A DNA stretch of 64,000 nt from Candidatus Omnitrophota bacterium (GTDB taxonomy: Bacteria; Ratteibacteria; UBA8468; B48-G9; JAFGKM01): NCBI GenBank assembly GCA_023819375.1, contig JAMWDI010000005.1:136423-200422 (forward strand), in the 5' to 3' direction. Below are positions 1-64,000 of this stretch, piece after piece. The notes under the pieces were generated by a model that was not told the origin of the DNA, did not search any database, and was given only the letters and a program-made list of their open reading frames with translations. How positions within the stretch are numbered: the stretch's first letter is position 1; every line of letters begins with the position of its first letter. The position numbers were made by a program, and so were the translations under genes.

Positions 1-512
1 TCAGTTCCTCCAGAATAAAAAACTTTCCTTTTTAAAAAACCTATTTTTTCAGCAAATCCAAAATCAATAAGTTTAATTTTTTGAAAATCATTACTTATAA
101 GTATATTTTCAGGCTTTATATCATTATGAACTATTTTTTTTGAGTGAATATATTCAATTGTTTCCCCCACTTTAATCAAAATATATAAAATTTTCTCTGG
201 TGTCAACTGAAATTTATCAGAAAAAATTCTTAAACTACTACCATCCACATATTCCATAAAAACAAAATAAAGTCCTCCCTTTTTCCCAAATTTATAAACT
301 TTTATTATGCCGGGATGGGAAAGTTTTTTAAGTAATTTATACTCTTTTTTAAAAATTTTTATTTGACACTTTTCATTTCTGTAAGGATGAAGAATTTTAA
401 TAGCAACTATATCCCCATTTTCTGAAATTCCTTTATAAACTGTTGACGTTGCCCCCTGCCATATTCTTTCACTTATTGTATAATTTCCAATTTGAATTCC
501 AATAATTTTCAT
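1..512 (-). CDS. Hanks-type serine/threonine protein kinase, N-terminal part
   Basis: The reading frame runs off the left edge of the window, so only the first 170 or so residues of the product are present. The start is the ATG at 512-510. Visible kinase features in order are a glycine-rich loop (GATSTV), the subdomain II lysine in VAIK, a catalytic loop HNDIKPEN with Asp as catalytic base and Asn for Mg binding, and the DFG motif (IDFGFAEK). HxD here is HND rather than the common HRD. It phosphorylates Ser/Thr on proteins by family knowledge; the substrate is unknown. It is transcribed divergently from the ROK regulator at 688 across a 175-bp spacer. There is no good Shine-Dalgarno in front of the ATG. 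The fold assignment is firm; any sensor domain would lie outside the window. Confidence 0.93.
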   Translation of the reverse strand, partial: MKIIGIQIGNYTISERIWQGATSTVYKGISENGDIVAIKILHPYRNEKCQIKIFKKEYKLLKKLSHPGIIKVYKFGKKGGLYFVFMEYVDGSSLRIFSDKFQLTPEKILYILIKVGETIEYIHSKKIVHNDIKPENILISNDFQKIKLIDFGFAEKIGFLKRKVFYSGGT

Positions 513-567
513 AACCGTATAATTTTAATATTTTTTTTGAATTTTTCAACAATCAATAAATTTTAAA

Positions 568-584
568 AATGCTTGATAAGCATT
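568..584. promoter_or_regulatory. Perfect inverted repeat, candidate operator
   Basis: The sequence AATGCTTGATAAGCATT is a perfect 7-bp inverted repeat around a 3-bp centre. It lies 46 bp upstream of the -35 box of the ROK gene, between the divergent kinase and ROK genes. ROK repressors bind AT-rich dyads, so autoregulation is a reasonable guess, but nothing in the sequence ties this site to a specific protein. Confidence 0.4.
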
Positions 585-629
585 AAAAAACCTAATGGAA
601 AATACCTATAAAGTTAAATTATAAAAAAT

Positions 630-657
630 TTGACAAAATTTGAAATATAGATATAAT
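630..657 (+). promoter_or_regulatory. Sigma-70-type promoter of the ROK gene
   Basis: TTGACA (630-635) and TATAAT (652-657) are both perfect consensus hexamers, separated by 16 bp. The predicted transcript would start near 664 and carry a 20-25 nt leader that has no obvious ribosome-binding site before the ATG at 688. Confidence 0.75.
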
Positions 658-687
658 TAATTTAAGTAAATTAACTAATCTCAAAAT

Positions 688-1833
688 ATGATAGTAAATA
701 AAGATTTACAAGAAAAAATATTGAATTATATCAAAGAAAAAGGGCCAAGTCCGAGAAAAGAAATAGCCCAATCTCTTGGTGTATCACAAGCAATAATAAC
801 GCAAGTAACAAAGTATATGATATCTAAGAATATAATCTATGAAAAAGAGATAGGGCCTTCCACAAAGAAAGGTGGTAGAAAACCTATATATATTGATATT
901 AATTCTGAAACTGGATATATAATGTCTCTTGATGTTGGTTCATATGAAATAAAAGGTGGAATAGGAAATTTAAAAGGAGATGTTTTACTTTTAGACAAAT
1001 TAAGAACCTCTTTAGATAATACATTAAATCAAATAATTGAATTTTCAGAAAGACTCCTAAATAAATATAGAGATAAACTTTTAGGAATAAGTATAGGTCT
1101 TCCTGGAGTTGTAGATATAGAAAAAGGCATTTTAGTTTTTAGTGCAAACCTACCCTCAATTAATAATATTAATTTCAAAAAAATATTTGAAAACAAATAT
1201 AGAGTAAAAACATTTGTCTCAAACTGTGGAATCTTTTCATTGATTGGAGTTTATAATCATTTGAAGAAAAAAGAAAAAAACATTTTAAATCTTTATTGGG
1301 GAAATGGTATATCTGCTACTTTTCTTTCTGAAGGAAAAGAAATACTAACAGGTAAGACAAAATATAGAATTGATTTTGGGCATATAACAATTGATAAAAA
1401 TGGAAAGTTATGTAGATGTGGCAAGAGAGGATGTATTGAAAGTTATGTAAGCAGTGAGGCATTGTTGAACAAAATTAAAGAAAAAATAAATAAAGAAATT
1501 GATATGGATTATGCATTGAAATTAGCAAGAGAAAGAGAAGATATAAGGGAGATATTTGAAGAGGCAGGATATGTTGTAGGTAAAACTTTATCTTTTCTTA
1601 TCCAATACTTTTTCCCTGATTTGGTTGTTTTTTCTGGGGGATTGATTAAAAATGCGGGAGATATTCTTATCCCTTCAATAAAAAATGGAATAAAAGATAA
1701 TATGGATGAAAAACAATATGAAAAATTAAACTTTAAAGTTATTGAGACAGAATATATTGGAGTAATTGGAGGAATAGAATTTATGATAAATGAAATATTT
1801 TCAAAACACCTTCATTTATTATATCAAGTATAA
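688..1833 (+). CDS. ROK-family transcriptional regulator (NagC/XylR type)
   Basis: The 381-residue product has an N-terminal winged helix-turn-helix (residues about 8-70, KEIAQSLGVSQAIITQVTKYM) followed by a ROK domain. The ROK part shows the sugar-kinase-like ATPase start (LDVGSYEIKGGIG) and the zinc-binding cluster CRCGKRGCIESY (about residue 249), which is diagnostic for the family. Regulator-type ROK proteins sense sugars or sugar phosphates and repress catabolic genes. The next genes encode a pseudopilin, a glycoside-hydrolase-like protein and an oxidoreductase on the same strand, so it may control that locus. The promoter at 630-657 has a dyad operator candidate upstream of it. The sugar ligand cannot be read from the sequence. 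Confidence 0.92.
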   Translation: MIVNKDLQEKILNYIKEKGPSPRKEIAQSLGVSQAIITQVTKYMISKNIIYEKEIGPSTKKGGRKPIYIDINSETGYIMSLDVGSYEIKGGIGNLKGDVLLLDKLRTSLDNTLNQIIEFSERLLNKYRDKLLGISIGLPGVVDIEKGILVFSANLPSINNINFKKIFENKYRVKTFVSNCGIFSLIGVYNHLKKKEKNILNLYWGNGISATFLSEGKEILTGKTKYRIDFGHITIDKNGKLCRCGKRGCIESYVSSEALLNKIKEKINKEIDMDYALKLAREREDIREIFEEAGYVVGKTLSFLIQYFFPDLVVFSGGLIKNAGDILIPSIKNGIKDNMDEKQYEKLNFKVIETEYIGVIGGIEFMINEIFSKHLHLLYQV

Positions 1834-1866
1834 GGAGGTGATGTAAATATGAGGGGAAAGAATTAA
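1832..1866 (+). other. Strong Shine-Dalgarno followed by a 5-codon micro-ORF
   Basis: An 11-base perfect match to the anti-Shine-Dalgarno complement (AAGGAGGTGAT, 1832-1842) overlaps the ROK stop codon. Six bases further on is ATG AGG GGA AAG AAT TAA (1849-1866), encoding MRGKN. The pseudopilin at 1915 has its own ribosome-binding site, so this one has no ordinary gene to serve. It could be a leader peptide or a translational standby site; its function is not established. Confidence 0.4.
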
Positions 1867-1914
1867 AATTGTAGAAAATTAAATTACATAAAAAATAAAA
1901 AAGGAGGGAATAAA

Positions 1915-2652
1915 ATGAAAACAAAAAATAAAAAGTTAGGGTTCACATTAATAGAATTACTTGTTGTGGTAGCAATAATCGCAATTTTAGCAGCGATGTT
2001 GCTACCTGCTTTATCAAAAGCACGCGAAAGAGCAAGACAGGCAGTTTGTATGAATAATTTAAAACAATTGGGACTTGCAATGTTAATGTATGTTGAGGAT
2101 TATGACGGTTATTTTATTCCTACAGGAACTGCTCCAAATTATTCTTTGCCTTATGGATATTGGGCAGCAAGATTAGACCAATATTATGTAAAAAACCCAA
2201 GAACTTTCTATTGTCCCTCTACCATTCATTACAAAAAAGTTGAAGCAAGACTAAGGGATCCTGTTGGTTCTTATAACTGGAGAGAGGCACATAATTTTGT
2301 AAGTTATGGATACAATCATAGACATATAGGTACAAGTTTTAGATATACAAATCCTAACACTTCAAATTCTCCGCCTGCAAAACTTTCTCAACTTAAAAAT
2401 CCATCAAAAACTTTGCTACTTTGCGATGCCGGAAACCGCGGAGTTAATTATACAACAGGAACCTATTATGTAGAAGACTATGAGGAAAATAATGCTTTTA
2501 ATCCAATTCATATGAGCAAAGGAAATGTTTTAATGGCAGATGGACACGTTGAAGTATTGGGACCAGTTCCTCCAAATGTTCATCCAAACAATTTCTTGAG
2601 GGATAAATTTACGACAGAGAAAAAATTCTATGGCTTATTCGGTAGATATTAA
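1915..2652 (+). CDS. Pseudopilin with H-X9-DG C-terminal motif (type II secretion/type IV pilus-like)
   Basis: The 245-residue product begins with a short basic leader and a class III prepilin cleavage site (GFTLIELL), then a hydrophobic helix of about 22 residues and the motif [18 protein letters not shown]. Near the C-terminus [12 protein letters not shown] fits H-X9-DG exactly. Such proteins are abundant in PVC and related bacteria; prepilin peptidase would cut after the Gly and the helix would anchor the protein in the inner membrane or a pseudopilus. A good ribosome-binding site (AAGGAGGGAATAAA) fixes the start. It is the first of three tightly spaced genes with the secreted glycosidase-like protein and the oxidoreductase, so it may serve surface display or secretion of polysaccharide-degrading enzymes. 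This last point is inference. Confidence 0.93.
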
Positions 2653-2679
2653 TTTTTGTTGAACAATAAGGGAGGATAA

Positions 2680-5600
2680 ATGAATACAATGCGATATTAT
2701 TTTCTTTTATTCTTTTTCCTTATATCAATAGTTTATTCAGAATTAAAAATTAATGCAACTTGTGGAAGAATTGAATTAAAAGAAATAGATTTCCCTTTAA
2801 AAATTGAATTGCATATAATGGGAGAAAATTATAAACCTCTTGCAGCACTAAATTTATATCCACCCACCCCAATCAAAATTTTTTCAACAAAGCAAGAGGA
2901 AAAAAAAGTTGAAGTTACAGGAAAAGTTGGCATAGAAAATAATTCTTTTGTCTTTACTGGTAAAGGTGAAAATTTAAAGGAAAAAAATTATTCAATCTCA
3001 TATGAAATTTTGCCAGAACAGGATATAGTTATGGCTGTCTGGTTTGTTGTTAATTTTGATATTCAAAAAGTCAAAACAATTTGCAATGAAACAGAAAAAA
3101 TAGAAATATCTCAACAGAAGGAATTTTCAAATCCTAATATTTTAAGTTCTAAAAAAATGATTTATATAGAAACAATAAAAGGTGAAAAAATAGAAATAAA
3201 GCCAGGCTCTAACATTGCTTCTTTAAGTTTAGTTGACGGAAGAAAATGGGGAACAGGTTTTCACATAAGGTGTTATTTTTCTCAAACTACTAGCCATCCA
3301 TCTATAAAAATAAATAAAGGTGAAAAGTTATCTGGTGAAATTTTAATTAATTTTATATCTTCTTCTGAAGAAAAAAATAAAAATGCCCAGAAAGAGAATT
3401 TAAATATCTCTTCAAAAGAAATGAGTTACATTACATCTTACAAAATACCCTGTCCTTACTTTGAAAATAGTCTCCAAGTTGATGGAAAATTAAAAGAAAA
3501 TTTTTTAGAAAACCTAACAAAATTTTCAAATTTTTATAAATTAGGAACTATGCTTCCCTCCCCTATCAAAAATGAATTTTATATAGGTCATAACAATGAA
3601 GGAGTATATATTGCAGGAATTATTTATTTACCTTCTAATTATGTTCCATATGGTAATAGTTGTATCCGTGATTCAGAAATATGGAAAGAAGATTCAATTG
3701 AAGTGTTTATTCAAAATCCCTTAAGCAAAGATGTATACCATTTTATTGGAAATATCTATAATTCAATCTATGATGAAAAAAATGATAATAGTAAATGGGA
3801 TGGAAATTGGAATTTCTATGGAAAACTTTCAAAAGACAGATGGGAGTTAGAAATTTTTATTCCTTTTTCTACTGTTGAAATAAATCCTAAAAATAACATG
3901 GAAATTGGATTTCAAGTAGCAATGAATCTACAGTCAATTAATAGTTATTCTTCCTTATTTCATGTAAAAAATAAATATGTTGAAGGTGTTAAAAACTGTA
4001 AAATAATTTTCACTCAAAATTTTTCTTTCCAAATAGAAATCAAAAATGAAGAAAATAAAAGTATTCTTTTAGGAAAGGTTATAAGTTTAAAGCCCATTCA
4101 AATTTCAGGAAAGATTATAAATATAGATAAAAACCTATCTAAAGAAATTGCTCCATTTTTACTAACGAAAGAAAAATTAACTCTTCCTTTAGAACTTTCT
4201 GAAGGTGAAAATTACTTAATTTCGTTATTTTTTAATAATGATTACTTTTTGACTATTCCTTTTTTTGCTGAATTCTCTTTTGATTTAATAACAGAAATGA
4301 ATTACATATTTTTCAATCCAGAAAATAAATTATGGATATGGAAACCGACTTTAAATTTGACGTTAATTTTAAAAGAAAAAAATAACATTGAAAAAATTAG
4401 TTATAAAATTTTTCTTAATGGGAAAATTGTGAAAGAAGAAATATTTAAAGACAAAATATTACTTGACTTTTTTACAAAAGAAGTAGATGTTTCCAATTTA
4501 AAAGAGGGAAGATATACTTTATCAGTTGAAATACAAGATAAAAACCAAAGAATAAAGAAAAAAGAAACAAATTTTTACGTTTATGAAAAACCACAATGGT
4601 TTTCTATGTCATATAATATTAGTGAAGATGTGGTTCCACCTCCCTGGGAACCTTTAAAAATAATAAATGGGTGTATAATAAAATGCTGGGGAAGAGAATA
4701 TAAATTAGGAGATTTTTTATTTTCTAATATTGTAAATCAAGAGGAAGAAATGCTAAAAAGCCCGATTTCTATTGTAATAAAATCTGATAAAAATCTTCAT
4801 ATTAAAAAGCAAAAAAAAGAAATTGTTAATGTTTCAAAATCTAAAATTATTGTTAAAAATGAATTAGACTATGAATTATTAGATATTGTTAATTTTATAA
4901 CAGTTGAATTTGATGGAATGGTTAAAGTTGATATGAAAATAATACCAAAAGGAGAAAACATTAAAATTGAAAAATTATATTTCAAAATCCCTTTGAAGAA
5001 AAATTTTGCAAAATTGATAAGTAAACAGGGATTATGGGGAGTTAGTGCTGAAGAATATGCAACATTACTGAAATTTGAAAAAAATAAATCTTCCCTTAAC
5101 GAAAAAATTTTGAAAAACAAATTAGAACCAATTTGGATAGGGAATGAAAAAGGAGGAATATGTTGGTTTAATGAATCAGACGAAAATTTTTATGTAGAAA
5201 ATAAGGACGAAATAATCAATATTATAGAAAATGAGGAAAGTTGTGAATTAATAATAAAATTTATTGATAAAACAACATATTTACAAAATGAACTCAATTA
5301 TACTTATGGTCTTCAAGCAACACCAGTAAAACCATTTCCAAATGATTTTTTAGACAGATATGGAATAGTTCAAGTTACAGAAGATTTTTGGTATAACACT
5401 GTAAAAACAATTTTTGAACAAAAAGAAAAAATGGATTTGCTTGCTTCTAATGGTGTAAAAACTTTAATAGACCAAGGGAATTGGGCTTATTTTCATTCAT
5501 CACTTTATAAAATGAATGAGCAATGGTTAAAAAACTTTGTTAATGAATGTCACAAGAGAGGAATTAAAGCAGTTATTTATTTAAGTTCTGAAATTACAAC

Positions 5601-6561
5601 AGGTACCCCTGAATGGGAAATTATGGGAAATGTAGTTTTGAAAGTTCCAAAAGGTTTTCCATATATAAGAAAAACTACACCTAAACATGAATCATATGTT
5701 GCTTGTAATAAAAGTATTCATAGTGAATATCTTATATATAAAGTAAAATACCTTTTAGAAAATTTTAAAATTGATGGAGTATATCTTGATGGAGTAGGAA
5801 GTTTCCCTATTTGTATGAATGAAAAGCATGGATGTGGATATAGAGACAAAAATAATAAACTTTATCCTACACGAGGAATATTTGCAACAAGAGAACTGAT
5901 AAAAAAAATCTATATACTTGTTAAAAAACATAATCCTAATGGAGTAGTAGATATTCATGGATTACCAATTCCTCCAATATTAAGTTTTGCTACAAGTTAT
6001 ATATATGGTGAACAATGGATGAATATCAAAAGAGAAAATATTAAAGATATTTTTGACATCTTACCTTTACATTCTTTTAGAGCCAGTTTTATGGGAAAAA
6101 ATTTTGGAATTCCCTCAAATTTTCTTCTTTATCAAAAAAGACCTTGGCTACCGGATGAGGCATTATCTTTAGGATTAATTCATGATACTCCTGTAAGACC
6201 TTGGGGGCTTTATTCTGATGAAGAATTTGACTTTTTAAAAAAATGTTTTAAAATTTGGAATATTTTAAAAGATTTCAATATAAATGAAGCAACATTTATA
6301 GGTTATTGGGAAAACAATACTTTTAAAACTACTGAAGATGATAGAATAAAAGTAAGTTATTGGGAACATAAAAATAAGAATAAGTTTTTACTTGTTATTG
6401 CAAATTTCAATGAAGAAAAAACTGTAGAAATCTGTAGTTCTAAAATAGAAAATGCTGAAATTGTAAACCTATTAACAGGGGAAAAAATAAAAAGTGAAAA
6501 AAACAAATTTTCTCTTAAAATTGGCAAAAACAATTTTTGTTTAATAAAAATTGAAAAATGA
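2680..6561 (+). CDS. Large secreted glycoside-hydrolase-like protein with CBM9-like module
   Basis: The 1293-residue product starts with a signal peptide (residues 1-19, ending IVYS). Residues about 260-440 resemble a CBM9/DOMON-like carbohydrate-binding sandwich (VDGKLKENF, WKEDSIEVFIQNP, WELEIFIPFSTVEI). After beta-rich linkers, residues about 885-1180 form a TIM-barrel-like catalytic region: NGVKTLIDQG, HKRGIKAVIYL and DGVYLDGVG (about 1032-1040) are barrel strands with a candidate catalytic Asp, then HGCGYRD and VDIHG. The C-terminal 80 residues look like a beta-sandwich. The layout resembles DUF6067/GH-clan proteins from PVC-type bacteria. It most likely hydrolyses a polysaccharide outside the cytoplasm, but the substrate is unknown. 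A strong RBS (AAGGGAGG) precedes the ATG, and its stop overlaps the next start (ATGA). Confidence 0.8.
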   Translation: MNTMRYYFLLFFFLISIVYSELKINATCGRIELKEIDFPLKIELHIMGENYKPLAALNLYPPTPIKIFSTKQEEKKVEVTGKVGIENNSFVFTGKGENLKEKNYSISYEILPEQDIVMAVWFVVNFDIQKVKTICNETEKIEISQQKEFSNPNILSSKKMIYIETIKGEKIEIKPGSNIASLSLVDGRKWGTGFHIRCYFSQTTSHPSIKINKGEKLSGEILINFISSSEEKNKNAQKENLNISSKEMSYITSYKIPCPYFENSLQVDGKLKENFLENLTKFSNFYKLGTMLPSPIKNEFYIGHNNEGVYIAGIIYLPSNYVPYGNSCIRDSEIWKEDSIEVFIQNPLSKDVYHFIGNIYNSIYDEKNDNSKWDGNWNFYGKLSKDRWELEIFIPFSTVEINPKNNMEIGFQVAMNLQSINSYSSLFHVKNKYVEGVKNCKIIFTQNFSFQIEIKNEENKSILLGKVISLKPIQISGKIINIDKNLSKEIAPFLLTKEKLTLPLELSEGENYLISLFFNNDYFLTIPFFAEFSFDLITEMNYIFFNPENKLWIWKPTLNLTLILKEKNNIEKISYKIFLNGKIVKEEIFKDKILLDFFTKEVDVSNLKEGRYTLSVEIQDKNQRIKKKETNFYVYEKPQWFSMSYNISEDVVPPPWEPLKIINGCIIKCWGREYKLGDFLFSNIVNQEEEMLKSPISIVIKSDKNLHIKKQKKEIVNVSKSKIIVKNELDYELLDIVNFITVEFDGMVKVDMKIIPKGENIKIEKLYFKIPLKKNFAKLISKQGLWGVSAEEYATLLKFEKNKSSLNEKILKNKLEPIWIGNEKGGICWFNESDENFYVENKDEIINIIENEESCELIIKFIDKTTYLQNELNYTYGLQATPVKPFPNDFLDRYGIVQVTEDFWYNTVKTIFEQKEKMDLLASNGVKTLIDQGNWAYFHSSLYKMNEQWLKNFVNECHKRGIKAVIYLSSEITTGTPEWEIMGNVVLKVPKGFPYIRKTTPKHESYVACNKSIHSEYLIYKVKYLLENFKIDGVYLDGVGSFPICMNEKHGCGYRDKNNKLYPTRGIFATRELIKKIYILVKKHNPNGVVDIHGLPIPPILSFATSYIYGEQWMNIKRENIKDIFDILPLHSFRASFMGKNFGIPSNFLLYQKRPWLPDEALSLGLIHDTPVRPWGLYSDEEFDFLKKCFKIWNILKDFNINEATFIGYWENNTFKTTEDDRIKVSYWEHKNKNKFLLVIANFNEEKTVEICSSKIENAEIVNLLTGEKIKSEKNKFSLKIGKNNFCLIKIEK

Positions 6562-9308
6562 AAAGTATTTTTTCAAATCAAATTTATGATATAGTTGTTA
6601 TAGGGGGCGGATGTTCAAGCATAGGTGTAATTCTACCTTTATTGAAAAATAACAAAAAAATTCTCATAATTGAAAGAAGAAGTAATTTAGGCTGGGAAAT
6701 TACTTCTGCTTTTTATACTAAACTAAATAAAAATTTAAAAAGTGATAAATTTATTTTAAAAGAATTAGCAAAAATCGGTGGCATTAGAAATGGTATTACA
6801 AATCCATTCATTTTTGAGGTTTTTCTTGAAAAGTTTTTAAGCAAGAAAAAAGTTGATATTTTATATTACTCATATCCTGTAGATATTATTGAAAGAAACA
6901 ATTTTATTGAAGGATTAGTTATTGGCAATAAAAATGGTTTAGAAGTTATTAGAGGTAAAATCTTTGTAGATCTAACAGATGAAGCACTTTTATTAAAAAA
7001 AATTAATCCTAACATTGAAAAGAGAAGTAATACTCATTTTTATTCAATTTATTTTAACGGTTCAAATAAGGAATTAAAAGAAGAAATCTTAATAGACCAT
7101 CAAATTAATAACAATTTAAAACTTTTATCCCTTTTTCCAGGCTTCAAAAATAATGAAATCTGTTTAAGTTTCAAAACGAACGGTCTATCTTTGACACAAG
7201 TAAGAATAAGAATTCCTGAAATAATAAATTTGATAAGAAAAAATTATAAATTTTTAGAAGATGCTATTGTTACACACATCAGTTTTGAACCATATTATCA
7301 TGACTTATTCTCTTTAAAAAATTCCTTTATTAACTTAAAGAATGTTTTCTACTTAAATTATGAGTTATTTGAAAAAAAGAACAAATTTATAGAAGAATTT
7401 TTAGGTCCTTCAGAAAAATTAGAATTAGGTATTTTAGTTGGAGAATATATAGAAAAGCAAAAAGAACTATTTAAAAGAAAATTAGAAAAAATTGAATGTG
7501 AAAATTATTTTTTAACTCCTGAAAAAGAATATGTTTATGATGTTGTAATTGGAGGAGGTGGAACAGCGGGTGCAATTGCTGGTATTGCATGTGGAAGAAA
7601 TAAAGTAAAAACATCTATAATAGAGAATTCTACATGTCTTGGAGGTATTGGAACAGGAGGAGGTATTCATTATTATTACTATGGTATATCAAGTGGTCTC
7701 CAAAAAGAAGTAGAAACTAAAGTAAATGAACTTACAAATATTCTAAAAGGTAAATTTGATATTCTTGGTTTTCACCCAGAAGCCAAAAAAATTATATTAG
7801 AAGATCTAAACGAAAAAGTCCAGACAGAAATATTTTATGGAAGTAGTATTATAGATGTTGAGGTTTATAATAAAAAAGTAGTTTCTGTTATATGTGCTAC
7901 TCCTGAAGGTATAGTTAGATTAAAAGGCAAAATTTTTATAGATGCAACAGGAGACGGAGATATATGCTCTAAAAGTGGAGAATTTTTCTTTTTTGGAAGA
8001 GAAAAAGATAACTTATGTCAGCCATATAGTATAGTCCCTGTCTGTTTTGACGAAAAAAATGGTAAATTAATACATATAAATTTTGATGCGGGCTATGTAG
8101 ATCCTCTTGATGTCAGAGATTTAACAAGAGCAAAAAGAAATGGATTAAAACACTTCTTTCAAAATTATTATCAAGTTGAAAAAGTTCCACTTTACATTTC
8201 CCCTATTATTGGGATTAGACAAAGCAGACAAATTGTAGGTAAATACCTTTTAACTCTTAAAGATGAAATTTTTGGTTCCCAATTTCCTGATGTTATTGGT
8301 TATATGAGGGCACATTATGATAATCATCTTTTAGAGGATACCGAAAATCAAACTCTTGAAGCAATTTTTTGGAGATGGATTACAAATAATCAACAAACTA
8401 TTATGGAATGTGAAATCCCTTATAGATGTCTTCTAACACAAAATATTGAAAACGTTATTATAACTGGAAGAGCAATTTCTCTTGAACCAGAAGCACATTA
8501 CGCCTTAAGAATGCAAAGAGATATTGAAAGGTTAGGTGAAGTGGCAGGTTTAGCAGCCAGTTTATGTATTAAACATAACAAAAACCCAAAAGATATTGAT
8601 ATAAAAATTTTACAAGAAAATCTTAAAAATTCTGGATGCTTGATTGAAAATTTTATACCACAGAAATCTGTTGATTTTGGACTATCATTTGAAGAATTAA
8701 AAAAAGAATTTTTATCAGGAAATTTTAAAAATTCTGTTATTATTTGGTCTTTTTTTTATTGCAAAAAAGCAATAAAATTTCTCAAAGAAGTTTTAAAAAC
8801 TTCAAATGATTCAAATTTGAAATTTTGGAGTGCAATTATTTTAGCAATGAATAAAGAAAAAGATGCAGTAAATATACTTTTAGAATATTTAAAAAATATG
8901 AAAAAATATGACAGAAAAATTTTCATTTCAGTTATTATCTTGTTAGGGAATGTAGGAAATAAAAAAGTCTTACCCCTTTTATATAAAATATTAATGAACA
9001 AAAAAATATTAGACCCAGATATTTTAATTGCAACTATTCAAACAATTGGTAAAATTGGGAATGAACAATGTGTTTCTATTTTAGAAAAATTCTTGAAAAG
9101 AAAAGATTTGCCTCAAAAAAGGATTTTATATAAAGGAATCCCTGGAGTAATTAATCAAGTTGAAGAAAACATTTTATGGCAAATAGAACTTAATTGTTTA
9201 AAAGTTTTAAAAAATTTTGGTAAAAATAAAAAAGAAATTTTAAATAAATATATTAATGATGAAAGAGGATATGTTAGAAACTTTGCAAAATCACTACTTA
9301 TTCCTTAG
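6558..9308 (+). CDS. Double FAD-dependent oxidoreductase with C-terminal HEAT-like repeats
   Basis: The 916-residue product contains two FAD/NAD Rossmann modules of the FAD-dependent oxidoreductase type (FAD_oxidored-like). The first, at residues about 8-40, reads DIVVIGGGCSSIG. The second begins near residue 324 with VVIGGGGTAGAIAG followed by a Glu-containing second strand, GIGTGGG and DATGDGD, and is the better conserved copy. From about residue 715 to the end, helical pairs spaced about 35 residues apart look like HEAT repeats. Start and upstream stop overlap as ATGA, so translation is coupled to the glycosidase-like gene. The family often sits beside glycoside hydrolases in PVC-type genomes, where oxidation of a sugar moiety is suspected but unproven. 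The first module may be degenerate, since its partner motifs are weaker. Confidence 0.85.
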   Translation: MKSIFSNQIYDIVVIGGGCSSIGVILPLLKNNKKILIIERRSNLGWEITSAFYTKLNKNLKSDKFILKELAKIGGIRNGITNPFIFEVFLEKFLSKKKVDILYYSYPVDIIERNNFIEGLVIGNKNGLEVIRGKIFVDLTDEALLLKKINPNIEKRSNTHFYSIYFNGSNKELKEEILIDHQINNNLKLLSLFPGFKNNEICLSFKTNGLSLTQVRIRIPEIINLIRKNYKFLEDAIVTHISFEPYYHDLFSLKNSFINLKNVFYLNYELFEKKNKFIEEFLGPSEKLELGILVGEYIEKQKELFKRKLEKIECENYFLTPEKEYVYDVVIGGGGTAGAIAGIACGRNKVKTSIIENSTCLGGIGTGGGIHYYYYGISSGLQKEVETKVNELTNILKGKFDILGFHPEAKKIILEDLNEKVQTEIFYGSSIIDVEVYNKKVVSVICATPEGIVRLKGKIFIDATGDGDICSKSGEFFFFGREKDNLCQPYSIVPVCFDEKNGKLIHINFDAGYVDPLDVRDLTRAKRNGLKHFFQNYYQVEKVPLYISPIIGIRQSRQIVGKYLLTLKDEIFGSQFPDVIGYMRAHYDNHLLEDTENQTLEAIFWRWITNNQQTIMECEIPYRCLLTQNIENVIITGRAISLEPEAHYALRMQRDIERLGEVAGLAASLCIKHNKNPKDIDIKILQENLKNSGCLIENFIPQKSVDFGLSFEELKKEFLSGNFKNSVIIWSFFYCKKAIKFLKEVLKTSNDSNLKFWSAIILAMNKEKDAVNILLEYLKNMKKYDRKIFISVIILLGNVGNKKVLPLLYKILMNKKILDPDILIATIQTIGKIGNEQCVSILEKFLKRKDLPQKRILYKGIPGVINQVEENILWQIELNCLKVLKNFGKNKKEILNKYINDERGYVRNFAKSLLIP

Positions 9309-9865
9309 AGGACATTCTGGCCATCCTATTGTTATTTTTGTTGCTATTTATATGTATCAAATTAATCAAATAGATTTTCTCCACAATTGGCGCCAAATCT
9401 ATTTCTAAATTACATTTTTTTCTTTTCAAATTAACTTTCTTCTTACCTTGATTTTTAAGTATAACAATGGATTTGTCTTATATCTTTGTCCTCCATTTGC
9501 TCTACGTTTCTTTAATATCTATCCATTTGTAGATATTAACATTTTTAATAACTTATTCCTCCATTTTTGAAAATAACTATCACCTTGGATTCCTTAAATA
9601 AAAATGAAAACTTTACTCAAAAGAGAAATTAAAGTAAAATTAAAGTGGGAAAAAATTAATTTAAAAGAAGTGTTTTGTATTCAAGAAAAATAAATGAAAA
9701 GAAAAACTTTAAGAGTGAATTTTGCCTTTCATCAATCAAATTGTGTAAAATTTATTCAGAAAAAATTATGAATTATATTATAAGAAAATTAAAAGACAAA
9801 GAGTAAAAATTTAATTTTGACAAAAACGAGAAAATTGTTAAAACTAATTGATAAATAAAAATTTT
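9309..9865. other. Gene-poor stretch upstream of the element's left junction
   Basis: No convincing gene is present in these 557 bases. Two short frames (29 codons from 9605 and 25 codons from 9693) have no recognisable family and no strong ribosome-binding site. The last 60 bases resemble the sequence just upstream of the intact tRNA-Ser at 18167, which is also the 3' end of the integrase gene: ATTGTTAAAAC and ATTGATA are shared, as is an AATTTTGACAAAAA-like block. The stretch may be a shared tRNA promoter or the scar of an older related integrase. Confidence 0.5.
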
Positions 9866-9907
9866 GGAGGGGTCGCACAGTGGTCTAGTGCGGCGGATTG
9901 CTAATCC
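9866..9907 (+). repeat. Left attachment repeat: orphan 5' half of tRNA-Ser
   Basis: These 42 bases match the first 42 bases of the intact tRNA-Ser (18167-18208) with three differences. The match ends abruptly after the anticodon loop: CTAATCC is followed by CTTTT here and by GTTGG in the true tRNA. The last 19 bases, TGCGGCGGATTGCTAATCC, are identical and must contain the crossover. Two of the three differences (C13 and G23 here, T13 and A23 in the intact gene) are compensatory in the D-stem, so this copy is a former functional tRNA half and not random similarity. Confidence 0.88.
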
Positions 9908-9975
9908 CTTTTAAGCCATTTCTCTAAATTCCTGAAAAATCACTAAATCCATTCTCTATCAAGCATTTTACCCAC

Positions 9976-10027
9976 TTTTTCACTTTTTCAATTTTTTTCA
10001 TTTTTTTTCATTTTTTCACATTTTTTT
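9976..10027. repeat. Six T-tracts phased at about 8-10.5 bp (curved DNA or iteron-like)
   Basis: Six runs of 5-8 T, mostly followed by CA, have centres near 9978, 9986, 9995, 10004, 10013 and 10024. Phased A/T-tracts bend DNA. Several units read TTTTTCAC, which resembles a relaxed DnaA box and also occurs as TTTTTCACA in the dnaA-dnaN gap. The tracts lie 70-120 bp inside the left end of the element, a plausible spot for recombination architecture or an origin. Confidence 0.5.
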
Positions 10028-10321
10028 GGTACAAATACGACACAACTATATATTGTATTTTTTTGTTAGAATTTTTCATTTTAAATACTATATATTGTAT
10101 ACCACTAAACCCTTGAAAATTCTTGCTTAAAGAGATATAACTTAAGAAAACCCTTAATAGACAATGCTTTCCAAAACAAGTATAATTAAAACCATTGATT
10201 GACAACAATTAAGGGAGACACCCCACCCTTAAGAACTATATATTTTTTGTAGGAGATAAAAAATGCTGTCCAGAGGGTATGTTAATGAAAAACCATTGAT
10301 AATCAATATAAGAGAGAGACC

Positions 10322-10385
10322 CTCCCCCCCTTAAGGACTATATATTTTGACTGGGTTAAAAATATAGTCCATTAGGGGAGGGAGT
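10322..10385. repeat. Imperfect large palindrome between repeat units 2 and 3
   Basis: GGACTATATATTTT at 10335-10348 is followed after 9 bases by its near reverse complement AAAAATATAGTCC at 10358-10370. The symmetry extends outward as a C-rich arm (CCCTCCCC) against a G-rich arm (GGGGAGGG). The result is a potential cruciform or hairpin of about 25 bp per arm with a short loop. It places an inverted partial copy of the repeat end beside the direct repeats. Confidence 0.6.
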
Positions 10386-10640
10386 ATAGAATTCCTTGAT
10401 AGACAATAAATAGAGGAGCCCCCCACCCTTAAGAACTATATATTTTGGAGACACTCCAGAAAAGCATATTTTTTACAAAATAGTAAATAAATAATGCTGT
10501 TTAAAGGAGAATAGTTTAAATCCATTAATTGATAATAAACATAAATACTTCCACCCCTAAAGGACTATATATTTTTAAAAGTTATATTTTCAAATTAAAT
10601 TATTTTTGATGTATAATAAACTTAAAAAGAAGAATTACAT

Positions 10641-10805
10641 ATGGTAAAAGAAACAATTATAAAATCAAAAAAGATAAATTTTTTGAAAAATACTATTAAA
10701 GAAGCGATTTTAGAAGCGTTAGAAGAGATAGGACTTGCAAAAGCAATTGAAGAGGGTATAAAAACAAAAAATAAGAAAAAGTTAAAAATGCTGTCCAGAA
10801 GGTAG
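10641..10805 (+). CDS. Small 54-residue protein, possible antitoxin remnant
   Basis: The ATG at 10641 opens 54 codons ending at TAG 10803-10805. The product is Lys/Glu-rich with a helical stretch (EAILEALEEIGLAKAIEEG) of the type seen in the C-terminal part of Phd/RelB-like antitoxins. A TATAAT (10612-10617) precedes it. Its last five codons (MLSRR) come from the start of repeat unit 5, so the frame has either been extended or terminated by the repeat. No toxin partner follows directly. It may be a truncated antitoxin or a spurious frame. Confidence 0.4.
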   Translation: MVKETIIKSKKINFLKNTIKEAILEALEEIGLAKAIEEGIKTKNKKKLKMLSRR

Positions 10806-10881
10806 TATGTGAAAACTATTGATAATCAATATAAAAGGGATACCCCCACCCCTAAAGGACTATATATTTTGAAAATTGGGG

Positions 10882-10887
10882 TATAAT
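10882..10887 (+). promoter_or_regulatory. -10 box of the toxin-antitoxin operon
   Basis: A perfect TATAAT lies 24 bp before the antitoxin ATG, with AAAGGAG as ribosome-binding site. Seventeen bp upstream the -35 position falls inside the conserved ACTATATATTTT end of repeat unit 5. Anything bound to the repeat could therefore block or assist this promoter. Confidence 0.5.
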
Positions 10888-10910
10888 TAATATAAACAAA
10901 AGGAGAAAAA

Positions 10911-11120
10911 ATGAATATCAAAGTAAAAGAATTCTTGGTTGATAGAAAAGGAAGACCAAAAGGAGTAGTTTTGAATATTTCTGAATACAAAAAACTTTTA
11001 AAATTTATAGAAGATATACAAGATACACTTGACTTAAAAGAAGCAATAAAGACAAATAAAGGGTTTATTTCAGAGGAAGAGTTGTTAAAGAGATTAAAAC
11101 TAAAAGGGATTAATGTATAA
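10911..11120 (+). CDS. Antitoxin, Phd/RelB-like
   Basis: The 69-residue product begins MNIKVKEFLVDRKGRPKGVVLNISEYKKLL, a beta-hairpin plus helix arrangement typical of Phd/YefM/RelB-class antitoxins (DNA-binding N-terminus, with the 'V(V/I)LNISEYKKL' core). The C-terminal helical part (KTNKGFISEEELLKRLKLKG) would cover the toxin. It overlaps the downstream RelE-like toxin gene by 8 bp, the usual antitoxin-first order. The RBS AAAGGAG sits 5-6 bases before the ATG. The complex would normally repress its own promoter at 10882. Confidence 0.82.
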   Translation: MNIKVKEFLVDRKGRPKGVVLNISEYKKLLKFIEDIQDTLDLKEAIKTNKGFISEEELLKRLKLKGINV

Positions 11121-11364
11121 AGTAATTTTTGATGATAGAATAGAAAAAGATTTAAGTAAAATTCCTGCCAGAATAATAAAAAATATCTTCAAAAAAATAA
11201 CTCTAATTAAAGAAAATCCATATAGTAAGGGAGTAAAAAAACTTATTGGTATAGAAGGTTATAGATTAAGGATAGGAAATTATAGAGTACTTTTCCAAAT
11301 AGATGAAGAGACAAAAACAATAAAAATTTATAGGATAATCCATAGAAAAGATGCTTATAAATGA
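11113..11364 (+). CDS. RelE/ParE-family toxin
   Basis: The 83-residue product has the compact RelE fold signature: YKVIFDDRIEKDLSKIP at the N-terminus, a central helix, then GYRLRIGNYRVLFQIDEETKTIKIYRIIHRKDAYK. The sequence (Y)RLRIGNYRVLF and the basic HRKDAYK tail with Arg, His and Tyr match RelE-type ribosome-dependent mRNA interferases. Its start lies inside the end of the antitoxin gene. Its stop codon overlaps the ATG of the next small gene, suggesting one transcript. It probably stabilises the element or acts in stress or phage defence; that role is inferred. Confidence 0.88.
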   Translation: MYKVIFDDRIEKDLSKIPARIIKNIFKKITLIKENPYSKGVKKLIGIEGYRLRIGNYRVLFQIDEETKTIKIYRIIHRKDAYK

Positions 11365-11501
11365 TGAAAAGAATTAGTTTACCAGATTTAAAAAAGAAGA
11401 TATTTATTTATGAGACATTACAATCAGAGAAAGAAGTAAAAGAGAAAAAGATAAAAGGTCCTTTTAAATCTGGAAAAGAAGTATTAAAGTTAATTAAATG
11501 A
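11361..11501 (+). CDS. Small 46-residue protein, antitoxin-like
   Basis: The ATG at 11361 overlaps the toxin stop as ATGA. The product is MMKRISLPDL..., Lys-rich, ending GPFKSGKEVLKLIK, a tail resembling the toxin-covering end of small antitoxins. Its stop overlaps the ATG (11498) of a broken RelE/HigB-like frame, which fits a second antitoxin-toxin pair in which the antitoxin may still be intact. No family match can be claimed on this length. Confidence 0.5.
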   Translation: MMKRISLPDLKKKIFIYETLQSEKEVKEKKIKGPFKSGKEVLKLIK

Positions 11502-11645
11502 AATATAATCTTTATCTTACTTCCACATTCCAGAAAAAATTAAAAATATCACTTCTATCTTATCTATGAATACAGAATTTTGTTTATTTTAGTGAGAGAT
11601 AAGATTTATCTAACAAACAAAGGAACTCACGAGGAAGTTTATTGA
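11498..11645 (+). pseudogene. Decayed RelE/HigB-like toxin
   Basis: A first frame from ATG 11498 reads MKYNLYLTSTFQKKLK and stops at 11567-11569. The adjacent frame then reads YEYRILFILVRDKIYLTNKGTHEEVY before TGA at 11643. The first part resembles the start of a RelE-like toxin and the second its core beta-strands (EYRIL-type). The total is well short of the usual 85-100 residues and the frame is broken, so an internal deletion plus a frameshift is likely. It follows the small antitoxin-like gene with an overlapping stop and start. Confidence 0.55.
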
Positions 11646-11735
11646 ATAGAAAGTTAATACAGAGTTGTTAATTTGAATTGTAATATTGTAAAATAAATAT
11701 GAAAAGCGAAATTTTAGTCAAAAAAGAGAAGATAA

Positions 11736-13076
11736 ATGAAACAAAAAATAAAACAATTTTTTTTATGGCTTCCACTGGTTCTTATTGGAGGGTTATTAAT
11801 CATAGGACTTGTTTATGTATTAAAAGAAAACTTTTTGGGGACATCAATTTCAATAGGTTTCGTTGTTTTTAGTTATGCAATAGCAATAGTTATGCCCGAG
11901 ATAATAGAAGAACTTTCTCGGCCAACAAAAATTACTCTTGGTATAATAATTAGCCTATCTCTTACAGGAATAGGAGTTTTGTATTTACAAGAAAAATTTT
12001 TAGTTTTAATAGGATGCACTCTCGGGTTGTTAATGATAAGAAAAGTGTTGTTAGTGATAGGGAAAAACATACAAGCAATAAACGCAAAAATAAAGGAGGC
12101 AAACCCCAAAATTAAACAATGGTTGAAGAATATCTTTTTGCTAATAGGTATTATGACAAGGGAAAATATTTTTAAAAGAAATTTTACACACTCTAAAGAA
12201 ACAGAAATGAAATGGGATGTTAAAGAATTATTTAAAATTGTGAATAAATCGGAGTTAAAATATAAAATACATGGAATAGTAGCAGTAGTTTATATTTTGT
12301 TTTTAACTCTTTTCTTTAATATTCTCGATAACAAAATTCTCCATAATAGTTCATTCTGGTGGATTAGCATTTTATTTTTGGGAATATTTGTTTTAATAGG
12401 ATTTATCCATACATTACTTGACACAATATCATGGCATGGAGTAAAAAATGGATTATTAAAATTTTTTGTTTATTACCCTCTTGTATTAGGAATATGTCTG
12501 TTTCTACACGGAAGAGTAACAGAAATAACTATTGATGGAGAAATAATAGAACCAGAAGAAAATGACAAAATACCAGTGTCTGATGTAGGAAAGTTAATAT
12601 TGCTTATGTATGGTTTGTTTATCTTTTATAGAGCAATTACCTTTTTTGTTTGGTGGGGAGAGCGCAAACAAGTTATAAATTGTTTAAAAAAAACAATAAT
12701 AGAACTATATCAATTTTTGACTAAATCATATAACTCAAAAAAAGAAATAATAAAAAATATAGAAGAGTTTCATCAAAAATTACAACATTGCCCTTTACCA
12801 ACAATAGATACCTTGGTTAAGAAAGAAATAGCCAAATTTTATCTCCGTATTTTTGAATTCAGTGAAAGATTAAAAGAAATTATGGAGACATCTGACAAAA
12901 GGTTTATAAAAAATAAAAATGGAGTATTAACGATAGTTTATGGTGATGAAGAATATTCACTGGGATACCTATGTGAACCATATGTTAAAGAAATAAAAGA
13001 AAATATAAAAAAATTAATGAAGACATATAGAATATCTAAATACGACATTGACATTCCTATGGTAAATTTTGAATAA
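11736..13076 (+). CDS. Multi-pass membrane protein of unknown function (element cargo)
   Basis: The 446-residue product has about eight hydrophobic segments. Three to four lie in residues 8-110 and further ones near 185-205, 210-235, 250-265 and 290-310. A charged loop sits at about 110-180, and the cytoplasmic-looking C-terminal tail of about 130 residues is helical. I do not recognise a family. It sits between the toxin-antitoxin genes and a DUF6804-like membrane gene, which begins right after its stop, so the two may form a membrane pair. As non-core cargo it could be a defence or abortive-infection effector, but no motif supports that directly. Confidence 0.75.
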   Translation: MKQKIKQFFLWLPLVLIGGLLIIGLVYVLKENFLGTSISIGFVVFSYAIAIVMPEIIEELSRPTKITLGIIISLSLTGIGVLYLQEKFLVLIGCTLGLLMIRKVLLVIGKNIQAINAKIKEANPKIKQWLKNIFLLIGIMTRENIFKRNFTHSKETEMKWDVKELFKIVNKSELKYKIHGIVAVVYILFLTLFFNILDNKILHNSSFWWISILFLGIFVLIGFIHTLLDTISWHGVKNGLLKFFVYYPLVLGICLFLHGRVTEITIDGEIIEPEENDKIPVSDVGKLILLMYGLFIFYRAITFFVWWGERKQVINCLKKTIIELYQFLTKSYNSKKEIIKNIEEFHQKLQHCPLPTIDTLVKKEIAKFYLRIFEFSERLKEIMETSDKRFIKNKNGVLTIVYGDEEYSLGYLCEPYVKEIKENIKKLMKTYRISKYDIDIPMVNFE

Positions 13077-13080
13077 AAAC

Positions 13081-13406
13081 ATGTTCCTTAAAATAATAAT
13101 ATGGTTAAAAAATAATTGGTTTAAGGTTATAGTAATATTTCTTTTATTAAAAGCAGTAGGGGAAAATCCTTATTCATATTATCAATTTTTAAGATGGGTT
13201 GTTTCTCTTTCCAGTGGTTATTTGACTTATTCTTTTTTTCCTCAAAAAGATATGTCTGGGTTTGGATATTTGGTTTGATAACCATTTTATTCAATCCTGT
13301 GGAACCTTTTCATTTTTCAAAAGAAACCTGGCATATTTTAGATGTCATTGTAGTAATGGTTTACTTCTTTGTTCTTATTAAGAGGGAAACAAAACAACGA
13401 AAATGA
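13081..13406 (+). pseudogene. DUF6804-like small membrane protein split by a frameshift
   Basis: Starting at ATG 13081 the first frame reads to SYYQFLRWVVSLSSGYLTYSFF and then ends in an unrelated tail at 13278. The -1 frame continues with KRYVWVWIFGLITILFNPVEPFHFSKETWHILDV up to 13406. Joined together they resemble the DUF6804 family (YYQxLRWVV..., FGxxxxLFNPxxPxHxxxExWxxID). The switch point is a run of seven T near 13230-13240, where T TTT TTT is read in the zero frame. Either one T is missing, giving a pseudogene or sequencing error, or the ribosome slips by -1. The gene follows the 446-residue membrane gene within 4 bp. Confidence 0.65.
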
Positions 13407-14013
13407 ATAAGAAAAGAAAATAAATTAAATTTATCTTTAAGTTAGTTTGTGAACTAACTACTACTTTCTGTGGATATTTATAATTAAAACATAATTACAA
13501 CCACAGATGCTTAACTCTACTCCTACTTTGAAATAAAAAAGCAAAATACTATTCAAAATAACCTTCCCTTTATAGGCAAAATAATTTCCCCTGAAATTTT
13601 TCTGTGGGGTCATAACCAGTAGGCAAGGGTGGAAAGTATGGGGATTGGGGGGGTACTCCCCTATTCATATGTAGTAATTTTAATAAAAATGAATTTTACT
13701 CCTCTATAGGGATATCAATGATTTTAGCGATTTTAACAAGGAAAAAAAGTCAAAAAAAGTAATACATTATATGAAGGGAAAAATAAAAGTGAAAGTTATT
13801 CATTTAGAGTTAATACATTACATAAAGAAAAGATAAAGATGGAAAAAAGATAGTAATTCCAATGAAGCAGAAGTTTTTTGAAAGAATATCAATAATTTTG
13901 GTAGTTTTGAGGATAAGTTTAAAAGAAGATGATGACCTAAAAAGTAATATATTAATAAAAAAGTAAAAAAGAATGAAGTTTTAAACAAGGGGAAAAATAG
14001 AGAGGGAAAAAAT
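13407..14013. other. Non-coding stretch inside the element with diverged internal repeats
   Basis: No gene is convincing here. A block around 13690-13776 is repeated with divergence at 13861-13950: ATATCAATGATTTTAGC against ATATCAATAATTTTGGT, each followed by AAAAAGTAATA. The motif TAATACATTAYATRAAG occurs at 13760-13776 and 13811-13827. A frame of 34 codons from 13862 lacks a partner in the other copy, where a stop interrupts it. G-runs occur at 13636-13661. The stretch ends with the promoter-proximal region of the DUF5659 gene. Confidence 0.45.
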
Positions 14014-14310
14014 ATGGAAAAAACCTTTAGAACATCAGATTTCTATCTTACTGCTTACCTTCTTTGTAATGGGTTGGATTTCTCTTACGAAAGAGATGCT
14101 GTAAAAAATAAGGTTGTTTTTATTTTTAAGGATAAAGAAAAAGCAGAAAAATTGGTTGAAGATTATTATCGAGACAGGGCAAAAATCTCCCCAAAAAGGT
14201 ATGTTGAAGTAATTTACTCTCTAAAAAGTTTTCTTTTTGCCCAAAAGGAGGATGGAAATGGAAATAAAAATAGAAATGAAAAAAATTTTGGGAGATACAC
14301 TGCCTCCTAA
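14014..14310 (+). CDS. DUF5659-like protein of mobile elements
   Basis: The 98-residue product starts MEKTFRTSDFYLTAYLLCNGL and contains KVVFIFKDKEKAEKLVEDYYRDRAKISPKRYVEVIYSLKS. This is the pattern of the DUF5659 domain, common next to primase genes in phages and integrated elements. Its biochemical role is unknown. Its last 25 residues are read through the start of the primase gene, so the genuine fold is probably the first 75 residues. AGAGGGAAAAAAT precedes the ATG as a weak RBS. It opens the replication and integration operon that runs to the integrase. Confidence 0.72.
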   Translation: MEKTFRTSDFYLTAYLLCNGLDFSYERDAVKNKVVFIFKDKEKAEKLVEDYYRDRAKISPKRYVEVIYSLKSFLFAQKEDGNGNKNRNEKNFGRYTAS

Positions 14311-14854
14311 TGAAATTCTCAAAGTTTTCCCTCAAGGTAGAGAGTATATAACGAATAAATTAACTTATCTCCTTAATAAGCGTCAGCAATTATTAAACAG
14401 ATTTAAACATTTTCTCAAAAGACAAGATTTAAACTTAGTTGAACTTATTCTTATTAGAGATACATTTAAAGAACGTGTAAAAAAGATAAATAAAGAAATA
14501 AGAAGATTAAAAAGGTATTTAACTTCAGAAATTCAAGATACCCACCTTGAAATAGATATTAGAACCATTAAAGAGAGAATTAATATTATAGATATCTTTG
14601 AAGAGTTGTATCCAGATGCCAAACTTTATAAAACCAGTCGGACCGTCTATACTAACTGTCCTTTTCACGACGACAGACATCCATCCTTTCACATTTACCC
14701 TAAAACTTGCACCTTTTATTGTTATGGATGCGGTGTTAAAGGAGATGTGGTTGATTTAGTTAAGTTATCAAAAGGTTTGACTTTTAAAGAAGCAGTGTTT
14801 TTTTTGAAAAATCTTATAAAAGGAGGAAGATATGAAGAGGAAATTTTTAAATGA
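14258..14854 (+). CDS. CHC2 zinc-finger DNA primase-like protein
   Basis: The frame is open from 14237 (TTG). I choose ATG 14258 because AAGGAGG (14245-14251) lies six bases upstream; ATG 14252 touches that site. The product of about 198 residues has an N-terminal helical part and a C-terminal zinc-finger primase domain with CPFHDDRHPSFHIY and CYGCGVKGDVVDLVKLSKGLTFKEAV, the CHC2 pattern of DnaG primases. No Toprim catalytic domain follows, so it is a stand-alone zinc module. It probably cooperates with the downstream ATPase in element replication. It overlaps the preceding and following genes. Confidence 0.85.
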   Translation: MEIKIEMKKILGDTLPPNEILKVFPQGREYITNKLTYLLNKRQQLLNRFKHFLKRQDLNLVELILIRDTFKERVKKINKEIRRLKRYLTSEIQDTHLEIDIRTIKERINIIDIFEELYPDAKLYKTSRTVYTNCPFHDDRHPSFHIYPKTCTFYCYGCGVKGDVVDLVKLSKGLTFKEAVFFLKNLIKGGRYEEEIFK

Positions 14855-16334
14855 AATAGATGAAATTTTATTGAAAGAGAAAAAAGATAGTTTATCAAAA
14901 GAAGAGTTAAAATTATTAGGGTATGAAGACGATGTATATATCCGGGGGGTAGTCAAGGAAAAGTTAGAGAAAAACAAGATAGAACTTACTTCTCCAACTT
15001 TTCCTCAACTCCGGGATGAAATTATAAAATATTACCCTCTTGATGTTAAACTTTTAAAGACACTCCTTGCTGTGTATGTGGCTAATATGTATGAAGATGA
15101 AACTGAACTACCTGTATGGCTTTTAATCATTGCTCCACCATCTTATGGGAAGACAAAGGCAGTTATACTACTACAAGATTTACCCAATACTTATTTTATT
15201 TCCGAATTAACACCTCATACCTTCTTATCAGGGGATAAAAATACAGAAAACTCTTTGTTATTTAGGTTACCAAAAAAGGCAGTTTTGATATTCAAGGACT
15301 TTACCACTCTTATGGAACTTCCACCTGAAAAAAGAAGCGTGATATTGGCTCAAATGCGAGAAATCTACGATGGTCAGTACATAAAAGAGTTTGGCAGTAG
15401 CACCACGAAAAAATGGAGTGGTAAAATCGGCATCATTGCTTGTGCTACTACTAACTGGTTTTCCTTCCACCATTCAAAGACGATAATAGGGGAACGATTT
15501 TTATTTTACAGAATTTATTACTCTGACGATGAGTTTAATTCTATTAACCAACAAATTTTGAGTAGAAGAATTGATAAAAATGTAGATGTCCACCTAAAAG
15601 GGGTGATTAAAGAGTTTATATCAAATCTTAAAGATTATTCTTATGAACTTAATGAACAAGAGAAAAACTATATTATCAAAACAGCAAACTTCATTGCCAA
15701 GGCAAGATGTGCAGTAGTAAGAGATGGCTACAAAAAAGAAATAATTAACATACCAGAACCTGAAGCACCTTTTAGGATAGTACAACAATTAAGATTGTTT
15801 TATTCAAAACTGCAAACTATTGATAATAACATAGAAGATAATTTAGATGTTATAAAGAAAGTGATTTTAAGTAGTATATCAGAAGAGAGAAGAAAAGTAA
15901 TTGAATTCTTACTTACAAGAGAAGAAGCGGATTTTCAAGAGATAAGGCAGGTAGTTAACATCTCTGACAGCACTTTAAGAAGGACGTTGGAGGACCTAGA
16001 TGTATTGGGAGTTGTTAACAAAGAGAGTAGGGGCAAGGATTACTGGCACCTTAAAGGGGAATACAAAGAAATTTTTGTCCAAGGAAAAATTGAAAACCCC
16101 ACTCCCATAAAGGATTTTGCCTGTTTTTCCTTCACTCACCACCCCCCATACCAGATGGTAGAAAAAATATACGAGGAATACTCTAAAAAGGGAGAAAAAG
16201 CAAAATTTTTACAGCGTTTTCAGAATTATTTAGGAGTTAATGCTTTAGAAGAGTTGGATAAAATACCCATTGAAGATTTAAAACACTTTATCAATGAAAT
16301 GACGAATTTTTGGATAAAGGTTGATTTAAAATAA
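14832..16334 (+). CDS. P-loop ATPase/helicase-like replication protein with C-terminal winged helix
   Basis: The 500-residue product carries a Walker A motif APPSYGKT near residue 100, a Walker B-like strand AVLIFKDF near 150, and a sensor-like segment IIACATTNWF near 200, in the order expected of AAA+ or SF3/D5-like helicases. Residues about 345-405 look like a winged helix (DFQEIRQVVNISDSTLRRTLEDLDVLGVV). AGGAGGAAGAT before the ATG is a strong RBS, and the start overlaps the primase gene by 23 bp. A primase zinc finger followed by such an ATPase is a typical plasmid/phage-satellite replication pair. Helicase activity is inferred. Confidence 0.75.
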   Translation: MKRKFLNEIDEILLKEKKDSLSKEELKLLGYEDDVYIRGVVKEKLEKNKIELTSPTFPQLRDEIIKYYPLDVKLLKTLLAVYVANMYEDETELPVWLLIIAPPSYGKTKAVILLQDLPNTYFISELTPHTFLSGDKNTENSLLFRLPKKAVLIFKDFTTLMELPPEKRSVILAQMREIYDGQYIKEFGSSTTKKWSGKIGIIACATTNWFSFHHSKTIIGERFLFYRIYYSDDEFNSINQQILSRRIDKNVDVHLKGVIKEFISNLKDYSYELNEQEKNYIIKTANFIAKARCAVVRDGYKKEIINIPEPEAPFRIVQQLRLFYSKLQTIDNNIEDNLDVIKKVILSSISEERRKVIEFLLTREEADFQEIRQVVNISDSTLRRTLEDLDVLGVVNKESRGKDYWHLKGEYKEIFVQGKIENPTPIKDFACFSFTHHPPYQMVEKIYEEYSKKGEKAKFLQRFQNYLGVNALEELDKIPIEDLKHFINEMTNFWIKVDLK

Positions 16335-16345
16335 GGAGGTATAAG

Positions 16346-16765
16346 ATGAAAGTTTTAACTCCTATAGAAGCGATTAAAAAAAGATGTAAAGAATGTCTGG
16401 GATATGAACAAGACCCAAAAGAATGTAATGGGAAAGAGACAGAGGGACTTATAGGAACACAGGAAGACATTATAGGCAGGAATTATGAATGTCCTCTATA
16501 TCTCTATAGGACAGGAAATAGACCATTAAAGGAAGAGAAGTCAAGATTGAAAGAGTTAAATATTAAGATATTGTCTCCTATTAAAGCCATTAAGGAATAT
16601 TGTTTAAGATGCTGTAATGGAGATAGGAAGTATTTAAAGAATTGTCCAAGCCAAGATTGTCCTTTATGGGAATATAGGTTAGGTAAAAATCCTCATTTAA
16701 AAGGAAAAAGAAAAAAACCCATAGGGTTAAGACCTATTAAAATAGGGGTAAAAAATGGTAGTTGA
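16346..16765 (+). CDS. Cys-rich protein with two metal-binding-like repeats
   Basis: The 139-residue product is an internal duplication. Each half begins (L)(T/S)PI(E/K)AIK followed by a C-x2-C pair (KRCKECLG, EYCLRCCNG), a second Cys region, and the closing motif CPL(Y/W)xYRxG(N/K)xP. Similar proteins are common in prophages and integrated elements and are presumed to bind zinc. AAGGAGG precedes the ATG by five bases. It lies between the ATPase and the excisionase, and a 34-codon membrane peptide gene begins inside its 3' end. Function unknown; nucleic-acid binding is plausible. Confidence 0.75.
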   Translation: MKVLTPIEAIKKRCKECLGYEQDPKECNGKETEGLIGTQEDIIGRNYECPLYLYRTGNRPLKEEKSRLKELNIKILSPIKAIKEYCLRCCNGDRKYLKNCPSQDCPLWEYRLGKNPHLKGKRKKPIGLRPIKIGVKNGS

Positions 16766-16859
16766 TGTGGGATTTTTTAAAAAATTAGACACGATTTTTA
16801 TCTGGTTAATAGTTTTATACTACCTAATAAAAAACAAAGGGATTTTTTTAAAAAAATGA
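16755..16859 (+). CDS. 34-residue single-pass membrane peptide
   Basis: The ATG at 16755 lies inside the end of the Cys-rich gene and the stop at 16857-16859 overlaps the excisionase ATG as ATGA. The product is MVVDVGFFKKLDTIFIWLIVLYYLIKNKGIFLKK with a hydrophobic helix at residues 12-26 and a basic tail. The double overlap with genes on both sides, which fills the gap exactly, argues that it is translated in the operon. A holin-like or leak-pore role is possible but unsupported. Confidence 0.5.
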   Translation: MVVDVGFFKKLDTIFIWLIVLYYLIKNKGIFLKK

Positions 16860-17080
16860 GTAATGAAATTAGAAAAAGATTACTAACAATTAAGGAAGCC
16901 AGTGAATATCTCGGAATATCAGTTAGAGGACTTTACTTAATGGTTTATAGAAGACAGATACCATTTGTTAAACTTGGAGGGAAAATAAGATTTGATGTTA
17001 AAAAACTTGATGAATGGATAGAGAAAAACACTATACCATCAGCAGAAGATTTGATTGAAAAAAAGATTATGTTAAAATAG
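16856..17080 (+). CDS. Excisionase-family helix-turn-helix protein
   Basis: The 74-residue product reads LLTIKEASEYLGISVRGLYLMVYRRQIPFVKLGGKIRFDVKKLDEWIEKN. This is the winged MerR-like helix-turn-helix of the HTH_17/excisionase family (TIKEASEYLGIS...RxxIPxxKxGxxxRF). It lies six bases before the integrase ATG and overlaps the small membrane peptide gene. As an Xis-like factor it would set recombination direction at the tRNA-Ser attachment site; it may also repress the operon. Confidence 0.88.
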   Translation: MSNEIRKRLLTIKEASEYLGISVRGLYLMVYRRQIPFVKLGGKIRFDVKKLDEWIEKNTIPSAEDLIEKKIMLK

Positions 17081-17086
17081 AATAAA

Positions 17087-18181
17087 ATGGGAAGAGTATT
17101 TCAAATAGGGAAAACTTGGTATATTGATGTATCCTATAAGGGGAAGAGAATAAGAGAAGCAGTTGGTAAAGATAAAAAACTTGCCATTACTATACTAAAG
17201 AAAAAAGAGATTGAACTTATTGAGAACAGACATCTGGATATAAAAAGAAATGCAAAGGTTAAATTTTCTGATTTTTCAACGTACTTTCTTAATACATACT
17301 CAAAAGTAAATAAAAAAAGTTGGAAGAGAGACCAATTAAGCATAAACCATTTAAATAAGTTTTTTGGTAGTAAATTTCTATATGAGATAACAAGTAAAGA
17401 CATAGAAGAATATAAGAAAAAACGATTAGAAACAGGAATAAAAACATCTACCCTTAATAGGGAACTTGCTTGTTTAAAAACAATACTAAATAAAGCAGTA
17501 GAATGGGAATATTTAAAAGAGACACCACCAAAGATAAAACTATTTAAGGAAAATAACCAGAGAGTAAGATATTTAACAGAAAATGAAGCAAAAACTTTAA
17601 TAGATTTATCCCCAGAACCATTAAAGGGTATAATAATAATTGCATTAAATACAGGTATGAGACAAGGAGAAATATTAAATCTTAAATGGAAAGATATTGA
17701 TTTTAAGGAGAAAATAATTACCATATGGGATACAAAGAGCAAAGAAAAAAGATATATACCTATAAATGAGATTGTTTATAACACATTACTAAATATTGAT
17801 AGAAATCCAGAAAGTGAATATGTATTTTATGGAGAAGACCCTAAAAAACCTATTTCAGGAAGTTATATAACACATTCATTTAACAGGATAGTAAAAAAAG
17901 CAGGGATAAAAGATTTTAGATTTCACGATTTAAGACATACATTTGCAAGTTGGCTTGTAATGAAAGGAGTAAACTTGAAAACTATACAGGAATTACTTGG
18001 ACATAAAGACCAAAGAATGACGTTAAGATATTCACATTTATCCCCTGAAGTAAAAAAAGAAGCAGTGGAAATTCTATCAGAGAATTTTAATTTTGGCAAA
18101 AATACGGCAAAAGTCAATTTTAACAAAAATAAAAAAATTGTTAAAACCATTGATAGACAAAGGATTGGAGGGGTAGCATAG
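17087..18181 (+). CDS. int: Tyrosine recombinase (integrase) of the tRNA-Ser element
   Basis: The 364-residue product has an N-terminal AP2-like arm-binding start (GRVFQIGKTWYIDVSYKGKR), a SAM-like core-binding domain (about 60-150) and a catalytic domain. The active-site set is complete: Arg in NTGMRQGEIL, Lys in the beta-hairpin (DTKSKEKR), His-x-x-Arg in HDLRHTF, His in LLGHKDQ and the nucleophile Tyr in LRYSHL. The last five codons (GGVA and TAG) are the first 15 bases of the tRNA-Ser gene. The recombinase gene is thus physically fused to its own attachment site, and its stop codon is tRNA positions 13-15. It catalyses insertion at the tRNA anticodon region. Confidence 0.95.
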   Translation: MGRVFQIGKTWYIDVSYKGKRIREAVGKDKKLAITILKKKEIELIENRHLDIKRNAKVKFSDFSTYFLNTYSKVNKKSWKRDQLSINHLNKFFGSKFLYEITSKDIEEYKKKRLETGIKTSTLNRELACLKTILNKAVEWEYLKETPPKIKLFKENNQRVRYLTENEAKTLIDLSPEPLKGIIIIALNTGMRQGEILNLKWKDIDFKEKIITIWDTKSKEKRYIPINEIVYNTLLNIDRNPESEYVFYGEDPKKPISGSYITHSFNRIVKKAGIKDFRFHDLRHTFASWLVMKGVNLKTIQELLGHKDQRMTLRYSHLSPEVKKEAVEILSENFNFGKNTAKVNFNKNKKIVKTIDRQRIGGVA

Positions 18182-18257
18182 TGGTCTAATGCGGCGGATT
18201 GCTAATCCGTTGGTCGGTCGAAAGGCCGGCCCGTGGGTTCGAATCCCACCCCCTCCG
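18167..18257 (+). tRNA. tRNA-Ser (anticodon GCT)
   Basis: The 91-base gene has acceptor arms GGAGGGG/CCCCTCC, a D-stem GCAT/ATGC, an anticodon loop TTGCTAA (GCT, reading AGC/AGU), a long GC-rich variable arm (GGTCGG...CCGGCC) typical of serine tRNAs and a T-arm GTGGG TTCGAAT CCCAC. CCA is not encoded. The 5' half and upstream promoter region are supplied by the integrated element, while the 3' half is chromosomal. Its first 15 bases are shared with the integrase coding sequence. Confidence 0.97.
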
Positions 18258-18278
18258 CCGGAGCCCCGTCCTCCGAAG

Positions 18279-18875
18279 TTAAGAGAAATAAGGGAGATGC
18301 CATTTAAATTTTATAGCCAATAATCTTGTTAAAAAAACTATCAAAACACATACCAGTCCAGATATAGAAGATGAAAATCCAAAGATGATGAAAAGATAGA
18401 AAAAGAAACCTCCTAAAATAGAACAACTTGCATAAAATTCTTTACATAAAACAAGTGGAACATCTCCAGAAAGCAAATCCCTCATAATCCCTCCACCTAT
18501 TGCAGTTGAAAGTCCAAGAAGTATAATACCTATTAAACTAAGACCATTCTCATAAGCAATAATACAACCAGTAGAAGTAAATGCAGATAATCCAATAGCA
18601 TCTGATATTAAAAAAATTTTCTCTATAATTGGGGTTGTTTTTTTTCTTAATAAAATACCTATTAAGATGCCAAGAAGAGAAAATCCAATGTAGGAAGGTT
18701 CTGTAAGCATTTTTGGCAATTTATTTACAAGAATATCCCTGACAATCCCTCCACCAAGAGCAGTAATACAACCCAAAACTAAAATTCCAAATAAATCAAA
18801 TTCTTTTTGAATTCCTTTAATTGCACCTGAAAAGGAAAAAGTAATAAGACCGATAATATTTAAAAATGAAAACAT
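18279..18875 (-). CDS. TRIC-type/UPF0126 membrane channel protein
   Basis: The 198-residue product has seven hydrophobic segments arranged as two repeats, each with a glycine-rich signature: ALGGGIVRDIL (about residue 39) and AIGGGIMRDLLSGDVP (about 125). This duplicated GGGxxRD motif defines the UPF0126 (YicG) family, structurally related to trimeric intracellular cation channels; some members transport glycine. It is the last gene of a minus-strand run beginning with the pseudopilins at 21627, one base from the previous stop. Convergent with the element, it is probably the original chromosomal neighbour of tRNA-Ser. Confidence 0.9.
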   Translation of the reverse strand: MFSFLNIIGLITFSFSGAIKGIQKEFDLFGILVLGCITALGGGIVRDILVNKLPKMLTEPSYIGFSLLGILIGILLRKKTTPIIEKIFLISDAIGLSAFTSTGCIIAYENGLSLIGIILLGLSTAIGGGIMRDLLSGDVPLVLCKEFYASCSILGGFFFYLFIIFGFSSSISGLVCVLIVFLTRLLAIKFKWHLPYFS

Positions 18876-18876
18876 T

Positions 18877-19473
18877 TCAGAATGACAATTTATTTTTTAG
18901 TCGGACAGATGTTTCTATTCTCATAGGAACCATTTTTTTCATGGCAGGATGTGTTGCCTTTCCTATAAGAATTATCCTTACAAGAGTTGTTTCAGTATTT
19001 AATTTTTCATCTATAATATTTCTTCCATTTGCATCATAATATTCAAATCTTGAACCACTTAAAAGATACACTTTTTTATTCAGATCTAAATCAACATCAT
19101 TTTGATATAAACTTGTCTCCCCTCTATCTGTATCTTTTATTTTTATTTGATATATTACAGTATTTTTTGCTGTTGAATCAGAAAATACAAGTGTGTATTT
19201 GTCCAAAGAGACAGGTGGGTTTACTTGTGAACATATATTTCCAGCATCTTTTAAACCTAAAACTCCTTTCCTTCCATTTGTTATTATATCTATCATCTGA
19301 CTTAAAACTTCTCCAACTTCATTATAAGCATTTATTATATTTCTTGTCCTTGCTGCTCTTACGTAAAGAAGTGTAATTAAAGTGAAAACAACAACAAGGA
19401 TAGTTAAAGCCACAAGAATTTCAAGAATAGTAAATCCCTTTTTATCCATTTTTGCCCTCTCAATAAAGTCCAT
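18877..19473 (-). CDS. Pseudopilin (PilW/GspJ-like)
   Basis: The 198-residue product starts with a basic leader MDFIERAKMDKKGFTILEILVALTI, a class III prepilin site cut after Gly with Phe and Glu at mature positions 1 and 5, and a hydrophobic helix continuing to about residue 35. The globular part (TLVFSDSTAKNTVIYQIKI, LYQNDVDLDL) has the beta-rich pattern of minor pseudopilins of the GspJ/PilW type. It is encoded in a minus-strand operon after a PilX-like and a PilV/GspI-like gene, overlapping the latter by 14 bp. The likely true start may be the internal Met nearer the cleavage site (MDKKGF). Role: pilus tip or pseudopilus assembly. Confidence 0.82.
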   Translation of the reverse strand: MDFIERAKMDKKGFTILEILVALTILVVVFTLITLLYVRAARTRNIINAYNEVGEVLSQMIDIITNGRKGVLGLKDAGNICSQVNPPVSLDKYTLVFSDSTAKNTVIYQIKIKDTDRGETSLYQNDVDLDLNKKVYLLSGSRFEYYDANGRNIIDEKLNTETTLVRIILIGKATHPAMKKMVPMRIETSVRLKNKLSF

Positions 19474-19945
19474 CCCTTGTTCTATAAATTTTATGCTTTA
19501 ATAATACTTTATTCCCTTTTCTTCTTAAAATATAGATTGTAATTTCTAAAGACATTGCATTATCATACATATTTTCATTAAAATTCTGTATAAGGTTTCC
19601 AGAACCATCTTTTCCTTGAACAAACCTTATAATTCTAAAATCATTTCTATAACTTTCTGGTGTAAAATCGGTATAAGGACAGGGATTATCATTTATATAT
19701 ATAATAGATTCTGATTCTACTTCATCTCCAAAATCTCTCTGTCTATCATAATAAATTGGTGGAAAGTCAATATTTTTAACTTCTTCAATTGTATATTGTA
19801 ATAAAGCAGTTGCAATAGTTAATTCATTTGCTTTTTTTATAACATTTAAATTACCTGAAATTATAAGAAGACCTGTTGCAATGACAGCAGCAATTAAAAA
19901 GATAGAAATCACAACTTCAATTAAAGTTAATCCTTTCTTTACCAT
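19460..19945 (-). CDS. Pseudopilin (PilV/GspI-like)
   Basis: The 161-residue product begins MVKKGLTLIEVVISIFLIAAV, a class III leader with cleavage after Gly, Leu instead of Phe at mature position 1, and the conserved Glu5. The helix is followed by LLQYTIEEVKNIDFPP, a segment characteristic of PilV/GspI minor pseudopilins. Its start overlaps the stop of the PilX-like gene by 7 bp, and the next gene overlaps its own end. Together with its neighbours it would form the tip complex priming a type II/IV filament. Confidence 0.83.
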   Translation of the reverse strand: MVKKGLTLIEVVISIFLIAAVIATGLLIISGNLNVIKKANELTIATALLQYTIEEVKNIDFPPIYYDRQRDFGDEVESESIIYINDNPCPYTDFTPESYRNDFRIIRFVQGKDGSGNLIQNFNENMYDNAMSLEITIYILRRKGNKVLLKHKIYRTRDGLY

Positions 19946-21627
19946 TCAATTCTCCAACTTCCCAGCAGTGGTAAGTATCTTCTACGTCCGCCAACAAAAA
20001 ATTTAAATACTCCTTTAAAATCAATTTTTTTGAAATTTTCTGGATCATAATTTATTTGAATATTATTTCCTAAATTAACTTTCCCATTTGTGATTATTAA
20101 ACCATTTAGGTTTGTGTTTAGATTTATTTCTTGGGAAGTATTCTGGTAGAAAACAGAATATATACTGCCAATTAAATTACCTCCTGAAAGTATAAAATTT
20201 TCGGAAGATTCTGATTGGTTAAAAATTAAAAATTTATATAATGCAGGATTAATTTTTATTTCATTAGATATTAAAATGTTTGACTTTTTCCCAGAGCCAC
20301 CGGGAACAACATTATCAAAAAATATCATTATGCCAGCAATTTGGTTTTCTCCAAGGGTTATATTCACAGGAGAAGAAATGGTTAACTTTAAAGTGGTATT
20401 AGAGTCATTAAATAATAAAAGAGAACTTCTTGTTTGACTATTTGTTGAGTCTATTGTTAATGTACCACCATCAATATATATTTCATTCCTGCTCATTAAA
20501 CTTCCTTTAATATTTTTTGCAGTATTTCCCTTTATTTCTATCTTATCAATTCCAACAATATCACCTTTTATTTGTGGGCCTATAGAATTGTAATTTATAG
20601 TTATATTACGTCCTGCCCATAAAGTTGTCTGATTTTCTTTACCAATTGGATTTGGGTTAGAAACCCCAACATATTCAATTGTTATATCTTCTTCTGCAAC
20701 AAGCATCCCTTGTATATTTGGATTGTTGGGATTGGAAAAATCTAAATTTATATTCTGTTCAGAGTAAACAATCCCATTGTTGTTTAATGTAGTATTTCCT
20801 CGTATATTAACAAGTAATGAATAACTTGGATCGGTTTTCTCAAACTTCCATTTTTGATCTATGTTAGAAGATGATAAAGTGTAAATTTCTGTTGAAGAAG
20901 TACGAGTATAATTCCCCCCTGGTACTTCAACTTGTCCGTCTAAATCGGTGTCTTTAAAAATTCTATCGTAAGGGCCTGAATATTTTAAATCGTAAGGATT
21001 GGCTGGTTTATAATTTGTATTTAAAACAGGAACCTGTATGTTTGAAGCGATAGTCTTTGTAAAAGATGATGCTGAACCAGTAATAGAAAATGCAAAAATA
21101 TTTCCTTTTCCAGAAATACCATTTCCAAATTGAACACTGTTTGCATATATTAGATGTTTATTAAATGCTTCTGGAATTCCCTGGGTTTCTACACTTAAGC
21201 CTTCGTTTAATTTATCCCCTCTTTTAAGTTCTGTTTCACTTCTTATTTCAAAAGATATTTTTACTTGTCTACCTTTATATGAACCTACCGCAAGGATTTT
21301 TGTATCTTCACCAGTATTATCCGGATCTATTTTTAATTTACATTCACCCTTTTTACCCCCAACATAATATTCAATAGCAGTTTCCGGATTTGTTTCAGTT
21401 TGGCCTTCTCCCCATGGATAACAGCCAGTATCATATTTTTCATAATTTATTTTGTAAAGCCAATGTTGTATTCCTGCTTCTGCTATTTCAAGGGCTATTA
21501 GTTTATCTTTGTAGTAGTTTGCTCTTCTTAGTGAAATTGTTGCTGATAAAACAACTGTAAGAATAATTGAAGAAAACAAAACAATCATTACAATTACTGC
21601 AATTAAGGCTACACCTTTCTTTTTCAT
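19939..21627 (-). CDS. PilX/GspK-like protein with beta-helix-like body
   Basis: The 562-residue product starts MKKKGVALIAVIVMIVLFSSI, a prepilin-like N-terminus in which Val replaces the usual Phe and the Glu5 is missing, as in PilX/GspK proteins. The conserved segment ALEIAEAGIQHWLY follows the helix. The long body is Asn/Thr/Ile-rich with repeated short strands (GNTTLNNNGIVYSEQNI, IKGDIVGIDKIEIKGNT, SLMSRNEIYIDGGTL), suggesting a right-handed beta-helix or bactofilin-like surface domain. First gene of the minus-strand pilin operon; the divergent epimerase promoter lies about 85 bp away. Probably exported at a filament tip. Confidence 0.78.
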   Translation of the reverse strand: MKKKGVALIAVIVMIVLFSSIILTVVLSATISLRRANYYKDKLIALEIAEAGIQHWLYKINYEKYDTGCYPWGEGQTETNPETAIEYYVGGKKGECKLKIDPDNTGEDTKILAVGSYKGRQVKISFEIRSETELKRGDKLNEGLSVETQGIPEAFNKHLIYANSVQFGNGISGKGNIFAFSITGSASSFTKTIASNIQVPVLNTNYKPANPYDLKYSGPYDRIFKDTDLDGQVEVPGGNYTRTSSTEIYTLSSSNIDQKWKFEKTDPSYSLLVNIRGNTTLNNNGIVYSEQNINLDFSNPNNPNIQGMLVAEEDITIEYVGVSNPNPIGKENQTTLWAGRNITINYNSIGPQIKGDIVGIDKIEIKGNTAKNIKGSLMSRNEIYIDGGTLTIDSTNSQTRSSLLLFNDSNTTLKLTISSPVNITLGENQIAGIMIFFDNVVPGGSGKKSNILISNEIKINPALYKFLIFNQSESSENFILSGGNLIGSIYSVFYQNTSQEINLNTNLNGLIITNGKVNLGNNIQINYDPENFKKIDFKGVFKFFVGGRRRYLPLLGSWRIEW

Positions 21628-21698
21628 ATTTGCTCCACTTTATTTTACCTTTATCTTTTTTAAAATGTCAAATTTTCTCAAATTTTTATTAATTTGAC

Positions 21699-21719
21699 AT
21701 TTAAAATTTATGATATAAT
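21699..21719 (+). promoter_or_regulatory. Promoter with extended -10, leaderless epimerase mRNA
   Basis: TGATATAAT (21711-21719) is a perfect TATAAT preceded by the extended TGn element. A TTGACA lies upstream but only 14 bp away, so the extended -10 probably carries recognition. The ATG of the epimerase begins ten bases after the -10 box, leaving essentially no untranslated leader. Confidence 0.6.
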
Positions 21720-21729
21720 TATTTGGAAA

Positions 21730-22701
21730 ATGGGAAAGATTTTAGTAACAGGGGCTTGTGGTTTCATTGGTTGGAAAGTTTGTGAAAAATTGCTTGAAAG
21801 AGGAGAAGAAGTTTTAGGTGTTGATGATTTAAATGATTATTATGATGTAAGATTAAAAAATTGGCGTCTTGAAAAGTTAAGAAAAAATAAAAATTTCCTT
21901 TTTGTAAAATTTGACATCTCTAAAAAGGAAATAAGATATATAGTAAAGGAAGCAAAACCAGATATAATAATAAATCTTGCTGCTCGTGCTGGTGTAAGGG
22001 CAAGTATAGAAAATCCAGACATATATTATCAGACAAATGTTATAGGAAATTTAAATCTTCTTGAATGTGCAAAAGAATTTGGAATTAAAAAATTTATTTA
22101 TTCTTCAAGTTCTTCTTTATATGCTGGTTGTAAAATTCCATTTTCAGAGGACTTACCTGTAAATGAACCAATTTCTCCTTATGCAGCAAGTAAAAAAGCA
22201 GGAGAAATTACCTGTTTTACATACCATTACCTCTATGGCATAGATATTGTAATATTCAGATATTTTACTGTTTATGGACCTGCTGGAAGGCCTGATATGA
22301 GTATTTTTAAATTTATAAAGTTAATAGATGAGGAAAAAGAAATAACGGTTTATGGTGATGGAACTCAAAGTAGGGATTTTACTTATATAGATGATATTGC
22401 AGAAGGAACAATTTCTGGTTTGAATCTATCAGGTTTTCATATAATAAATCTTGGAAGCAGTTTTCCACATTCATTAAACGAAGTAATAAAAATAATTGAG
22501 GAAAAATTAAATAAAAAAGCAAAGATTGTTTATGCTCCATTCCCTAAAACAGATTTAAAAATAACATATGCTGATATTACAAAAGCCAAAAAATTATTGA
22601 ACTGGGAACCAAAAACAAAAATTGAAGAAGGGATTGAGAAAACAATACTCTGGTATATTGAAAATAAACACTGGCTTAAATATATTATGTTAAAGGACTG
22701 A
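21730..22701 (+). CDS. NAD-dependent epimerase, UDP-glucuronate 4-epimerase-like
   Basis: The start is set at ATG 21730 (MGKILVTGACGFIG); an in-frame upstream extension would have to be translated from the promoter itself. The 323-residue product is an extended short-chain dehydrogenase with the Rossmann motif TGACGFIG, the phrase DDLNDYYDVRLK typical of UDP-glucuronate epimerases, and the catalytic YxxxK in YAASKKAGE. The substrate pocket contains RYFTVYGPAGRPDM. It would interconvert UDP-glucuronate and UDP-galacturonate for envelope polysaccharide synthesis. Its stop overlaps the ATG of a second epimerase by one base (TGATG), implying coupled translation. Confidence 0.9.
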   Translation: MGKILVTGACGFIGWKVCEKLLERGEEVLGVDDLNDYYDVRLKNWRLEKLRKNKNFLFVKFDISKKEIRYIVKEAKPDIIINLAARAGVRASIENPDIYYQTNVIGNLNLLECAKEFGIKKFIYSSSSSLYAGCKIPFSEDLPVNEPISPYAASKKAGEITCFTYHYLYGIDIVIFRYFTVYGPAGRPDMSIFKFIKLIDEEKEITVYGDGTQSRDFTYIDDIAEGTISGLNLSGFHIINLGSSFPHSLNEVIKIIEEKLNKKAKIVYAPFPKTDLKITYADITKAKKLLNWEPKTKIEEGIEKTILWYIENKHWLKYIMLKD

Positions 22702-23630
22702 TGGCAAAAATTCTTGTAACTGGTGGAGCAGGATTTATAGGAAGTCATACAGTTGATAGATTGATTGAAGAAGGAAATGAAGTTGTTGTAATTGATAATC
22801 TTTCAACAGGTTTTTTAAAGAATTTAAATGAAAAAAGTATCTTCTTTAATGTGGATATAAGAGATAGAAAAAGATTAAAAGAAATATTTGAAAAGTACAA
22901 GTTTGATTTTGTTTTCCATTTTGCTGCTCAAATAAATGTAAGAAAAGGGGAAGAAGATCCATTTTTTGATGTAGATGTAAATGTCTTTGGTCTTTTAAAT
23001 CTTCTTGAGGAACTTAAAAAAAATCCACCTAAAAAAATTATTTTCTCATCAACAGGTGGAGTTATGTATGGGATGCCAGATATATATCCGACGCCTGAAT
23101 CAGTTGAACCTTTTCCTACGTGTATCTATGCAATCTCAAAATTAACCTGTGAAAAATTATTATATGCTTATTGGAAAAATTATGATATCAATTTTGTTGC
23201 TTTAAGATATGGAAATGTTTATGGTCCACGACAAAATTATCTTTCGGAAGCAGGAGTTATAGCAATTTTTATTTCAAGAATTATTGAAAGTAAAGAATGT
23301 GTAATTTTCGGAGATGGGGAACAAACAAGAGATTTTATTTATGTAGATGATGTAGTTGATGTAAATATGCTTTTTATGAAAAATGAATTAAATGGAATTT
23401 TCAATATTGGAACAGGAGTTGAAACAACAGTCAATAGAATTTTTGATATTATAAAAGAAAATATAAAAATGGATTGCAAAAAGGTTTATGGACCGCCTAA
23501 AAAAGGAGAACCAAGAAGGAGCTGTCTTTCAATTGAAAAAGTTAAAAATCTTACTGGATGGTTTCCTAAATATTCAATTGAAGAGGGAATTAAGAAGACT
23601 ATAGAATGGTTTTTATCTCAAAATCAATAA
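22701..23630 (+). CDS. UDP-glucose 4-epimerase-like NAD-dependent epimerase
   Basis: The 309-residue product begins MAKILVTGGAGFIGSHTVDRL, the GxxGxxG dinucleotide-binding motif, and has the catalytic Tyr and Lys in YAISKLTCE. RYGNVYGPRQ and GDGEQTRDFIYVDDV are signature segments of the GalE/RfbB branch. It is translationally coupled to the preceding epimerase, so both probably act on nucleotide sugars for surface glycans. The exact sugar is uncertain; GalE is the nearest well-known relative. It ends 7 bp inside the convergent pseudopilin gene. Confidence 0.9.
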   Translation: MAKILVTGGAGFIGSHTVDRLIEEGNEVVVIDNLSTGFLKNLNEKSIFFNVDIRDRKRLKEIFEKYKFDFVFHFAAQINVRKGEEDPFFDVDVNVFGLLNLLEELKKNPPKKIIFSSTGGVMYGMPDIYPTPESVEPFPTCIYAISKLTCEKLLYAYWKNYDINFVALRYGNVYGPRQNYLSEAGVIAIFISRIIESKECVIFGDGEQTRDFIYVDDVVDVNMLFMKNELNGIFNIGTGVETTVNRIFDIIKENIKMDCKKVYGPPKKGEPRRSCLSIEKVKNLTGWFPKYSIEEGIKKTIEWFLSQNQ

Positions 23631-24325
23631 GAAGATTTTTCCCATTCTGCATCACTTATAAAAACATTATAATCTCTAAAAGCAAGATTTAAAACTTTTT
23701 GTTTAAAATTATAATAATGCCAGAAACATCTAACAATAGGAACTTGTCCTCCAAATCCGTGCATTGATTGCCAAATTTTTGCTTCTTTCCAAGTAACTAT
23801 TCCATCTCCATTTGTATCTGCTTGTTGAATTTCTTCTGGAGTATGGGTACTTTCAAACCACTTACAATGGGTTGGAGCAAATTCATAAGTGTAAGAACAT
23901 TTTTCAATATTAGGGTTTCTATAACTATATGCAACTGTATCAAACTCAGAAGGAGTATAGGAATAATAAATCTGAACCTTTGATAATGGAATATCATTTA
24001 TTTCAGGAAAGGCTGGATTTCCATGGCCCCTTGTCCCTTTATTTAAATCAGTTAGACATAGAAATATTTTACCTGTTCCGAGATAATTTGTCCCAAGTCC
24101 AATAACTTCACTTTTACATAAATTTGAAAGCCACACAGGATATTCGTCATAATCTTGATAATACATTTCAATAGCAAGTCCTATCTGATGAAGATTATTT
24201 ATACAGTTTGCCTGTCTCCCCTTTTCTCTTGCAGTTGAAAGAGATGGTAAAATTTGACCTGCAAGCATTGAAATTATTGCAATTACAACTAAAAGTTCAA
24301 TTAAGGTAAAACCTGTTTTTTTCAT
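23624..24325 (-). CDS. Pseudopilin with EF-hand-like calcium loop
   Basis: The 233-residue product starts [22 protein letters not shown], a class III prepilin leader, followed by the STAREKGRQANCINNLHQIGLA segment seen in PVC-type pseudopilins. At about residues 160-175 ADTNGDGIVTWKEA matches an EF-hand/dockerin calcium loop (D-x-N-x-D-x-x-T-x-x-E). No H-X9-DG motif is present. It overlaps the convergent epimerase by 7 bp and shares TAATG with the HEAT-repeat gene upstream. Calcium binding in pseudopilins is known for GspG, but the loop here is different. Confidence 0.87.
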   Translation of the reverse strand: MKKTGFTLIELLVVIAIISMLAGQILPSLSTAREKGRQANCINNLHQIGLAIEMYYQDYDEYPVWLSNLCKSEVIGLGTNYLGTGKIFLCLTDLNKGTRGHGNPAFPEINDIPLSKVQIYYSYTPSEFDTVAYSYRNPNIEKCSYTYEFAPTHCKWFESTHTPEEIQQADTNGDGIVTWKEAKIWQSMHGFGGQVPIVRCFWHYYNFKQKVLNLAFRDYNVFISDAEWEKSSY

Positions 24326-25011
24326 TATTTGCCCCTTTTTTGAAATTCTTTTATAGTATCATATATATTTTTTTTAAATTCTGGGTTTTCTTCTTCATAA
24401 TAACAATTCCATAAAGAAACTTCAATTTCTTCCCATTTGCCAACATCTTTTATTAATCCGAGGGCTTTCTGTCTTATTTCTAAATCCTCATCTTTATTTT
24501 CAATTATTTTTAAAAGTTTATCCTGATAGGCAGGAGACTTCATATAAGATAAAATCTTTAATTTTGTTTCTTTATCTTCTTTGTCAAACCTATTTATAAG
24601 GATTTCAATATTTTTTCTATCAAGTTTTAAAATCGTCTCAAATGTTATTTCTTTTAAAGTTTTGTCAGAACTGTCAAGATATGAAAGTAGTTTATTAAAA
24701 TCTATCTGTCCTATACTGTAAGCACTAATCCTTTTTAATTCAAGGTCCTCGTCTTGCAAAAAAATTTTTTCTATTTCAGGTAAAATTTCTTTTATTTTTA
24801 AATTACCTGCTATATAAATCCCATATTTTTTTTCTTCTTTATTAGGACTTTTCAAATATTTTAAATATATTTTTGGTGTTGGAGTTTTATTTCTTCTTAT
24901 TGCCCATAAAGAAACTCTTAAAATTGAAAGGAAAAGAACAAAAGAGGCAATTAAAAAAACAATCTTCTTTTTTTTCTCAAGTGCTCTGTAAAAATCAATT
25001 ATTTTAGACAT
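24325..25011 (-). CDS. Membrane-anchored HEAT-repeat protein
   Basis: The 228-residue product has one transmembrane helix at residues about 17-38 and then four to five helical pairs of HEAT/PBS-lyase type (YLKSPNKEEKKYGIYIAGNL, DEDLELKRISAYSIGQI, DEDLEIRQKALGLIKDVG). Such repeats mediate protein binding; no enzymatic motif is visible. The helix would anchor it with the repeats facing one compartment, probably the cytoplasm by the basic N-terminus. It is encoded one base before the pseudopilin and shares its promoter, so a role in that assembly system is possible. Confidence 0.75.
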   Translation of the reverse strand: MSKIIDFYRALEKKKKIVFLIASFVLFLSILRVSLWAIRRNKTPTPKIYLKYLKSPNKEEKKYGIYIAGNLKIKEILPEIEKIFLQDEDLELKRISAYSIGQIDFNKLLSYLDSSDKTLKEITFETILKLDRKNIEILINRFDKEDKETKLKILSYMKSPAYQDKLLKIIENKDEDLEIRQKALGLIKDVGKWEEIEVSLWNCYYEEENPEFKKNIYDTIKEFQKRGK

Positions 25012-25022
25012 TTTTAAGTAAA

Positions 25023-25051
25023 ATTGTACCTCTAAAATGTTAAAAAATCAA
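25023..25051 (-). promoter_or_regulatory. Promoter of the HEAT/pseudopilin pair
   Basis: On the minus strand TTGATT (25051-25046) and TACAAT (25028-25023) are separated by 17 bp. The ATG at 25011 begins 11 bases after the -10 box, so transcription would start only a few bases before the start codon. Confidence 0.55.
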
Positions 25052-25055
25052 GTTT

Positions 25056-25910
25056 TTATGCTTCTCTTATTATACATTCTTTTCTTATTTGTGAAAAATC
25101 AAAATGTTCAATAATATTTAAAGTTTTTTTATCTCTATATCCAGATATCTCTTCCTTAATTCCCAAACTTTTTCTTATACTTTCCATCATTATTTCTCTT
25201 ATATATTTTCCGATTAAAGACGAAAGACAGGCAACAGGTGAAACTTTCTCCACATCCTTTACAAAAAAAATTTTAAAATCATAATTTTCATCAAAAAGTT
25301 TATAACCTGAAAAATTTAAAGTTTCTTTATAGATTTTTATTTGAAATTGTGGAAAAAAATAATAAAGGTAATTTTTATAAAAAGTTAAACTTCCGATTTT
25401 CCCACAGAAAAACTCAACATTTTTAAATTTTATAAAATCTCTTATTATTTCACAAAAATTTTTCAAATTTAAAATAAATTTAGAATTCCCTTGGGTTAAA
25501 AATTTATTTAAAAAAAAGGGACACACAACATTTATTTTTATTTCCTTTAACTCTGTTCCAATCTTTATTAACTCTAAAAATTCATCAATAATCTTATCAG
25601 AAATTTCATTTTTAAATTCCAAAGGCATATTTTTTAAACAGAAATTTTCTTTAAATATGCAATTAAAAGAAGTAAATTCTTCAAAAATTTCAAAAGGTGA
25701 TTTTGGGAATCTTCTTTTAAAAATGAAAAATAATACAATTGCTATTTTTTCAATTTTCAAAAAATCCTTTTTACTTCTGTATATCAATTTGCTATCTTTT
25801 ATAAAGGAAGGAATTTTTATCCCTTTTTCTGCAATAATACCGCTTACAACCAGTGGGCCTAAGATTGGACCAAAGCCATTTTCATCAATACCACAAATAT
25901 ACTTTTTCAT
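25056..25910 (-). CDS. rnhB: Ribonuclease HII-like protein
   Basis: I place the start at ATG 25910 (MKKYICGIDENGFGPILGPL) because upstream in-frame codons overlap the promoter. The motif GIDENGFGPILGPLVVSG carries the conserved Asp-Glu pair of type 2 RNases H, and the later VSPVACLSSLIGKYIREIMM corresponds to the SxxAKxxRD segment. The product is 284 residues, longer than the usual 200-220, with an insert in the middle. It would remove RNA from DNA:RNA hybrids and excise misincorporated ribonucleotides. The third catalytic Asp probably lies in KDVEKVSPVA. Confidence 0.8.
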   Translation of the reverse strand: MKKYICGIDENGFGPILGPLVVSGIIAEKGIKIPSFIKDSKLIYRSKKDFLKIEKIAIVLFFIFKRRFPKSPFEIFEEFTSFNCIFKENFCLKNMPLEFKNEISDKIIDEFLELIKIGTELKEIKINVVCPFFLNKFLTQGNSKFILNLKNFCEIIRDFIKFKNVEFFCGKIGSLTFYKNYLYYFFPQFQIKIYKETLNFSGYKLFDENYDFKIFFVKDVEKVSPVACLSSLIGKYIREIMMESIRKSLGIKEEISGYRDKKTLNIIEHFDFSQIRKECIIREA

Positions 25911-25920
25911 TATTAATAAT

Positions 25921-25930
25921 TTTATAACAT
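25921..25930 (-). promoter_or_regulatory. Extended -10 promoter of the RNase HII gene
   Basis: Reading the minus strand, TG-T-TATAAA is an extended -10 element ending ten bases before the ATG at 25910. It faces away from the nuclease promoter at 25974-26002, making a compact divergent promoter pair. Confidence 0.5.
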
Positions 25931-25973
25931 CATTTGTTTCTAACAAAATATTTTTTAAATTATTTATTTGGTT

Positions 25974-26002
25974 TTGACTGTAAAAAGAAAAAAAGATAAA
26001 AT
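25974..26002 (+). promoter_or_regulatory. Promoter of the PD-(D/E)XK nuclease gene, leaderless
   Basis: TTGACT (25974-25979) and TAAAAT (25997-26002) are separated by 17 bp. The ATG at 26010 begins seven bases after the -10 box, which is where transcription itself would begin. Confidence 0.6.
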
Positions 26003-26009
26003 TTTAAAA

Positions 26010-26780
26010 ATGAGCGAAAGAAAGAAAAAAACTGCACTTTCTGCACATAGTTTAAGTATATTTATTGAATGTCCACGATGTTTTTATCTATCAATTAAAA
26101 AGAAAACCTCAAGACCAAGAGGGCCAATGCCTTCAATTGCAACAGGAATAGACTTATTAATAAAGGAATACTTTGAATTTTTCAGAAAGAAGAACCAACT
26201 TCCACCTTTTCTTTCTGGTAAAGTAGATGGAGAGTTAATTTCCAATCTTAAAAAGACTTATTACTACGATTTAGATGAAAATAAAGATTTTTATATCTGG
26301 GGACATCTTGACGAAGTAATTAAACTTAAAAATGGACTATATGTCCCTCTTGATCATAAAACAAGAGCAAGCAAACCTAAAGAGGAACCACATGATGCTT
26401 ACAAGTTCCAACTCGGTGTCTATTCTTTACTATTGAAAAAAGAAAATAATGGAGAAGTTGTTGATTTTGGCTATCTTGTTTATTATTATCCTGAAAAGGG
26501 ATTAATAGATTACGAAGCAAATGAGATTAAAAATATAATAAATTTCAGTTTTGAGTTAAAAGAAGTTAAACTTAATATAAATGAAGTTAATGAAGTAATA
26601 AATGATGCAATAAAATGTTTAGAAAATGATAAGCCCCCAGAAAGTAGTAGAGATTGTGAGTATTGTAAATGGATAAAGAAAGTAAAATTTTACTATTTAG
26701 ATGAATTTGAGGAAGATGAAAAATTAAAAGAAGATGAAAAAATAGAAGAAATTTCTTTTCCTGATGGAAAACTGTTTTAA
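26010..26780 (+). CDS. PD-(D/E)XK nuclease superfamily protein (Cas4/RecB-like fold)
   Basis: Starting at ATG 26010 (MSERKKKTALSAHSL) the product has about 256 residues. LSIFIECPRCFYLS with an early Cys, the DLDENKDFYIWGHLDEVIKLKNGLYVPLDHKTRA block (metal-binding Asp and the D-x-K catalytic pair) and YKFQLGVYSLLL are the RecB-nuclease/Cas4 order. The C-terminal SRDCEYCKW provides further cysteines that could bind a metal or Fe-S cluster with the early ones. No CRISPR array or cas gene lies nearby, so it is probably a stand-alone DNA exonuclease rather than Cas4. It ends convergent with the small transporter partner gene. Confidence 0.75.
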   Translation: MSERKKKTALSAHSLSIFIECPRCFYLSIKKKTSRPRGPMPSIATGIDLLIKEYFEFFRKKNQLPPFLSGKVDGELISNLKKTYYYDLDENKDFYIWGHLDEVIKLKNGLYVPLDHKTRASKPKEEPHDAYKFQLGVYSLLLKKENNGEVVDFGYLVYYYPEKGLIDYEANEIKNIINFSFELKEVKLNINEVNEVINDAIKCLENDKPPESSRDCEYCKWIKKVKFYYLDEFEEDEKLKEDEKIEEISFPDGKLF

Positions 26781-26872
26781 CCCTTTTTTATTGATCTATA
26801 AAGAGAATAAACAAAGAGAAAAATAATAATACTCCAGGATAATATAAGCATAAACCAACCACTAAGTTTCAA
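26777..26872 (-). CDS. Small 31-residue subunit of the NSS transporter (MetS-like)
   Basis: A TTG start at 26872 lies inside the last codons of the transporter gene, with AAAGGAG placed seven bases upstream. The product is M-K-L-S-G-W-F then a single hydrophobic helix (LILSWSIIIFLFVYSL) and a basic tail. This is the plan of the small membrane subunit (MetS) that follows MetP-type NSS transporters in other bacteria. The frame ends 4 bp inside the convergent nuclease gene. It was found from the hydrophobic pattern and overlap; the identification rests on position and topology. Confidence 0.6.
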   Translation of the reverse strand: MKLSGWFMLILSWSIIIFLFVYSLYRSIKKG

Positions 26873-28406
26873 TTTTCTCTCCTTTTCTGTCCCAAGATAT
26901 TTTAACAAGAATACATAAAACAACAAAGATAACAAGAAGTATAAACCGTGTTATCAAAATATAAGGTAAGTTTTCAGGCTTAACATTTTTAAGTAAAAGT
27001 GTGGGAATTGCATACTGAACTGTCCAGAAAAGCAAAATAAAAATTAGAAAGGAAGGAGTTATGTATTTTATTATAAATTTATAAAAAGAAGGTAAATTTA
27101 TATCTGAACCAGAATGCATTTCTTCCCAGGCATTTTCCATGCCAAAAATCCAGGCAAAAAGAATTGTTTCAATGGTTGCAAAAATAACAAGAGCAAATGT
27201 TCCTCCCCAGAAATCAAGTTCATCAATAACTCCTTTACTTAAAAAGAAAATTGCAAAATTGGAGAGAAGAAAACATATTATTCCGAAAATTAAAACACAC
27301 TTTTTCTTTGATAAATTGAATTCATCTTCAAGAAAGGCAATTGCTGGCTGAGCAAGAGATATTGAAGAGGTAAGTCCTGCAAGGAATAACAGAAAGAACC
27401 ACATTATTTCAAAAATTCTTCCAAAAGATAAAGATTTTAATATCAGTGGCATTGTAACAAAACCAAGATCAAAAGAACCCTGATTTGCAATTTCTTTTAT
27501 TCCAACTGGGCCAAAAAAAACAAAGGCTGCAGGAATAACTATACTTCCCCCAAGTATAACTTCAGCAAACTCATTTGTGCTAGCACTTGTAAGACCTGAA
27601 AGTAAAACATCATCATCTTTACTTAAATAACTTGCGTAGGTAAGAATTACTCCAATTCCAACACTTAAAGTAAAAAATATCTGTCCTGCCGCTGAAAGCC
27701 AGACCCTTGCATCTTTTAAAGAAGAGAATTCAGGATTCCATAAAAATCCAAGGCCATTTAATGGACTCCAGTCAGGATTTAACTCATTTTTTAAAGTAAG
27801 AACTCTTATAACAAGAATAATGGCAAATAAAAATAAAGTTGGCATAGCAACTTTACAAACTCTCTCTATTCCTCTTTTAATTCCAAAATAAATAATTATT
27901 AAATTTAGACTGAAAGTCAAAATGAAAAAAATGTAAGCAGTGAGAATAGATGAAAAATATTGATTTTTAACAATACCTCTAAAACCATTCAAAAACTCAA
28001 CCATTTCATGTGTTGAGTTAATTGAAGCAAAATCATTTCTTAAAGGGAAAAAAGTATAAGCCAGAAGCCACGATTCAATATAAGTATAATATATAAAAAT
28101 GGCGATTGGTCCAAAAATTCCAATTACACCAAAATACTTGATAAATCTATTCTTCCTCCATAATGTATGGAAAATACCAGGTGCAGTTCCATGTCCAAAT
28201 CCTCCACCAAATCTTCCTATCGTCCATTCAATCCACATTAGTGGTATACCAAGAAGAAAAAGAGAAATAAAATAGGGAATCATAAATGCTCCGCCACCAT
28301 TTTTTACTGCCTGAACTGGAAACCTAAGAAAATTACCAAGACCAACAGCACTTCCAGCAACTGCAAGAATAACACCTATTTTACTTCCCCATCTTTCTCT
28401 TTTCAT
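26862..28406 (-). CDS. Sodium-dependent transporter of the NSS/SNF family
   Basis: The 514-residue product begins RERWGSKIGVILAVAGSAVGLGNFLRFPVQAVKNGGGAF, the hallmark TM1 of neurotransmitter:sodium symporters, with unwound-helix Gly and the Na-binding Asn and Ala residues. Twelve hydrophobic segments are seen. The family co-imports amino acids with Na+; bacterial 12-helix members with a small partner (MetPS) transport Met or Ala. The last codons overlap a TTG-started 31-codon gene for such a partner. A sugar-isomerase gene precedes it by two bases, so the two share a transcript. Confidence 0.93.
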   Translation of the reverse strand: MKRERWGSKIGVILAVAGSAVGLGNFLRFPVQAVKNGGGAFMIPYFISLFLLGIPLMWIEWTIGRFGGGFGHGTAPGIFHTLWRKNRFIKYFGVIGIFGPIAIFIYYTYIESWLLAYTFFPLRNDFASINSTHEMVEFLNGFRGIVKNQYFSSILTAYIFFILTFSLNLIIIYFGIKRGIERVCKVAMPTLFLFAIILVIRVLTLKNELNPDWSPLNGLGFLWNPEFSSLKDARVWLSAAGQIFFTLSVGIGVILTYASYLSKDDDVLLSGLTSASTNEFAEVILGGSIVIPAAFVFFGPVGIKEIANQGSFDLGFVTMPLILKSLSFGRIFEIMWFFLLFLAGLTSSISLAQPAIAFLEDEFNLSKKKCVLIFGIICFLLSNFAIFFLSKGVIDELDFWGGTFALVIFATIETILFAWIFGMENAWEEMHSGSDINLPSFYKFIIKYITPSFLIFILLFWTVQYAIPTLLLKNVKPENLPYILITRFILLVIFVVLCILVKISWDRKGEKIET

Positions 28407-28408
28407 TT

Positions 28409-29170
28409 TTAAATATTTAATTTCTTCAAAAATTCAACACATTTTTTATATCCAATCTCCTTATCCTTTCCTTCATATTCAGCACATAAAACTCCATTAT
28501 AATTATTCTCTTTAAGTATTTTTATTGCTGATATTATTGGAATTTCTCCTTCTCCAAGTACTTTTCCAGTATAATTTTCTCTTGTCCCTGTTCCATCTTT
28601 TATATGCGTATGTATAGTATAGGGAGCAATTGCTTTATAAATTTCAATCAATTTTTCAACTGGATAACCATACCATCTATAATTCATTGTATCAAGATTT
28701 GCTCCAAGATATTTTGATTTTATACTTTCAAAAATTTCAAGCTGGAATTCATAATCATTTGTTAAAATTCCATGATTATCAAGCGCAAGATAAACATTTT
28801 CTTTTTCTGCAAATTCAACTACCCTTTTTATACCCTCAAAAATCAATTTTTTATAATCTTTTTCATCAATACCTTCTTTGGGCCATCCACCATCTAATCT
28901 TAATTGATTACAACCAATATTTTTAACCTCTTTACAAAGCTCTCCAACCATTTTTACTTGTTTTTCAAACTCTTCTTTTACTTGAACAAAATCATTCCTT
29001 GCTGTAACCTGAGAGATTTTCACATTATATTTCAGTAATAAGATTTCTGCTTCTTTTAAGTGTTCTCTTGAAATCTCAGCATATTCAACATTATTTTCTG
29101 CACACCAGTTTAAAAAATCTTCTAATTTCTGAAAACTAAAATTGTAAAAAATTACTCCAATTTTCTCCAT
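28409..29170 (-). CDS. Sugar phosphate isomerase/epimerase-like TIM barrel
   Basis: The 253-residue product shows the xylose-isomerase-like TIM-barrel pattern: NVEYAEISREHL, NQLRLDGGW, ALDNHG, LGANLDTMNYRWYG, THIKDGTG and GVLCAEYEGKD. Metal ligands Glu, Asp, His and Glu are in the expected strands. Members isomerise or epimerise sugars, inositols or hydroxypyruvate. AAAGGAG precedes the ATG at 29170. The exact substrate cannot be told. It is co-transcribed with the NSS transporter. Confidence 0.87.
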   Translation of the reverse strand: MEKIGVIFYNFSFQKLEDFLNWCAENNVEYAEISREHLKEAEILLLKYNVKISQVTARNDFVQVKEEFEKQVKMVGELCKEVKNIGCNQLRLDGGWPKEGIDEKDYKKLIFEGIKRVVEFAEKENVYLALDNHGILTNDYEFQLEIFESIKSKYLGANLDTMNYRWYGYPVEKLIEIYKAIAPYTIHTHIKDGTGTRENYTGKVLGEGEIPIISAIKILKENNYNGVLCAEYEGKDKEIGYKKCVEFLKKLNI

Positions 29171-29204
29171 TTTTTCTCCTTTTTCTTTTTATTTTAATAC
29201 ATTT

Positions 29205-29234
29205 TTGGTAAACTGAAAAATTTTAGGGTATAAT
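29205..29234 (+). promoter_or_regulatory. Promoter of rsmI, leaderless
   Basis: TTGGTA (29205-29210) and TATAAT (29229-29234) are 18 bp apart. The ATG at 29241 starts six bases after the -10 box, so transcription would begin at or next to the start codon. Confidence 0.68.
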
Positions 29235-29240
29235 TTAAAA

Positions 29241-29912
29241 ATGTTATATATTGTTGCTACCCCAATAGGAAATATAAAGGACATTACTTTTAGAGCAATT
29301 GAAATTTTGAAGAATGTAGATTTAATATTATGTGAAGATACAAGGGAAACAAAGAAAATTTTGAATTATTATGGTATTAAAAAGCCACTTCTAAGTTACT
29401 ATAGAGAAATTGAAAAAAAAAGAGTAAAAAAGGTAATAGAATTTTTGAAAGAAGGAAAAGAAATAGCACTTGTTTGCGATAGAGGGACACCTGGAATCTC
29501 TGATCCTGCTTATATACTTGTAAAAGAGGCATATAAAAACAATGTAAAAGTAACTCCAATCCCAGGTCCCTCTGCTTTAACTGCATCAATGAGTGTGTGT
29601 GGTTTTCCTTTGAATAAAGTTTATTTTTGCGGATTTTTACCTAAAAAAGAAAAAGAAAAAAGAGAAATTTTTGAAAAATGGAAGGATATGGAAGAAACAA
29701 TCATTTTCTTTGAGTCAGTTCATAGAATAGAAAAAACAATAAATTTACTTGGCGAAGTTATGCCTGAAAGGGAGATATGTATATGTAGAGAATTAACAAA
29801 AATGTTTGAAGAAATAATAAGAGGTAAAATAGAAGAAATTGTCAAAGTTTTTGGCAAAATAAAGAAAAAAGGAGAGTTTGTTGTTATTATAGGAGGAAAA
29901 AATGGCACTTAA
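29241..29912 (+). CDS. rsmI: 16S rRNA 2'-O-ribose C1402 methyltransferase
   Basis: The 223-residue product starts MLYIVATPIGNIKDITFRAIEILKNVDLILCEDTRETKKIL and contains RGTPGISDPAYILV and PIPGPSALTASMSVCGFP, all strongly conserved in RsmI. It transfers a methyl group from SAM to the ribose of C1402 in 16S rRNA. The protein is shorter than the usual 270-290 residues and stops soon after the catalytic SAM-methylase fold, lacking the C-terminal RsmI extension. No Shine-Dalgarno is present because the mRNA appears leaderless. Its end overlaps the next gene by 11 bp. Confidence 0.94.
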   Translation: MLYIVATPIGNIKDITFRAIEILKNVDLILCEDTRETKKILNYYGIKKPLLSYYREIEKKRVKKVIEFLKEGKEIALVCDRGTPGISDPAYILVKEAYKNNVKVTPIPGPSALTASMSVCGFPLNKVYFCGFLPKKEKEKREIFEKWKDMEETIIFFESVHRIEKTINLLGEVMPEREICICRELTKMFEEIIRGKIEEIVKVFGKIKKKGEFVVIIGGKNGT

Positions 29913-30609
29913 ATTTTTTAGAAAGAAAAAAAATATAAGAATAATACTCTGGATAGTAACAATTCTAATTATTCCAGGATTTTTCTTCTGGGGTGTAGGA
30001 ATTGGGGGAAAGAGTTCTTCCCATTATGTTGCGATTGTAAATAGAGAACCAATTACAATAAGAGAATTTTATGATAATCTATGGGAAGTAGAAGAAAAGT
30101 ATAGAGAAATTTTTGGTGATAAATATAGGGAAATGATGGAAGCATTCAATATTGAAAAAAATGTTCTTGAAAATATGATAAGGGAAAAATTATTATTGCA
30201 GGAAGCAAAAAAAAGAAGAATTAAGGTTTTCAAAAATGAAATAATAGAAGTTGTAAAATCGGATCCTTTATTTAAAAATGAAAAAGGAGAATTTGACGAA
30301 AAAAAATATAGGGAAATCATAGCAAATTATCCTGATGAAGAATTAAAAAAGATTGAAGATAGAATAAGAAAACAAATATTATTTCAAAAACTAAAAGAGC
30401 AAATCTTATCAGAAACAAATATAGATGTAAGCAATACAGAGATTGAAGAATATTTAAAACATACAGGCAATAAAGATATTGATAAGGAAAACATAAGAAA
30501 ATGGCTTTTGTGGCAAAAGAGGGAAAAATATTTTGAAGATTGGTACAAAAATTTAAAAAATAAAGCAAAAATTGTTATCCTTATCCCACTTGAAAAGAAA
30601 GGATCTTAA
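29902..30609 (+). CDS. SurA/PpiD N-terminal-type periplasmic chaperone
   Basis: The 235-residue product has a single N-terminal membrane anchor (residues about 10-35, IRIILWIVTILIIPGFFFWG) and then VAIVNREPITIREFYDNLW, NVLENMIREKLLLQEAKKRRIKV and IEEYLKHTG, the helical SurA_N_3-type chaperone domain. No parvulin PPIase domain follows, so it is a chaperone-only form. It would sit in the periplasm and help fold or escort outer-membrane proteins. It is coupled to rsmI by an 11-bp overlap and followed immediately by the DUF1015 gene. Confidence 0.82.
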   Translation: MALKFFRKKKNIRIILWIVTILIIPGFFFWGVGIGGKSSSHYVAIVNREPITIREFYDNLWEVEEKYREIFGDKYREMMEAFNIEKNVLENMIREKLLLQEAKKRRIKVFKNEIIEVVKSDPLFKNEKGEFDEKKYREIIANYPDEELKKIEDRIRKQILFQKLKEQILSETNIDVSNTEIEEYLKHTGNKDIDKENIRKWLLWQKREKYFEDWYKNLKNKAKIVILIPLEKKGS

Positions 30610-31803
30610 ATGGCAGAAATTTTCCCTTTTAAAGGTTATATTTACAATTTAAAAAAGATTAAGGATATAAGTAATGTAATCGCTCCTCCTTGGGATTTAA
30701 TAGATAATGAATTGGAAAAAAAGTTGCTTTCACTTTCGCAATGGAATATAGTTAAACTTATTGGAAAAGAAAATAATCCAGAAGAAGTTAAAGAATTTTT
30801 TGAAAATTTGATTGAAAATGAAATATTGATTCAAGATGAAAAAGAAAATCTTTATTTCCTAAAAACAAAATTTAGATATAAAGGGAAAAATTATGAAAGA
30901 ATTGGATTACTTTGTATTTTAAAAATTGAAGATTTTGAAGATGGAAATATAATTCCTCACGAAAAAATTTTTCAGAAATATACAGACAACAGATATAAAT
31001 TGATTGAAAAATGTAAAGCAAATTTCTGTCCAATATTTATGCTTTATCAAGATAAGAACTTTGAAATTGAAAAAATAATTGAGAAATATAAAGTTTATTC
31101 AGAAGGAAGAATAAATGAGGAAAATTTACAATTTGGTAAAATTGAAAATGAAGAAGTTATTGAAAAAATAAAAGAGTTTTTCAAGGAAAAGAAAATTTTT
31201 ATTGCAGATGGACACCACAGATATAATGCTTCCCTTTTATTTTACAAAAACAATCCAAAAGAAAACAATAGATATGTTCTTACCTATATCACAAATATTG
31301 AATCAGAAGGGGTTTTAATTTTTCCAACTCATAGATATATACCTGTTGATGTTGAAATAAACTTTTATGAAAAAGATATAGAAATTATTGAAAAGAAAAA
31401 TTTCAGGGATATGATAAAAGATCTTGAAATAAAAAATGAAGAAAGGAAAATAGGTATGTTTTTCAATGACAAATTCTTTATACTCGATTTAAATGACTAT
31501 ATTAAAAAGATTAAAGCGGATACCATATATAAAGAACTTGACACATTTATACTTGACAATTATATAATCAAAAACTTTATTAAAATAAAAGAAGAAACTG
31601 AATTTTTTTATCATACATCGGAGGACTATCTTTTCAGAGAATATAAAAAAAGAAACAAGGGAGTGATTTTCTTCCTTAATCCAGTTGAAAAAGATTTGTT
31701 TATCAAAATATGCTTAAATAGAAAAATTATGCCTCCTAAATCAACGTATTTCTATCCAAAAGTACCCTCTGGTTTTGTTATCTATAAATTCCCACAAAAT
31801 TGA
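30610..31803 (+). CDS. DUF1015 family protein
   Basis: The 397-residue product starts MAEIFPFKGYIYNLKKIKDISNVIAPPWDLID and contains IFIADGHHRYNASLLF, the two signatures of the DUF1015 family (AxPYDVI and DGHHRY). Members are widespread in anaerobes and may act on serine or phosphoserine, but the exact activity was not established to my knowledge. It starts directly after the chaperone stop. The last 26 bp overlap the convergent MetE-like gene. No signal peptide; cytoplasmic. Confidence 0.92.
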   Translation: MAEIFPFKGYIYNLKKIKDISNVIAPPWDLIDNELEKKLLSLSQWNIVKLIGKENNPEEVKEFFENLIENEILIQDEKENLYFLKTKFRYKGKNYERIGLLCILKIEDFEDGNIIPHEKIFQKYTDNRYKLIEKCKANFCPIFMLYQDKNFEIEKIIEKYKVYSEGRINEENLQFGKIENEEVIEKIKEFFKEKKIFIADGHHRYNASLLFYKNNPKENNRYVLTYITNIESEGVLIFPTHRYIPVDVEINFYEKDIEIIEKKNFRDMIKDLEIKNEERKIGMFFNDKFFILDLNDYIKKIKADTIYKELDTFILDNYIIKNFIKIKEETEFFYHTSEDYLFREYKKRNKGVIFFLNPVEKDLFIKICLNRKIMPPKSTYFYPKVPSGFVIYKFPQN

Positions 31804-32794
31804 GAAACTCAACAATCTTATAGGCATTTTTTTCTTTTATCCAGGACATACCACAGGAAGGTGTAAATAAAAATTGCTTTTTTATTTTTTCAAAGTCATA
31901 ACCTTTATCTTTAAAATTTGTATAAATTATATTCAACTTATCCTTTATTTGTTCTAAATTAATATATTCAATTTCATCTGTAGAAGGGATTATTCCCCAC
32001 GCAATAATTTTTCCACTATTTAAAAATTTTTCTATATCTTCCCAATAGATAAAAAACTTATCCAAGTAATTGAAAGCATCAAAACTTAAAATATCTATAT
32101 CCAAATCTAAAAATATACTCCAATCAGTATTACCACAACAATGGATTCCCAGTAAAATGTTTTTATCTCTATCCCTCAAAAATTTTATCAGTTCCATAAG
32201 TATATTTTTTACTCTATTTTTATCAATAGGGAAAAAAGCAGAACCAAAACTTGCCATAACAGGTTCATCATAAAAAATCACAGGGATTTTTCCCCTTTCT
32301 TCTATTTGTTTGGCAATCCATAATCCCTTCATTCCGAGAATTTTTATAAAAATATCTTCCAGCATTTCATTAAAAATTAAAGGTTTCCCTTCTTCATCTT
32401 TAACTGCAGAAAGAAATGTGACAGGACCAGCAAGTTGACCTTTTAAGAACATACCTTCAATTTTCGTATTAAGTAATTCATACATTCCAATTCCATATTC
32501 TCTACTTATTTTAAAATACTCTACATCATTTTCTGTAATTTTCTGATATACATTTAAAATTTCCTCTTCAGAATATGAAAAATTAATCTTCCTCTCTTTT
32601 AATTCAATTCCAGGCATCTTTTCTATTACCTGAATATTCATTTCTTCTTTAAAATTTAATCTTGGAAGTTGAGGCAAAAATGGGATATCTTTAAAATTGT
32701 TTTTTATAAATTCAATACTCTCTTTTAAATCAATAAAAGGTAAACTTCCAATTCCTGTAATTTTATTTTTTAAATTTTTCAAAATTTCAATCAT
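31778..32794 (-). CDS. MetE/UROD-like methyltransferase fold protein
   Basis: The 338-residue product begins NKITGIGSLPFIDLKESIEFI and has IPFLPQLPRLNFKEEMNIQ, GQLAGPVTFLSA, ILLGIHCCGNTDW and FLFTPSCGMSW. Zinc ligands are suggested by His and Cys in GIHCCGNTDW and the late Cys in PSCGM, as in the cobalamin-independent methionine synthase C-terminal barrel. It is half the length of MetE and lacks its N-terminal domain, resembling 'core' MetE or UROD-family methyltransferases. It probably transfers methyl groups from a corrinoid or folate carrier. Co-transcribed with thyX. Confidence 0.8.
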   Translation of the reverse strand: MIEILKNLKNKITGIGSLPFIDLKESIEFIKNNFKDIPFLPQLPRLNFKEEMNIQVIEKMPGIELKERKINFSYSEEEILNVYQKITENDVEYFKISREYGIGMYELLNTKIEGMFLKGQLAGPVTFLSAVKDEEGKPLIFNEMLEDIFIKILGMKGLWIAKQIEERGKIPVIFYDEPVMASFGSAFFPIDKNRVKNILMELIKFLRDRDKNILLGIHCCGNTDWSIFLDLDIDILSFDAFNYLDKFFIYWEDIEKFLNSGKIIAWGIIPSTDEIEYINLEQIKDKLNIIYTNFKDKGYDFEKIKKQFLFTPSCGMSWIKEKNAYKIVEFLNFVGIYR

Positions 32795-32799
32795 TTTTA

Positions 32800-33513
32800 T
32801 TATTTACCTGATTTTACTGGATATTTTCCACAGGTAAATTTTTCACCTTCAGGGCAGTAACCAAGATATTCACATTTTGCTCCACTCTTTTCAAAAACAG
32901 AAGGTAATTTTTCTTTACATATTTGAAGCATTTTATAAGCAAGTTCTCTAATTTCCCATTGAGCACGCGTGCAACATCTAACCTTAAAAAAATTGAGGAG
33001 TTCTCTACAATTCATAGTAACTATAATTTTAGTTTCTGTTGCGTTTGGTAAGATATATCTTGCATCTTGATTTGCTATTTCTCCCTCAATTCCCAGTTCT
33101 TTAAATCTTCTAATCAGTTTTTTATATGCTTCCCTAATCTCTTCTAAAATATTTTGATATATTCCCATTAAAATTTTGTCATTTTTAATAGTAGGCGGAA
33201 TAATATATTTAAAATTTTCCATATTTACATATCTTTGACTTTGCTGTGAATATGAAGCAATCCTATGTCTTACAAGTTGATGTGTTAAAGCCCTTGATAC
33301 ACCTGAAATTGCAAAGGTGAATTTTACATGTTCAAGAACACTTTCATGTCCAGAGTTTACAATTTCAATTATAAATTTTTCTAATTTTTCTTTTTTAATT
33401 TTTTTTGACTCTGTAAAAATATCAAAAGCATCTTTTCCTGAATAACATTGTCTTGCAGAAGCATAAATTATTTCTTCTGGATTTGAACTCATTTCTAATA
33501 ATTTTACTTCCAT
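32800..33513 (-). CDS. thyX: Flavin-dependent thymidylate synthase ThyX
   Basis: The 237-residue product contains the ThyX motif RHRIASYSQQSQR, here preceded by THQLV, plus SGHESVLEH and the FAD/dUMP segment ILPNATETKI. ThyX makes dTMP from dUMP using methylenetetrahydrofolate and FAD. The C-terminal Cys-rich tail (CTRAQWEI, CEYLGYCPEGEKFTCGKYP) is common in anaerobes. AAAGGAG precedes the ATG. It is divergent from the nickel-uptake cluster, and no thyA is seen in the window. Confidence 0.96.
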   Translation of the reverse strand: MEVKLLEMSSNPEEIIYASARQCYSGKDAFDIFTESKKIKKEKLEKFIIEIVNSGHESVLEHVKFTFAISGVSRALTHQLVRHRIASYSQQSQRYVNMENFKYIIPPTIKNDKILMGIYQNILEEIREAYKKLIRRFKELGIEGEIANQDARYILPNATETKIIVTMNCRELLNFFKVRCCTRAQWEIRELAYKMLQICKEKLPSVFEKSGAKCEYLGYCPEGEKFTCGKYPVKSGK

Positions 33514-33535
33514 ATTTTTCTCCTTTTTAAATTAC

Positions 33536-33564
33536 TTGACAAAAAATTTTTTATATTATATCAT
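33536..33564 (+). promoter_or_regulatory. Promoter of the metal-uptake cluster
   Basis: TTGACA (33536-33541) and TATCAT (33559-33564) are 17 bp apart, pointing to transcription start near 33571. The leader is about 45 nt and includes AAAGGAGGAA as ribosome-binding site. Confidence 0.65.
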
Positions 33565-33575
33565 CCAATTAAATA

Positions 33576-33602
33576 GTAACACAAATTTTAAAAAAATAAC
33601 AC
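33576..33602 (+). promoter_or_regulatory. Two direct TAACAC half-sites in the leader, NikR-like
   Basis: GTAACAC (33576-33582) and ATAACAC (33596-33602) lie 20 bp apart, two helical turns, just downstream of the predicted start of transcription. GTAACAC is, from memory, the half-site of NikR operators in some deltaproteobacteria (as an inverted pair with GTGTTAC). Here the two are direct repeats. Nickel-dependent repression is a hypothesis only. Confidence 0.35.
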
Positions 33603-33616
33603 TAAAGGAGGAATAG

Positions 33617-34318
33617 ATGAATATAAATTCAAATAAATTTTTATTATTCTTTTCTTTTCTTCTCTTCTCAAATCTCCTTTTTGCAGGAAGACCACTAACC
33701 ACAGAGGATGCAGAAACAGTTGAAAAAGGGAAATTTGAACTTGAAATTGGTTACGATCTTATTAAGAACAATGATGATACAAAAAATAAAGAATTGGGCG
33801 TGTCTTTAAAATTTGGACTAACTGATAGGATGGATTTTGGAATTTCTGTTCCTTTTATAATTGAAGAAAATAGTATAAATTTGAATAAATGGGAAAAACC
33901 AGAAATTGGTATTAAATTTTCAATTTTAAAGGAAGATACACTAAATATATCTTTCCAATTCTCGGGAACTCCAAATCCTGAAGAAGGAAATATAAAATAT
34001 ACAATAAAATCAATCTTATCAAAAAATTTTGGGAAAACAATTTTACATTTTAATTTAGGATTATATTCTCTAAAAAATTCTAATGAAAGTGAGTATTATC
34101 TGACTTATTCATCTGCTTTTGAATATCCCCTTAGTGAAAAATTAAATTTATGTGGTGAAATAGTCGGAGAAAAAAATGAAGAAAATCCATTGACAATGTT
34201 AATTGGTTTCAATTATGCTTTTTCTAAAAATCTTAAATTTGATTTTGGAATTGGATCTGGAATTAACAAATCGGCACCTGACTGGAAAATTACAACAGGT
34301 TTAACTTTTAACTGGTAA
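33617..34318 (+). CDS. Outer-membrane beta-barrel-like protein at the head of the nickel cluster
   Basis: The 233-residue product has a signal peptide (residues 1-23, ending LLFAG) and then [24 protein letters not shown]. This start is typical of the 'MetA-pathway of phenol degradation'-type barrels, a family widespread as small outer-membrane proteins. Alternating hydrophobic strands ([39 protein letters not shown]) end in aromatic FNW. It would span the outer membrane; a role in passing metal ions inward is suggested only by its position before NikK/NikM-like genes. Confidence 0.75.
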
Positions 34319-34332
34319 AAAAGGGGGGAAAG

Positions 34333-35094
34333 ATGTTTAAAAAATTATTTTTATTGTTTTTATCAATTATTTTAAGTTCATATGGACATTTTGGTATGAT
34401 TATACCTTCCTCTGATATTGTTGAGGATAAAGAAAAATCTAAAATTACCTTAAAAATTCTCTTTGCCCATCCTTTTGAAGGAAAAACTATGCCTATGGAG
34501 AAGCCAGAAGATTTTGGCGTTCTATTTAAAGGAGAAAAAATATCATTAATAAAAGATTTAAAAGAAGCAAATTTCAAATTTTATAGTGACGAAAAGGGAA
34601 ATAAAGGATGGATTTTGAGTTATACAATTAAAAGGCCTGGTGATTACATATTTTATTGTATTCCAAAACCATATTTTGAAGAAGCAGAAGATAAATATAT
34701 TATTCATTATACAAAAGTAATTGTTAATGGTTTTGGCATGGAAGAAAGTTGGGACAGAGAAATAGGACTGAAAGTTGAAATAATACCACTTGTAAGACCT
34801 TACGGACTTTATTCAGGGAATACCTTTTATGGAATAGTTAAGTTTAATGGAAAAGAGGTTCCTTTTTGTAATGTAGAAGTTGAATATTATAATGAAAAGG
34901 GAAATTTAAAAGCACCCTACTCTCCCTTTATTACACAAGTTATTAAAACAGACAAAAATGGAATTTTCTATTATTCATTTCCTAAAAGTGGATGGTATGG
35001 ATTTTCAGCAATTTGCTCTGATGAGAAAAAAATAAATAATAAGGAAGTAGAAGTTGCAGGAGTTTTATGGATAAAAGTTTATGACATGAAATAA
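34333..35094 (+). CDS. DUF4198/NikK-like periplasmic protein
   Basis: The 253-residue product has a signal peptide (1-18) and the start [32 protein letters not shown]. The body is two Ig-like domains, the second around [32 protein letters not shown] with a carboxypeptidase-regulatory-like beta pattern. DUF4198 proteins accompany nickel/cobalt ECF transporters as NikK; His and Met near the mature N-terminus could bind metal. A strong RBS (AAGGGGGGAAAG) precedes the ATG, and CbiM follows after 2 bp. Metal choice is inferred as nickel from the overall gene order. Confidence 0.78.
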
Positions 35095-35096
35095 AA

Positions 35097-35684
35097 ATGC
35101 ATATATCAGAAGGAGTTTTATCAGCATCTGTTCTTTTATCTGGAGCAATTGTAAGTGCAGGTGGGACATTTGTAGGATTAAAGAATTTGAAATATGATGA
35201 TTATCCCAAAATTGCTCTACTAACAAGTTCTTTCTTTGTGGCTTCTTTGATACATATACCTGTTGGACCTGCTTCAGTTCATCTTGTTTTAAATGGACTT
35301 ATAGGAATTTTATGTGGATGGAGATCATTTCCACTAATTCTGATCGCCCTTTTTCTTCAAGGAGTTTTTTTTCAATTCGGAGGATTAACTACACTTGGAG
35401 TAAATACTGCAAATATGGCAATTCCAGCAGTTTTATCCTATTATCTTTTTAAACCCTTATTAAATAAAAATCCATTTCTTACAGGATTTTTAGCAGGTTT
35501 TTTTTCAATAATTTTTTCGTGTTTACTTGTTGCCCTCTCACTTTTTTTAACAGAATATCACTTTTTAAATATTGGTAAATTATTTTTCTTCAGTCATATT
35601 CCTGTTGCCTTAATTGAAGGTATTATTACAGGATTTGTTATAAAATTTCTAAAAAAAATAAAATCTGATATAATTGGGGGGTAA
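35097..35684 (+). CDS. CbiM/NikM substrate-specific component of an ECF metal transporter
   Basis: The 195-residue product starts MHISEGVLSASVLLSG, the invariant N-terminus of CbiM/NikM, in which the free amino group and His2 bind Ni2+ or Co2+. Six hydrophobic segments follow, including HIPVGPASVHLVLNGLIG, a CbiM signature with a metal-coordinating His. It forms the S-component with CbiQ (T) and CbiO (A). The cluster has a NikL-like gene in place of cbiN, which argues for nickel. Confidence 0.93.
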   Translation: MHISEGVLSASVLLSGAIVSAGGTFVGLKNLKYDDYPKIALLTSSFFVASLIHIPVGPASVHLVLNGLIGILCGWRSFPLILIALFLQGVFFQFGGLTTLGVNTANMAIPAVLSYYLFKPLLNKNPFLTGFLAGFFSIIFSCLLVALSLFLTEYHFLNIGKLFFFSHIPVALIEGIITGFVIKFLKKIKSDIIGG

Positions 35685-35686
35685 TA

Positions 35687-36211
35687 ATGAAAAGAATAAT
35701 TTTTTTATTTCTTTTATTCTCATTAATTTCATTTGCTCATAAAATCAATATTTTCACTTATAAAGAAGGAGAAAAAATTTATGTTGAAAGTTATTTTCCA
35801 GATGGGAAACCTGTTAAAAAAGGGAAAATTGAGGTTTATAATGAAAATGGAGAAAAAATAATTGAAGGGCAAACAGATGAAAACGGGGTCTTTTCTTTCA
35901 ATATACCTGAAAATAAAAAAATAAAAATAATTCTTACAGGAGATGCAGGACATAAAACAGAAACATTTATGGAACTTGTAAAAGAAATTAAAAAAGAAGG
36001 GAGTAATTTCAAAAAAGAAACTTTTAAAAGTGTGGAATTGGACAAAGAAGAAATCAAAAAAATTTTAGAAGAGGTTCTTGAAAAAAAAATGAATGAATTT
36101 TTGAAAGAATATAGAAAAGAAAGAGAAAAGGAAAAATTTAAAGATATTGTTGGTGGAATAGGTTATATACTTGGTATTTTCGGTATTTATCTTTATTTTC
36201 GCAAAAAATGA
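35687..36211 (+). CDS. NikL-like membrane-tethered accessory protein
   Basis: The 174-residue product has a signal peptide (1-17, ending SFAH), a small Ig-like/carboxypeptidase-regulatory-like domain (DGKPVKKGKIEVYNENGEKIIEGQTDENGVFSF), a long charged coiled coil (about 105-150) and a C-terminal transmembrane helix (about 153-172). This topology and position between the M and Q genes match NikL of NikKMLQO-type nickel ECF systems. The mature N-terminus would begin with a His, which could bind metal. Its stop overlaps the cbiQ ATG as ATGA. Confidence 0.7.
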   Translation: MKRIIFLFLLFSLISFAHKINIFTYKEGEKIYVESYFPDGKPVKKGKIEVYNENGEKIIEGQTDENGVFSFNIPENKKIKIILTGDAGHKTETFMELVKEIKKEGSNFKKETFKSVELDKEEIKKILEEVLEKKMNEFLKEYRKEREKEKFKDIVGGIGYILGIFGIYLYFRKK

Positions 36212-36933
36212 AAGGAAAAATAGAAAAGGTTGACCCAAGATTAAGATTGATTATTTGTTTTGTCTATTCTATCATAGTTGCAATTGAGAAAAATTTAGAT
36301 TTTATTAAATATTTTTCAATTTTACCCTTTTTTCTTTTATTTTTTATTGAAAATTTCAAAAATTTTTTAAAAAATTTTTTTATAATAAACTTCTTTATTC
36401 TCTTTTTCTGGGTTTTTTTGCCATTTAACATTCCAGGAAAACCCTTATATAAAATCTTTATCTTTTCAGGAACAGTTGAAGGAGTAAAATATGCTCTTTT
36501 AATTACCTTTAAAACAAACTTAATTTTTATAACAAACTTTGTTTTAATTTTTTCTTCTCATCCCTTCAAAATTATTCACGCACTGCATCATCTACATTTG
36601 CCTGAAAAACTTATAAATATTTTATTTTTAACTGCCAGATATATTCCTGTAATTGAAAATGAGTTAAATAAAATTTTTAAGAGTTTGAAAGCAAGAAGTT
36701 TTAAATTTAGAACTAACTTACATACTTATAAGACGATTGGGAATCTTGTTGGCATTTTAATTTTAAGAAGTTATTTAAAAAGTGATAGAATATATAAAGC
36801 AATGCTTTTAAGATCTTTTTCTGGAACTTTTTGGATTTATAATCATTTTGAATGGAAAAAAAAGGATACTCTCTTTTCTATAATGGCAACAATTTATTTC
36901 CTATGGATATTAATATTGAAAATAATGGACTGA
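36208..36933 (+). CDS. CbiQ-type energy-coupling transmembrane component
   Basis: The 241-residue product starts GKIEKVDPRLRLIICFVYSI, the CbiQ/NikQ opening (DPRxRL), and has about five membrane helices. The coupling motif is visible in the last third: FKSLKARSFKF and YKAMLLRSFSG, corresponding to the A-R-S-x coupling helices that dock to the ATPase. It overlaps the ATPase gene at its end. Role: T-component of the metal ECF transporter. Confidence 0.88.
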   Translation: MKGKIEKVDPRLRLIICFVYSIIVAIEKNLDFIKYFSILPFFLLFFIENFKNFLKNFFIINFFILFFWVFLPFNIPGKPLYKIFIFSGTVEGVKYALLITFKTNLIFITNFVLIFSSHPFKIIHALHHLHLPEKLINILFLTARYIPVIENELNKIFKSLKARSFKFRTNLHTYKTIGNLVGILILRSYLKSDRIYKAMLLRSFSGTFWIYNHFEWKKKDTLFSIMATIYFLWILILKIMD

Positions 36934-37586
36934 TTGAATTAATAGATATACATTTAGAATACCCTGAGACAGGAAAAATTCTTGATGGAATTAATCTTTC
37001 AATTTATAAAGGAGATAGAATTGGAATTGGAGGAGCAAATGGGTCCGGAAAAACAACTCTTCTTTATACGATAGTTGGTCTTGTTAGAGTACAAAAGGGA
37101 GAAATAATAATATATGGTAAAAGAATGGAAAATGAAAAGGATTTTCAGGATGTGAGAAAAAAGATAGGTTTTTTATTTCAGGACCCAGATGATCAATTAT
37201 TTTTGCCAACTGTTGAAGAAGATATTGCCTTTGGCCCATTGAACTTAAGATTACCTAAAAATATAGTAAAGGAAAGGGTAGAAAAAACTATTAAATTACT
37301 TGGTATTGAAAAATTGAGAAATAGATTTTCAAGTAATCTTTCTTATGGAGAAAAAAGAATTGTTTCTCTTGCCACAATTATATCTATGGAACCTGAAATT
37401 TATTTACTTGATGAACCAACAAATGGACTTGACGAAAGAACAACTGAAAGAATTGAAAAATTCTTAACGGAAAATAATCTTACATATCTGATTGTAAGTC
37501 ACGATATAAACTTCTTAAAAAAAACATGCAAAAAAATATATATTTTAAAGGATGGCAAAATTGTCCCAAATAATATGCTAAAATAA
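36903..37586 (+). CDS. CbiO-type ECF ATPase
   Basis: ABC ATPase with Walker A GGANGSGKTTL, Q-loop FLFQDPDDQLFLPTVEEDIAFGP (the 'DPDDQ' is typical of ECF ATPases), signature LSYGEKR, Walker B IYLLDEPTNGLD and the H-loop His in IVSHD. I prefer ATG 36903 (MDINIENNGLIEL), giving about 227 residues; an in-frame ATG at 36852 would extend it by 17 residues of low-complexity sequence. It powers nickel/cobalt uptake with the preceding components and ends the cluster. Confidence 0.88.
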   Translation: MDINIENNGLIELIDIHLEYPETGKILDGINLSIYKGDRIGIGGANGSGKTTLLYTIVGLVRVQKGEIIIYGKRMENEKDFQDVRKKIGFLFQDPDDQLFLPTVEEDIAFGPLNLRLPKNIVKERVEKTIKLLGIEKLRNRFSSNLSYGEKRIVSLATIISMEPEIYLLDEPTNGLDERTTERIEKFLTENNLTYLIVSHDINFLKKTCKKIYILKDGKIVPNNMLK

Positions 37587-37591
37587 ATTTG

Positions 37592-38947
37592 ATGAAAAAA
37601 ATTTTAGTTGTTTTTGTAACGATCTTCTTTTTTCTCTTCCCTTTATTTCTTTTATTTTTTTTACTTGACCTTCCTGCAAGAAAAATTATTAAAGAGGAGA
37701 TGAAAAAAATAAAGGAAAATAGAGAATCGTTAAATCTTTCAGAAATTATTTCTGAAAAGAAAGGTTTAAATTTAGATGAAGTTATTGAAAATTTTAAAAA
37801 AGAAGTAGAAAAAATAGAAAAACAAGATAAGTTGGAAATTTTATCTCAACTTTTCACATCCGAAGGTTATGATATAAAAGTTTACAGAGAAATAAAAAAA
37901 CGAAAAATTATTGAAGACACGAATGACATTATTAATTCCTGTGAATATATAATTGAAAACTTTTCTTTATCACCTGATGAAAAAACTATCTGGCAATATA
38001 CGTCCCTTTTTTCTATTCTATTTAAAATATCAAAAATCTTAAGAGCAAGATGTGTTATTAAGGCGATTGAGAATGAAAAAAATAAAGTTTTTAATGATAT
38101 TTTTCTGTTAAATAAAATTGTCAAATTTTCAGATCAACCTATTAATTTTTCTACATTGAATTTAAGTTGTTTAATCTACTTAAACACAGCAAAATGTATA
38201 AATGATATTTTAAATATTTTAACTCTTGATAAAAAATCTATTGACATTATTGAAAGAAATCTACCTGAATTTAATGGAGAAATTTATAAAATGACAATTT
38301 TTAGGGAAAGAGCAATTTATAATGAATATTTTACAGATTTGATGAAAGGAAAAAAGGGATTTATATCAGATTATTCTTTCTTGTACTCTGTGGATTTCAA
38401 TTTTGAAGATCCAACCAAAAAGTTTATGAAATTTCCATTTGATATTTATTTAAAACCAATAATAAGACACAATAAAGCAAAATTTTTTTATTACTTGAGA
38501 AAATTACTTGAAATTGAAAATTTACCTTTAAAGGAGAGAAAAATTCAACTGAAAAAAATAGAAGAAGAAATAAAAAATTTACCAAAATATGATTTTTTAG
38601 TTTTTTTTCTGATACCTTTAACATCTACTTATACCTACAACAATTTTTTAACTACAAAAGTTTATGAAAATTTAATGTTTACAAGTATCTCAATAGAAAA
38701 GTATAGAAAAGAAAAAGGATTCTTACCAGAAAAAATTGAAAAAATAAAAATTCCAGATAATAGGATGATTGACCCTTACAGTGATAAAATGTTAAATTAT
38801 AAGAAAGAAAAAGGAGGATATAAAATCTGGAGTGTTGGTGAAAACGGTATAGATGAAGGTGGTGTATATTTAAGTTGTAGTGAGAAAAGAAAAATGAGAT
38901 ATAGATTGGATGAAAAAGATGATATTGTTTGGATTATAAAAAAATGA
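37592..38947 (+). CDS. Membrane-anchored protein with pseudopilin-like C-terminal domain, function unknown
   Basis: The 451-residue product has one N-terminal transmembrane helix (about 4-25) and a long helical body. The last 80 residues, with ISIEKYRKEKGFLPEKIEKI, DPYSDKMLNYKKEKGGYKIWSVGENGIDEGG, look like the C-terminal domain of GspG-like pseudopilins and many PVC proteins of unknown function. It lacks a prepilin site. It precedes the ABC exporter genes with an ATGA-type overlap, so the three may be one transcript. I see no catalytic motif. Confidence 0.65.
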   Translation: MKKILVVFVTIFFFLFPLFLLFFLLDLPARKIIKEEMKKIKENRESLNLSEIISEKKGLNLDEVIENFKKEVEKIEKQDKLEILSQLFTSEGYDIKVYREIKKRKIIEDTNDIINSCEYIIENFSLSPDEKTIWQYTSLFSILFKISKILRARCVIKAIENEKNKVFNDIFLLNKIVKFSDQPINFSTLNLSCLIYLNTAKCINDILNILTLDKKSIDIIERNLPEFNGEIYKMTIFRERAIYNEYFTDLMKGKKGFISDYSFLYSVDFNFEDPTKKFMKFPFDIYLKPIIRHNKAKFFYYLRKLLEIENLPLKERKIQLKKIEEEIKNLPKYDFLVFFLIPLTSTYTYNNFLTTKVYENLMFTSISIEKYRKEKGFLPEKIEKIKIPDNRMIDPYSDKMLNYKKEKGGYKIWSVGENGIDEGGVYLSCSEKRKMRYRLDEKDDIVWIIKK

Positions 38948-39885
38948 AAGAAGAAATTGTAATTGAAGTTGAAAACCTTAGAGTTGATTTTGAAAATGTT
39001 GTTGCATGTAAGAATGTAAATTTTAAAGTATATAAAGGTGAAATATTCGGGCTTGTAGGTCCAAATGGAGCAGGAAAAACAACAACATTGAAAGTCCTTT
39101 CTACATTGCTTAAATATACTTGGGGAAAAATAAAAATATTTGGTTATGATATTGAAAAGGATTTTAAAGAGATAAGAAAAATCGTCGGTTTTATGCCAGA
39201 TTTTCCACCTGTCTATAATGAGTTAAAAGTATGGGAATTCCTTTATCTTTATGCATCATCATATAGAATTGAAAAAGAAAAAAGAATGAGTAGAATAGAA
39301 GCACTTTTAAATACTTTTAATCTTTTTGAAAAGAGAAATTCATTTATTGGTGAGTTATCAAGAGGAATGAAACAAAGATTAATTCTGGCAAAAACATTAA
39401 TACATGATCCAGAAATTCTATTACTTGATGAGCCAGCAAGTGGTCTTGACCCTACTGGGAGAAAAGAACTTGGAGAGATGTTAAAAAAAATTGGAAAAAG
39501 CGGGAAGACAGTAATCATTTCTTCTCATATTTTAACGGAACTGGCAGATTTCTGTACAAGTGTTGGGATTATGGAAAAAGGAGAAATTTTATTATATGGG
39601 AAAATAGATGAAATATCAGGTATTCCAAAAGATAAAACTTTGATCAGATTAAGGATAAAAGAGAATATTGATTTAAAGGAAATTTTAGGGGATTATCAGA
39701 AAATTGAAAAAATTGAGAAAATTGAGGGAAATTGCTGGAAAATTTTAATAAAGGGAGATGAAAACTCTATTCCAGAATTGATTAAATTTGTAACAGATAA
39801 AGGTATATCAATTGTTGAAATAAAAAAAGAAAAAGAGGATATCCAGACAATCTATTTTAAATCAGGGGCAAAATATGTTACTTGA
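38944..39885 (+). CDS. ABC transporter ATP-binding protein (ABC-2 type)
   Basis: Starting at ATG 38944 (overlapping the previous stop as ATGA) the product is about 313 residues. Walker A GPNGAGKTTTLK, signature LSRGMKQR, Walker B ILLLDEPASGLDP and H-loop IISSHIL are complete. The C-terminal extension of 80 residues is typical of exporter ATPases. It pairs with the membrane gene that begins 11 bp inside its 3' end. The substrate is unknown; antibiotics, lipids or polysaccharides are typical for the class. Confidence 0.9.
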   Translation: MKEEIVIEVENLRVDFENVVACKNVNFKVYKGEIFGLVGPNGAGKTTTLKVLSTLLKYTWGKIKIFGYDIEKDFKEIRKIVGFMPDFPPVYNELKVWEFLYLYASSYRIEKEKRMSRIEALLNTFNLFEKRNSFIGELSRGMKQRLILAKTLIHDPEILLLDEPASGLDPTGRKELGEMLKKIGKSGKTVIISSHILTELADFCTSVGIMEKGEILLYGKIDEISGIPKDKTLIRLRIKENIDLKEILGDYQKIEKIEKIEGNCWKILIKGDENSIPELIKFVTDKGISIVEIKKEKEDIQTIYFKSGAKYVT

Positions 39886-41419
39886 ATTACCTCTTTATAA
39901 TGCTTTTAAAAGAATACAGTTAAGACCTACAAGATTTATAACTACTTTGGTTCTTACTTTATTTGTTCTTATATTTATAACTTTTATTTTGTGGTTTGAT
40001 ACCTATCAAAAATATCCTCTATATACAGAAATTTTTTTTAAAAATTTTGGGAGAAATTTTTCTTATATAATGATAATCCTGCAATTTTTGACTTTAACCC
40101 TTTTAGGAACAGCAACTGTTGAATCAAGAGTAAGATTGGATACAACAAGTGGTATAATTTCTTTTCATAAATTAACTCCTCTTTCACCACATAATTTAAT
40201 ATGGGGATATATACTTGGTTCTACATTTGAGATTTATATTTCTTGGTCAATATTTTTTATTTTTGGATTTTTAGGTGTCCCTTTAAAAGGAATTCCTTTT
40301 TATAAATACCTTTTTTCTTCCTTTCTTATAGTTCTCTCTTCAATTTTTTTCCATATATTTGCATTAATGAACAGTTTGGGCAGACCTTTAATTTATGCTG
40401 GTAGAGGTTCCATATTAAGTTCTTCTTTTTTCTTTGTTATTATAATTATATCTTTTTTCCATAAACTGGATATAGGTTTTTTAACTCCGTTTCCCTCACT
40501 TTTCGGTATTCTACAGGAAAAAAATAGGATTTTTCTTAATTCTTACTACTCTATCCTTAATGTGCCATTTTTTTACTTCTATATTCCTCCTTTTGTTTAT
40601 TCTTTAATTCTCTGGATTTCATTTGGAAGTATTTTTTACTTTTCTTCAAAAAGAAGAATTATATATGAGGAAAACCCTTTTTTTTCAAAAAAGGAGAGCA
40701 TTTTTCTTTTATGTATAATATGTTTTTTAGTAATTGGAAGAATAACAGGAATTTTAAATTTAAATCCTGATTTTTCCTTTGTTGAAAAATCTCCTTCCAT
40801 AGAAACAAAAGCAGAATTTTATATTTTTTTGAGTAAAATTATAATTCTGTTTTCTTCAATAATTCTTCTACTAATGACATTTCCCAGAAGATTAGATTTA
40901 ATTCGTCAATTTATAAGAAAAAAAAGAGGAGAAAAAATATTCTGGTGGGAAAATGAAGCCTCTTCATTAATAATAAATTTCCTTATTTTAATTATCTCTG
41001 TTTTTTCAATTTTTATTATTGATACTTATGTTTCACTTACTGGACTATTAAAAAGTTGCTGGCTTGAAAATATATTAAGAATTTTGATCTTTATCTCCTC
41101 AATGCTTTTTTTCAATTTTCTCATAGAAGGATGCAGGTTAAAATTTGAAAAAGGGGCCGACAATATATCTGGTTTAATAATTGTTTTCTGGTTTCTTTTA
41201 ATCCCTGTTAGTTACATTATCTATGCTTTAAACGTGGAAAATCCAAAACTTTTATTTATGAGTTTTTCTCCTTTGCCATTTTTAATTTTTACAGGAAAAC
41301 CTTCAGCAGAAATAAGAAATTCTGCCTTTTTATGTTTAATAATTACAAATCTAATCCTTTTTTTAACATTTTTATTTTGGAAAAAAGCAAAAATTGATTT
41401 TGGAGAAAAATATGGTTAA
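39875..41419 (+). CDS. ABC transporter permease
   Basis: The 514-residue product has 11-12 hydrophobic segments, for example IRPT...FITTLVLTLFVLIFITFILWF, ILQFLTLTLLGTATV and a late SLIINFLILIISVFSIFII. The segment ESRVRLDTTSGIISFHKLTPLSPHNLIWG, with the LxLTPLS element, resembles ABC-2 permeases that contact the ATPase. It overlaps the ATPase gene and the rpe start. No further function can be read. Confidence 0.78.
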   Translation: MLLELPLYNAFKRIQLRPTRFITTLVLTLFVLIFITFILWFDTYQKYPLYTEIFFKNFGRNFSYIMIILQFLTLTLLGTATVESRVRLDTTSGIISFHKLTPLSPHNLIWGYILGSTFEIYISWSIFFIFGFLGVPLKGIPFYKYLFSSFLIVLSSIFFHIFALMNSLGRPLIYAGRGSILSSSFFFVIIIISFFHKLDIGFLTPFPSLFGILQEKNRIFLNSYYSILNVPFFYFYIPPFVYSLILWISFGSIFYFSSKRRIIYEENPFFSKKESIFLLCIICFLVIGRITGILNLNPDFSFVEKSPSIETKAEFYIFLSKIIILFSSIILLLMTFPRRLDLIRQFIRKKRGEKIFWWENEASSLIINFLILIISVFSIFIIDTYVSLTGLLKSCWLENILRILIFISSMLFFNFLIEGCRLKFEKGADNISGLIIVFWFLLIPVSYIIYALNVENPKLLFMSFSPLPFLIFTGKPSAEIRNSAFLCLIITNLILFLTFLFWKKAKIDFGEKYG

Positions 41420-42062
41420 AATATCTCCTTCATTACTAAGTGCTGATTTTTCAAAACTTGGAGAAGAAGTAAAAAAAATTACAGAGGCAGGTGCTGATTT
41501 AATACATTTTGATGTTATGGATGGACATTTTGTTCCGAATATAACTTTTGGGCCTTTAATTCTTAAAAGCATAAGGAAATTTACACATCTTCCTCTTGAA
41601 GCACATTTAATGATAACAAATCCTGAGAAATACTGGAAGGAGTTTGCTGATAGTGGAGCAGATATAATTGGAATACATATAGAGTGTAAAGTTGACCATC
41701 TTTCAATAATTAAAGAAATACAGCAATATGGAAAGAAGGCTTGTATTGTTATTAATCCTCCTACTCCTGTTGAAAAAATATATCCAGTTCTTAAATATGT
41801 TGACATGGTTTTAATAATGACTGTAAATCCTGGCTTTGGAGGACAGAAATTTATCTATGAGGTTGTAGAAAAAATAAGGAAAGTTGATGAATATAGGAAA
41901 ATGGAAAAATTAGATTTTGAAATTGAGGTTGATGGTGGAATAAATCGTGAGACCTCAAAAATTGTTATAGAAAATGGTGCAGATATCCTTGTTTCTGGTT
42001 TTTACATTTTTTCTGGGAAGGACTATAAAGAAAGAATAGAGAGTTTAAGATGGAAAAAATAA
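41412..42062 (+). CDS. rpe: Ribulose-phosphate 3-epimerase
   Basis: The start is ATG 41412 (MVKISPSLLSADFSKLGEE), preceded by TTGGAGAAAAAT. The 216-residue product has the Rpe motifs HFDVMDGHFVPNITFGP, LEAHLMITNP, MTVNPGFGGQKFI and IEVDGGIN, with His and Asp residues for Zn/Fe binding and acid-base catalysis. It interconverts ribulose 5-phosphate and xylulose 5-phosphate in the pentose phosphate pathway. It overlaps both the permease gene before and hisD after, forming a compact run. Confidence 0.96.
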   Translation: MVKISPSLLSADFSKLGEEVKKITEAGADLIHFDVMDGHFVPNITFGPLILKSIRKFTHLPLEAHLMITNPEKYWKEFADSGADIIGIHIECKVDHLSIIKEIQQYGKKACIVINPPTPVEKIYPVLKYVDMVLIMTVNPGFGGQKFIYEVVEKIRKVDEYRKMEKLDFEIEVDGGINRETSKIVIENGADILVSGFYIFSGKDYKERIESLRWKK

Positions 42063-43240
42063 ATTTTGAAGAACTAAAGAAAATAGTTTTAGAAGAGGAA
42101 GAAGTAGAAAAACAGGTAAAAGATATAATTGAAAAGGTCAAAAAAGAAAAAGATAAGGCTCTCTTTTATTTCACAGAATTATTTGATAAAGTCAAATTGA
42201 AAAGTTTAAAACTTGAAAAAAAGGAAAAGGAAGAAGGTAGAAAAATTTTAAAGGGAGAAATTTTTAAAGTTGTTAAAAAAGTTAAAGAAAGGATAGAAAA
42301 GTACCACAATAAGCAGATACCAAAGGGCTTCAAAATAAAAGAAAGGGATATTGAAATTGAATTTAAATTTTCTCCAGTAGAAAAGGTTGGAATATATATT
42401 CCAGGAGGGCAGGCTCCTTTAATTTCAACAGTTTTAATGACAGTAATTCCTGCAAAAATAGCAGGTGTAAAAAAAATTTATGTTTCATCTCCACCCTCTT
42501 TTAATGGAAAAATAAATCCATTAATTGTTGGTATATGTGACTACCTTGAAGTTGACGAAATTTTCCAGATAGGAGGAGCACAGGCAATTTCTGCTTTTGC
42601 TTTTGGAACAGAAACAGTTCCTAAAGTTGATCTTATAGCAGGACCTGGAAATAAATATGTAAATACCGCTAAAAGGCTATTGTTCGGAAAAACTGGAATT
42701 GATTTACTTGCTGGTCCAAGTGAATTAGTTATTTTTTCAGATGGATCTGGAAGAAAAGAATTTATAGAGTATGATCTGAAAGCCCAAATTGAACATACAG
42801 AGGGATTAGGAATTTTAATAACAACTGATGAAAAACTTGGTAAAAGTTTAGCAAAAAATATTGAAAAAGGGTACTGGATAAAGGTAAAAGATGAAAAGGA
42901 GGCCATTGAGATAATAAATTATATTTCTCCTGAACATTTACAAATAATTTCAAAAAATCCTAAAATTTTTGTTGATAACTGTAAATGTGGAGCAATTTTT
43001 ATTGGAGAATATACATCAACTACAATTGGGGATTACTTTGCAGGTCCTTCCCATGTTTTACCAACTGGAAAAACAGCAAGTTTTTTGTCTGGTCTCTCTG
43101 TTTATACCTTTTTGAGAAGTTTTGCAATTGTTAAATGCGAAAGGACTTTTATAAAAAAATATGGAGAATATATTAAAAAAATTGCTGAAATAGAAGGGCT
43201 TAAAAACCATAAAAAATCTATTGAAATAAGGGTAAAATAA
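42050..43240 (+). CDS. hisD: Histidinol dehydrogenase
   Basis: The 396-residue product shows the HisD signatures: VGIYIPGGQAPLISTVLMTVIPAKIAGV, IFQIGGAQAISAFAFGTETVPKVDLIAGPGNKYV, GPSELVIF with catalytic His in the IEHTEGLG segment, and DYFAGPSHVLPT. It carries out the last two oxidations to histidine, NAD- and Zn-dependent. It overlaps rpe by 13 bp and is isolated from other his genes in the window. The length is slightly below the usual 430 residues. Confidence 0.96.
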   Translation: MEKINFEELKKIVLEEEEVEKQVKDIIEKVKKEKDKALFYFTELFDKVKLKSLKLEKKEKEEGRKILKGEIFKVVKKVKERIEKYHNKQIPKGFKIKERDIEIEFKFSPVEKVGIYIPGGQAPLISTVLMTVIPAKIAGVKKIYVSSPPSFNGKINPLIVGICDYLEVDEIFQIGGAQAISAFAFGTETVPKVDLIAGPGNKYVNTAKRLLFGKTGIDLLAGPSELVIFSDGSGRKEFIEYDLKAQIEHTEGLGILITTDEKLGKSLAKNIEKGYWIKVKDEKEAIEIINYISPEHLQIISKNPKIFVDNCKCGAIFIGEYTSTTIGDYFAGPSHVLPTGKTASFLSGLSVYTFLRSFAIVKCERTFIKKYGEYIKKIAEIEGLKNHKKSIEIRVK

Positions 43241-43257
43241 TCCAAAAGGAGAAGAGA

Positions 43258-44007
43258 ATGGAAAAAATTATAACAGAGGGAATTATTAAAAGTTATATGG
43301 ATGATTTACTTAAAAATATAGAAGTTGATGTTGTAATTGTAGGTGCAGGACCAAGTGGACTTGTATGTGGATATTTTTTAACAAAGAACGGAGTTAAAAG
43401 TATTATTTTTGAGAGAAATTTAAAAATTGGAGGGGGAATGCCAGGAGGAGGAATGATGTTTAATAAAATTGTCGTTCAAGAGGAGGCAATGGAAATTTTG
43501 AAAGAGTTTAAAATAAGATACAAAAAATTCAAAGAAAAATATTATATACTGGATGCCATAGAAACAATTTCAGGAATTACATATAAAACAATAAGAGAAG
43601 GAGTTAAAATTTTCAATCTAATTAATGTTGAAGATGTTGTCATAAGGGATGAAAAAATAAGTGGAGTTGTTATAAATTGGACAAGCGCTTCAATAGCAAA
43701 ATTCCATGTAGATCCATTATCAATTATTTCAAAATATGTTGTTGATGCAACTGGTCACGATTGTGAAATATGTAAAATTGTTGAAAAAAAAGTTGGTGGA
43801 ATAAAGGTTATGGGCGAAAAATCTATGTGGGCTGAAAAAGGTGAAAAAGAGATAGTTGAAAATACAAAAGAAATATATCCTGGTTTAATTGTTTGCGGAA
43901 TGGCTGCAAATGCTTTCTTTGGTTCACCGAGAATGGGAGCAATTTTTGGTGGTATGTTTTTATCTGGCAAAAAGGCATCTGAAATTATAATCAAATCAAT
44001 AAAATGA
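43258..44007 (+). CDS. thi4: Thiazole synthase Thi4 (sulfide-dependent type)
   Basis: The 249-residue product has the FAD/NAD-binding DVVIVGAGPSGLVCGYFL, KIGGGMPGGGMMFNKIVVQ and a C-terminal GAIFGGMFLSGKKAS, all Thi4 features. At the position where yeast Thi4 has its suicidal cysteine, here the sequence is FHVDPL (His at about residue 150), as in archaeal and anaerobic bacterial enzymes that use external sulfide with iron catalytically. It makes the adenylated thiazole of thiamine from NAD and glycine. AAAGGAG is the RBS. Its stop overlaps the next gene's ATG. Confidence 0.92.
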   Translation: MEKIITEGIIKSYMDDLLKNIEVDVVIVGAGPSGLVCGYFLTKNGVKSIIFERNLKIGGGMPGGGMMFNKIVVQEEAMEILKEFKIRYKKFKEKYYILDAIETISGITYKTIREGVKIFNLINVEDVVIRDEKISGVVINWTSASIAKFHVDPLSIISKYVVDATGHDCEICKIVEKKVGGIKVMGEKSMWAEKGEKEIVENTKEIYPGLIVCGMAANAFFGSPRMGAIFGGMFLSGKKASEIIIKSIK

Positions 44008-44390
44008 TAGAAAAGGGAAAGGTAATTGAAATTAAAGGAAATAACGCTTTTGTATTAATAGAGGAAAAAGAAAAATGTAAAAATTGCAATTTATGTAAGA
44101 AAATTATTCCTCGACAGCCAATTATAGAGGCAGAAAATTATATAAAAGCTAATATTGGGGAAAATGTTGAAATTGAAATTAATGAAGATTATTTGTTAAA
44201 AATTTTTCTTTATATATATGGAATTCCCCTTACTGGTTTTATTCTCGCTGCTTTAATTTCCTATTTTTTAAAAACACCTTTTAAAATCTTTATTTTTTTG
44301 TCAATTCTAATAATTTTCTGGATTTTAGGATTTAAAAAGGGGAAAAAATTATCTGAAGAAATAAAGCCCAAAATTATAAAAAAGATTTAA
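44004..44390 (+). CDS. RseC/MucC-like membrane protein
   Basis: The 128-residue product has an N-terminal beta-rich part with KCKNCNLCKK (C-x2-C-x2-C), then two transmembrane helices (about 70-110) and a basic tail (GFKKGKKLS). This is the SoxR-reducing-system protein RseC family. RseC relatives support redox control or Rnf-associated functions; here no rnf genes are nearby. Overlap ATGA with thi4 indicates co-transcription. Confidence 0.82.
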   Translation: MIEKGKVIEIKGNNAFVLIEEKEKCKNCNLCKKIIPRQPIIEAENYIKANIGENVEIEINEDYLLKIFLYIYGIPLTGFILAALISYFLKTPFKIFIFLSILIIFWILGFKKGKKLSEEIKPKIIKKI

Positions 44391-44445
44391 AATTGAAAAG
44401 AAAAAGAAAGAAAGGTATAAAAATATTAAGAAAAAGGGGGTAGAA

Positions 44446-45009
44446 ATGGTACCTGCTTCTGAACTTAAAGAGGGGATGATAATAAAGAGAGAGGAGAAAT
44501 TATATAAAGTTATGGAGGTAGAAACAAAGGCAAGAACCGCACAATTTTCAAGTTATACTCATTTAAAGTTGCAAGATCTTAAAACAGGCCACATTTATGA
44601 TATAAGAGTTTCACCGGACGAGAAAATTGAAAATGTTGACATTGAAGAAATAGAAATGGAATACAGTTATTCAGATGGAGAAAATTTCTATTTCATCCAT
44701 CCTGATACCTTTGAAATAATTGAATTACCTTCATATACAATTGGTGATTTCAAAAAATTTATGAAAGAGGGGATAAAATTGAAAATTCAAATATATGAGG
44801 GTAATCCTATCAGTGTTCTTATACCAGAATATGTAGAGTTAAAAGTAATCACAACAGGAGAAGGATTAAAAGGTGGAACAGATAATACCTGGAAAAGCGC
44901 AACTCTTGAAAATGGGATGGAAATACTTGTTCCTCAATTCATAAAAGAAGGAGATATTATAAGAGTTTCAACAAAAACAGGTGAATATTTAGAAAGAGTT
45001 CATAAGTAG
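44446..45009 (+). CDS. efp: Elongation factor P family protein with atypical loop
   Basis: The 187-residue product has the three EF-P domains: KOW-like N-terminus (VPASELKEGMIIKREEKLYKVMEVE), OB domain (YSDGENFYFIHPDTFEIIELP) and C-terminal OB (GEGLKGGTDNTWKSATLENGMEILVPQFIKEGDII). In ordinary EF-P the first domain carries a PGKG-type loop with a modified Lys or Arg; here the equivalent segment is TKARTAQFSSYTHLKL, so the loop and tip are different. It is likely an EF-P paralogue relieving ribosome stalling, but the tip residue and modification are uncertain. AAAAAGGGGGT is the RBS. Confidence 0.85.
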   Translation: MVPASELKEGMIIKREEKLYKVMEVETKARTAQFSSYTHLKLQDLKTGHIYDIRVSPDEKIENVDIEEIEMEYSYSDGENFYFIHPDTFEIIELPSYTIGDFKKFMKEGIKLKIQIYEGNPISVLIPEYVELKVITTGEGLKGGTDNTWKSATLENGMEILVPQFIKEGDIIRVSTKTGEYLERVHK

Positions 45010-45245
45010 TTTTATAAGATTTTATTTAGAACTTTTTAATAAAAATTTAGGTTATTGTTTAGTGCGATATCTTCCCTGTTATATATCCATCCCCTCTACT
45101 TTTTTAACCAATTTCCAAAAATTTTTTATCATACCTTTACCCTTTTGTTCACATATACATTAATCTTACTAAAACATCTTTTTAATCATATAATCAATGT
45201 TTCATTTATTAAACACTATGTCTTAACCTAAAAAGAGTTTATAAC
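45010..45245. other. Non-coding stretch between efp and tRNA-Phe
   Basis: No gene or clear hairpin-plus-T terminator is seen in these 236 bases. They are AT-rich with short C-runs near 45092-45097 and lead directly into the tRNA-Phe promoter. Confidence 0.5.
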
Positions 45246-45274
45246 TTGACAAAAAATTTATAAACTGGTATTTT
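45246..45274 (+). promoter_or_regulatory. Promoter of tRNA-Phe
   Basis: TTGACA (45246-45251) and TATTTT (45269-45274) are 17 bp apart and end 11 bp before the first tRNA base. Confidence 0.7.
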
Positions 45275-45285
45275 ATTTTGTTGTA

Positions 45286-45357
45286 GCCGGGGTAGCTCAG
45301 TGGTAGAGCGCAGCCCTGAAAAGGCTGGCGTGGGCAGTTCGATTCTGCCCCCCGGCA
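45286..45357 (+). tRNA. tRNA-Phe (anticodon GAA)
   Basis: Acceptor GCCGGGG pairs with CCCCGGC, the D-arm is AGCTC...GAGC, the anticodon stem-loop CAGCC-CTGAAAA-GGCTG reads GAA, and the T-arm contains GGCAG-TTCGATT-CTGCC. The discriminator is A. CCA is not directly encoded after it (AACCA follows). Confidence 0.95.
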
Positions 45358-45403
45358 ACCAAAAATTGGACAAAAACCAGCCTGAAAAGGAAAGGAAAAA
45401 ATA

Positions 45404-48400
45404 ATGGATTATTATGAAGAACTTCTTTTACGTTTAAAACTTTTAAATCCTGGGACAAAATTTTTCTTAAGTAGATTATTAAATAGGGAAAAGGTAATTT
45501 TTCTTGAAAGCCTTATTGAGATACTTAAAAAAATTAATGAAAAGGAAGAGGAGGTAAGGCATTTAACAAGAGAGAATATGATTAAAAAAACAGAAGAAAT
45601 GAGAAAATTGATTTCTAAAGGAGAACCTCTTGATAATTTTCTTGTTGATGCTTTTGCCCTTGTTAGAGAAGCTGCGAGAAGAACATTAAATATGAGGCAT
45701 TTTGATGTTCAAATTATAGGAGGGATAGTTTTGCATTATGGTAAAATAGCAGAAATGGCAACAGGTGAAGGTAAAACACTTGTAGCAACATTACCTTTAT
45801 TTTTAAATGCTCTTTCAGGAAAGGGATGCCATCTTGTGACAGTAAATGATTATCTTGCAAAAAGAGATACTCAATGGATGGGTCCTATTTACGATTATCT
45901 TGGACTATCTGTTGGATGTATTGTATCTTATAAAGAAACAAAAGATCGATATTCTTCTATTGCTTATAAATTTGATCCAACTCATCTTCCTCCTGATTCA
46001 AGATTTTTATATTTAAGACCTATTTCAAGAAAAGAAGCATATTTATGTGATATTACTTATGGCACTGGTAGTGAATTTGGCTTTGATTATTTGAGAGATA
46101 ATATGGCTATAAGAAAAGAAGATCAAGTTCAAAGAGAATTGAATTATGCAATTATAGATGAAGTAGATTCAATTTTAATTGATGAGGCTCGAACTCCTTT
46201 AATAATCTCTGGCCCAAGCGAGGAAAGTCCATCTTTATATTATGAAGTTGACCGTCTTGTAAGAAAACTTGTAAAAGATAAAGATTATATTGTTGATGAA
46301 GAAAATCAAATCGCCACTTTAACAGAAGAAGGGATAAAAAAATGTGAAAAACTTTTAAATATAAGCAATTTATTTGATGGGACACACACAGAACTTGTCC
46401 ACCATATAAATCAAGCATTGCGTGCCCATAATTTCTTTAAAAAAGATAAAGAATATGTTGTAAAAGATGGGCAGGTAATAATTGTTGATGAATTTACTGG
46501 AAGATTAATGCCTGGAAGAAGGTGGTCTGATGGTCTTCATCAAGCAATAGAAGCAAAGGAAGGTTTGAAAATTGAGAGTGAAAATCAAACACTAGCAACA
46601 ATTACCTATCAAAATTACTTTAAACTTTATAAGAAAATTGCTGGTATGACAGGGACTGCTTTAACAGAAGCACTTGAATTTAAAGAGATTTATAAACTTG
46701 ATGTAATAGTAATTCCAACAAATAAACCTTTAAGAAGAACAGAATATGACGATGAAATTTATGCAACAGAAAGGGAAAAATTTAATGCAATAGTTCGTGA
46801 AGTAGAAGAAATGTATAAAATAGGAAGACCTGTTCTTATAGGGACTATTTCAATAGAAAAAGCAGAAAAATTGAGTAAACTCCTTGAAAAGAAAAATATA
46901 CCTCACAAAGTTTTGCATGGGAAAAATCATGAAGCAGAGGCAGCAATAATTGCTCAAGCAGGGAAATTTAAAGCAGTTACTATTGCAACCCAAATGGCTG
47001 GTAGAGGTGTTGACATAATTCTTGGAGGAAACCCTGAAATTCTTGCAAGAGAAGAAACAATCAAAGTTTTATGGAGTAGAAAAAAAGATAAAAAACAAGT
47101 TAAAAGTGAATTTATAGAAATTATAAATGAAATTGAAGAAAAATATAGGAATAGATTGGAAGAAATTGAACAAAAATTTTCACAGCAATTAAAAAATTTA
47201 AAAGAAAAAATTACAGAAAAGGAAAAAATTATCTCAAACATAGAAAAGGAAATAAGGGACAAATTTGAAGAAGAAATTTTTAAGAAAATTGGAGGAGAAA
47301 GATTTGAAAAGTATAAAGGGAAACTAATAAAGTTAAAATCAATTTATGAAGCCAATAATCAAAAATTGCAAGAATTAAATGTCCAATTTAAAGACAAACC
47401 GGAAAGATTAAAAGAAATAAAAGAAACAACAGGGAAAAGTTTTAGAGAGTATGTCAATTTTAAAAATTATATAAAGAGAATTTTTGGAATTTATACAAGA
47501 GAAGATATAGAGGAAAAGAGAAAATTATTTCTTGAATTTTTAGAAAAGGAAGAATTTAACAACCAATTTTTAACGCATTTAGAAGATTTTAAAAAAGTTA
47601 TAATTTCTTATTTAAAAATCCTTGAAGATACCTATCCTGATATACTCCTGAAGGAAGAAACAGAAAAGGCAAAAAAAAGAATTACAAGATATACTGATTT
47701 TCTTGAAGAAATCAAAATATCATCTACAGAAAAAAATTTTGCTGAAATAAAAGATAAAGAATTTCAATTTTATAAAGTTTTAGAAGATTCCCTAATAGAA
47801 ATTGAGAAAAAAATCTATGAAAAAATCTATCCATCATATCTGGAAATGGAAAAAGAATATGAGCAATTGATAAGAGAGTATGAAAGAGAACAAATAAAAT
47901 ATACAGAAGAATTAAAACTCGCAAGAGAAGCGTATGAAAAAGAAAGAGGACAATATGAAGAGGAATGGAAAAAAATAAAAGAAGAAATGGAAAGACGGCC
48001 GGAAGAATTTAAAGAAATTTACAACGAATTACTTGAAAAATATAAAAAGCCGTGGGAAGAAGAACATAAAAAAGTTGTAGAACTTGGGGGCCTTCATATA
48101 ATTGGGAGTGAAAGATATGAAGCAAGAAGAATAGATAATCAATTGAAAGGAAGAGCAGGAAGACAAGGAGATCCTGGTTCATCAAAATTTTTCCTTTCCT
48201 TAGAAGATGATCTTTTAAGAATTTTTGGGGGTGAAAGGTTAAAGGGATTGATGGGGAAATTGCCTGAAGGAGAAAAAATAACGCATCCTTTAATAACGAA
48301 GATGATAAATAACGCTCAGAAGAAGGTAGAAGGGAGAAATTTTGAAATAAGAAAAAATCTTTTTGAATTTGATAATGTTTTAAATGAGCAAAGAAATATA

Positions 48401-49144
48401 ATTTATTCAATAAGGCAGGATATTCTTGAAAATAAAAATCTTTCTCAGTATATAAATGATTATGTTGACGAAATAGTAGATACTGCTTTTGATGAATTTC
48501 TTAATGAAAAAATTAAACCTTATATGTGGAATATTGATGGACTTTGTAAATATTTCAAAACAAAATTTGGAATAGATATTGAAATTAAAAAAGAAGATAT
48601 TCCAAAAATAGATATTGTCTGGAGAGAAAAATTTAAGGAACATGTAAAGAACATTTTCAAAAATATTATTGAGGAAAAAGAAAAACAAATTGGAGAATTT
48701 TTTGAAGAAATAAAAAGGTTTATATTCCTTCAAAGCATTGATAATAGATGGAAAGCACATTTGAAAGCAATGGATGAATTAAGAGAAGGAATAGGCTTAA
48801 GAGCATATGCCCACAAAGATCCATTAATTGCCTATAAACATGAATCTTTTCAATATTTCCAAGAGATGTTAAAGGCAGTAAAAGAAGAGGTTATTGGATA
48901 TCTTTTAAAAATACAAATAACTGAAAAGGTCGCATTAAAAGTTAGAGAAACAGGAAGAAGAGAATTTATCCATCCAGAATATAATCAGTTTGAAACAGCA
49001 AAAAAAGAAATTCCGACAGCAACTATCACAAACCAAATGCCTGTTAAAGCTGCACCTATCAAAACTCAAAAAATAGGAAGAAATCAACCTTGCCCTTGTG
49101 GAAGTGGAAAAAAGTATAAACATTGTTGTGGAAAAAATGTTTAA
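45404..49144 (+). CDS. secA: Preprotein translocase ATPase SecA with a large coiled-coil insertion
   Basis: The 1246-residue product has all SecA landmarks: Walker A MATGEGKT (about 118-125), DITYGTGSEFGFDYLRDNM, the PPXD region, DEFTGRLMPGRRWSDG, QMAGRGVDIILGGNPE (about 530-547), GGLHIIGSERYEARRIDNQLKGRAGRQGDPGSS (from about 892) and a C-terminal zinc motif CPCGSGKKYKHCC. Between GGNPE and GGLHIIG lie about 335 residues, where E. coli has about 40; most of this is charged coiled coil. A smaller insert (FDPTHLPPDSRFLYLRPI) lies near residue 190. SecA drives Sec export at the inner membrane. It begins a run with dnaA and dnaN. Confidence 0.96.
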   Translation: MDYYEELLLRLKLLNPGTKFFLSRLLNREKVIFLESLIEILKKINEKEEEVRHLTRENMIKKTEEMRKLISKGEPLDNFLVDAFALVREAARRTLNMRHFDVQIIGGIVLHYGKIAEMATGEGKTLVATLPLFLNALSGKGCHLVTVNDYLAKRDTQWMGPIYDYLGLSVGCIVSYKETKDRYSSIAYKFDPTHLPPDSRFLYLRPISRKEAYLCDITYGTGSEFGFDYLRDNMAIRKEDQVQRELNYAIIDEVDSILIDEARTPLIISGPSEESPSLYYEVDRLVRKLVKDKDYIVDEENQIATLTEEGIKKCEKLLNISNLFDGTHTELVHHINQALRAHNFFKKDKEYVVKDGQVIIVDEFTGRLMPGRRWSDGLHQAIEAKEGLKIESENQTLATITYQNYFKLYKKIAGMTGTALTEALEFKEIYKLDVIVIPTNKPLRRTEYDDEIYATEREKFNAIVREVEEMYKIGRPVLIGTISIEKAEKLSKLLEKKNIPHKVLHGKNHEAEAAIIAQAGKFKAVTIATQMAGRGVDIILGGNPEILAREETIKVLWSRKKDKKQVKSEFIEIINEIEEKYRNRLEEIEQKFSQQLKNLKEKITEKEKIISNIEKEIRDKFEEEIFKKIGGERFEKYKGKLIKLKSIYEANNQKLQELNVQFKDKPERLKEIKETTGKSFREYVNFKNYIKRIFGIYTREDIEEKRKLFLEFLEKEEFNNQFLTHLEDFKKVIISYLKILEDTYPDILLKEETEKAKKRITRYTDFLEEIKISSTEKNFAEIKDKEFQFYKVLEDSLIEIEKKIYEKIYPSYLEMEKEYEQLIREYEREQIKYTEELKLAREAYEKERGQYEEEWKKIKEEMERRPEEFKEIYNELLEKYKKPWEEEHKKVVELGGLHIIGSERYEARRIDNQLKGRAGRQGDPGSSKFFLSLEDDLLRIFGGERLKGLMGKLPEGEKITHPLITKMINNAQKKVEGRNFEIRKNLFEFDNVLNEQRNIIYSIRQDILENKNLSQYINDYVDEIVDTAFDEFLNEKIKPYMWNIDGLCKYFKTKFGIDIEIKKEDIPKIDIVWREKFKEHVKNIFKNIIEEKEKQIGEFFEEIKRFIFLQSIDNRWKAHLKAMDELREGIGLRAYAHKDPLIAYKHESFQYFQEMLKAVKEEVIGYLLKIQITEKVALKVRETGRREFIHPEYNQFETAKKEIPTATITNQMPVKAAPIKTQKIGRNQPCPCGSGKKYKHCCGKNV

Positions 49145-49169
49145 ACTTATTTGAAAAAAGGGGTAAAAA

Positions 49170-50483
49170 ATGGAAAAAGAAAAATTTTTTTTGTGGGAAA
49201 CTGTTTTAAAAAATATAGAAAAAACCCTTAACAATTCAAGAACTTTTGATCTTTGGATAAAACCCTTGAAACTTGTAGATATAGAGGGAAATATAGTAAA
49301 AATTGAAATCCCAACACTTGCTTTTGAAAAAACATTTATGCAGTTTAAAGATCTTGTCAAAGAAGAATTTTATAAGGTTTTTGGCTTTGTTCCTGAATTT
49401 GAAATTATATATCCTATTATTGAAGGTCAGGAAGAAAAGGAAACTTCTTTTTCATTTGAGAATTTTTTAAACCCAGAATATACTTTTGAAAATTTTGTTG
49501 TCGGCCCCTGTAACCGTCTTGCACATGCTGCTTCTCTTGCTGTGGCTCAAACTCCTGGTATTGCTTATAATCCTCTTTTTCTTTACGGAGAGGTTGGACT
49601 TGGAAAAACACATTTAATGCAAGCAATAGGGCACTATGTAAAAAAAAGAAGCAATCTCAAAATTTTCTATATGCCTGCTGAGTATTTTGTAAATGAATTT
49701 ATAACAAGTATAAAAAATAAAACAACTCATATTTTCAGAAATAGATTTAGAAATTTAGATTACCTTTTAATAGATGATATACATTTTATTGCAGGGAAGG
49801 AAGGAACACAGGAAGAATTTTTTCACACATTTAATTTTCTTTACAACAATAGAAAACAGATAGTACTTTCAAGTGATAAACCACCAAAAGAAATAAAATT
49901 TTTAGAAAAGCGTTTAGTATCACGATTTGAATGGGGGCTAATTGTTGATTTACAAGTTCCAGATTTTGAAACAAGGGTAGCAATAATAAAAAAGAAGTGT
50001 GAATTAAGAAAAATTAATCTTCCAGAAGATCTTGTTTTTTACATTGCAGAAAAAATTAAGGATAATATAAGATTAATTGAAGGTGTTATAAATAGTTTGG
50101 CTGCTAGTTCTACTTTGTTAAATATGGAAATTGACAAAAATTTAATTGATGAAAATATTGAAAAATTATATAATTTTAAAAAAGAAGAAAAGAAAGTCAT
50201 AGGATTAAAGAAAATTACACAAGTTGTTTGTGAGTATTTTGGAATAACAGAAGAAGAAATAAAAAGTGAAAGAAGAGTAAAAAATATTATTTTGCCAAGA
50301 CAGATTGCTATGTATTTAAGTAGAGAATTTACAGAAAGTTCTTTAAACTCTATTGCTTTTGAATATGGTGTAAAGGATCATACAACTGTGTTGCATGCTT
50401 ATAGAAAGATAAAAAATTTAATTGAGAAGGATAAAAATTTAAAAGATGTTATAGAAACTTTAAAGGAAAGAATAAATGAATAA
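49170..50483 (+). CDS. dnaA: Chromosomal replication initiator DnaA
   Basis: The 437-residue product has domain I (FFLWETVLKNIEKTLNNSRTFDLWIKPL), Walker A GEVGLGKTHLMQAIGHY, Walker B LLIDDIHFIAGKEGTQEEFFHTFN and the domain IV DNA-binding signature GVKDHTTVLHAYRKI. Domain II is short. It opens replication at oriC by oligomerising on DnaA boxes. The gene starts 25 bp after secA, so any oriC is more likely in the dnaA-dnaN gap or elsewhere. GGGGTAAAAA serves as RBS. Confidence 0.98.
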   Translation: MEKEKFFLWETVLKNIEKTLNNSRTFDLWIKPLKLVDIEGNIVKIEIPTLAFEKTFMQFKDLVKEEFYKVFGFVPEFEIIYPIIEGQEEKETSFSFENFLNPEYTFENFVVGPCNRLAHAASLAVAQTPGIAYNPLFLYGEVGLGKTHLMQAIGHYVKKRSNLKIFYMPAEYFVNEFITSIKNKTTHIFRNRFRNLDYLLIDDIHFIAGKEGTQEEFFHTFNFLYNNRKQIVLSSDKPPKEIKFLEKRLVSRFEWGLIVDLQVPDFETRVAIIKKKCELRKINLPEDLVFYIAEKIKDNIRLIEGVINSLAASSTLLNMEIDKNLIDENIEKLYNFKKEEKKVIGLKKITQVVCEYFGITEEEIKSERRVKNIILPRQIAMYLSREFTESSLNSIAFEYGVKDHTTVLHAYRKIKNLIEKDKNLKDVIETLKERINE

Positions 50484-50586
50484 AAAATCCACATTTTTTT
50501 TACATTTTAAATATTTGACTATGAAAATTTTACACTTTTTCACAAAACCTTTTACTATTATTGTTAAAAATAAAAAGGAGTAAAAA
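50484..50586. promoter_or_regulatory. dnaA-dnaN intergenic gap with two weak DnaA-box-like sites
   Basis: AAATCCACA (50485-50493) and TTTTTCACA (50536-50544) are near matches to TTATNCACA. The gap is only 103 bp and very AT-rich. This is too little to call an origin, but it could hold a dnaN promoter under DnaA control. AAAAAGGAG before dnaN is the RBS. Confidence 0.35.
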
Positions 50587-51723
50587 ATGAAAGTAAGTAT
50601 TAATAGTAGTGTTTTAAACATTGGATTGGATTATATAAGTGAAGTTTTACCTTCAAAACCATCAATGGCTATTTGTGGTGGTATACATATTGAAGGAAAA
50701 GAAAACTATATAAATTTAATTTCTACAGACCTTGAAAATACAATGAAAATTTCAATTGAAAATGAAATAGAAGAAAAAGGAGAAGTAGTTGTTCCAGGAA
50801 AACAATTTATTTCTCTTTTAAAACAGTTTAAAGATGAAAAAATTGAAATAGAAAGAAAAGAAAAATTTGTGAATGTTATAGGTAAGCAATCTCAATATTC
50901 TTTTTTAGAAATGGAAGTGGAAGAATTTCCTAAATTCCCCAAAATTACTCCAGAGGTTAGTTTTAAAATTAAAGGTGAAATTTTAAAAGAAGGACTTAAG
51001 AAAATAATTTTCTGTATTGATCCAGAGGAACCAAGACATCAGTTTAGAGGTGGGCTTATTGATATAAAGGAAAAAAATATAAATATGGTTGGCACAGATA
51101 CAAGAAGGTTATCTCTTTTTATACTTTCTAATGAACAGATTAAAAAACAAATCAAAATATTACTTTCTTATAATTTAATGAAGAAATTAATAAATATTTT
51201 AAATGAAGAAGAAGTAGAAATTTCAATAGGAAAAAACAACGTTTCTTTTCAAACATCTTTTACAAAAACTTTTGCTCCTAATAAAAGAATTACAGGAACT
51301 ATTTTATTTGTTTCACAATTACTTACAGGTGCTGAAGAATTTCCAGATTATGAAAAAGTAATACCTGATGTTAAAAAATCAAAAGTTGCAAAAATAAATT
51401 CAGACAATTTTCTTTTATCATTGAAAAGAATTTCTTTATTTACCTCAGAAAGGAACAATAGAGTTAAACTTGGTTTTAAAAAAGGCCTTCTTACTCTCTC
51501 TGCAACAGGAGATATAGGAGAGGCAAGAGAGCAGATTGATATTGAATATAATGATGAAGATATGGAAATTTTCTTCCCTCCTTCCTTTTTAACTGATTTT
51601 CTTGAGGTTATAAAAAAAGATGAGTTTATTTTTGCCTTTACTGCTTCTAATAAACCTGTTCTTATGAAACCAAATGAAGAAGAAAACTTTTTGTATGTTT
51701 GTATGCCTTTGAAAGGTGAATAA
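50587..51723 (+). CDS. dnaN: DNA polymerase III beta sliding clamp
   Basis: The 378-residue product follows dnaA and has three similar domains of about 120 residues, the ring-clamp plan. Recognisable parts are the start MKVSINSSVLNIGLDYISEVLPSKPSM, VVPGKQFISLLKQF, HQFRGGLIDIKEKNINMVGTDTRRLSLF in domain II, and the C-terminal KPVLMKPNEEENFLYVCMPLKGE (PxxxxP/MPL ending). It encircles DNA and tethers Pol III. Its stop is close to the dciA-like start (51725). Confidence 0.97.
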   Translation: MKVSINSSVLNIGLDYISEVLPSKPSMAICGGIHIEGKENYINLISTDLENTMKISIENEIEEKGEVVVPGKQFISLLKQFKDEKIEIERKEKFVNVIGKQSQYSFLEMEVEEFPKFPKITPEVSFKIKGEILKEGLKKIIFCIDPEEPRHQFRGGLIDIKEKNINMVGTDTRRLSLFILSNEQIKKQIKILLSYNLMKKLINILNEEEVEISIGKNNVSFQTSFTKTFAPNKRITGTILFVSQLLTGAEEFPDYEKVIPDVKKSKVAKINSDNFLLSLKRISLFTSERNNRVKLGFKKGLLTLSATGDIGEAREQIDIEYNDEDMEIFFPPSFLTDFLEVIKKDEFIFAFTASNKPVLMKPNEEENFLYVCMPLKGE

Positions 51724-51724
51724 C

Positions 51725-52009
51725 ATGGGAGAAATAGAAAGAATAGATAAAATTTTAAAAAATGTTTTAAATGGAATAGGTATAGAATTTGAAAAAAACA
51801 GAAATCTGGATATTTCTGTAGTATGGCCAAGAATTCTTGATGAAAAAATAAGAGGTAAAAGTTATGTTCTTTTTGATAAAAATGGATATCTATATGTTAA
51901 AGTTGAAAGTAGTTGCTGTCTTTCATGGTTAAGAATAAATAAGAAACAAATTATAAATAAACTTAAAGAAATGGGTTTCAAGTATAAGGATATAAAATTT
52001 TTAATTTAA
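51725..52009 (+). CDS. DUF721/DciA-like protein
   Basis: I take ATG 51725 as start; a GTG at 51716 would add three residues read from the dnaN end. The 94-residue product, with RIDKILKNVLNGIGIEFEKNRNLDISVVWPRILDEKIRGKSYV, LYVKVESSCCLSWLRINKKQIINKLKEMG, has the DUF721 pattern (VWxxIVG-like, LxVxVxSSxWxxELR-like). DUF721 includes DciA, the ancestral loader of the DnaB helicase. Genome position after dnaA-dnaN supports a replication role. recF, which usually sits between, is absent. Confidence 0.8.
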   Translation: MGEIERIDKILKNVLNGIGIEFEKNRNLDISVVWPRILDEKIRGKSYVLFDKNGYLYVKVESSCCLSWLRINKKQIINKLKEMGFKYKDIKFLI

Positions 52010-52021
52010 AAGGGGGTTTTA

Positions 52022-52897
52022 ATGTTTAAAGGTGCTATTGTTGCAATTGTAACACCAATAAAAAATGATAGGATTGATTTTCCTGCATATGAAAAACTTT
52101 TGGATTTTCAAATGAAAAATAAGACCAATGGTATTCTAACAGCAGGATGTACTGGAGAACCTGCAACGTTGAGTTTTGAAGAACATAAGGAATTGATAAA
52201 ATTTACAGTTGAATACGTAAACAAAAAAATTCCTGTAATTGCAGGAACAGGGTCTAATAATACAAAGGAAGCAATTGAATTAACTGAATATGCTGAAAAA
52301 GTTGGTGCAGATGCTGCTCTTCTTATAACTCCATACTATAATAAACCAACACAAAGAGGTCTTTATCTTCATTACAAAGAAGTTGCAAAAGCAGTTTCCA
52401 TCCCTTTAATTCTTTATAATGTTCCTTCAAGGACAGGAATTTCAATTGCTCCTGAAACGGTGGCAGAACTATCAGAAATAAAAAATATCGTAGGAATAAA
52501 AGAGGCAAGTGGTTCTTTAGATCAAGTTAGTAAAATTCTTTCCTTGATTAAAAGAGAAGATTTTGTAGTACTTTCAGGAGATGATTCTTTAACATTACCT
52601 ATAATTGCTGTTGGTGGGAAAGGGGTTGTTTCTGTTGCTTCAAATATAGTTCCTTTAGAAATTTCTCAAATGGTAGAATTTGCTTTAAATGAGAATTTTA
52701 ATGAAGCAAGAAAAATCCATTTGAAACTCTTTCCTCTCTTTAAAATTTTATTTATTGAAACTAATCCTATACCAGTAAAGACATGTCTTTCTTTAATGGG
52801 TTTGATAAGCCCTGAATGGAGACTTCCATTATGTGGGCCAAGCGAAGAAAGCCTTGAAAAAATTAAAAAAACATTAAAGGAGTTTAATCTTATATGA
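52022..52897 (+). CDS. dapA: 4-hydroxy-tetrahydrodipicolinate synthase
   Basis: The 291-residue product contains TAGCTGEPATLSFEEHKEL, ALLITPYYNKPTQRGLYLHY (catalytic Tyr), LILYNVPSRTG and GIKEASGSLDQ with the Schiff-base Lys. It condenses pyruvate with aspartate semialdehyde in lysine/meso-diaminopimelate synthesis. AAAGGGGG precedes the ATG. accD begins 4 bp inside its 3' end (ATGA), so the genes are coupled. Confidence 0.97.
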   Translation: MFKGAIVAIVTPIKNDRIDFPAYEKLLDFQMKNKTNGILTAGCTGEPATLSFEEHKELIKFTVEYVNKKIPVIAGTGSNNTKEAIELTEYAEKVGADAALLITPYYNKPTQRGLYLHYKEVAKAVSIPLILYNVPSRTGISIAPETVAELSEIKNIVGIKEASGSLDQVSKILSLIKREDFVVLSGDDSLTLPIIAVGGKGVVSVASNIVPLEISQMVEFALNENFNEARKIHLKLFPLFKILFIETNPIPVKTCLSLMGLISPEWRLPLCGPSEESLEKIKKTLKEFNLI

Positions 52898-53736
52898 TTT
52901 TTAAAAGAAAAAAATATATTGAATTAACTCCGAAAGAAAAAGTAGATATAAAAAAGGAAATCTGGATTAAATGTGATGGCTGTGGGAAACTACTTTATAC
53001 AAAAAAACTTGAAGAAAATTTAAAGGTATGTCCTGAATGTTCTTATCATTTTAGAATGACAGCAGAAGAAAGAATAAAATCATTAATTGACGAAGGTACT
53101 TTTGTAGAGAAGTGGAGAAATCTTGAAACGTGTGACCCATTAAATTTTGTTGGGGTAAAATCCTATAAAGAAAAACTTCAAGAAGATATGAAGAAGACCG
53201 GTATGAAAGAAGCGATAGTAGTAGGGACTGGGAAAATAGGAGGATTTCCTGTATCTTTAAGTGTTCTTGATGCTCATTTTATTATGGGTAGTATGGGTTC
53301 TGTGGTTGGGGAGAAGTTTTCAAGAATTTGTGAATTTTCAATTGAAGTAGGATTGCCATTGATTTCAATTTCTGGTGGCGGAGGAGGAGCCCGAATGTAT
53401 GAAGGTGTGATTTCATTGATGCAGATGGCAAAAACTGCTTCTTCTGTTGGAAAATTAAAAAAAGCAGGGATTTTATATATTTCTATTTTAACTGATCCTA
53501 CAATGGGTGGAGTTGCAGCAAGTTTTGCTTTTCTTGGAGATATAATAATAGCAGAACCAAAAGCACTTATAGGTTTTGCAGGACCAAGAGTAATAGAACA
53601 AACAATAAGACAGAAACTTCCACATGGATTTCAATCTGCAGAATTTCTTTATGAAAGGGGATTGATAGATATGGTTGTTGACAGAAGAGATCTTAAAGAG
53701 ATAATAACAAAAATTTTGCGTATCTTCCACACATGA
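52894..53736 (+). CDS. accD: Acetyl-CoA carboxylase carboxyltransferase beta subunit
   Basis: The 280-residue product has the N-terminal zinc ribbon C-DG-C...C-PE-C (residues about 29-50), then FVEKWRNLETCDPLNFVGVKSYKEKL, SISGGGGGARMYEGVISLMQM and IGFAGPRVIEQTIRQKLPHGFQSAEFL, matching AccD. It works with AccA to move carboxyl from biotin to acetyl-CoA for fatty-acid synthesis. accA is not in the window. Start and stop overlap neighbours by ATGA. Confidence 0.97.
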   Translation: MIFKRKKYIELTPKEKVDIKKEIWIKCDGCGKLLYTKKLEENLKVCPECSYHFRMTAEERIKSLIDEGTFVEKWRNLETCDPLNFVGVKSYKEKLQEDMKKTGMKEAIVVGTGKIGGFPVSLSVLDAHFIMGSMGSVVGEKFSRICEFSIEVGLPLISISGGGGGARMYEGVISLMQMAKTASSVGKLKKAGILYISILTDPTMGGVAASFAFLGDIIIAEPKALIGFAGPRVIEQTIRQKLPHGFQSAEFLYERGLIDMVVDRRDLKEIITKILRIFHT

Positions 53737-54998
53737 AGAAACCCTCCTCTTTAGATTTCCTTAATTCTCTTAGTGATTTTGGGATAAAACTTGGTCTTGA
53801 TAAAACAATTTATTATCTTGAGAAAATGGGGAATCCCCATTTTAAATATCCATCAATACTCGTTGCAGGGACCAATGGGAAAGGTTCTGTCTGTAAATCT
53901 GTAAGTAAGGTTTTACAGATTGCTGGATATAAAGTTGGACTTTATACAAGTCCTCATTTGATAGATGTAAGGGAAAGAATAAAAATAAATGATGTGGAAA
54001 TTCCAGAAAGTATATTTTTAGAAAAAATAAAAATTTTAAAAAAAATTATAGAAAAACAACCTATCCATCTATATCCAACATATTTTGAAGCATTAACTGT
54101 AATCGCCTTTTTGTATTTTGCAGAAGAAAAGATTGATATTCTTGTCTGTGAAGTAGGAATGGGTGGAAGATTTGATGCTACAAATGTTTTGCCTTCTTTT
54201 ATAAATGTTATAACAAAAATAGGTCTTGATCATACTGAATTTCTTGGGAAAACATACAAGGAAATAGCAAATGAAAAATCTGGAATAATAAAGGAAAATA
54301 CTGTTGTAATTTCTGCAAAACAGAAGAAAGAAGCATATGAAGTTATTAAAAAGAAAGTAAAAGATAAGAACAGTAAACTTTTAGTATATGGAGAAGATTT
54401 TAATGGAGAAATTTTAAAATTGTCGCCAGAAGGGATGATTTTTAATTTTTATGGAAAGGAAAAATTCAGAAATTTGCAAACAGATCTTATTGGATTACAT
54501 CAAATTGAAAATCTTTCTATAGGAATAGAAACTTTACTTGTTTTGAAAGAAAAAGGATATAAAATAAAAGAGGGAGATATAAGAAAAGGACTTTCACAGA
54601 TAAACTGGAAGGCGAGATTTCAAATATTGCAGAAAGATCCTTATATAATTCTTGATGGGGCTCATAATCCTGATGGAGTAAGAATTTTAATGAAAAATTT
54701 GAAAACAATTTTTCCAGATAAAAAATTTTCATTTCTTGTAGGTATTTTAAAAGATAAGGATTATAAAGGTATGATAAAAATTTTCGAGAAATATACAGAT
54801 AAAATAATTTTTACAAAACCAAACTCAGAGAGGGCTGTTGAACCAACAATACTTTTGAATTATGTTAAGAATAAAAAAAAGGTTGAAGTAATTAACAATC
54901 CTAAAGAAGCATATGAATATATTAAAAAAACAAAGGAAAACTGGCTTATTTTTGGATCTCTTTATCTTGCATCAGATATTCTTTCTATCAATGTTTAA
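53733..54998 (+). CDS. folC: Folylpolyglutamate/dihydrofolate synthase
   Basis: The 421-residue product has the Mur-ligase-like ATP site AGTNGKGSVCKSVSKV, YTSPHLIDVRERI, CEVGMGGRFDATNVL, ITKIGLDHTEFLG and the C-terminal LDGAHNPDGVRIL. It adds glutamate to folates and may also make dihydrofolate from dihydropteroate. Start overlaps accD stop (ATGA). It ends the plus-strand dapA-accD-folC run, convergent with the barrel gene at 55002. Confidence 0.96.
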   Translation: MKKPSSLDFLNSLSDFGIKLGLDKTIYYLEKMGNPHFKYPSILVAGTNGKGSVCKSVSKVLQIAGYKVGLYTSPHLIDVRERIKINDVEIPESIFLEKIKILKKIIEKQPIHLYPTYFEALTVIAFLYFAEEKIDILVCEVGMGGRFDATNVLPSFINVITKIGLDHTEFLGKTYKEIANEKSGIIKENTVVISAKQKKEAYEVIKKKVKDKNSKLLVYGEDFNGEILKLSPEGMIFNFYGKEKFRNLQTDLIGLHQIENLSIGIETLLVLKEKGYKIKEGDIRKGLSQINWKARFQILQKDPYIILDGAHNPDGVRILMKNLKTIFPDKKFSFLVGILKDKDYKGMIKIFEKYTDKIIFTKPNSERAVEPTILLNYVKNKKKVEVINNPKEAYEYIKKTKENWLIFGSLYLASDILSINV

Positions 54999-55001
54999 AT
55001 T

Positions 55002-56405
55002 TTAAAATTTAATCCAAAACAAAAATTTCCTTTTTTCCCCAGGGTAATAAGGTGCTATTTCATAATTTTTATTTAAAACATTATAAATTCCAAGACCGAA
55101 TTCAATATTTTTCTTATAAGCAATTTCAAGATTTAATAAGTTGAATTCATTTGTTTCTTTTACATTGAATCTTCTTTTTCCTGTAAAAGTGTTGTAAAAT
55201 TTAAATGAAAAATCTTTGTATTTACAATCAAAACCTAAAAGAAATTTCTCTGTTGGTAGATACATTATTTCCCTATAAAAAATATTTTTTTCTAAATTAA
55301 AAACAAAACTTAAATTTTCAGAAATAGGAAAATTGGAATTTAAAATAAAAGATGTTTTTTGAAACTGGGTTTTCTCTGGAATATATAAAAAGGACAAATC
55401 ATCATATTCCCAAAGGTATATGTTATTATATGAATGGGAAACTTCTAAAAATAAATTTTGAAAATTAAATTTAAGACCACCTTTATATTTTATTTCCGGT
55501 GAAAATTTTTCTTCTTTTATTGTTTTCCAGTTATCTGTAATTAAATCTTTCCATAAATCTGGATTTCCATAATTGGATTCAAGAAAAATTGAAAAATTAT
55601 TATTCACATTATAAAAAAATTCAGGTAAAAATTTTATTCCATAATCGTTATAGAGTTTAAGGGAAAATTTACACAAAAAATTATCTCTGGAAAAAATTAA
55701 TGAGGGAGAAAAGCCAAATATGGAATTTGAATTTTTTGAAATCTGTCCTTCAAAGTTTAAAAGAACTTTAATATAATCCAGATTTTTTTCTATATTTAAA
55801 TTCAAAAAATTAGTTAATTTTTCTTCTATAGAATAGTAATTATGGGAAAAATTAAGGCAAAAATTTTCAAGTTTATGACTATATAGCCAATTTACTGAAA
55901 GAAAATCTCTTTTAAGAGATAAAGGATTAATTTCTGGCCCAGGGAGGCTCATTTCTCCAAATTGTAAATCAATATTTAAAATTTTATTTTCCTTTTCAAA
56001 AAAACCTTTTAATTCATAATTCAAAATTTCGCTATTTTTCCTATAGTTTTCTGTATGAAAAAAAGAGAGGGTAAAATTTACAAATTTTTCAATTAGATCT
56101 AAATCCATTTTTTTTGTTGAAAAACTGCCAGTTTTTATTGTTAAATAAACATTTTTCTTTTTTTCTTCTTTTGCAGGTTGTTTTTTTTCAATCTCTACCC
56201 TTTCTTCTTTTTTTTCTATAATTGGCTCTTCAAATTTAATTTCTGGTAGTTCTGGTAATATTAGTTTTTCAAAATAAGATGGAAATATATCAAAAATTTT
56301 TGTTTTTATTTCTTTTAAACTTTTAGCTTCTATTTCTTCAAATATATTTATTTCTTGGGAAAAACAGAGGTTTTTTATAAGAAAAAAAAGAATAAAAAAT
56401 TTCAA
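55002..56405 (-). CDS. Outer-membrane beta-barrel-like protein, possibly TonB-receptor-like
   Basis: I place the start at TTG 56405, whose TTGA overlaps the TPR gene's stop and gives a clean signal peptide (KFFILFFLIKNLCFSQE). The 467-residue product then has a Glu/Lys-rich linker (about 60-85) and a long series of alternating strands such as LNIDLQFGEM, KVLLNFEGQIS, KGGLKFNFQNLFLEVSHSYNNIY ending in ...KRKFLFWIKF, an aromatic-terminal barrel signal. EFGLGIYNVLNKNYEIAPYYPGEKRKF resembles the last strands of TonB-dependent receptors ('NLFDKxY'). No plug domain is obvious. Probably exported with the TPR lipoprotein-like partner. Confidence 0.7.
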   Translation of the reverse strand: MKFFILFFLIKNLCFSQEINIFEEIEAKSLKEIKTKIFDIFPSYFEKLILPELPEIKFEEPIIEKKEERVEIEKKQPAKEEKKKNVYLTIKTGSFSTKKMDLDLIEKFVNFTLSFFHTENYRKNSEILNYELKGFFEKENKILNIDLQFGEMSLPGPEINPLSLKRDFLSVNWLYSHKLENFCLNFSHNYYSIEEKLTNFLNLNIEKNLDYIKVLLNFEGQISKNSNSIFGFSPSLIFSRDNFLCKFSLKLYNDYGIKFLPEFFYNVNNNFSIFLESNYGNPDLWKDLITDNWKTIKEEKFSPEIKYKGGLKFNFQNLFLEVSHSYNNIYLWEYDDLSFLYIPEKTQFQKTSFILNSNFPISENLSFVFNLEKNIFYREIMYLPTEKFLLGFDCKYKDFSFKFYNTFTGKRRFNVKETNEFNLLNLEIAYKKNIEFGLGIYNVLNKNYEIAPYYPGEKRKFLFWIKF

Positions 56406-58036
56406 TTTTTTAATTCTTTCAACGAGTTTTCTGCTAATTCTTTCCATTCTTTAAATTGAGGATATAAACTTATAATTTCTATAAACTTTTCTTTTGCTTT
56501 TTCATAATCCTTTTTCTTTTTATATATATCGCCCAGATAGAATGTTATCTCTACTTTAAGAGAAGAATCATCAATTTTTAAATCTTTAAATATCTTTTCC
56601 GCCTTTTCATATTCACCTTTCAGATAATATATTTTCCCAAGATAAAAATCAAACTTATCATTTTTCTTTTTTTCCAATAATTTTTTTGCATACTTTTCTC
56701 CTTCTTCAAATTTTTTCCTTTTTATAAGTATTTCAAGTAAATAAATACAGGAATCTTCAAAATAGATTGAGTTTTCTTTTTCAACTAATTCCTTAAAAAC
56801 CTCTTCTGCTTCTTTAAATTGATTTTCTTGATATAGTTTTTTCCCTTTTAAAAATAAAATTTGTGGTAGAAATTCACTTTCAGGATAGAGATTTTTTAAG
56901 GTATCCCAATATTTGAAAGATTCATTGAAATTTTTTTTAAGGTAGTAAATGTAACCCAGAAAAAACAAACTTTTTTCCTTAATGAGAGGATTTTCATTTG
57001 AAATTAAAAGCGTTTTTTGTAAAAACTGGATAGAATTTTCAAAGTTTCTTTTATTAAAATTTACAATTCCCAATTTAAAATATATTTCAGAAATTTCTTT
57101 TTTTTCAGGAAACTCTTTCAAAATTTCATTTAAAGTGTTTTCTGCTGTGTCCCAGTTTTCAAGTAAGATATAAATTCCAGCGAGTTCATTTAATTTATTA
57201 AATTTAAGATCTTCATTCAGGGGTTTTATATTTTTTAAAATTTCTTCTGCTTTTTTAAAATTGCCTTTCCTTTTTTCTATCATTGCGGTTTGAAATTTTG
57301 CCCATTCAGAAAAAATGTTATCTTTTTCAACAATCAGTTCTTTATAATATTTTTCTGCTTTTTCATACTCACCAAGATTAAAATAACAATCACCAGTTTT
57401 AAGTTTACTATCAAAAAACATTTCTTCTTCTCCAAAGTAAATTACTTTTTCAAAATAAGAAAGAGCCTCTTTAAAATTGTTTTTTTCAAATTCAATAAGT
57501 CCAAGATAATAATTTGTCCAAGAGAGAATATTTTTTTCTTTAAATTCTTCAAGTATAAAATTAAAAATATATTTTGCTTCTAAAAAATTTTTGTTTTTAA
57601 AATGAAATATTCCCTTTTGCAAAAAGTAATTTCCTATCTGTTTTTCTAATTCTTCTGTTTTGCCAAATTTTGTTTTATAATCTTTATAATATTTTAAAGA
57701 TTGTTGAGTTTCATCTATTTTAAGGCAGGTAATTATTAAAAACGTGTAAGTATCTTTAATATATGGTGACAGGGGAAACTGCAAGAGTATAATTTCAAAT
57801 TTTTCTTTTGCTTCTTTGTATTTTTCAAGTTTTAAAAGGTTATATCCATATATTAAAAAGGCTAAATCCAAAAATTCCTTCTCATTTCTTGCAATATATT
57901 CTTCTAGATACTTATTTGACAGTTCATAAAAACCCTTTTCAGAAGAATTAATTGCAAGTTTTAAATAATCTCTTGCAGTTTCCCCTATCAGCCAGAACGT
58001 TAGGAGAAGAAACAGTAGTAGTTGTTTTTTAAGCAT
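56402..58036 (-). CDS. Secreted TPR-repeat protein
   Basis: The 544-residue product has a signal peptide (1-20, LLLFLLLTFWLIGET) and some 14 tandem tetratricopeptide repeats, recognisable as YxxGxxxFxxxxYExAxxxFxxxL (for example YNLLKLEKYKEAKEKFEIIL, FNLGEYEKAEKYYKELIVE, YYLKGEYEKAEKIFKDL). TPRs bind protein partners; a periplasmic location suggests an outer-membrane or envelope scaffold like YbgF/BamD-type helpers. It overlaps the barrel gene by 4 bp, implying a functional pair. Confidence 0.88.
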   Translation of the reverse strand: MLKKQLLLFLLLTFWLIGETARDYLKLAINSSEKGFYELSNKYLEEYIARNEKEFLDLAFLIYGYNLLKLEKYKEAKEKFEIILLQFPLSPYIKDTYTFLIITCLKIDETQQSLKYYKDYKTKFGKTEELEKQIGNYFLQKGIFHFKNKNFLEAKYIFNFILEEFKEKNILSWTNYYLGLIEFEKNNFKEALSYFEKVIYFGEEEMFFDSKLKTGDCYFNLGEYEKAEKYYKELIVEKDNIFSEWAKFQTAMIEKRKGNFKKAEEILKNIKPLNEDLKFNKLNELAGIYILLENWDTAENTLNEILKEFPEKKEISEIYFKLGIVNFNKRNFENSIQFLQKTLLISNENPLIKEKSLFFLGYIYYLKKNFNESFKYWDTLKNLYPESEFLPQILFLKGKKLYQENQFKEAEEVFKELVEKENSIYFEDSCIYLLEILIKRKKFEEGEKYAKKLLEKKKNDKFDFYLGKIYYLKGEYEKAEKIFKDLKIDDSSLKVEITFYLGDIYKKKKDYEKAKEKFIEIISLYPQFKEWKELAENSLKELKN

Positions 58037-58049
58037 TTAAAAGTTTGCT

Positions 58050-58256
58050 TTATAATTTTACTACATTAATCGCTTGAAGCCCTTTTTCCCTTTTTACAAC
58101 TTCAAATTCAACTGTATCGCCTTCATTTAAGGTTTTATAACCTTGGCCAACAATTGAACTGTAATGGACAAACACATCTTCTCCATTCTCTCTTTCAATG
58201 AAGCCAAAACCCTTTTTGTTGTTAAACCACTTTACTTTTCCTTTTTCTTTTGCCAC
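58050..58256 (-). CDS. Cold-shock domain protein
   Basis: The 68-residue product reads [31 protein letters not shown], with RNP1 (KGFGFI) and RNP2 (VFVHY) of the cold-shock domain. It binds single-stranded RNA/DNA and acts as an RNA chaperone. The start is a GTG at 58256 with AGGAGGGG eight bases upstream; the nearby ATG (58262) is in another frame. The 159-bp gap upstream has no gene and could supply a leader, common for csp genes. Confidence 0.95.
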
Positions 58257-58415
58257 TTCTTCATCCCCTCCTTTCTTCTCCCAGAAAATTTAAAAAAATA
58301 TTTTTAAACTTCTGGGGTATTTTTATTTTAATTGGTAGGATTTAATCTCTCACTACCTTCAAATTTAACTTACCTTCTCTAAAATCCTCCTATTAACTAA
58401 TAAAAATATTCTTTT

Positions 58416-59255
58416 TTAATTTTCTCTTATTTTAAAAATTCTGTCAAATCTAAATTTCCTTTCCTCTTTTTTCAAAGTACAAAATGCTTTTAGATATTTT
58501 ACACCATTTTCTTCTATAATTTCAAGAGGTTTAATTTTTCTTTGTAAAATATCTCCCTTTTTATTTGAATAGGTTATAAAAATTTCCTTCCCATCTTTTA
58601 GTGCTTTTTCAATTTTTTCAACCTTACATTTTTTCTTTTCAAACTCAAAAGTTAATTTTTTTATAAAATTATTTTTAAACAGTCTGTAAAGATGGAGCAA
58701 ATTAAAACTCTTATAATTAGTGACTCTTTTTTTATAAAGGTTCTCACATAAAATTTTAAAGATTTCAAATGTCGCTTTAGCATCCTCCTCTGCTCTATGT
58801 TCTATATTTCTTTTAATTCCAAAATATTTTGTAAGATAATTTAAAGAATTTTTTTTAAATCTAAAAAATCTTTTTGCTATCCAGTAAGTATCAATTATTT
58901 TTATTTCAGGAAAATCAAGACCACATCTTTCAAATTCCTTTTCCAGAAAAGAGATATCAAAAGATGAATTATGGCATAAAATTATTTTTCCATTTATAAG
59001 ATTATAAATTACATCAATTCTATCTTTAAAATTTTTTTTGTCATAAACGTCTTCATTTCTAATACCACTTATAAAAGTTATCTCTTTTGGAATATCCCTT
59101 TCTGGATTTATTAATGTTGAAAAACTTTCATTTTCAACAATTTTGCCATTTTTTATTTTCAACAATGCAATTTCACAAATTCTATCATTTTCAGGATTAA
59201 GGCCTGTTGTTTCAGTATCCAGTGCAACGATTTCATTTATTTTAAATTTCATCAT
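58416..59255 (-). CDS. DnaQ-like 3'-5' exonuclease fused to a WYL domain
   Basis: The 279-residue product has an N-terminal DEDD exonuclease (residues about 1-180): ALDTETTGLNPENDRICEIALL, LCHNSSFDISFLEKEFERCG and RAEEDAKATFEIF hold the ExoI-III acidic and His residues. Residues about 205-279 match a WYL domain: GKEIFITYSNKKGDILQRKIKPLEIIEENGVKYLKAFC, with EERKFRFDRIFKI. The combination suggests a regulated nuclease in which WYL senses a ligand or single-stranded nucleic acid. Start overlaps the small YHS gene stop. Confidence 0.87.
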   Translation of the reverse strand: MMKFKINEIVALDTETTGLNPENDRICEIALLKIKNGKIVENESFSTLINPERDIPKEITFISGIRNEDVYDKKNFKDRIDVIYNLINGKIILCHNSSFDISFLEKEFERCGLDFPEIKIIDTYWIAKRFFRFKKNSLNYLTKYFGIKRNIEHRAEEDAKATFEIFKILCENLYKKRVTNYKSFNLLHLYRLFKNNFIKKLTFEFEKKKCKVEKIEKALKDGKEIFITYSNKKGDILQRKIKPLEIIEENGVKYLKAFCTLKKEERKFRFDRIFKIREN

Positions 59256-59413
59256 CCAACAAGTTTAATATATTTTTCAGGGTCTTTTTCAAACTTTTCT
59301 TTGCAAGAAGGGCTACAAAAATAATATATTTTCCCATCTTTTTCTACTAAATTTTTTGTTTCTTTTGAAAGCCATTTTCTACAAACAACATCTTTATATT
59401 TTTTCTTTACCAT
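59252..59413 (-). CDS. Small YHS-domain protein (53 residues)
   Basis: ATG at 59413 with AAGGAGATAGAT as RBS. The product is VKKKYKDVVCRKWLSKETKNLVEKDGKIYYFCSPSCKEKFEKDPEKYIKLVG split across the usual YHS fold: one early Cys and the late YYFCSPSCKEKFEKDPEKY, the typical Tyr-x-Phe-Cys-x2-x-Cys metal-binding end. YHS proteins bind metal ions, often in copper or heme-related systems. It lies between the PHP gene and the exonuclease-WYL gene with overlap to the latter. Confidence 0.82.
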   Translation of the reverse strand: MVKKKYKDVVCRKWLSKETKNLVEKDGKIYYFCSPSCKEKFEKDPEKYIKLVG

Positions 59414-59415
59414 AT

Positions 59416-60447
59416 CTATCTCCTTATATAAATATTGTTTGAAAATATCCAGTTTTTCTCTTTAAAGTAAACTTCTACCCTATAATTACCTTTTTCTTCT
59501 ATTTTTATTTCTTTTTCAATTATATTTTCATCTAATATTATTTTACCGTTTCTTATAAGTTTTGTCCTTGTCTTAATAGGATTTCTTATCAATATTATAT
59601 CACCAATTTTGCCTTCTTCACCACAAACATATTTACCATCTTTCTCTCCAAAGTAAAAACCTGATGCAATTTTTAAAAAGTCATTTGCAAAAAATAAATT
59701 ACCATTTTTAATTGCTCTTAAAACTTTTTCTTTATCCTCTTCAAATTTACCAGTTAAATTTTCTTTAAGGTAAATATAATTTCTAAGTGTTTTGAAAACA
59801 TTTTTGTATCTGAAAATTTTTTTAAAATCAAAAATTTTAAAATAAAATGGCAATGCATGAATATCAAGACCTGCAAAACCAGTAACTTTTCTTTCACAAT
59901 TTAAAAGATCCCATTTTTTAAGTATTTTTTCTATAGGGGAACTTATATTTAAAGGGAATTTTAAATATCTGAAAGGGATATTGTAAATTTTTGTTTTATC
60001 TACCCAGTTAAAAAGTAAAGACCATATTTCCATTCCATCAAAATTGTTTTGCCATTTTTCCCATTTATAATCTTTTTTAATTAAAAAAAGAAAATGTTTT
60101 CCAAAGGGATGTGCGACAAGTTTCAAAAGATTATTCTTTTTGTCAATTTCATCTATATTTTTTTCTAACCATTTTTTTTCACCAATTACAATTAAATGAT
60201 TTTTTTTCCTTTCATCCAATTCCTCGCCATGTATTATTAACATATCATTATAATATCCTTCAATATCAAACAAATAAGAAAATTTTTCCTTTCTCTTTTT
60301 TGGGGTATGTGAAGTTAGAATTATAAAATTTAAATGTGCCCTTTTCCCTTCCTCAATAATTAACGGAATAAATTTTTTTCCTTTTTTAATTGGAAAATGA
60401 ACGTGTATAACTCCGCATAGTTCATTATATATTGACATTTGAGCCAT
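59416..60447 (-). CDS. PHP-domain metal-dependent phosphoesterase-like protein
   Basis: The 343-residue product has the PHP metal motifs in order: GVIHVHFP (HxH), ILTSHTP, IIHGEELD, and VAHPFG (HP.G), then GFAGLDIHALPFYFK with a late Asp-x-His. A C-terminal beta-sandwich of about 80 residues ends in IYIRR. PHP enzymes hydrolyse phosphate esters with two or three metals. No polymerase or histidinol-phosphatase companion is present, so the substrate is unknown. The start may be Met4. It is divergent from tRNA-Glu. Confidence 0.83.
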   Translation of the reverse strand: MAQMSIYNELCGVIHVHFPIKKGKKFIPLIIEEGKRAHLNFIILTSHTPKKRKEKFSYLFDIEGYYNDMLIIHGEELDERKKNHLIVIGEKKWLEKNIDEIDKKNNLLKLVAHPFGKHFLFLIKKDYKWEKWQNNFDGMEIWSLLFNWVDKTKIYNIPFRYLKFPLNISSPIEKILKKWDLLNCERKVTGFAGLDIHALPFYFKIFDFKKIFRYKNVFKTLRNYIYLKENLTGKFEEDKEKVLRAIKNGNLFFANDFLKIASGFYFGEKDGKYVCGEEGKIGDIILIRNPIKTRTKLIRNGKIILDENIIEKEIKIEEKGNYRVEVYFKEKNWIFSNNIYIRR

Positions 60448-60466
60448 TTTAAATTATTATTATAAC
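60439..60466 (+). promoter_or_regulatory. Promoter of tRNA-Glu
   Basis: TTGAGC (60439-60444) and TATAAC (60461-60466) are 16 bp apart and end ten bases before the tRNA. The -35 region overlaps the first codons of the divergent PHP gene. Confidence 0.55.
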
Positions 60467-60476
60467 ATAAATGTTT

Positions 60477-60548
60477 GGCCCCATCGTCTAATGGTTAGGA
60501 TAGATGGTTCTCAGCCATCAGGTACGGGTTCAAATCCCGTTGGGGCTA
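60477..60548 (+). tRNA. tRNA-Glu (anticodon CTC)
   Basis: Acceptor GGCCCCA pairs with TGGGGCT, the anticodon stem-loop GATGG-TTCTCAG-CCATC reads CTC, and the T-arm contains CGGG-TTCAAAT-CCCG. Discriminator A at 60548; CCA not encoded. CTC reads GAG only, so a second tRNA-Glu (TTC) is expected elsewhere in the genome. Confidence 0.95.
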
Positions 60549-60594
60549 CTTCAATCTTTGAAAGTGCTAAAAAAATTCAGAAAAAGGAGGAAAA

Positions 60595-61392
60595 ATGAAA
60601 GAATTGAAAATAAATCCAGAAAGGGTTAGAGATTTTCTTGTTGAATTTTTAAGAGATGAATTCAAAAAAGCAAATTTTCAAAATGCAATTTTTGGTATGT
60701 CTGGTGGGCTTGATTCAACAGTCGTTGGATATTTATGTAAAATTGCTTTTGGGAGAACAAATACCTATGGAATAATTCTTCCTTATAAAAATACACCTAA
60801 GACATCTGTTGACCATGCTTATATGGTAGGCAGAACTCTTGGAATAAGGTATTTGAGATTTAATGTTACTCCACAAATTGATTATTATTTTCAAAATTTT
60901 CCACAAGCAGATAAAATAAGAGTTGGAAATAAAATTGCCAGAGAAAGAATGAGCATTCTTTACGATCTTTCTGTCCATTTTAATGCACTTGTTGTAGGTT
61001 CTACAAATAAAAGTGAATTTTACCTTGGATATGGAACACTTTTTGGAGATCTTGCTTGGCTTATAAATCCACTTGGAGACCTGTTTAAGACAGAGGTTTA
61101 TCAATTGGCGGAATTTCTTGGGGTTCCAAAGGAAATACTAGAGAAAAAACCAAGTGCAGAATTATGGGAGGACCAAACAGATGAAGGAGAACTTGGTTTT
61201 ACATATAAGGAATGTGATATTGTTCTTCATTATTATGTAGAAAAAAATATGTCGCCAGAGGAAATAGTTAATCAGGTTAAAGAAATTGATAGAGATAAAA
61301 TCTATAAAATTATAGAGCAGGTCAAAAAGACTGAATTTAAAAGAAGGCCACCAAGAATTGCGAGAATTCCAGAAGAGATAAAATATTCTTAA
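60595..61392 (+). CDS. nadE: NAD+ synthetase (ammonia-dependent)
   Basis: The 265-residue product has the ATP-pyrophosphatase P-loop GMSGGLDSTVVGYL, VGSTNKSEFYLGYGTLFGDLAWLINPLGDLFKTEVYQLAEFLGVP and KPSAELWEDQTDEGELGFTY, which are NadE signatures. There is no nitrilase/glutaminase domain, so ammonia is the nitrogen source. It amidates nicotinate adenine dinucleotide to NAD. AAAGGAGGAAAA is the RBS. Convergent with the AsmA-like gene. Confidence 0.97.
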   Translation: MKELKINPERVRDFLVEFLRDEFKKANFQNAIFGMSGGLDSTVVGYLCKIAFGRTNTYGIILPYKNTPKTSVDHAYMVGRTLGIRYLRFNVTPQIDYYFQNFPQADKIRVGNKIARERMSILYDLSVHFNALVVGSTNKSEFYLGYGTLFGDLAWLINPLGDLFKTEVYQLAEFLGVPKEILEKKPSAELWEDQTDEGELGFTYKECDIVLHYYVEKNMSPEEIVNQVKEIDRDKIYKIIEQVKKTEFKRRPPRIARIPEEIKYS

Positions 61393-62045
61393 TTTTCATA
61401 TCTATTTTTAATTCTATCAATTGCAATTTTAACCCTGTTTATAAATTCTTGAAGAAGTATTTTGTTATTCTTTTTATCTATAAAAAGATTAATACCTGGC
61501 AATAAAAAAGGTTTAATTACAATATATTGTTTGTCTCCTTTTTCTTTTGCAAGTCCCTCAATTATTAAATATTCATCCTTAATTGTGATTTTACCAGATA
61601 TTTTTTTGTAATAAAAATTAGATTTACCAAATTTTTTAACAGGACTTGTTTCACTTAAAGATGAAATTAATTCTATAAGTCCAAAATTCATATATTTTTC
61701 TATGCCCCTTTTATCAACACTGTTGAATTCTATTTCAAATTCTTTAATCTTTTTTTCATTGAGATTAAAATATCCTTTTAGGTTAAGAAGTCCTGTTAAT
61801 AATATTTTTTCATTCAGTGAGCCTATAAGTTTTTTTAAATTAATATTTTCAATTAAAAAAGAACCACTTATCTGTGAGAAATAATTTTTTGTTTCAAAAT
61901 TCACAGTTCCATTTCCATCAAAAAAAGCAAAATTTAAAATACCATCAAAATTTTTATTATAATTCAAAAATATGTTTTTAAATTCAAGTTTATTAAAATT
62001 CAAAAGGTCACAGGTGAGAGAATTTTCAGGGATTTTTAAATTCAA
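61389..62045 (-). CDS. AsmA-like protein, C-terminal piece (frameshifted)
   Basis: The frame is open from 62045 and its first residues MNLKIPENSLTCDLL continue a sensible beta-rich sequence that starts further upstream in the same frame (IDFDGELQFEAKFFRFGDFEFKNLNL). The piece is 218 residues of beta-rich repeats with KLIGSLNEKILLTGLLNLKGYFNL and GLIELISSLSETSPVKK, typical of the C-terminal part of AsmA/DUF3971-like proteins. It completes the preceding frame across a run of ten A near 62114-62123. Together the pieces would make a protein of about 530 residues that spans the periplasm. Confidence 0.65.
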   Translation of the reverse strand: MNLKIPENSLTCDLLNFNKLEFKNIFLNYNKNFDGILNFAFFDGNGTVNFETKNYFSQISGSFLIENINLKKLIGSLNEKILLTGLLNLKGYFNLNEKKIKEFEIEFNSVDKRGIEKYMNFGLIELISSLSETSPVKKFGKSNFYYKKISGKITIKDEYLIIEGLAKEKGDKQYIVIKPFLLPGINLFIDKKNNKILLQEFINRVKIAIDRIKNRYEN

Positions 62046-62989
62046 GTTTTTAAATTCAAAATCCCCAAATCTGAAAAATTTTGCTTCAAATTGTAATTCT
62101 CCATCAAAATCAATTTTTTTTTTAAAATAGCAAGTGCAAATTTATTCATAATAATTCTTGAAGTGTCTAATTTTAAATTATATTTTTTCCTGATTTCCTC
62201 TGGCAAAAGTTTCAAAAATTCATCAAGTGAGAACTCTTTTGTATCAAAAGTAAATTCAAATTCGTTTTCCGTTACGCTTCCATTAAAAATCAGTTTTTCT
62301 CCCTTTTGATTTGTAAGTATTCCTGATTCTATAATTCCCCTTTTTTCCTGTGGCAAATAATTTCCTTTTATGGAGAGATTAAATTTATTTTCATTATTTT
62401 TTGTTAAATCTTTAACTTCAAGATTAAATTTAATTTCTTTAAAATTCTCCTTTTCTTTTCCTATATATATTTTCCCATAAATTAAACCATCTAAATTAAA
62501 GTTATATTTTGTAATTCCAATAAGTTCTTTAATTTTAAGCCCATTAAGTTCAACTATACCTTCAAATTTTTCTATTCCCCATTTTTCAAGTGTCCCATAA
62601 AATTTCAAATTTCCTGTATTTGAAATCTCTATTTTGGTTTCATTTATGCTTAAATTTCCATTAATTAAATTACCTTTTAATTTTCCACTGGCACTTATTT
62701 TTTTCTTTTCATATTCAGAATTAAATTCTCCTGGCCCTTCAAAAGCATATAAATTTTTTATTATTGATGGCTTTATTTTTAACTGGTCAATTTTAATAGT
62801 GAAGAATTTTTCATTATAAGATAGATTTTTTAAGTTTATTCCACAAGGTGAGACTTTTATATTTTCAATATCCCATTTTTCTGAACCTTTTATGGTTTTT
62901 AAAAGAAAAAGTTTAATTGTAAAAATAATCAAAAATAAAATGGTAAAAAAACAAGCAAATAAAGTCAGTATCCTGTTAATTTTTTTCAT
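62042..62989 (-). CDS. AsmA-like protein, N-terminal piece (frameshifted)
   Basis: The 315-residue product starts with an inner-membrane anchor (about 8-30, ILTLFACFFTILFLIIFTIKLFLL) and then beta-rich repeats like GNLKFYGTLEKWGIEKFEGIVELNGLKIKELIG and GLIYGKIYIGKEKENFKEIKFNLEVKDL, the AsmA/YhdP-like plan for lipid transport between membranes. The last 30 residues after ALAILKKK are out of register; shifting -1 in the A10 run restores the reading into the C-terminal piece. Stop and start of the two pieces overlap only by chance of the shift. Confidence 0.68.
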   Translation of the reverse strand: MKKINRILTLFACFFTILFLIIFTIKLFLLKTIKGSEKWDIENIKVSPCGINLKNLSYNEKFFTIKIDQLKIKPSIIKNLYAFEGPGEFNSEYEKKKISASGKLKGNLINGNLSINETKIEISNTGNLKFYGTLEKWGIEKFEGIVELNGLKIKELIGITKYNFNLDGLIYGKIYIGKEKENFKEIKFNLEVKDLTKNNENKFNLSIKGNYLPQEKRGIIESGILTNQKGEKLIFNGSVTENEFEFTFDTKEFSLDEFLKLLPEEIRKKYNLKLDTSRIIMNKFALAILKKKLILMENYNLKQNFSDLGILNLKT

Positions 62990-63001
62990 TAAATTTCCTT
63001 T

Positions 63002-63532
63002 TTAATCTTCCCATTTTTCATAACAAATAATTTCTTCAAGTTTTTTTCTATCTTTTGTTTCTTTGAAAACATCTGGATTTTTAGGATATCCCAAAGGAGT
63101 TAAGGCAACAACGTTTATATCATCAGGGATACCAAGAAATTTTTTAATACCTTCATTATCAAAAGATCCTATCCAGCATGTGCCAAGTCCTTCTGCTCTT
63201 GCAGCAAGAGTTAGATGGTCAACTGCTATTGCCACATCAACTATCATGCTATAATCTCCCATCCATTTCCCTCTGTTATAATGAATATTTCTACCGCAGG
63301 CAACAATTAAAATAGGTGCTTCTGCTACAAATTTTTGTCCTTCACATAATTCAATCATTTTTTTCTTTCTTTCGGGGTCTTTAATTATAATAAATTTCCA
63401 TGGTTGCCTGTTACTGCCACTTGGAGCAATTCTTGCAGCATTTAAGACCCTCATTAAAACTTCATCAGGAATGGGATCATTTTTATAACTTCTTACACTT
63501 CTTCTTGTTTTAATAACTTCATAAAATTCCAT
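63002..63532 (-). CDS. Nitroreductase family protein
   Basis: The 176-residue product starts MEFYEVIKTRRSVRSYKNDPIPDEVLMRVLNAARIAPSGSNRQPWKFI, the FMN-binding opening of nitroreductases, with GLGTCWIGSFDNEGIKKFLGIP in the second half. It binds FMN and reduces nitro, quinone or other electron-poor substrates with NAD(P)H. GGAGGAAATATGG gives the start. It lies 12 bp after the AsmA-like gene's upstream end and 8 bp before the lipoprotein gene, all on the minus strand. Confidence 0.95.
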   Translation of the reverse strand: MEFYEVIKTRRSVRSYKNDPIPDEVLMRVLNAARIAPSGSNRQPWKFIIIKDPERKKKMIELCEGQKFVAEAPILIVACGRNIHYNRGKWMGDYSMIVDVAIAVDHLTLAARAEGLGTCWIGSFDNEGIKKFLGIPDDINVVALTPLGYPKNPDVFKETKDRKKLEEIICYEKWED

Positions 63533-63540
63533 ATTTCCTC

Positions 63541-63861
63541 CTATTTTACATCAACTTTACCAGTTTTAGGATCATAAACAAATTTCATCCCTTTTGGAGG
63601 ATTTGGTATTTTCTCAATATACTTTTTTTCAACAAGTTCATCAAGTGATTCTGGATATCTTCCTTCCTGTATTTGGAATGTGTTAATTTTGTTTTTTAAA
63701 TATAAAATATCTTCCATTGCCTTTGCTTTTTTCATTGTTTTTTCAATTGTTGCACCATATTTTAAAGGAGCATTTAATGGAGTTAAATCTTCTTTTTTTT
63801 CTTTTTTGCAACTAACAAATATTAAAATAAGAAGAAAAAATAGAATGAGATTTTTTTTCAC
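63541..63861 (-). CDS. Small lipoprotein with pseudopilin-like C-terminal domain
   Basis: The 106-residue product has a lipoprotein signal (FLLILIFVSC, with Cys at about residue 18 as lipidation site). The body LKNKINTFQIQEGRYPESLDELVEKKYIEKIPNPPKGMKFVYDPKTGKVDV matches the C-terminal domain of GspG-like pseudopilins (xYPxSLxELV, IPxPPxG, YDPxTGxV). It thus carries that domain on a lipid anchor instead of a prepilin helix. Probably at the periplasmic face of a membrane. Function unknown. Confidence 0.8.
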   Translation of the reverse strand: MKKNLILFFLLILIFVSCKKEKKEDLTPLNAPLKYGATIEKTMKKAKAMEDILYLKNKINTFQIQEGRYPESLDELVEKKYIEKIPNPPKGMKFVYDPKTGKVDVK

Positions 63862-63873
63862 AATCTCACCCCC

Positions 63874-64000
63874 TTATAAAATTGGTAAATACATTTTTAT
63901 TTCATATTCATGAACTCTTTTTCTATATTCATCCCATTCAATTTTTTTTGCTTTAAGTAAATTTGTATATATATGTTCTCCAAGGGTTTCTTTCAACAAT
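63874..64000 (-). CDS. glnA: Glutamine synthetase type I, C-terminal end
   Basis: The frame enters from the right edge and ends at TAA 63876-63874. The visible 41 residues read LLKETLGEHIYTN, then LLKAKKIEWDEYRKRVHEYEIKMYLPIL, which matches the C-terminus of GlnA (ALGEHxxxxxxxAKxxEWxxYRxxVxxWExxxYL). The Tyr of the adenylylation site and the active site lie outside the window. It forms glutamine from glutamate and ammonia. Confidence 0.85.
   Translation of the reverse strand, partial: LLKETLGEHIYTNLLKAKKIEWDEYRKRVHEYEIKMYLPIL

Follow-up and report, generated by a model that had tools for sequence, protein, structure and literature searches.

The satellite PLE carries repeats in a non-coding region (RepA_N iterons) that are bound by its own initiator (PMC7145576), the oriV of SGI1 contains four 17-bp iterons (PMC7433901), and iterons of up to 76 bp are on record from R478 (PMC4980987). 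The repeat array analyzed here resembles those of PLE and SGI1 in occupying a non-coding region of an integrative element with its own replication protein, but its putative initiator is MCM-like, its units are composites of ~83 bp, and it adjoins attL, ~4 kb from the helicase gene. With the iteron plasmids (RK2, F, P1, R6K and R478) it shares direct repeats in the same orientation near AT-rich DNA and a DnaA-box-like site; it differs from them in its irregular spacing, its composite units and the absence of a classical Rep protein.

An integrative element in tRNA-Ser

The array belongs to an element integrated in tRNA-Ser(GCT). Within the window (the whole 64 kb stretch of DNA that was analyzed), the attL and attR sequences both correspond to the 5' half of this tRNA gene, and their positions give an element length of 8.3 kb. 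All of the main genes are on the + strand, and the array sits in the ~730 bp of non-coding DNA at the left end. The borders and principal genes are as follows.

9865-9908, + strand: attL, the element's left border, consisting of the 5' half of tRNA-Ser(GCT) (93% identity over 44 bp to 18166-18209)
10641-10805, + strand: 54-aa ORF, weakly RelB-like antitoxin (Pfam RelB-like, E 0.0015, below cut-off)
10911-11120 and 11113-11364, + strand: type II toxin-antitoxin (TA) pair, RelB-like/Phd antitoxin and ParE/RelE toxin, respectively (protein family matches)
14014-16334, + strand: DUF5659 protein, CHC2 zinc-domain primase fragment and MCM-like AAA+ helicase with winged helix (candidate initiator)
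16856-18181, + strand: xis (HTH_17) and tyrosine integrase, int (protein family matches)
18166-18209, + strand: attR core within tRNA-Ser (18167-18259) (tRNA call and att comparison)

The gene content comprises the 54-aa ORF, the RelB-like/ParE pair, a 446-aa protein, the DUF5659 protein, the CHC2 fragment (Pfam, E 9e-20), a 500-aa AAA+ protein, a small Cys-rich protein, xis and int. For the AAA+ protein, the predicted model (mean pLDDT 71) has its best PDB match among MCM helicases, and Pfam places a winged helix at about residues 350-400. The 54-aa ORF, whose last residues (MLSRR) are encoded by the head of repeat unit 5, may be a truncated second antitoxin; a homologue search with it returned no informative match. 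The 446-aa membrane-like protein (11736-13076) is without a match in Pfam, PHROG or NCBIfam. On the host side of attL, 9806-9910 aligns with 18109-18211 (the 3' end of int plus the tRNA half) with 83% similarity over 105 bp, which suggests that an older, related element once occupied this tRNA-Ser and left the 3' end of its int as a relic.

Host genome aside, homologues of the helicase were found in only one of 145 other genomes and in four of a sample of 385; none was found for the protein in plasmids, phages, viral contigs or named genome contigs. The sole complete homologous element found, L153, is 8.2 kb long, resides in a tRNA-Leu and encodes a DUF5659-like protein, CHC2, AAA, xis and int in the same order. 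MCM-like AAA+ homologues occur in other phyla: L153 (G170:C94), L048 (G054:C31) and L161 (G377:C444), the last with the AAA gene beside an int in tRNA-Arg and with large, possibly defence-type cargo genes.

The repeat units and their architecture

The original prediction of five modules of ~83 bases at the left end of the element was borne out, each module being present at its predicted position and the similarity among them far beyond chance. The five copies share one orientation and span 10164-10870, with the start of unit 3 at 10358/10362; partial sites lie to their left.

10045-10058, + strand: ACTATATATTGTAT, partial tail-like site (exact repeat of 10087-10100)
10087-10100, + strand: ACTATATATTGTAT, partial tail-like site (exact repeat of 10045-10058)
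10147-10164, + strand: degenerate centre block AAAACCCTTAATAGACAA, a sixth centre (2 mismatches to the centre pattern)
10158-10186, + strand: the region's best sigma-70-like promoter, TAGACA-17-TATAAT, at the head of unit 1 (11/12 consensus positions)
10164-10246, + strand: repeat unit 1 (sequence repeats and unit alignment)
10263-10348, + strand: repeat unit 2 (sequence repeats, unit alignment and BLAST self-match)
10358-10446, + strand: repeat unit 3, with an inverted C-arm/tail as its head (repeats, alignment, sequence model and dyad-symmetry test)
10494-10575, + strand: repeat unit 4 (sequence repeats and unit alignment)
10788-10870, + strand: repeat unit 5 (sequence, repeats and unit alignment)

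Aligned end to end, the units are 59-84% identical in pairs. When the window is compared with itself by BLAST, 10259-10350 and 10784-10872 (units 2 and 5) match at 86% identity over 92 bp (E ~3e-20), and other unit pairs reach E values of 1e-12 to 2e-9. Units 2 and 5 are the closest pair (84%) yet are not adjacent, so the array is not a fresh tandem duplication. Gaps between units range from 13 to 212 bp (13-17 bp between units 1-3), and tail-to-tail spacings of 102, 98, 129 and 295 bp are without helical phasing; the distance from centre to tail within a unit is constant in all five at 40-42 bp, or about four helical turns.

Conservation is highest in the C-arm plus tail (0.94), followed by the head (0.88) and the centre (0.84), and falls to 0.51 in the spacer between head and centre. 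The 21-bp C-arm plus tail, CCCHWAAGRACTATATATTTT (94% conserved), has five exact matches in the 1.73 Mb genome, every one of them in the array, and ACTATATATT occurs seven times on the + strand of the 64 kb window, all locally (the five tails and the sites at 10045 and 10087). This uneven conservation of blocks, together with their fixed register, has the pattern of a module of separate protein contacts, unlike that of an RNA or a coding repeat.

Four ordered blocks had been assigned to every unit, and in general they are found, except that unit 3 is without the ATGCTGTCC head. In its place, 10358-10387 carries the C-arm/tail in inverted form, with 87% complementarity to the unit 4 and unit 5 tails, and 10358-10414 also scored on the - strand with a sequence model of the whole unit. 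The centre, described as palindromic, is an exact palindrome in units 2 and 5 and in no other, with a shared core TTRATWRWYAA, while the supposed GGGA/CCCACCC hairpin arm did not hold up, its pairing not being kept and its conservation being limited to the C side. Dyad symmetry over the whole unit exceeds that of shuffled sequences in unit 3, weakly in unit 4 and in no other unit.

Transcription from the 10158 promoter could in principle make the units a structured RNA leader or an antitoxin RNA, and units 2 and 3 do fold slightly better than shuffled sequences (z -2.1 and -1.4). Units 1, 4 and 5 have no clear folding excess (z -1.1, 0.9 and -0.75), RNAalifold gives a consensus energy of about 0 and a covariation term that is unfavourable, and reading frames differ from unit to unit. 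Neither covariation nor an Rfam match, either of which would indicate a structured RNA family, was found in the units; RNA and hairpin models were set aside for lack of covariation, and the RNA explanation appears hardly tenable. Promoter-like sites of the sigma-70 type are present in the region at the number expected by chance.

The exclusion of a CRISPR array stands, given units of 59-84% identity, gaps of 13-212 bp and no cas gene in the element. Integron attC sites are similar in being partly palindromic, ~80 bp long and near small genes and a tyrosine recombinase, but the units have no GTTRRRY/RYYYAAC ends and form no cassette array, and the integrase is not IntI: it matches XerA/phage integrase models and falls far short of the cut-off for integron models.

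The tail, a centre-plus-tail pattern and the whole-unit sequence model were each found in this element alone. The whole-unit model scored the five units at 68-85 bits and nothing above 21 bits (best E 4e-4) in 290 other genomes; the C-arm/tail was absent from viral contigs, a looser centre-plus-tail pattern returned isolated, unrelated single chance matches in genome and viral contigs, and searches of phage and plasmid collections for the repeat gave nothing informative. L153 lacks a repeat array, both at the left end and in the rest of the element. The caution attached to the original prediction, that the blocks might be chance AT-rich similarity with no such repeats in any related element, is thus half right: no related element has the repeats, but the blocks are not due to chance. 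As far as seen, and as judged by sequence comparison, the array appears private to this element, ordinary in kind and unique in sequence.

Repeats in relatives L166 and L052 were rejected as counterparts, being coding, and those of L050 were rejected as belonging to a different GAGGGTTG motif. The L050 element, which has a related integrase and resides in tRNA-Thr, has them between genes at 6823-6953, as four copies of a palindrome of the GAGGGTTG type (CAACCYNCAAAATGAGGGTTG). The repeat pattern of the array also picked up by chance a number of IMG/VR contigs (L107-L112, L115-L118, L120 and L122) that have in common a conserved stretch ending in TTAAAAACTATATATAGT.

These searches bear on the proposal that the units delimit small gene cassettes, or that they are a MITE-like mobile repeat. 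One small gene does lie between units 4 and 5, its end encoded by the head of unit 5, and unit 3 is flanked by inverted tails. Against this, no further copy was found in the genome, relatives, viral contigs, phages or plasmids searched, no relative turned up in which another gene occupies a gap, the 13-17 bp between units 1-3 contain no gene, a gene is present in one gap only, symmetry over the whole unit is confined to units 3 and (weakly) 4, and no target-site duplications were seen by eye. The cassette model accordingly fares poorly, and we regard cassettes or a MITE-like repeat as very improbable.

Candidate recombination sites at the element ends

The centre block extends the comparison to the right end of the element, where the following sites are relevant.

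10028-10046, + strand: candidate left arm-type Int site GGTACAAATACGACACAAC (14/16 match to the right arm; position as in five relatives)
18096-18114, + strand: candidate right arm-type Int site GGCAAAAATACGGCAAAAG (14/16 match to GGTACAAATACGACACAAC; family position)
18143-18160, + strand: right-end centre-block copy AAAACCATTGATAGACAA (exact genome match; top non-unit matrix score)

Five relatives, all of them complete elements with related tyrosine integrases (L153, L160, L165, L166 and L167), each have one extra direct repeat of 20-27 bp, with the left copy at about +130 of attL and the right copy at -60 to -80 of attR. These arm-type repeats are built of tandem GNCACA-like words and constitute an exact or near-exact second direct repeat inside the att repeat, which offers a quick way to find element ends. 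Chance 14/16 pairs occur elsewhere in this AT-rich DNA, and the two arm sites here are therefore assigned by location and word structure no less than by similarity. For this widespread integrase family, the comparison defines the arm-type sites as tandem GNCACA-like pairs, fixed in place on each of the two arms.

The array resembles the attP regions of these relatives in lying just inside attL, with one centre copy on the opposite arm, but their arm-type repeats are a different motif in a different place, one per arm. The centre sequence AAAACCATTGATWRACAA has two exact matches in the whole 1.73 Mb genome, in unit 1 and at 18143-18160, the latter in the extreme 3' end of int, a few bases ahead of the tRNA-Ser gene that starts at 18167 and between the candidate arm site and the core. 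When both strands were scanned with the five-unit matrix, this copy ranked first among the non-units of the window (score 19.7), compared with a maximum of 18.3 in 6 Mb of simulated sequence scored with an almost identical matrix, which used the same units with a one-base shift. The copy had suggested that the units are themselves Int arm-type sites, which was ruled out for the units as a whole by the position of the arm sites in the five relatives; the two arms have only the centre block in common, and not a whole repeat at the family positions.

A less direct role in recombination would have the centre blocks serve as binding or bending sites for Xis or an HU/IHF-type protein; attP would then be extended, its left side bearing several of them and the int side a single one. 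The right-arm copy lies where a bending protein would act, its two-match rarity and matrix score set it apart, its reverse complement TATCAATGGTTTT agrees with 8/9 fixed positions of the IHF consensus, the genome has two HU/IHF-family genes, and in L163 a comparable position is taken by TATCAATGTGTTA, which resembles the IHF consensus. Exact IHF matches are below the chance number in the window and exact WATCAANNNNTTR is absent from the units, and the consensus was set aside as proof and kept as a lead. Furthermore, the conserved arm-type repeats of the integrase family lie elsewhere, one per arm and with no extra copies in the five relatives; the units extend as far as ~960 bp away from the core, and the tail, which is the best conserved block, is not found again at the right end. 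We consider such an accessory role doubtful; it comes second, after an origin and ahead of operators.

A candidate replication origin

Three roles had been offered for the array with none chosen: origin iterons, regulator operators and cassette boundaries. Origin iterons fit best, operators are possible for units 4 and 5, and cassettes do not fit. The following features of the left end enter the argument, in addition to the repeats.

9966-10027, no strand: phased T-tracts (T4-T8 every 8-10 bp), probably intrinsically curved (AA/TT periodicity; 10-bp tandem array)
10566-10626, no strand: candidate DNA-unwinding element, the least stable 60 bp of the element (nearest-neighbour stability)

The segment 9960-10084 has the strongest 9.5-11 bp AA/TT periodicity among 1595 sampled window segments, and 10566-10626, directly after the tail of unit 4, has a stability of -0.958 kcal/mol per step vs. 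a window mean of -1.16 (sd 0.07). One DnaA-box-like site, TTTTTCACA, is at 10012, although sites of this kind are common. The array, the phased T-tracts, the least stable 60 bp and TTTTTCACA all fall within 700 bp of the left end.

An iteron origin is expected to have several direct repeats with a conserved core in non-coding DNA, adjacent AT-rich DNA that is easily melted, and an initiator or helicase encoded by the element. The array provides the first, with a near-invariant core of 21 bp, the size of an iteron; 10566-10626 provides the second; and the MCM-like AAA+ protein with its winged helix (the putative initiator) and the CHC2 domain provide the third. Repeats, spacing, AT-rich and phased DNA, replication genes and element boundaries are the observed part of this case. 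The array, phased T-tracts and least stable DNA within 700 bp, along with the element's own helicase and primase domain, make an origin our best guess: the units may be iteron-like sites for initiator binding, perhaps also regulating the TA promoter. We hold this reading tentatively, since L153, which has the same replication genes, is without the array, the helicase gene is ~4 kb away, the tails are not helically phased with one another, the sigma-70 hits are no more numerous than chance, and a non-coding stretch of ~600 bp (13407-14013) directly upstream of the replication genes is another candidate. No repeat array stands out in 13300-14020, upstream of these genes. Origins can change quickly, and a missing array in kin is not decisive.

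If the array belongs to the origin and control region of this satellite-like element, it would act after excision. An element-encoded initiator, most likely the MCM-like AAA+ protein acting through its winged helix, would bind the conserved C-arm/tail sites, and bending of each centre block, in which a host HU/IHF-type protein may have a part, would bring the array and the curved T-tracts into one folded structure. Melting of the AT-rich DNA behind unit 4 would come next and let helicase and primase load. An initiator bound at unit 5 would, in addition, lie over the -35 position of the TA promoter and could tie TA expression to element copy number.

The predicted overlap of unit 5 with the TA promoter is confirmed: its tail ends 11 bp before TATAAT (10882-10887) and covers the presumed promoter's -35 position. 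The 54-aa antitoxin-like ORF has a promoter-like site that unit 4 precedes, and RelB-like matches were obtained for each of the two small proteins, so that the units might instead be operators of small regulators, mainly antitoxins. No gene follows units 1-3, however, the tails of units 4 and 5 differ in their distance to the respective -10 boxes, and the unit is far longer than usual antitoxin operators. Operators as the explanation of the array are unlikely, but an operator role of units 4 and 5, alone or in addition to an origin role, is possible.

A bolder version of the origin reading is that in this bacterial mobile element the origin is recognized by an MCM-like helicase itself, by way of the winged helix, with the 83-bp unit as a composite loading site (an inverted or decayed site, a bend and a direct site) and the TA promoter wired into the array; we put this forward as a long shot. 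Should the array be an origin, a cis element would be defined for small replicons that are integrated in tRNA genes and have the order DUF5659-CHC2-MCM-like-Xis-Int, in a poorly studied bacterial lineage, and the recruitment of an MCM-like helicase in bacteria would become testable.

Follow-up and report, generated by a model that had tools for sequence, protein, structure and literature searches.

A tyrosine-integrase element in the tRNA-Ser(GCT) gene of an Omnitrophota bacterium, with an integrase stop codon probably inherited from the tRNA

The 64,000-nucleotide stretch of DNA analysed here (the window) appears to contain an 8.3 kb mobile element inserted in the only tRNA-Ser(GCT) gene detected in the genome, with the front half of that gene rebuilt by the element. 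It is very probably an ordinary tyrosine-integrase element of P22 type, belonging to the rare class that integrates with the 5' half of a tRNA, in which U13 and the TAG stop codon of the integrase were inherited with a tRNA allele, and the tRNA gene was hit at least twice.

Layout and gene content of the element

The intact tRNA-Ser(GCT) is found at 18167-18259 by ARAGORN (all window features listed here are on the + strand), as a single copy in the window and the sole one detected in the genome. Its 5' half occurs twice as 42 nt: the left copy, at 9866-9907, would be the left att site with the displaced half, and the right copy, at 18167-18208, is part of the intact tRNA, whose 5' half would come from the element. 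The body of the element would lie between the two att copies, at 9908-18166, with 8.3 kb from start to start. An earlier note on this DNA stated that the halves differ at three places, two being D-stem partners (C13-G23 at the left and T13-A23 at the right), and the 42-nt comparison bears this out: by linear count the mismatches are at tRNA positions 9 (C/A, left/right), 13 (C/T), and 23 (G/A), with none elsewhere. Linear positions 13 and 23 are the canonical 13-22 D-stem pair of standard tRNA numbering, and this pair is C-G in the left half (C9, C13-G22) and U-A in the right half; the D-stem reads GCAC/GTGC and GCAT/ATGC, respectively. Because no difference follows position 23 up to position 42, where the repeat ends, strand exchange is placed at 18190-18208, a region that spans the anticodon loop.

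The tyrosine integrase gene (int; 17087-18181, 364 aa; PF00589 E=1.5e-41, phrog_1 E=5e-84) lies at one end of the element and overlaps the tRNA by 15 nt, and P22/epsilon34-type phage integrases are among its matches. The intact tRNA and the same-orientation cognate fragment lie at opposite ends, and the displaced fragment is the 5' half, upstream of the tRNA. The same layout is present in genome G122, where a 43-nt copy of the 5' half precedes an intact tRNA-Ser(TGA) by 12.5 kb and a 47%-identical integrase lies in front of that tRNA.

At its left end the element has five direct repeats, each about 58 nt long (10188-10870; repeat families D1-D6) and carrying a TTGAT core; a C-rich block and CTATATATTTT are also present in them. 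The repeat core recurs beside the tRNA at the right end, and the repeats are possibly arm-type integrase sites or replication iterons. At the tRNA edge itself, 18150-18166 carries a TTGAW motif common to the element ends of this integrase family, found in 21 of 26 element junctions versus 3 of 20 host tRNA upstream regions (shuffled control 10%), frequencies that are descriptive since the motif was read off the same junctions in which it was counted. TTGAW is a probable integrase-binding site. The predicted genes between the halves include those for a RelB-like antitoxin and a ParE/RelE-type toxin (10911-11364), a DUF5659 protein, a primase-type CHC2 zinc-finger protein (14237-14854; PF01807 E=8.6e-20, PHROG DNA primase), a 500-aa protein that weakly matches a winged helix at its C-terminus (14832-16334), and an excisionase-like HTH protein, Xis (16856-17080; PF12728 E=5.8e-16, Tn916-Xis E=1.9e-5, PHROG excisionase). 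The 500-aa protein had no solved-structure match, and is possibly part of a replication module. No phage structural genes were recognised among the element proteins scanned, and viral, phage, and plasmid collections gave distant integrase matches only, with at most 35% identity among the matches listed.

When the left-arm motif was used as a tag for further copies, the only zero-mismatch match outside the window was in genome G010. Locus L110 of this genome (G010:C13:24000-34619) has a left arm resembling that of the window element and a 2.6-kb insert without an integrase gene, with the tRNA at c7782-7874 and the half at c10433-10478. Its genes, named by eye, are HicAB-like and for an exported phosphoesterase, and each end has a copy of 47 nt of promoter together with the tRNA-Ser(GCT) 5' half. 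In a further genome (G020:C69:40-39521; loci L121 and L093), tRNA-Ser(GCT) is apparently occupied from the other side, with an integrase facing the tRNA 3' end and a 3'-half copy about 39 kb from the tRNA.

Position 13 of the tRNA and the integrase stop codon

The stop codon of int, TAG at 18179-18181, occupies tRNA positions 13-15; its first base is T13, and 18179 pairs with 18189 as the 13-22 pair. The earlier claim that T13 turns CAG into TAG, the integrase stop inside the D-arm, is thus correct. Only the last four sense codons of int, and then the stop, lie within the tRNA half. With C13 in the int frame, the codon is CAG, and the ORF would gain eight residues and end 24 nt later at a TAA at positions 37-39, still within the 5' half. 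A14 is nearly invariant in tRNAs and position 15 is a purine; therefore U13 gives TAG or TAA at 13-15 in frame from position 1. The commonest first stop in this frame is at 13 (39 of 133 distinct tRNAs from the fetched loci), and in the next frame, for the same 133, it is at 8 (63 tRNAs). An ORF entering a same-strand tRNA from the 5' end will often stop there.

The alleles of tRNA-Ser(GCT) were surveyed in 34 related genomes, and positions 9, 13, and 22 were readable in 20, the sequences being those of draft genomes. T13 with TAG at 13-15 is present in 19 of these 20 relatives, and the 13-22 pair is U-G in 12, U-A in seven, and unpaired C13/A22 in one (G008). The right half matches the tRNA resident in three congeners, G001, G002, and G003, at 42 of 42 bases, and no integrase match was found at the fetched tRNA loci of these three or of G006. 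The copy in the element is the common allele of the bacterial genus (A9, U13-A22). The left half departs at a single base (T13 to C) from an allele shared by G006, G007, G017, and G018, in which 13-22 is a U-G wobble. The two halves are most simply read as two resident alleles differing at 9 and 22, with a single T-to-C step at 13 in addition; C13 of the left half may be a single change, possibly one that followed displacement or loss of function.

The earlier note had taken the D-stem change as compensatory, but U-G, the commonest pair in the relatives, can turn into either C-G or U-A by a single step, and therefore the change at 13/22 need not be compensatory. No double event is needed either, because U-G lies between the other two pairs. 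Compensatory evolution at 13-22 is accordingly rejected by the allele survey. The proposal that the element created the stop is rejected as well, given that T13 with TAG is seen in nearly all relatives, including the integrase-free loci of G001-G003, and is not restricted to integrase-borne halves. The further suggestion that both halves are or were functional is retained for the right half, which must work because it is part of the only tRNA-Ser(GCT) detected in the genome; in the left half, C13 may postdate displacement. Three differences can be placed in 42 nt in 11,480 ways, and with nine stem pairs internal to the half, about 3% of these placements strike both partners of one internal pair by the arithmetic used here. 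The coincidence of the three differences on paired positions is therefore mild, and the relatives account for the pair.

Junctions were compiled for homologues of the window integrase, 25 on the same strand (int end facing the tRNA 5' end, the window itself being included as L005) and 22 facing the 3' end. The stop is at tRNA positions 13-15 in only one of the 25 same-strand junctions, that of the window, and the majority of same-strand homologues stop before the tRNA. For example, in L029, a near homologue in the same order (63% across the C-terminal portion), the stop falls 6 nt short of a tRNA-Ser(TGA) that carries T13-A22. In L178, L183, and L186 the stop is inside the same-strand tRNA but further in than 13-15, and in L006 and L131, both with C13, the int frame is open through the entire tRNA. 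The integrase tail of L006 (1501-2682) reads ...AHVAQLVEQSIRNAKIAGSNPAVGS across the downstream tRNA; with such open frames, the C-terminus would differ between the integrated and excised states in both loci. One junction, L119, is that of a frameshifted integrase. The int tail is not conserved, and its overlap with the tRNA can therefore be neutral.

These junctions do not uphold the proposed coupling of tRNA fold and protein end: homologues lack the same stop, those with C13 read on, and TAG as a conserved int terminus is rejected on the same-strand set. The int gene appears to stop at 13-15 by inheritance of the tRNA allele, without co-adaptation.

The left half and competing explanations

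The 60 nt directly before the left tRNA half (9806-9865) probably represent a relic of the 3' end of an earlier related integrase gene. Together with the half, this stretch aligns with the resident int 3' end over 102 nt at 83% identity, and its translation, KFNFDKNEKIVKT, can be compared with KVNFNKNKKIVKT of int. The 62-nt local score of the left upstream region versus the int end is 32, the maximum in 300 shuffles by first-order resampling is 23, and host upstream regions score 7-13. In G122, used as a control, the repeat ends at the tRNA edge and the upstream regions are without similarity. An int origin of the relic is likely but not certain, because the stretch is short and A+T-rich. The left half, which had been taken as the original host half, is thus most likely a worn terminus left by a related element that came earlier, and tRNA-Ser(GCT) would have been struck at least twice by elements. 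No third 5' half, intact earlier element, left end of such an element, or original host 5' half was found on the contig.

The right-hand neighbours of the window tRNA are also present in G001 and G003, where the tRNA is undisturbed, and the left flank differs among genomes. No left flank was found to be conserved in a way that defines a clean empty site, the neighbours being different in G001, G002, and G003. The genes directly before the tRNA in the congener G001 sit 58 kb further left in the window genome (G000:C12:84377-88305 versus window 9866); rearrangement between congeners affects the left side of the tRNA, and G001 and G003 keep the right side.

Three other explanations differ in how the left half or the int stop is read. 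If the left half were the original C13-G22 of the host, the U13-A22 of the element could be a compensated pair, selected both for folding of the tRNA and for termination of int; the Watson-Crick 13-22 pairs of both halves and the position of T13 as the first base of TAG are in keeping with this. It is nevertheless highly improbable, since U13 and TAG are found in 19 of 20 relatives, some of them congeners whose locus has no integrase, U-G is more frequent than any other pair, three congeners have the right half as their own allele, and no homologous int uses a stop at 13-15. It is unlikely, although less so, that the left half and its 60 nt are virgin host DNA, with the likeness to int derived from a past capture by the element of the host promoter region and tRNA half. 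Such capture, or duplication, has a precedent at this gene in the int-less 2.6-kb insert of G010 with its duplicated 47-nt promoter and 5' half, and congeners differ in their left flank. However, the left stretch translates like an int C-terminus and has the TTGAW of element ends, scores just 9-12 versus six host upstream regions, and has no promoter-like match ending right before the tRNA half; the upstream regions also do not match in the clean case of G122.

A third proposal concerns expression and is compatible with the best explanation. In the integrated state, cleavage by RNase P at 18166/18167 would strip the stop from int and leave a non-stop mRNA to be destroyed, which is highly improbable; that the circular form, without a complete tRNA, would express int is equally so. 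The stop of int is 13-15 nt inside the tRNA, the stops of L178, L183, and L186 are also inside same-strand tRNAs, and in L006 and L131 the frame runs across the entire tRNA. A promoter scan found no convincing promoter between int and the tRNA and no tRNA-suited site in the int 3' end; a TATAAT-like box precedes tRNA-Ser(GCT) in most relatives. Against such a switch, most homologues stop just before the tRNA, and non-stop decay would not be general; the overlap can moreover be neutral with so unconserved a tail.

The preferred explanation is an ordinary integration in which the element carries a copy of the tRNA-Ser(GCT) 5' half at the end of int. Recombination around the anticodon loop, where the crossover would lie, would join this copy to the host 3' half, restoring the tRNA at the right end and leaving a displaced 5' half at the left, which is the anatomy seen in the window. 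An earlier related element would already have rebuilt the tRNA and left its int end at the left, and the tRNA would now be transcribed with or behind int.

Relation to known systems

The window element appears to be a further member of the known class of 5'-half integration. As in the tRNA islands of the Islander database, the tRNA and a displaced fragment flank an element with an on-board integrase (PMC4383910). An anticodon-centred crossover, as deduced for the window element, is also shared with these islands, and tandem occupation is known among them. Most Islander islands differ in the displaced fragment, which is the 5' one in 159 of 3919 cases (PMC4383910) and in the window is the 5' half. 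A review on archaea describes integration with the 5' half, in which the integrase promoter drives the rebuilt tRNA, and calls it rare in bacteria (PMC8371274); pTN3 provides a worked case (PMC5495485). The window element resembles those of pTN3-like archaeal integrases in that the rebuilt tRNA is parted from its original promoter, but there int is disrupted by integration, whereas the window int is whole and ends inside the rebuilt tRNA (PMC8371274, PMC5495485). Integrases extending across attP are noted in the Islander paper, where phage Mx8 and SSV are cited (PMC4383910). To the extent that they are described there, int coding sequence likewise overlaps the attachment site, although in the window the part of int within the tRNA half amounts to no more than the final four sense codons and the stop. 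The P22/epsilon34-type phage integrases (PHROG 1) share the sequence family and an excisionase gene beside int; however, identity is about 33% or less, and the scanned proteins of the window element include no recognised phage structural proteins.

The attractive idea of a single base co-selected to serve both a tRNA fold and the end of a protein is unsupported and can be set aside. In its place is an integrase family in an uncultured bacterial clade whose genes abut or enter tRNA 5' ends, and an apparently essential tRNA that would have to rely on the DNA of the element to supply its leader. If the RNase P switch were true, int-tRNA junctions would be natural sensors of the integration state.
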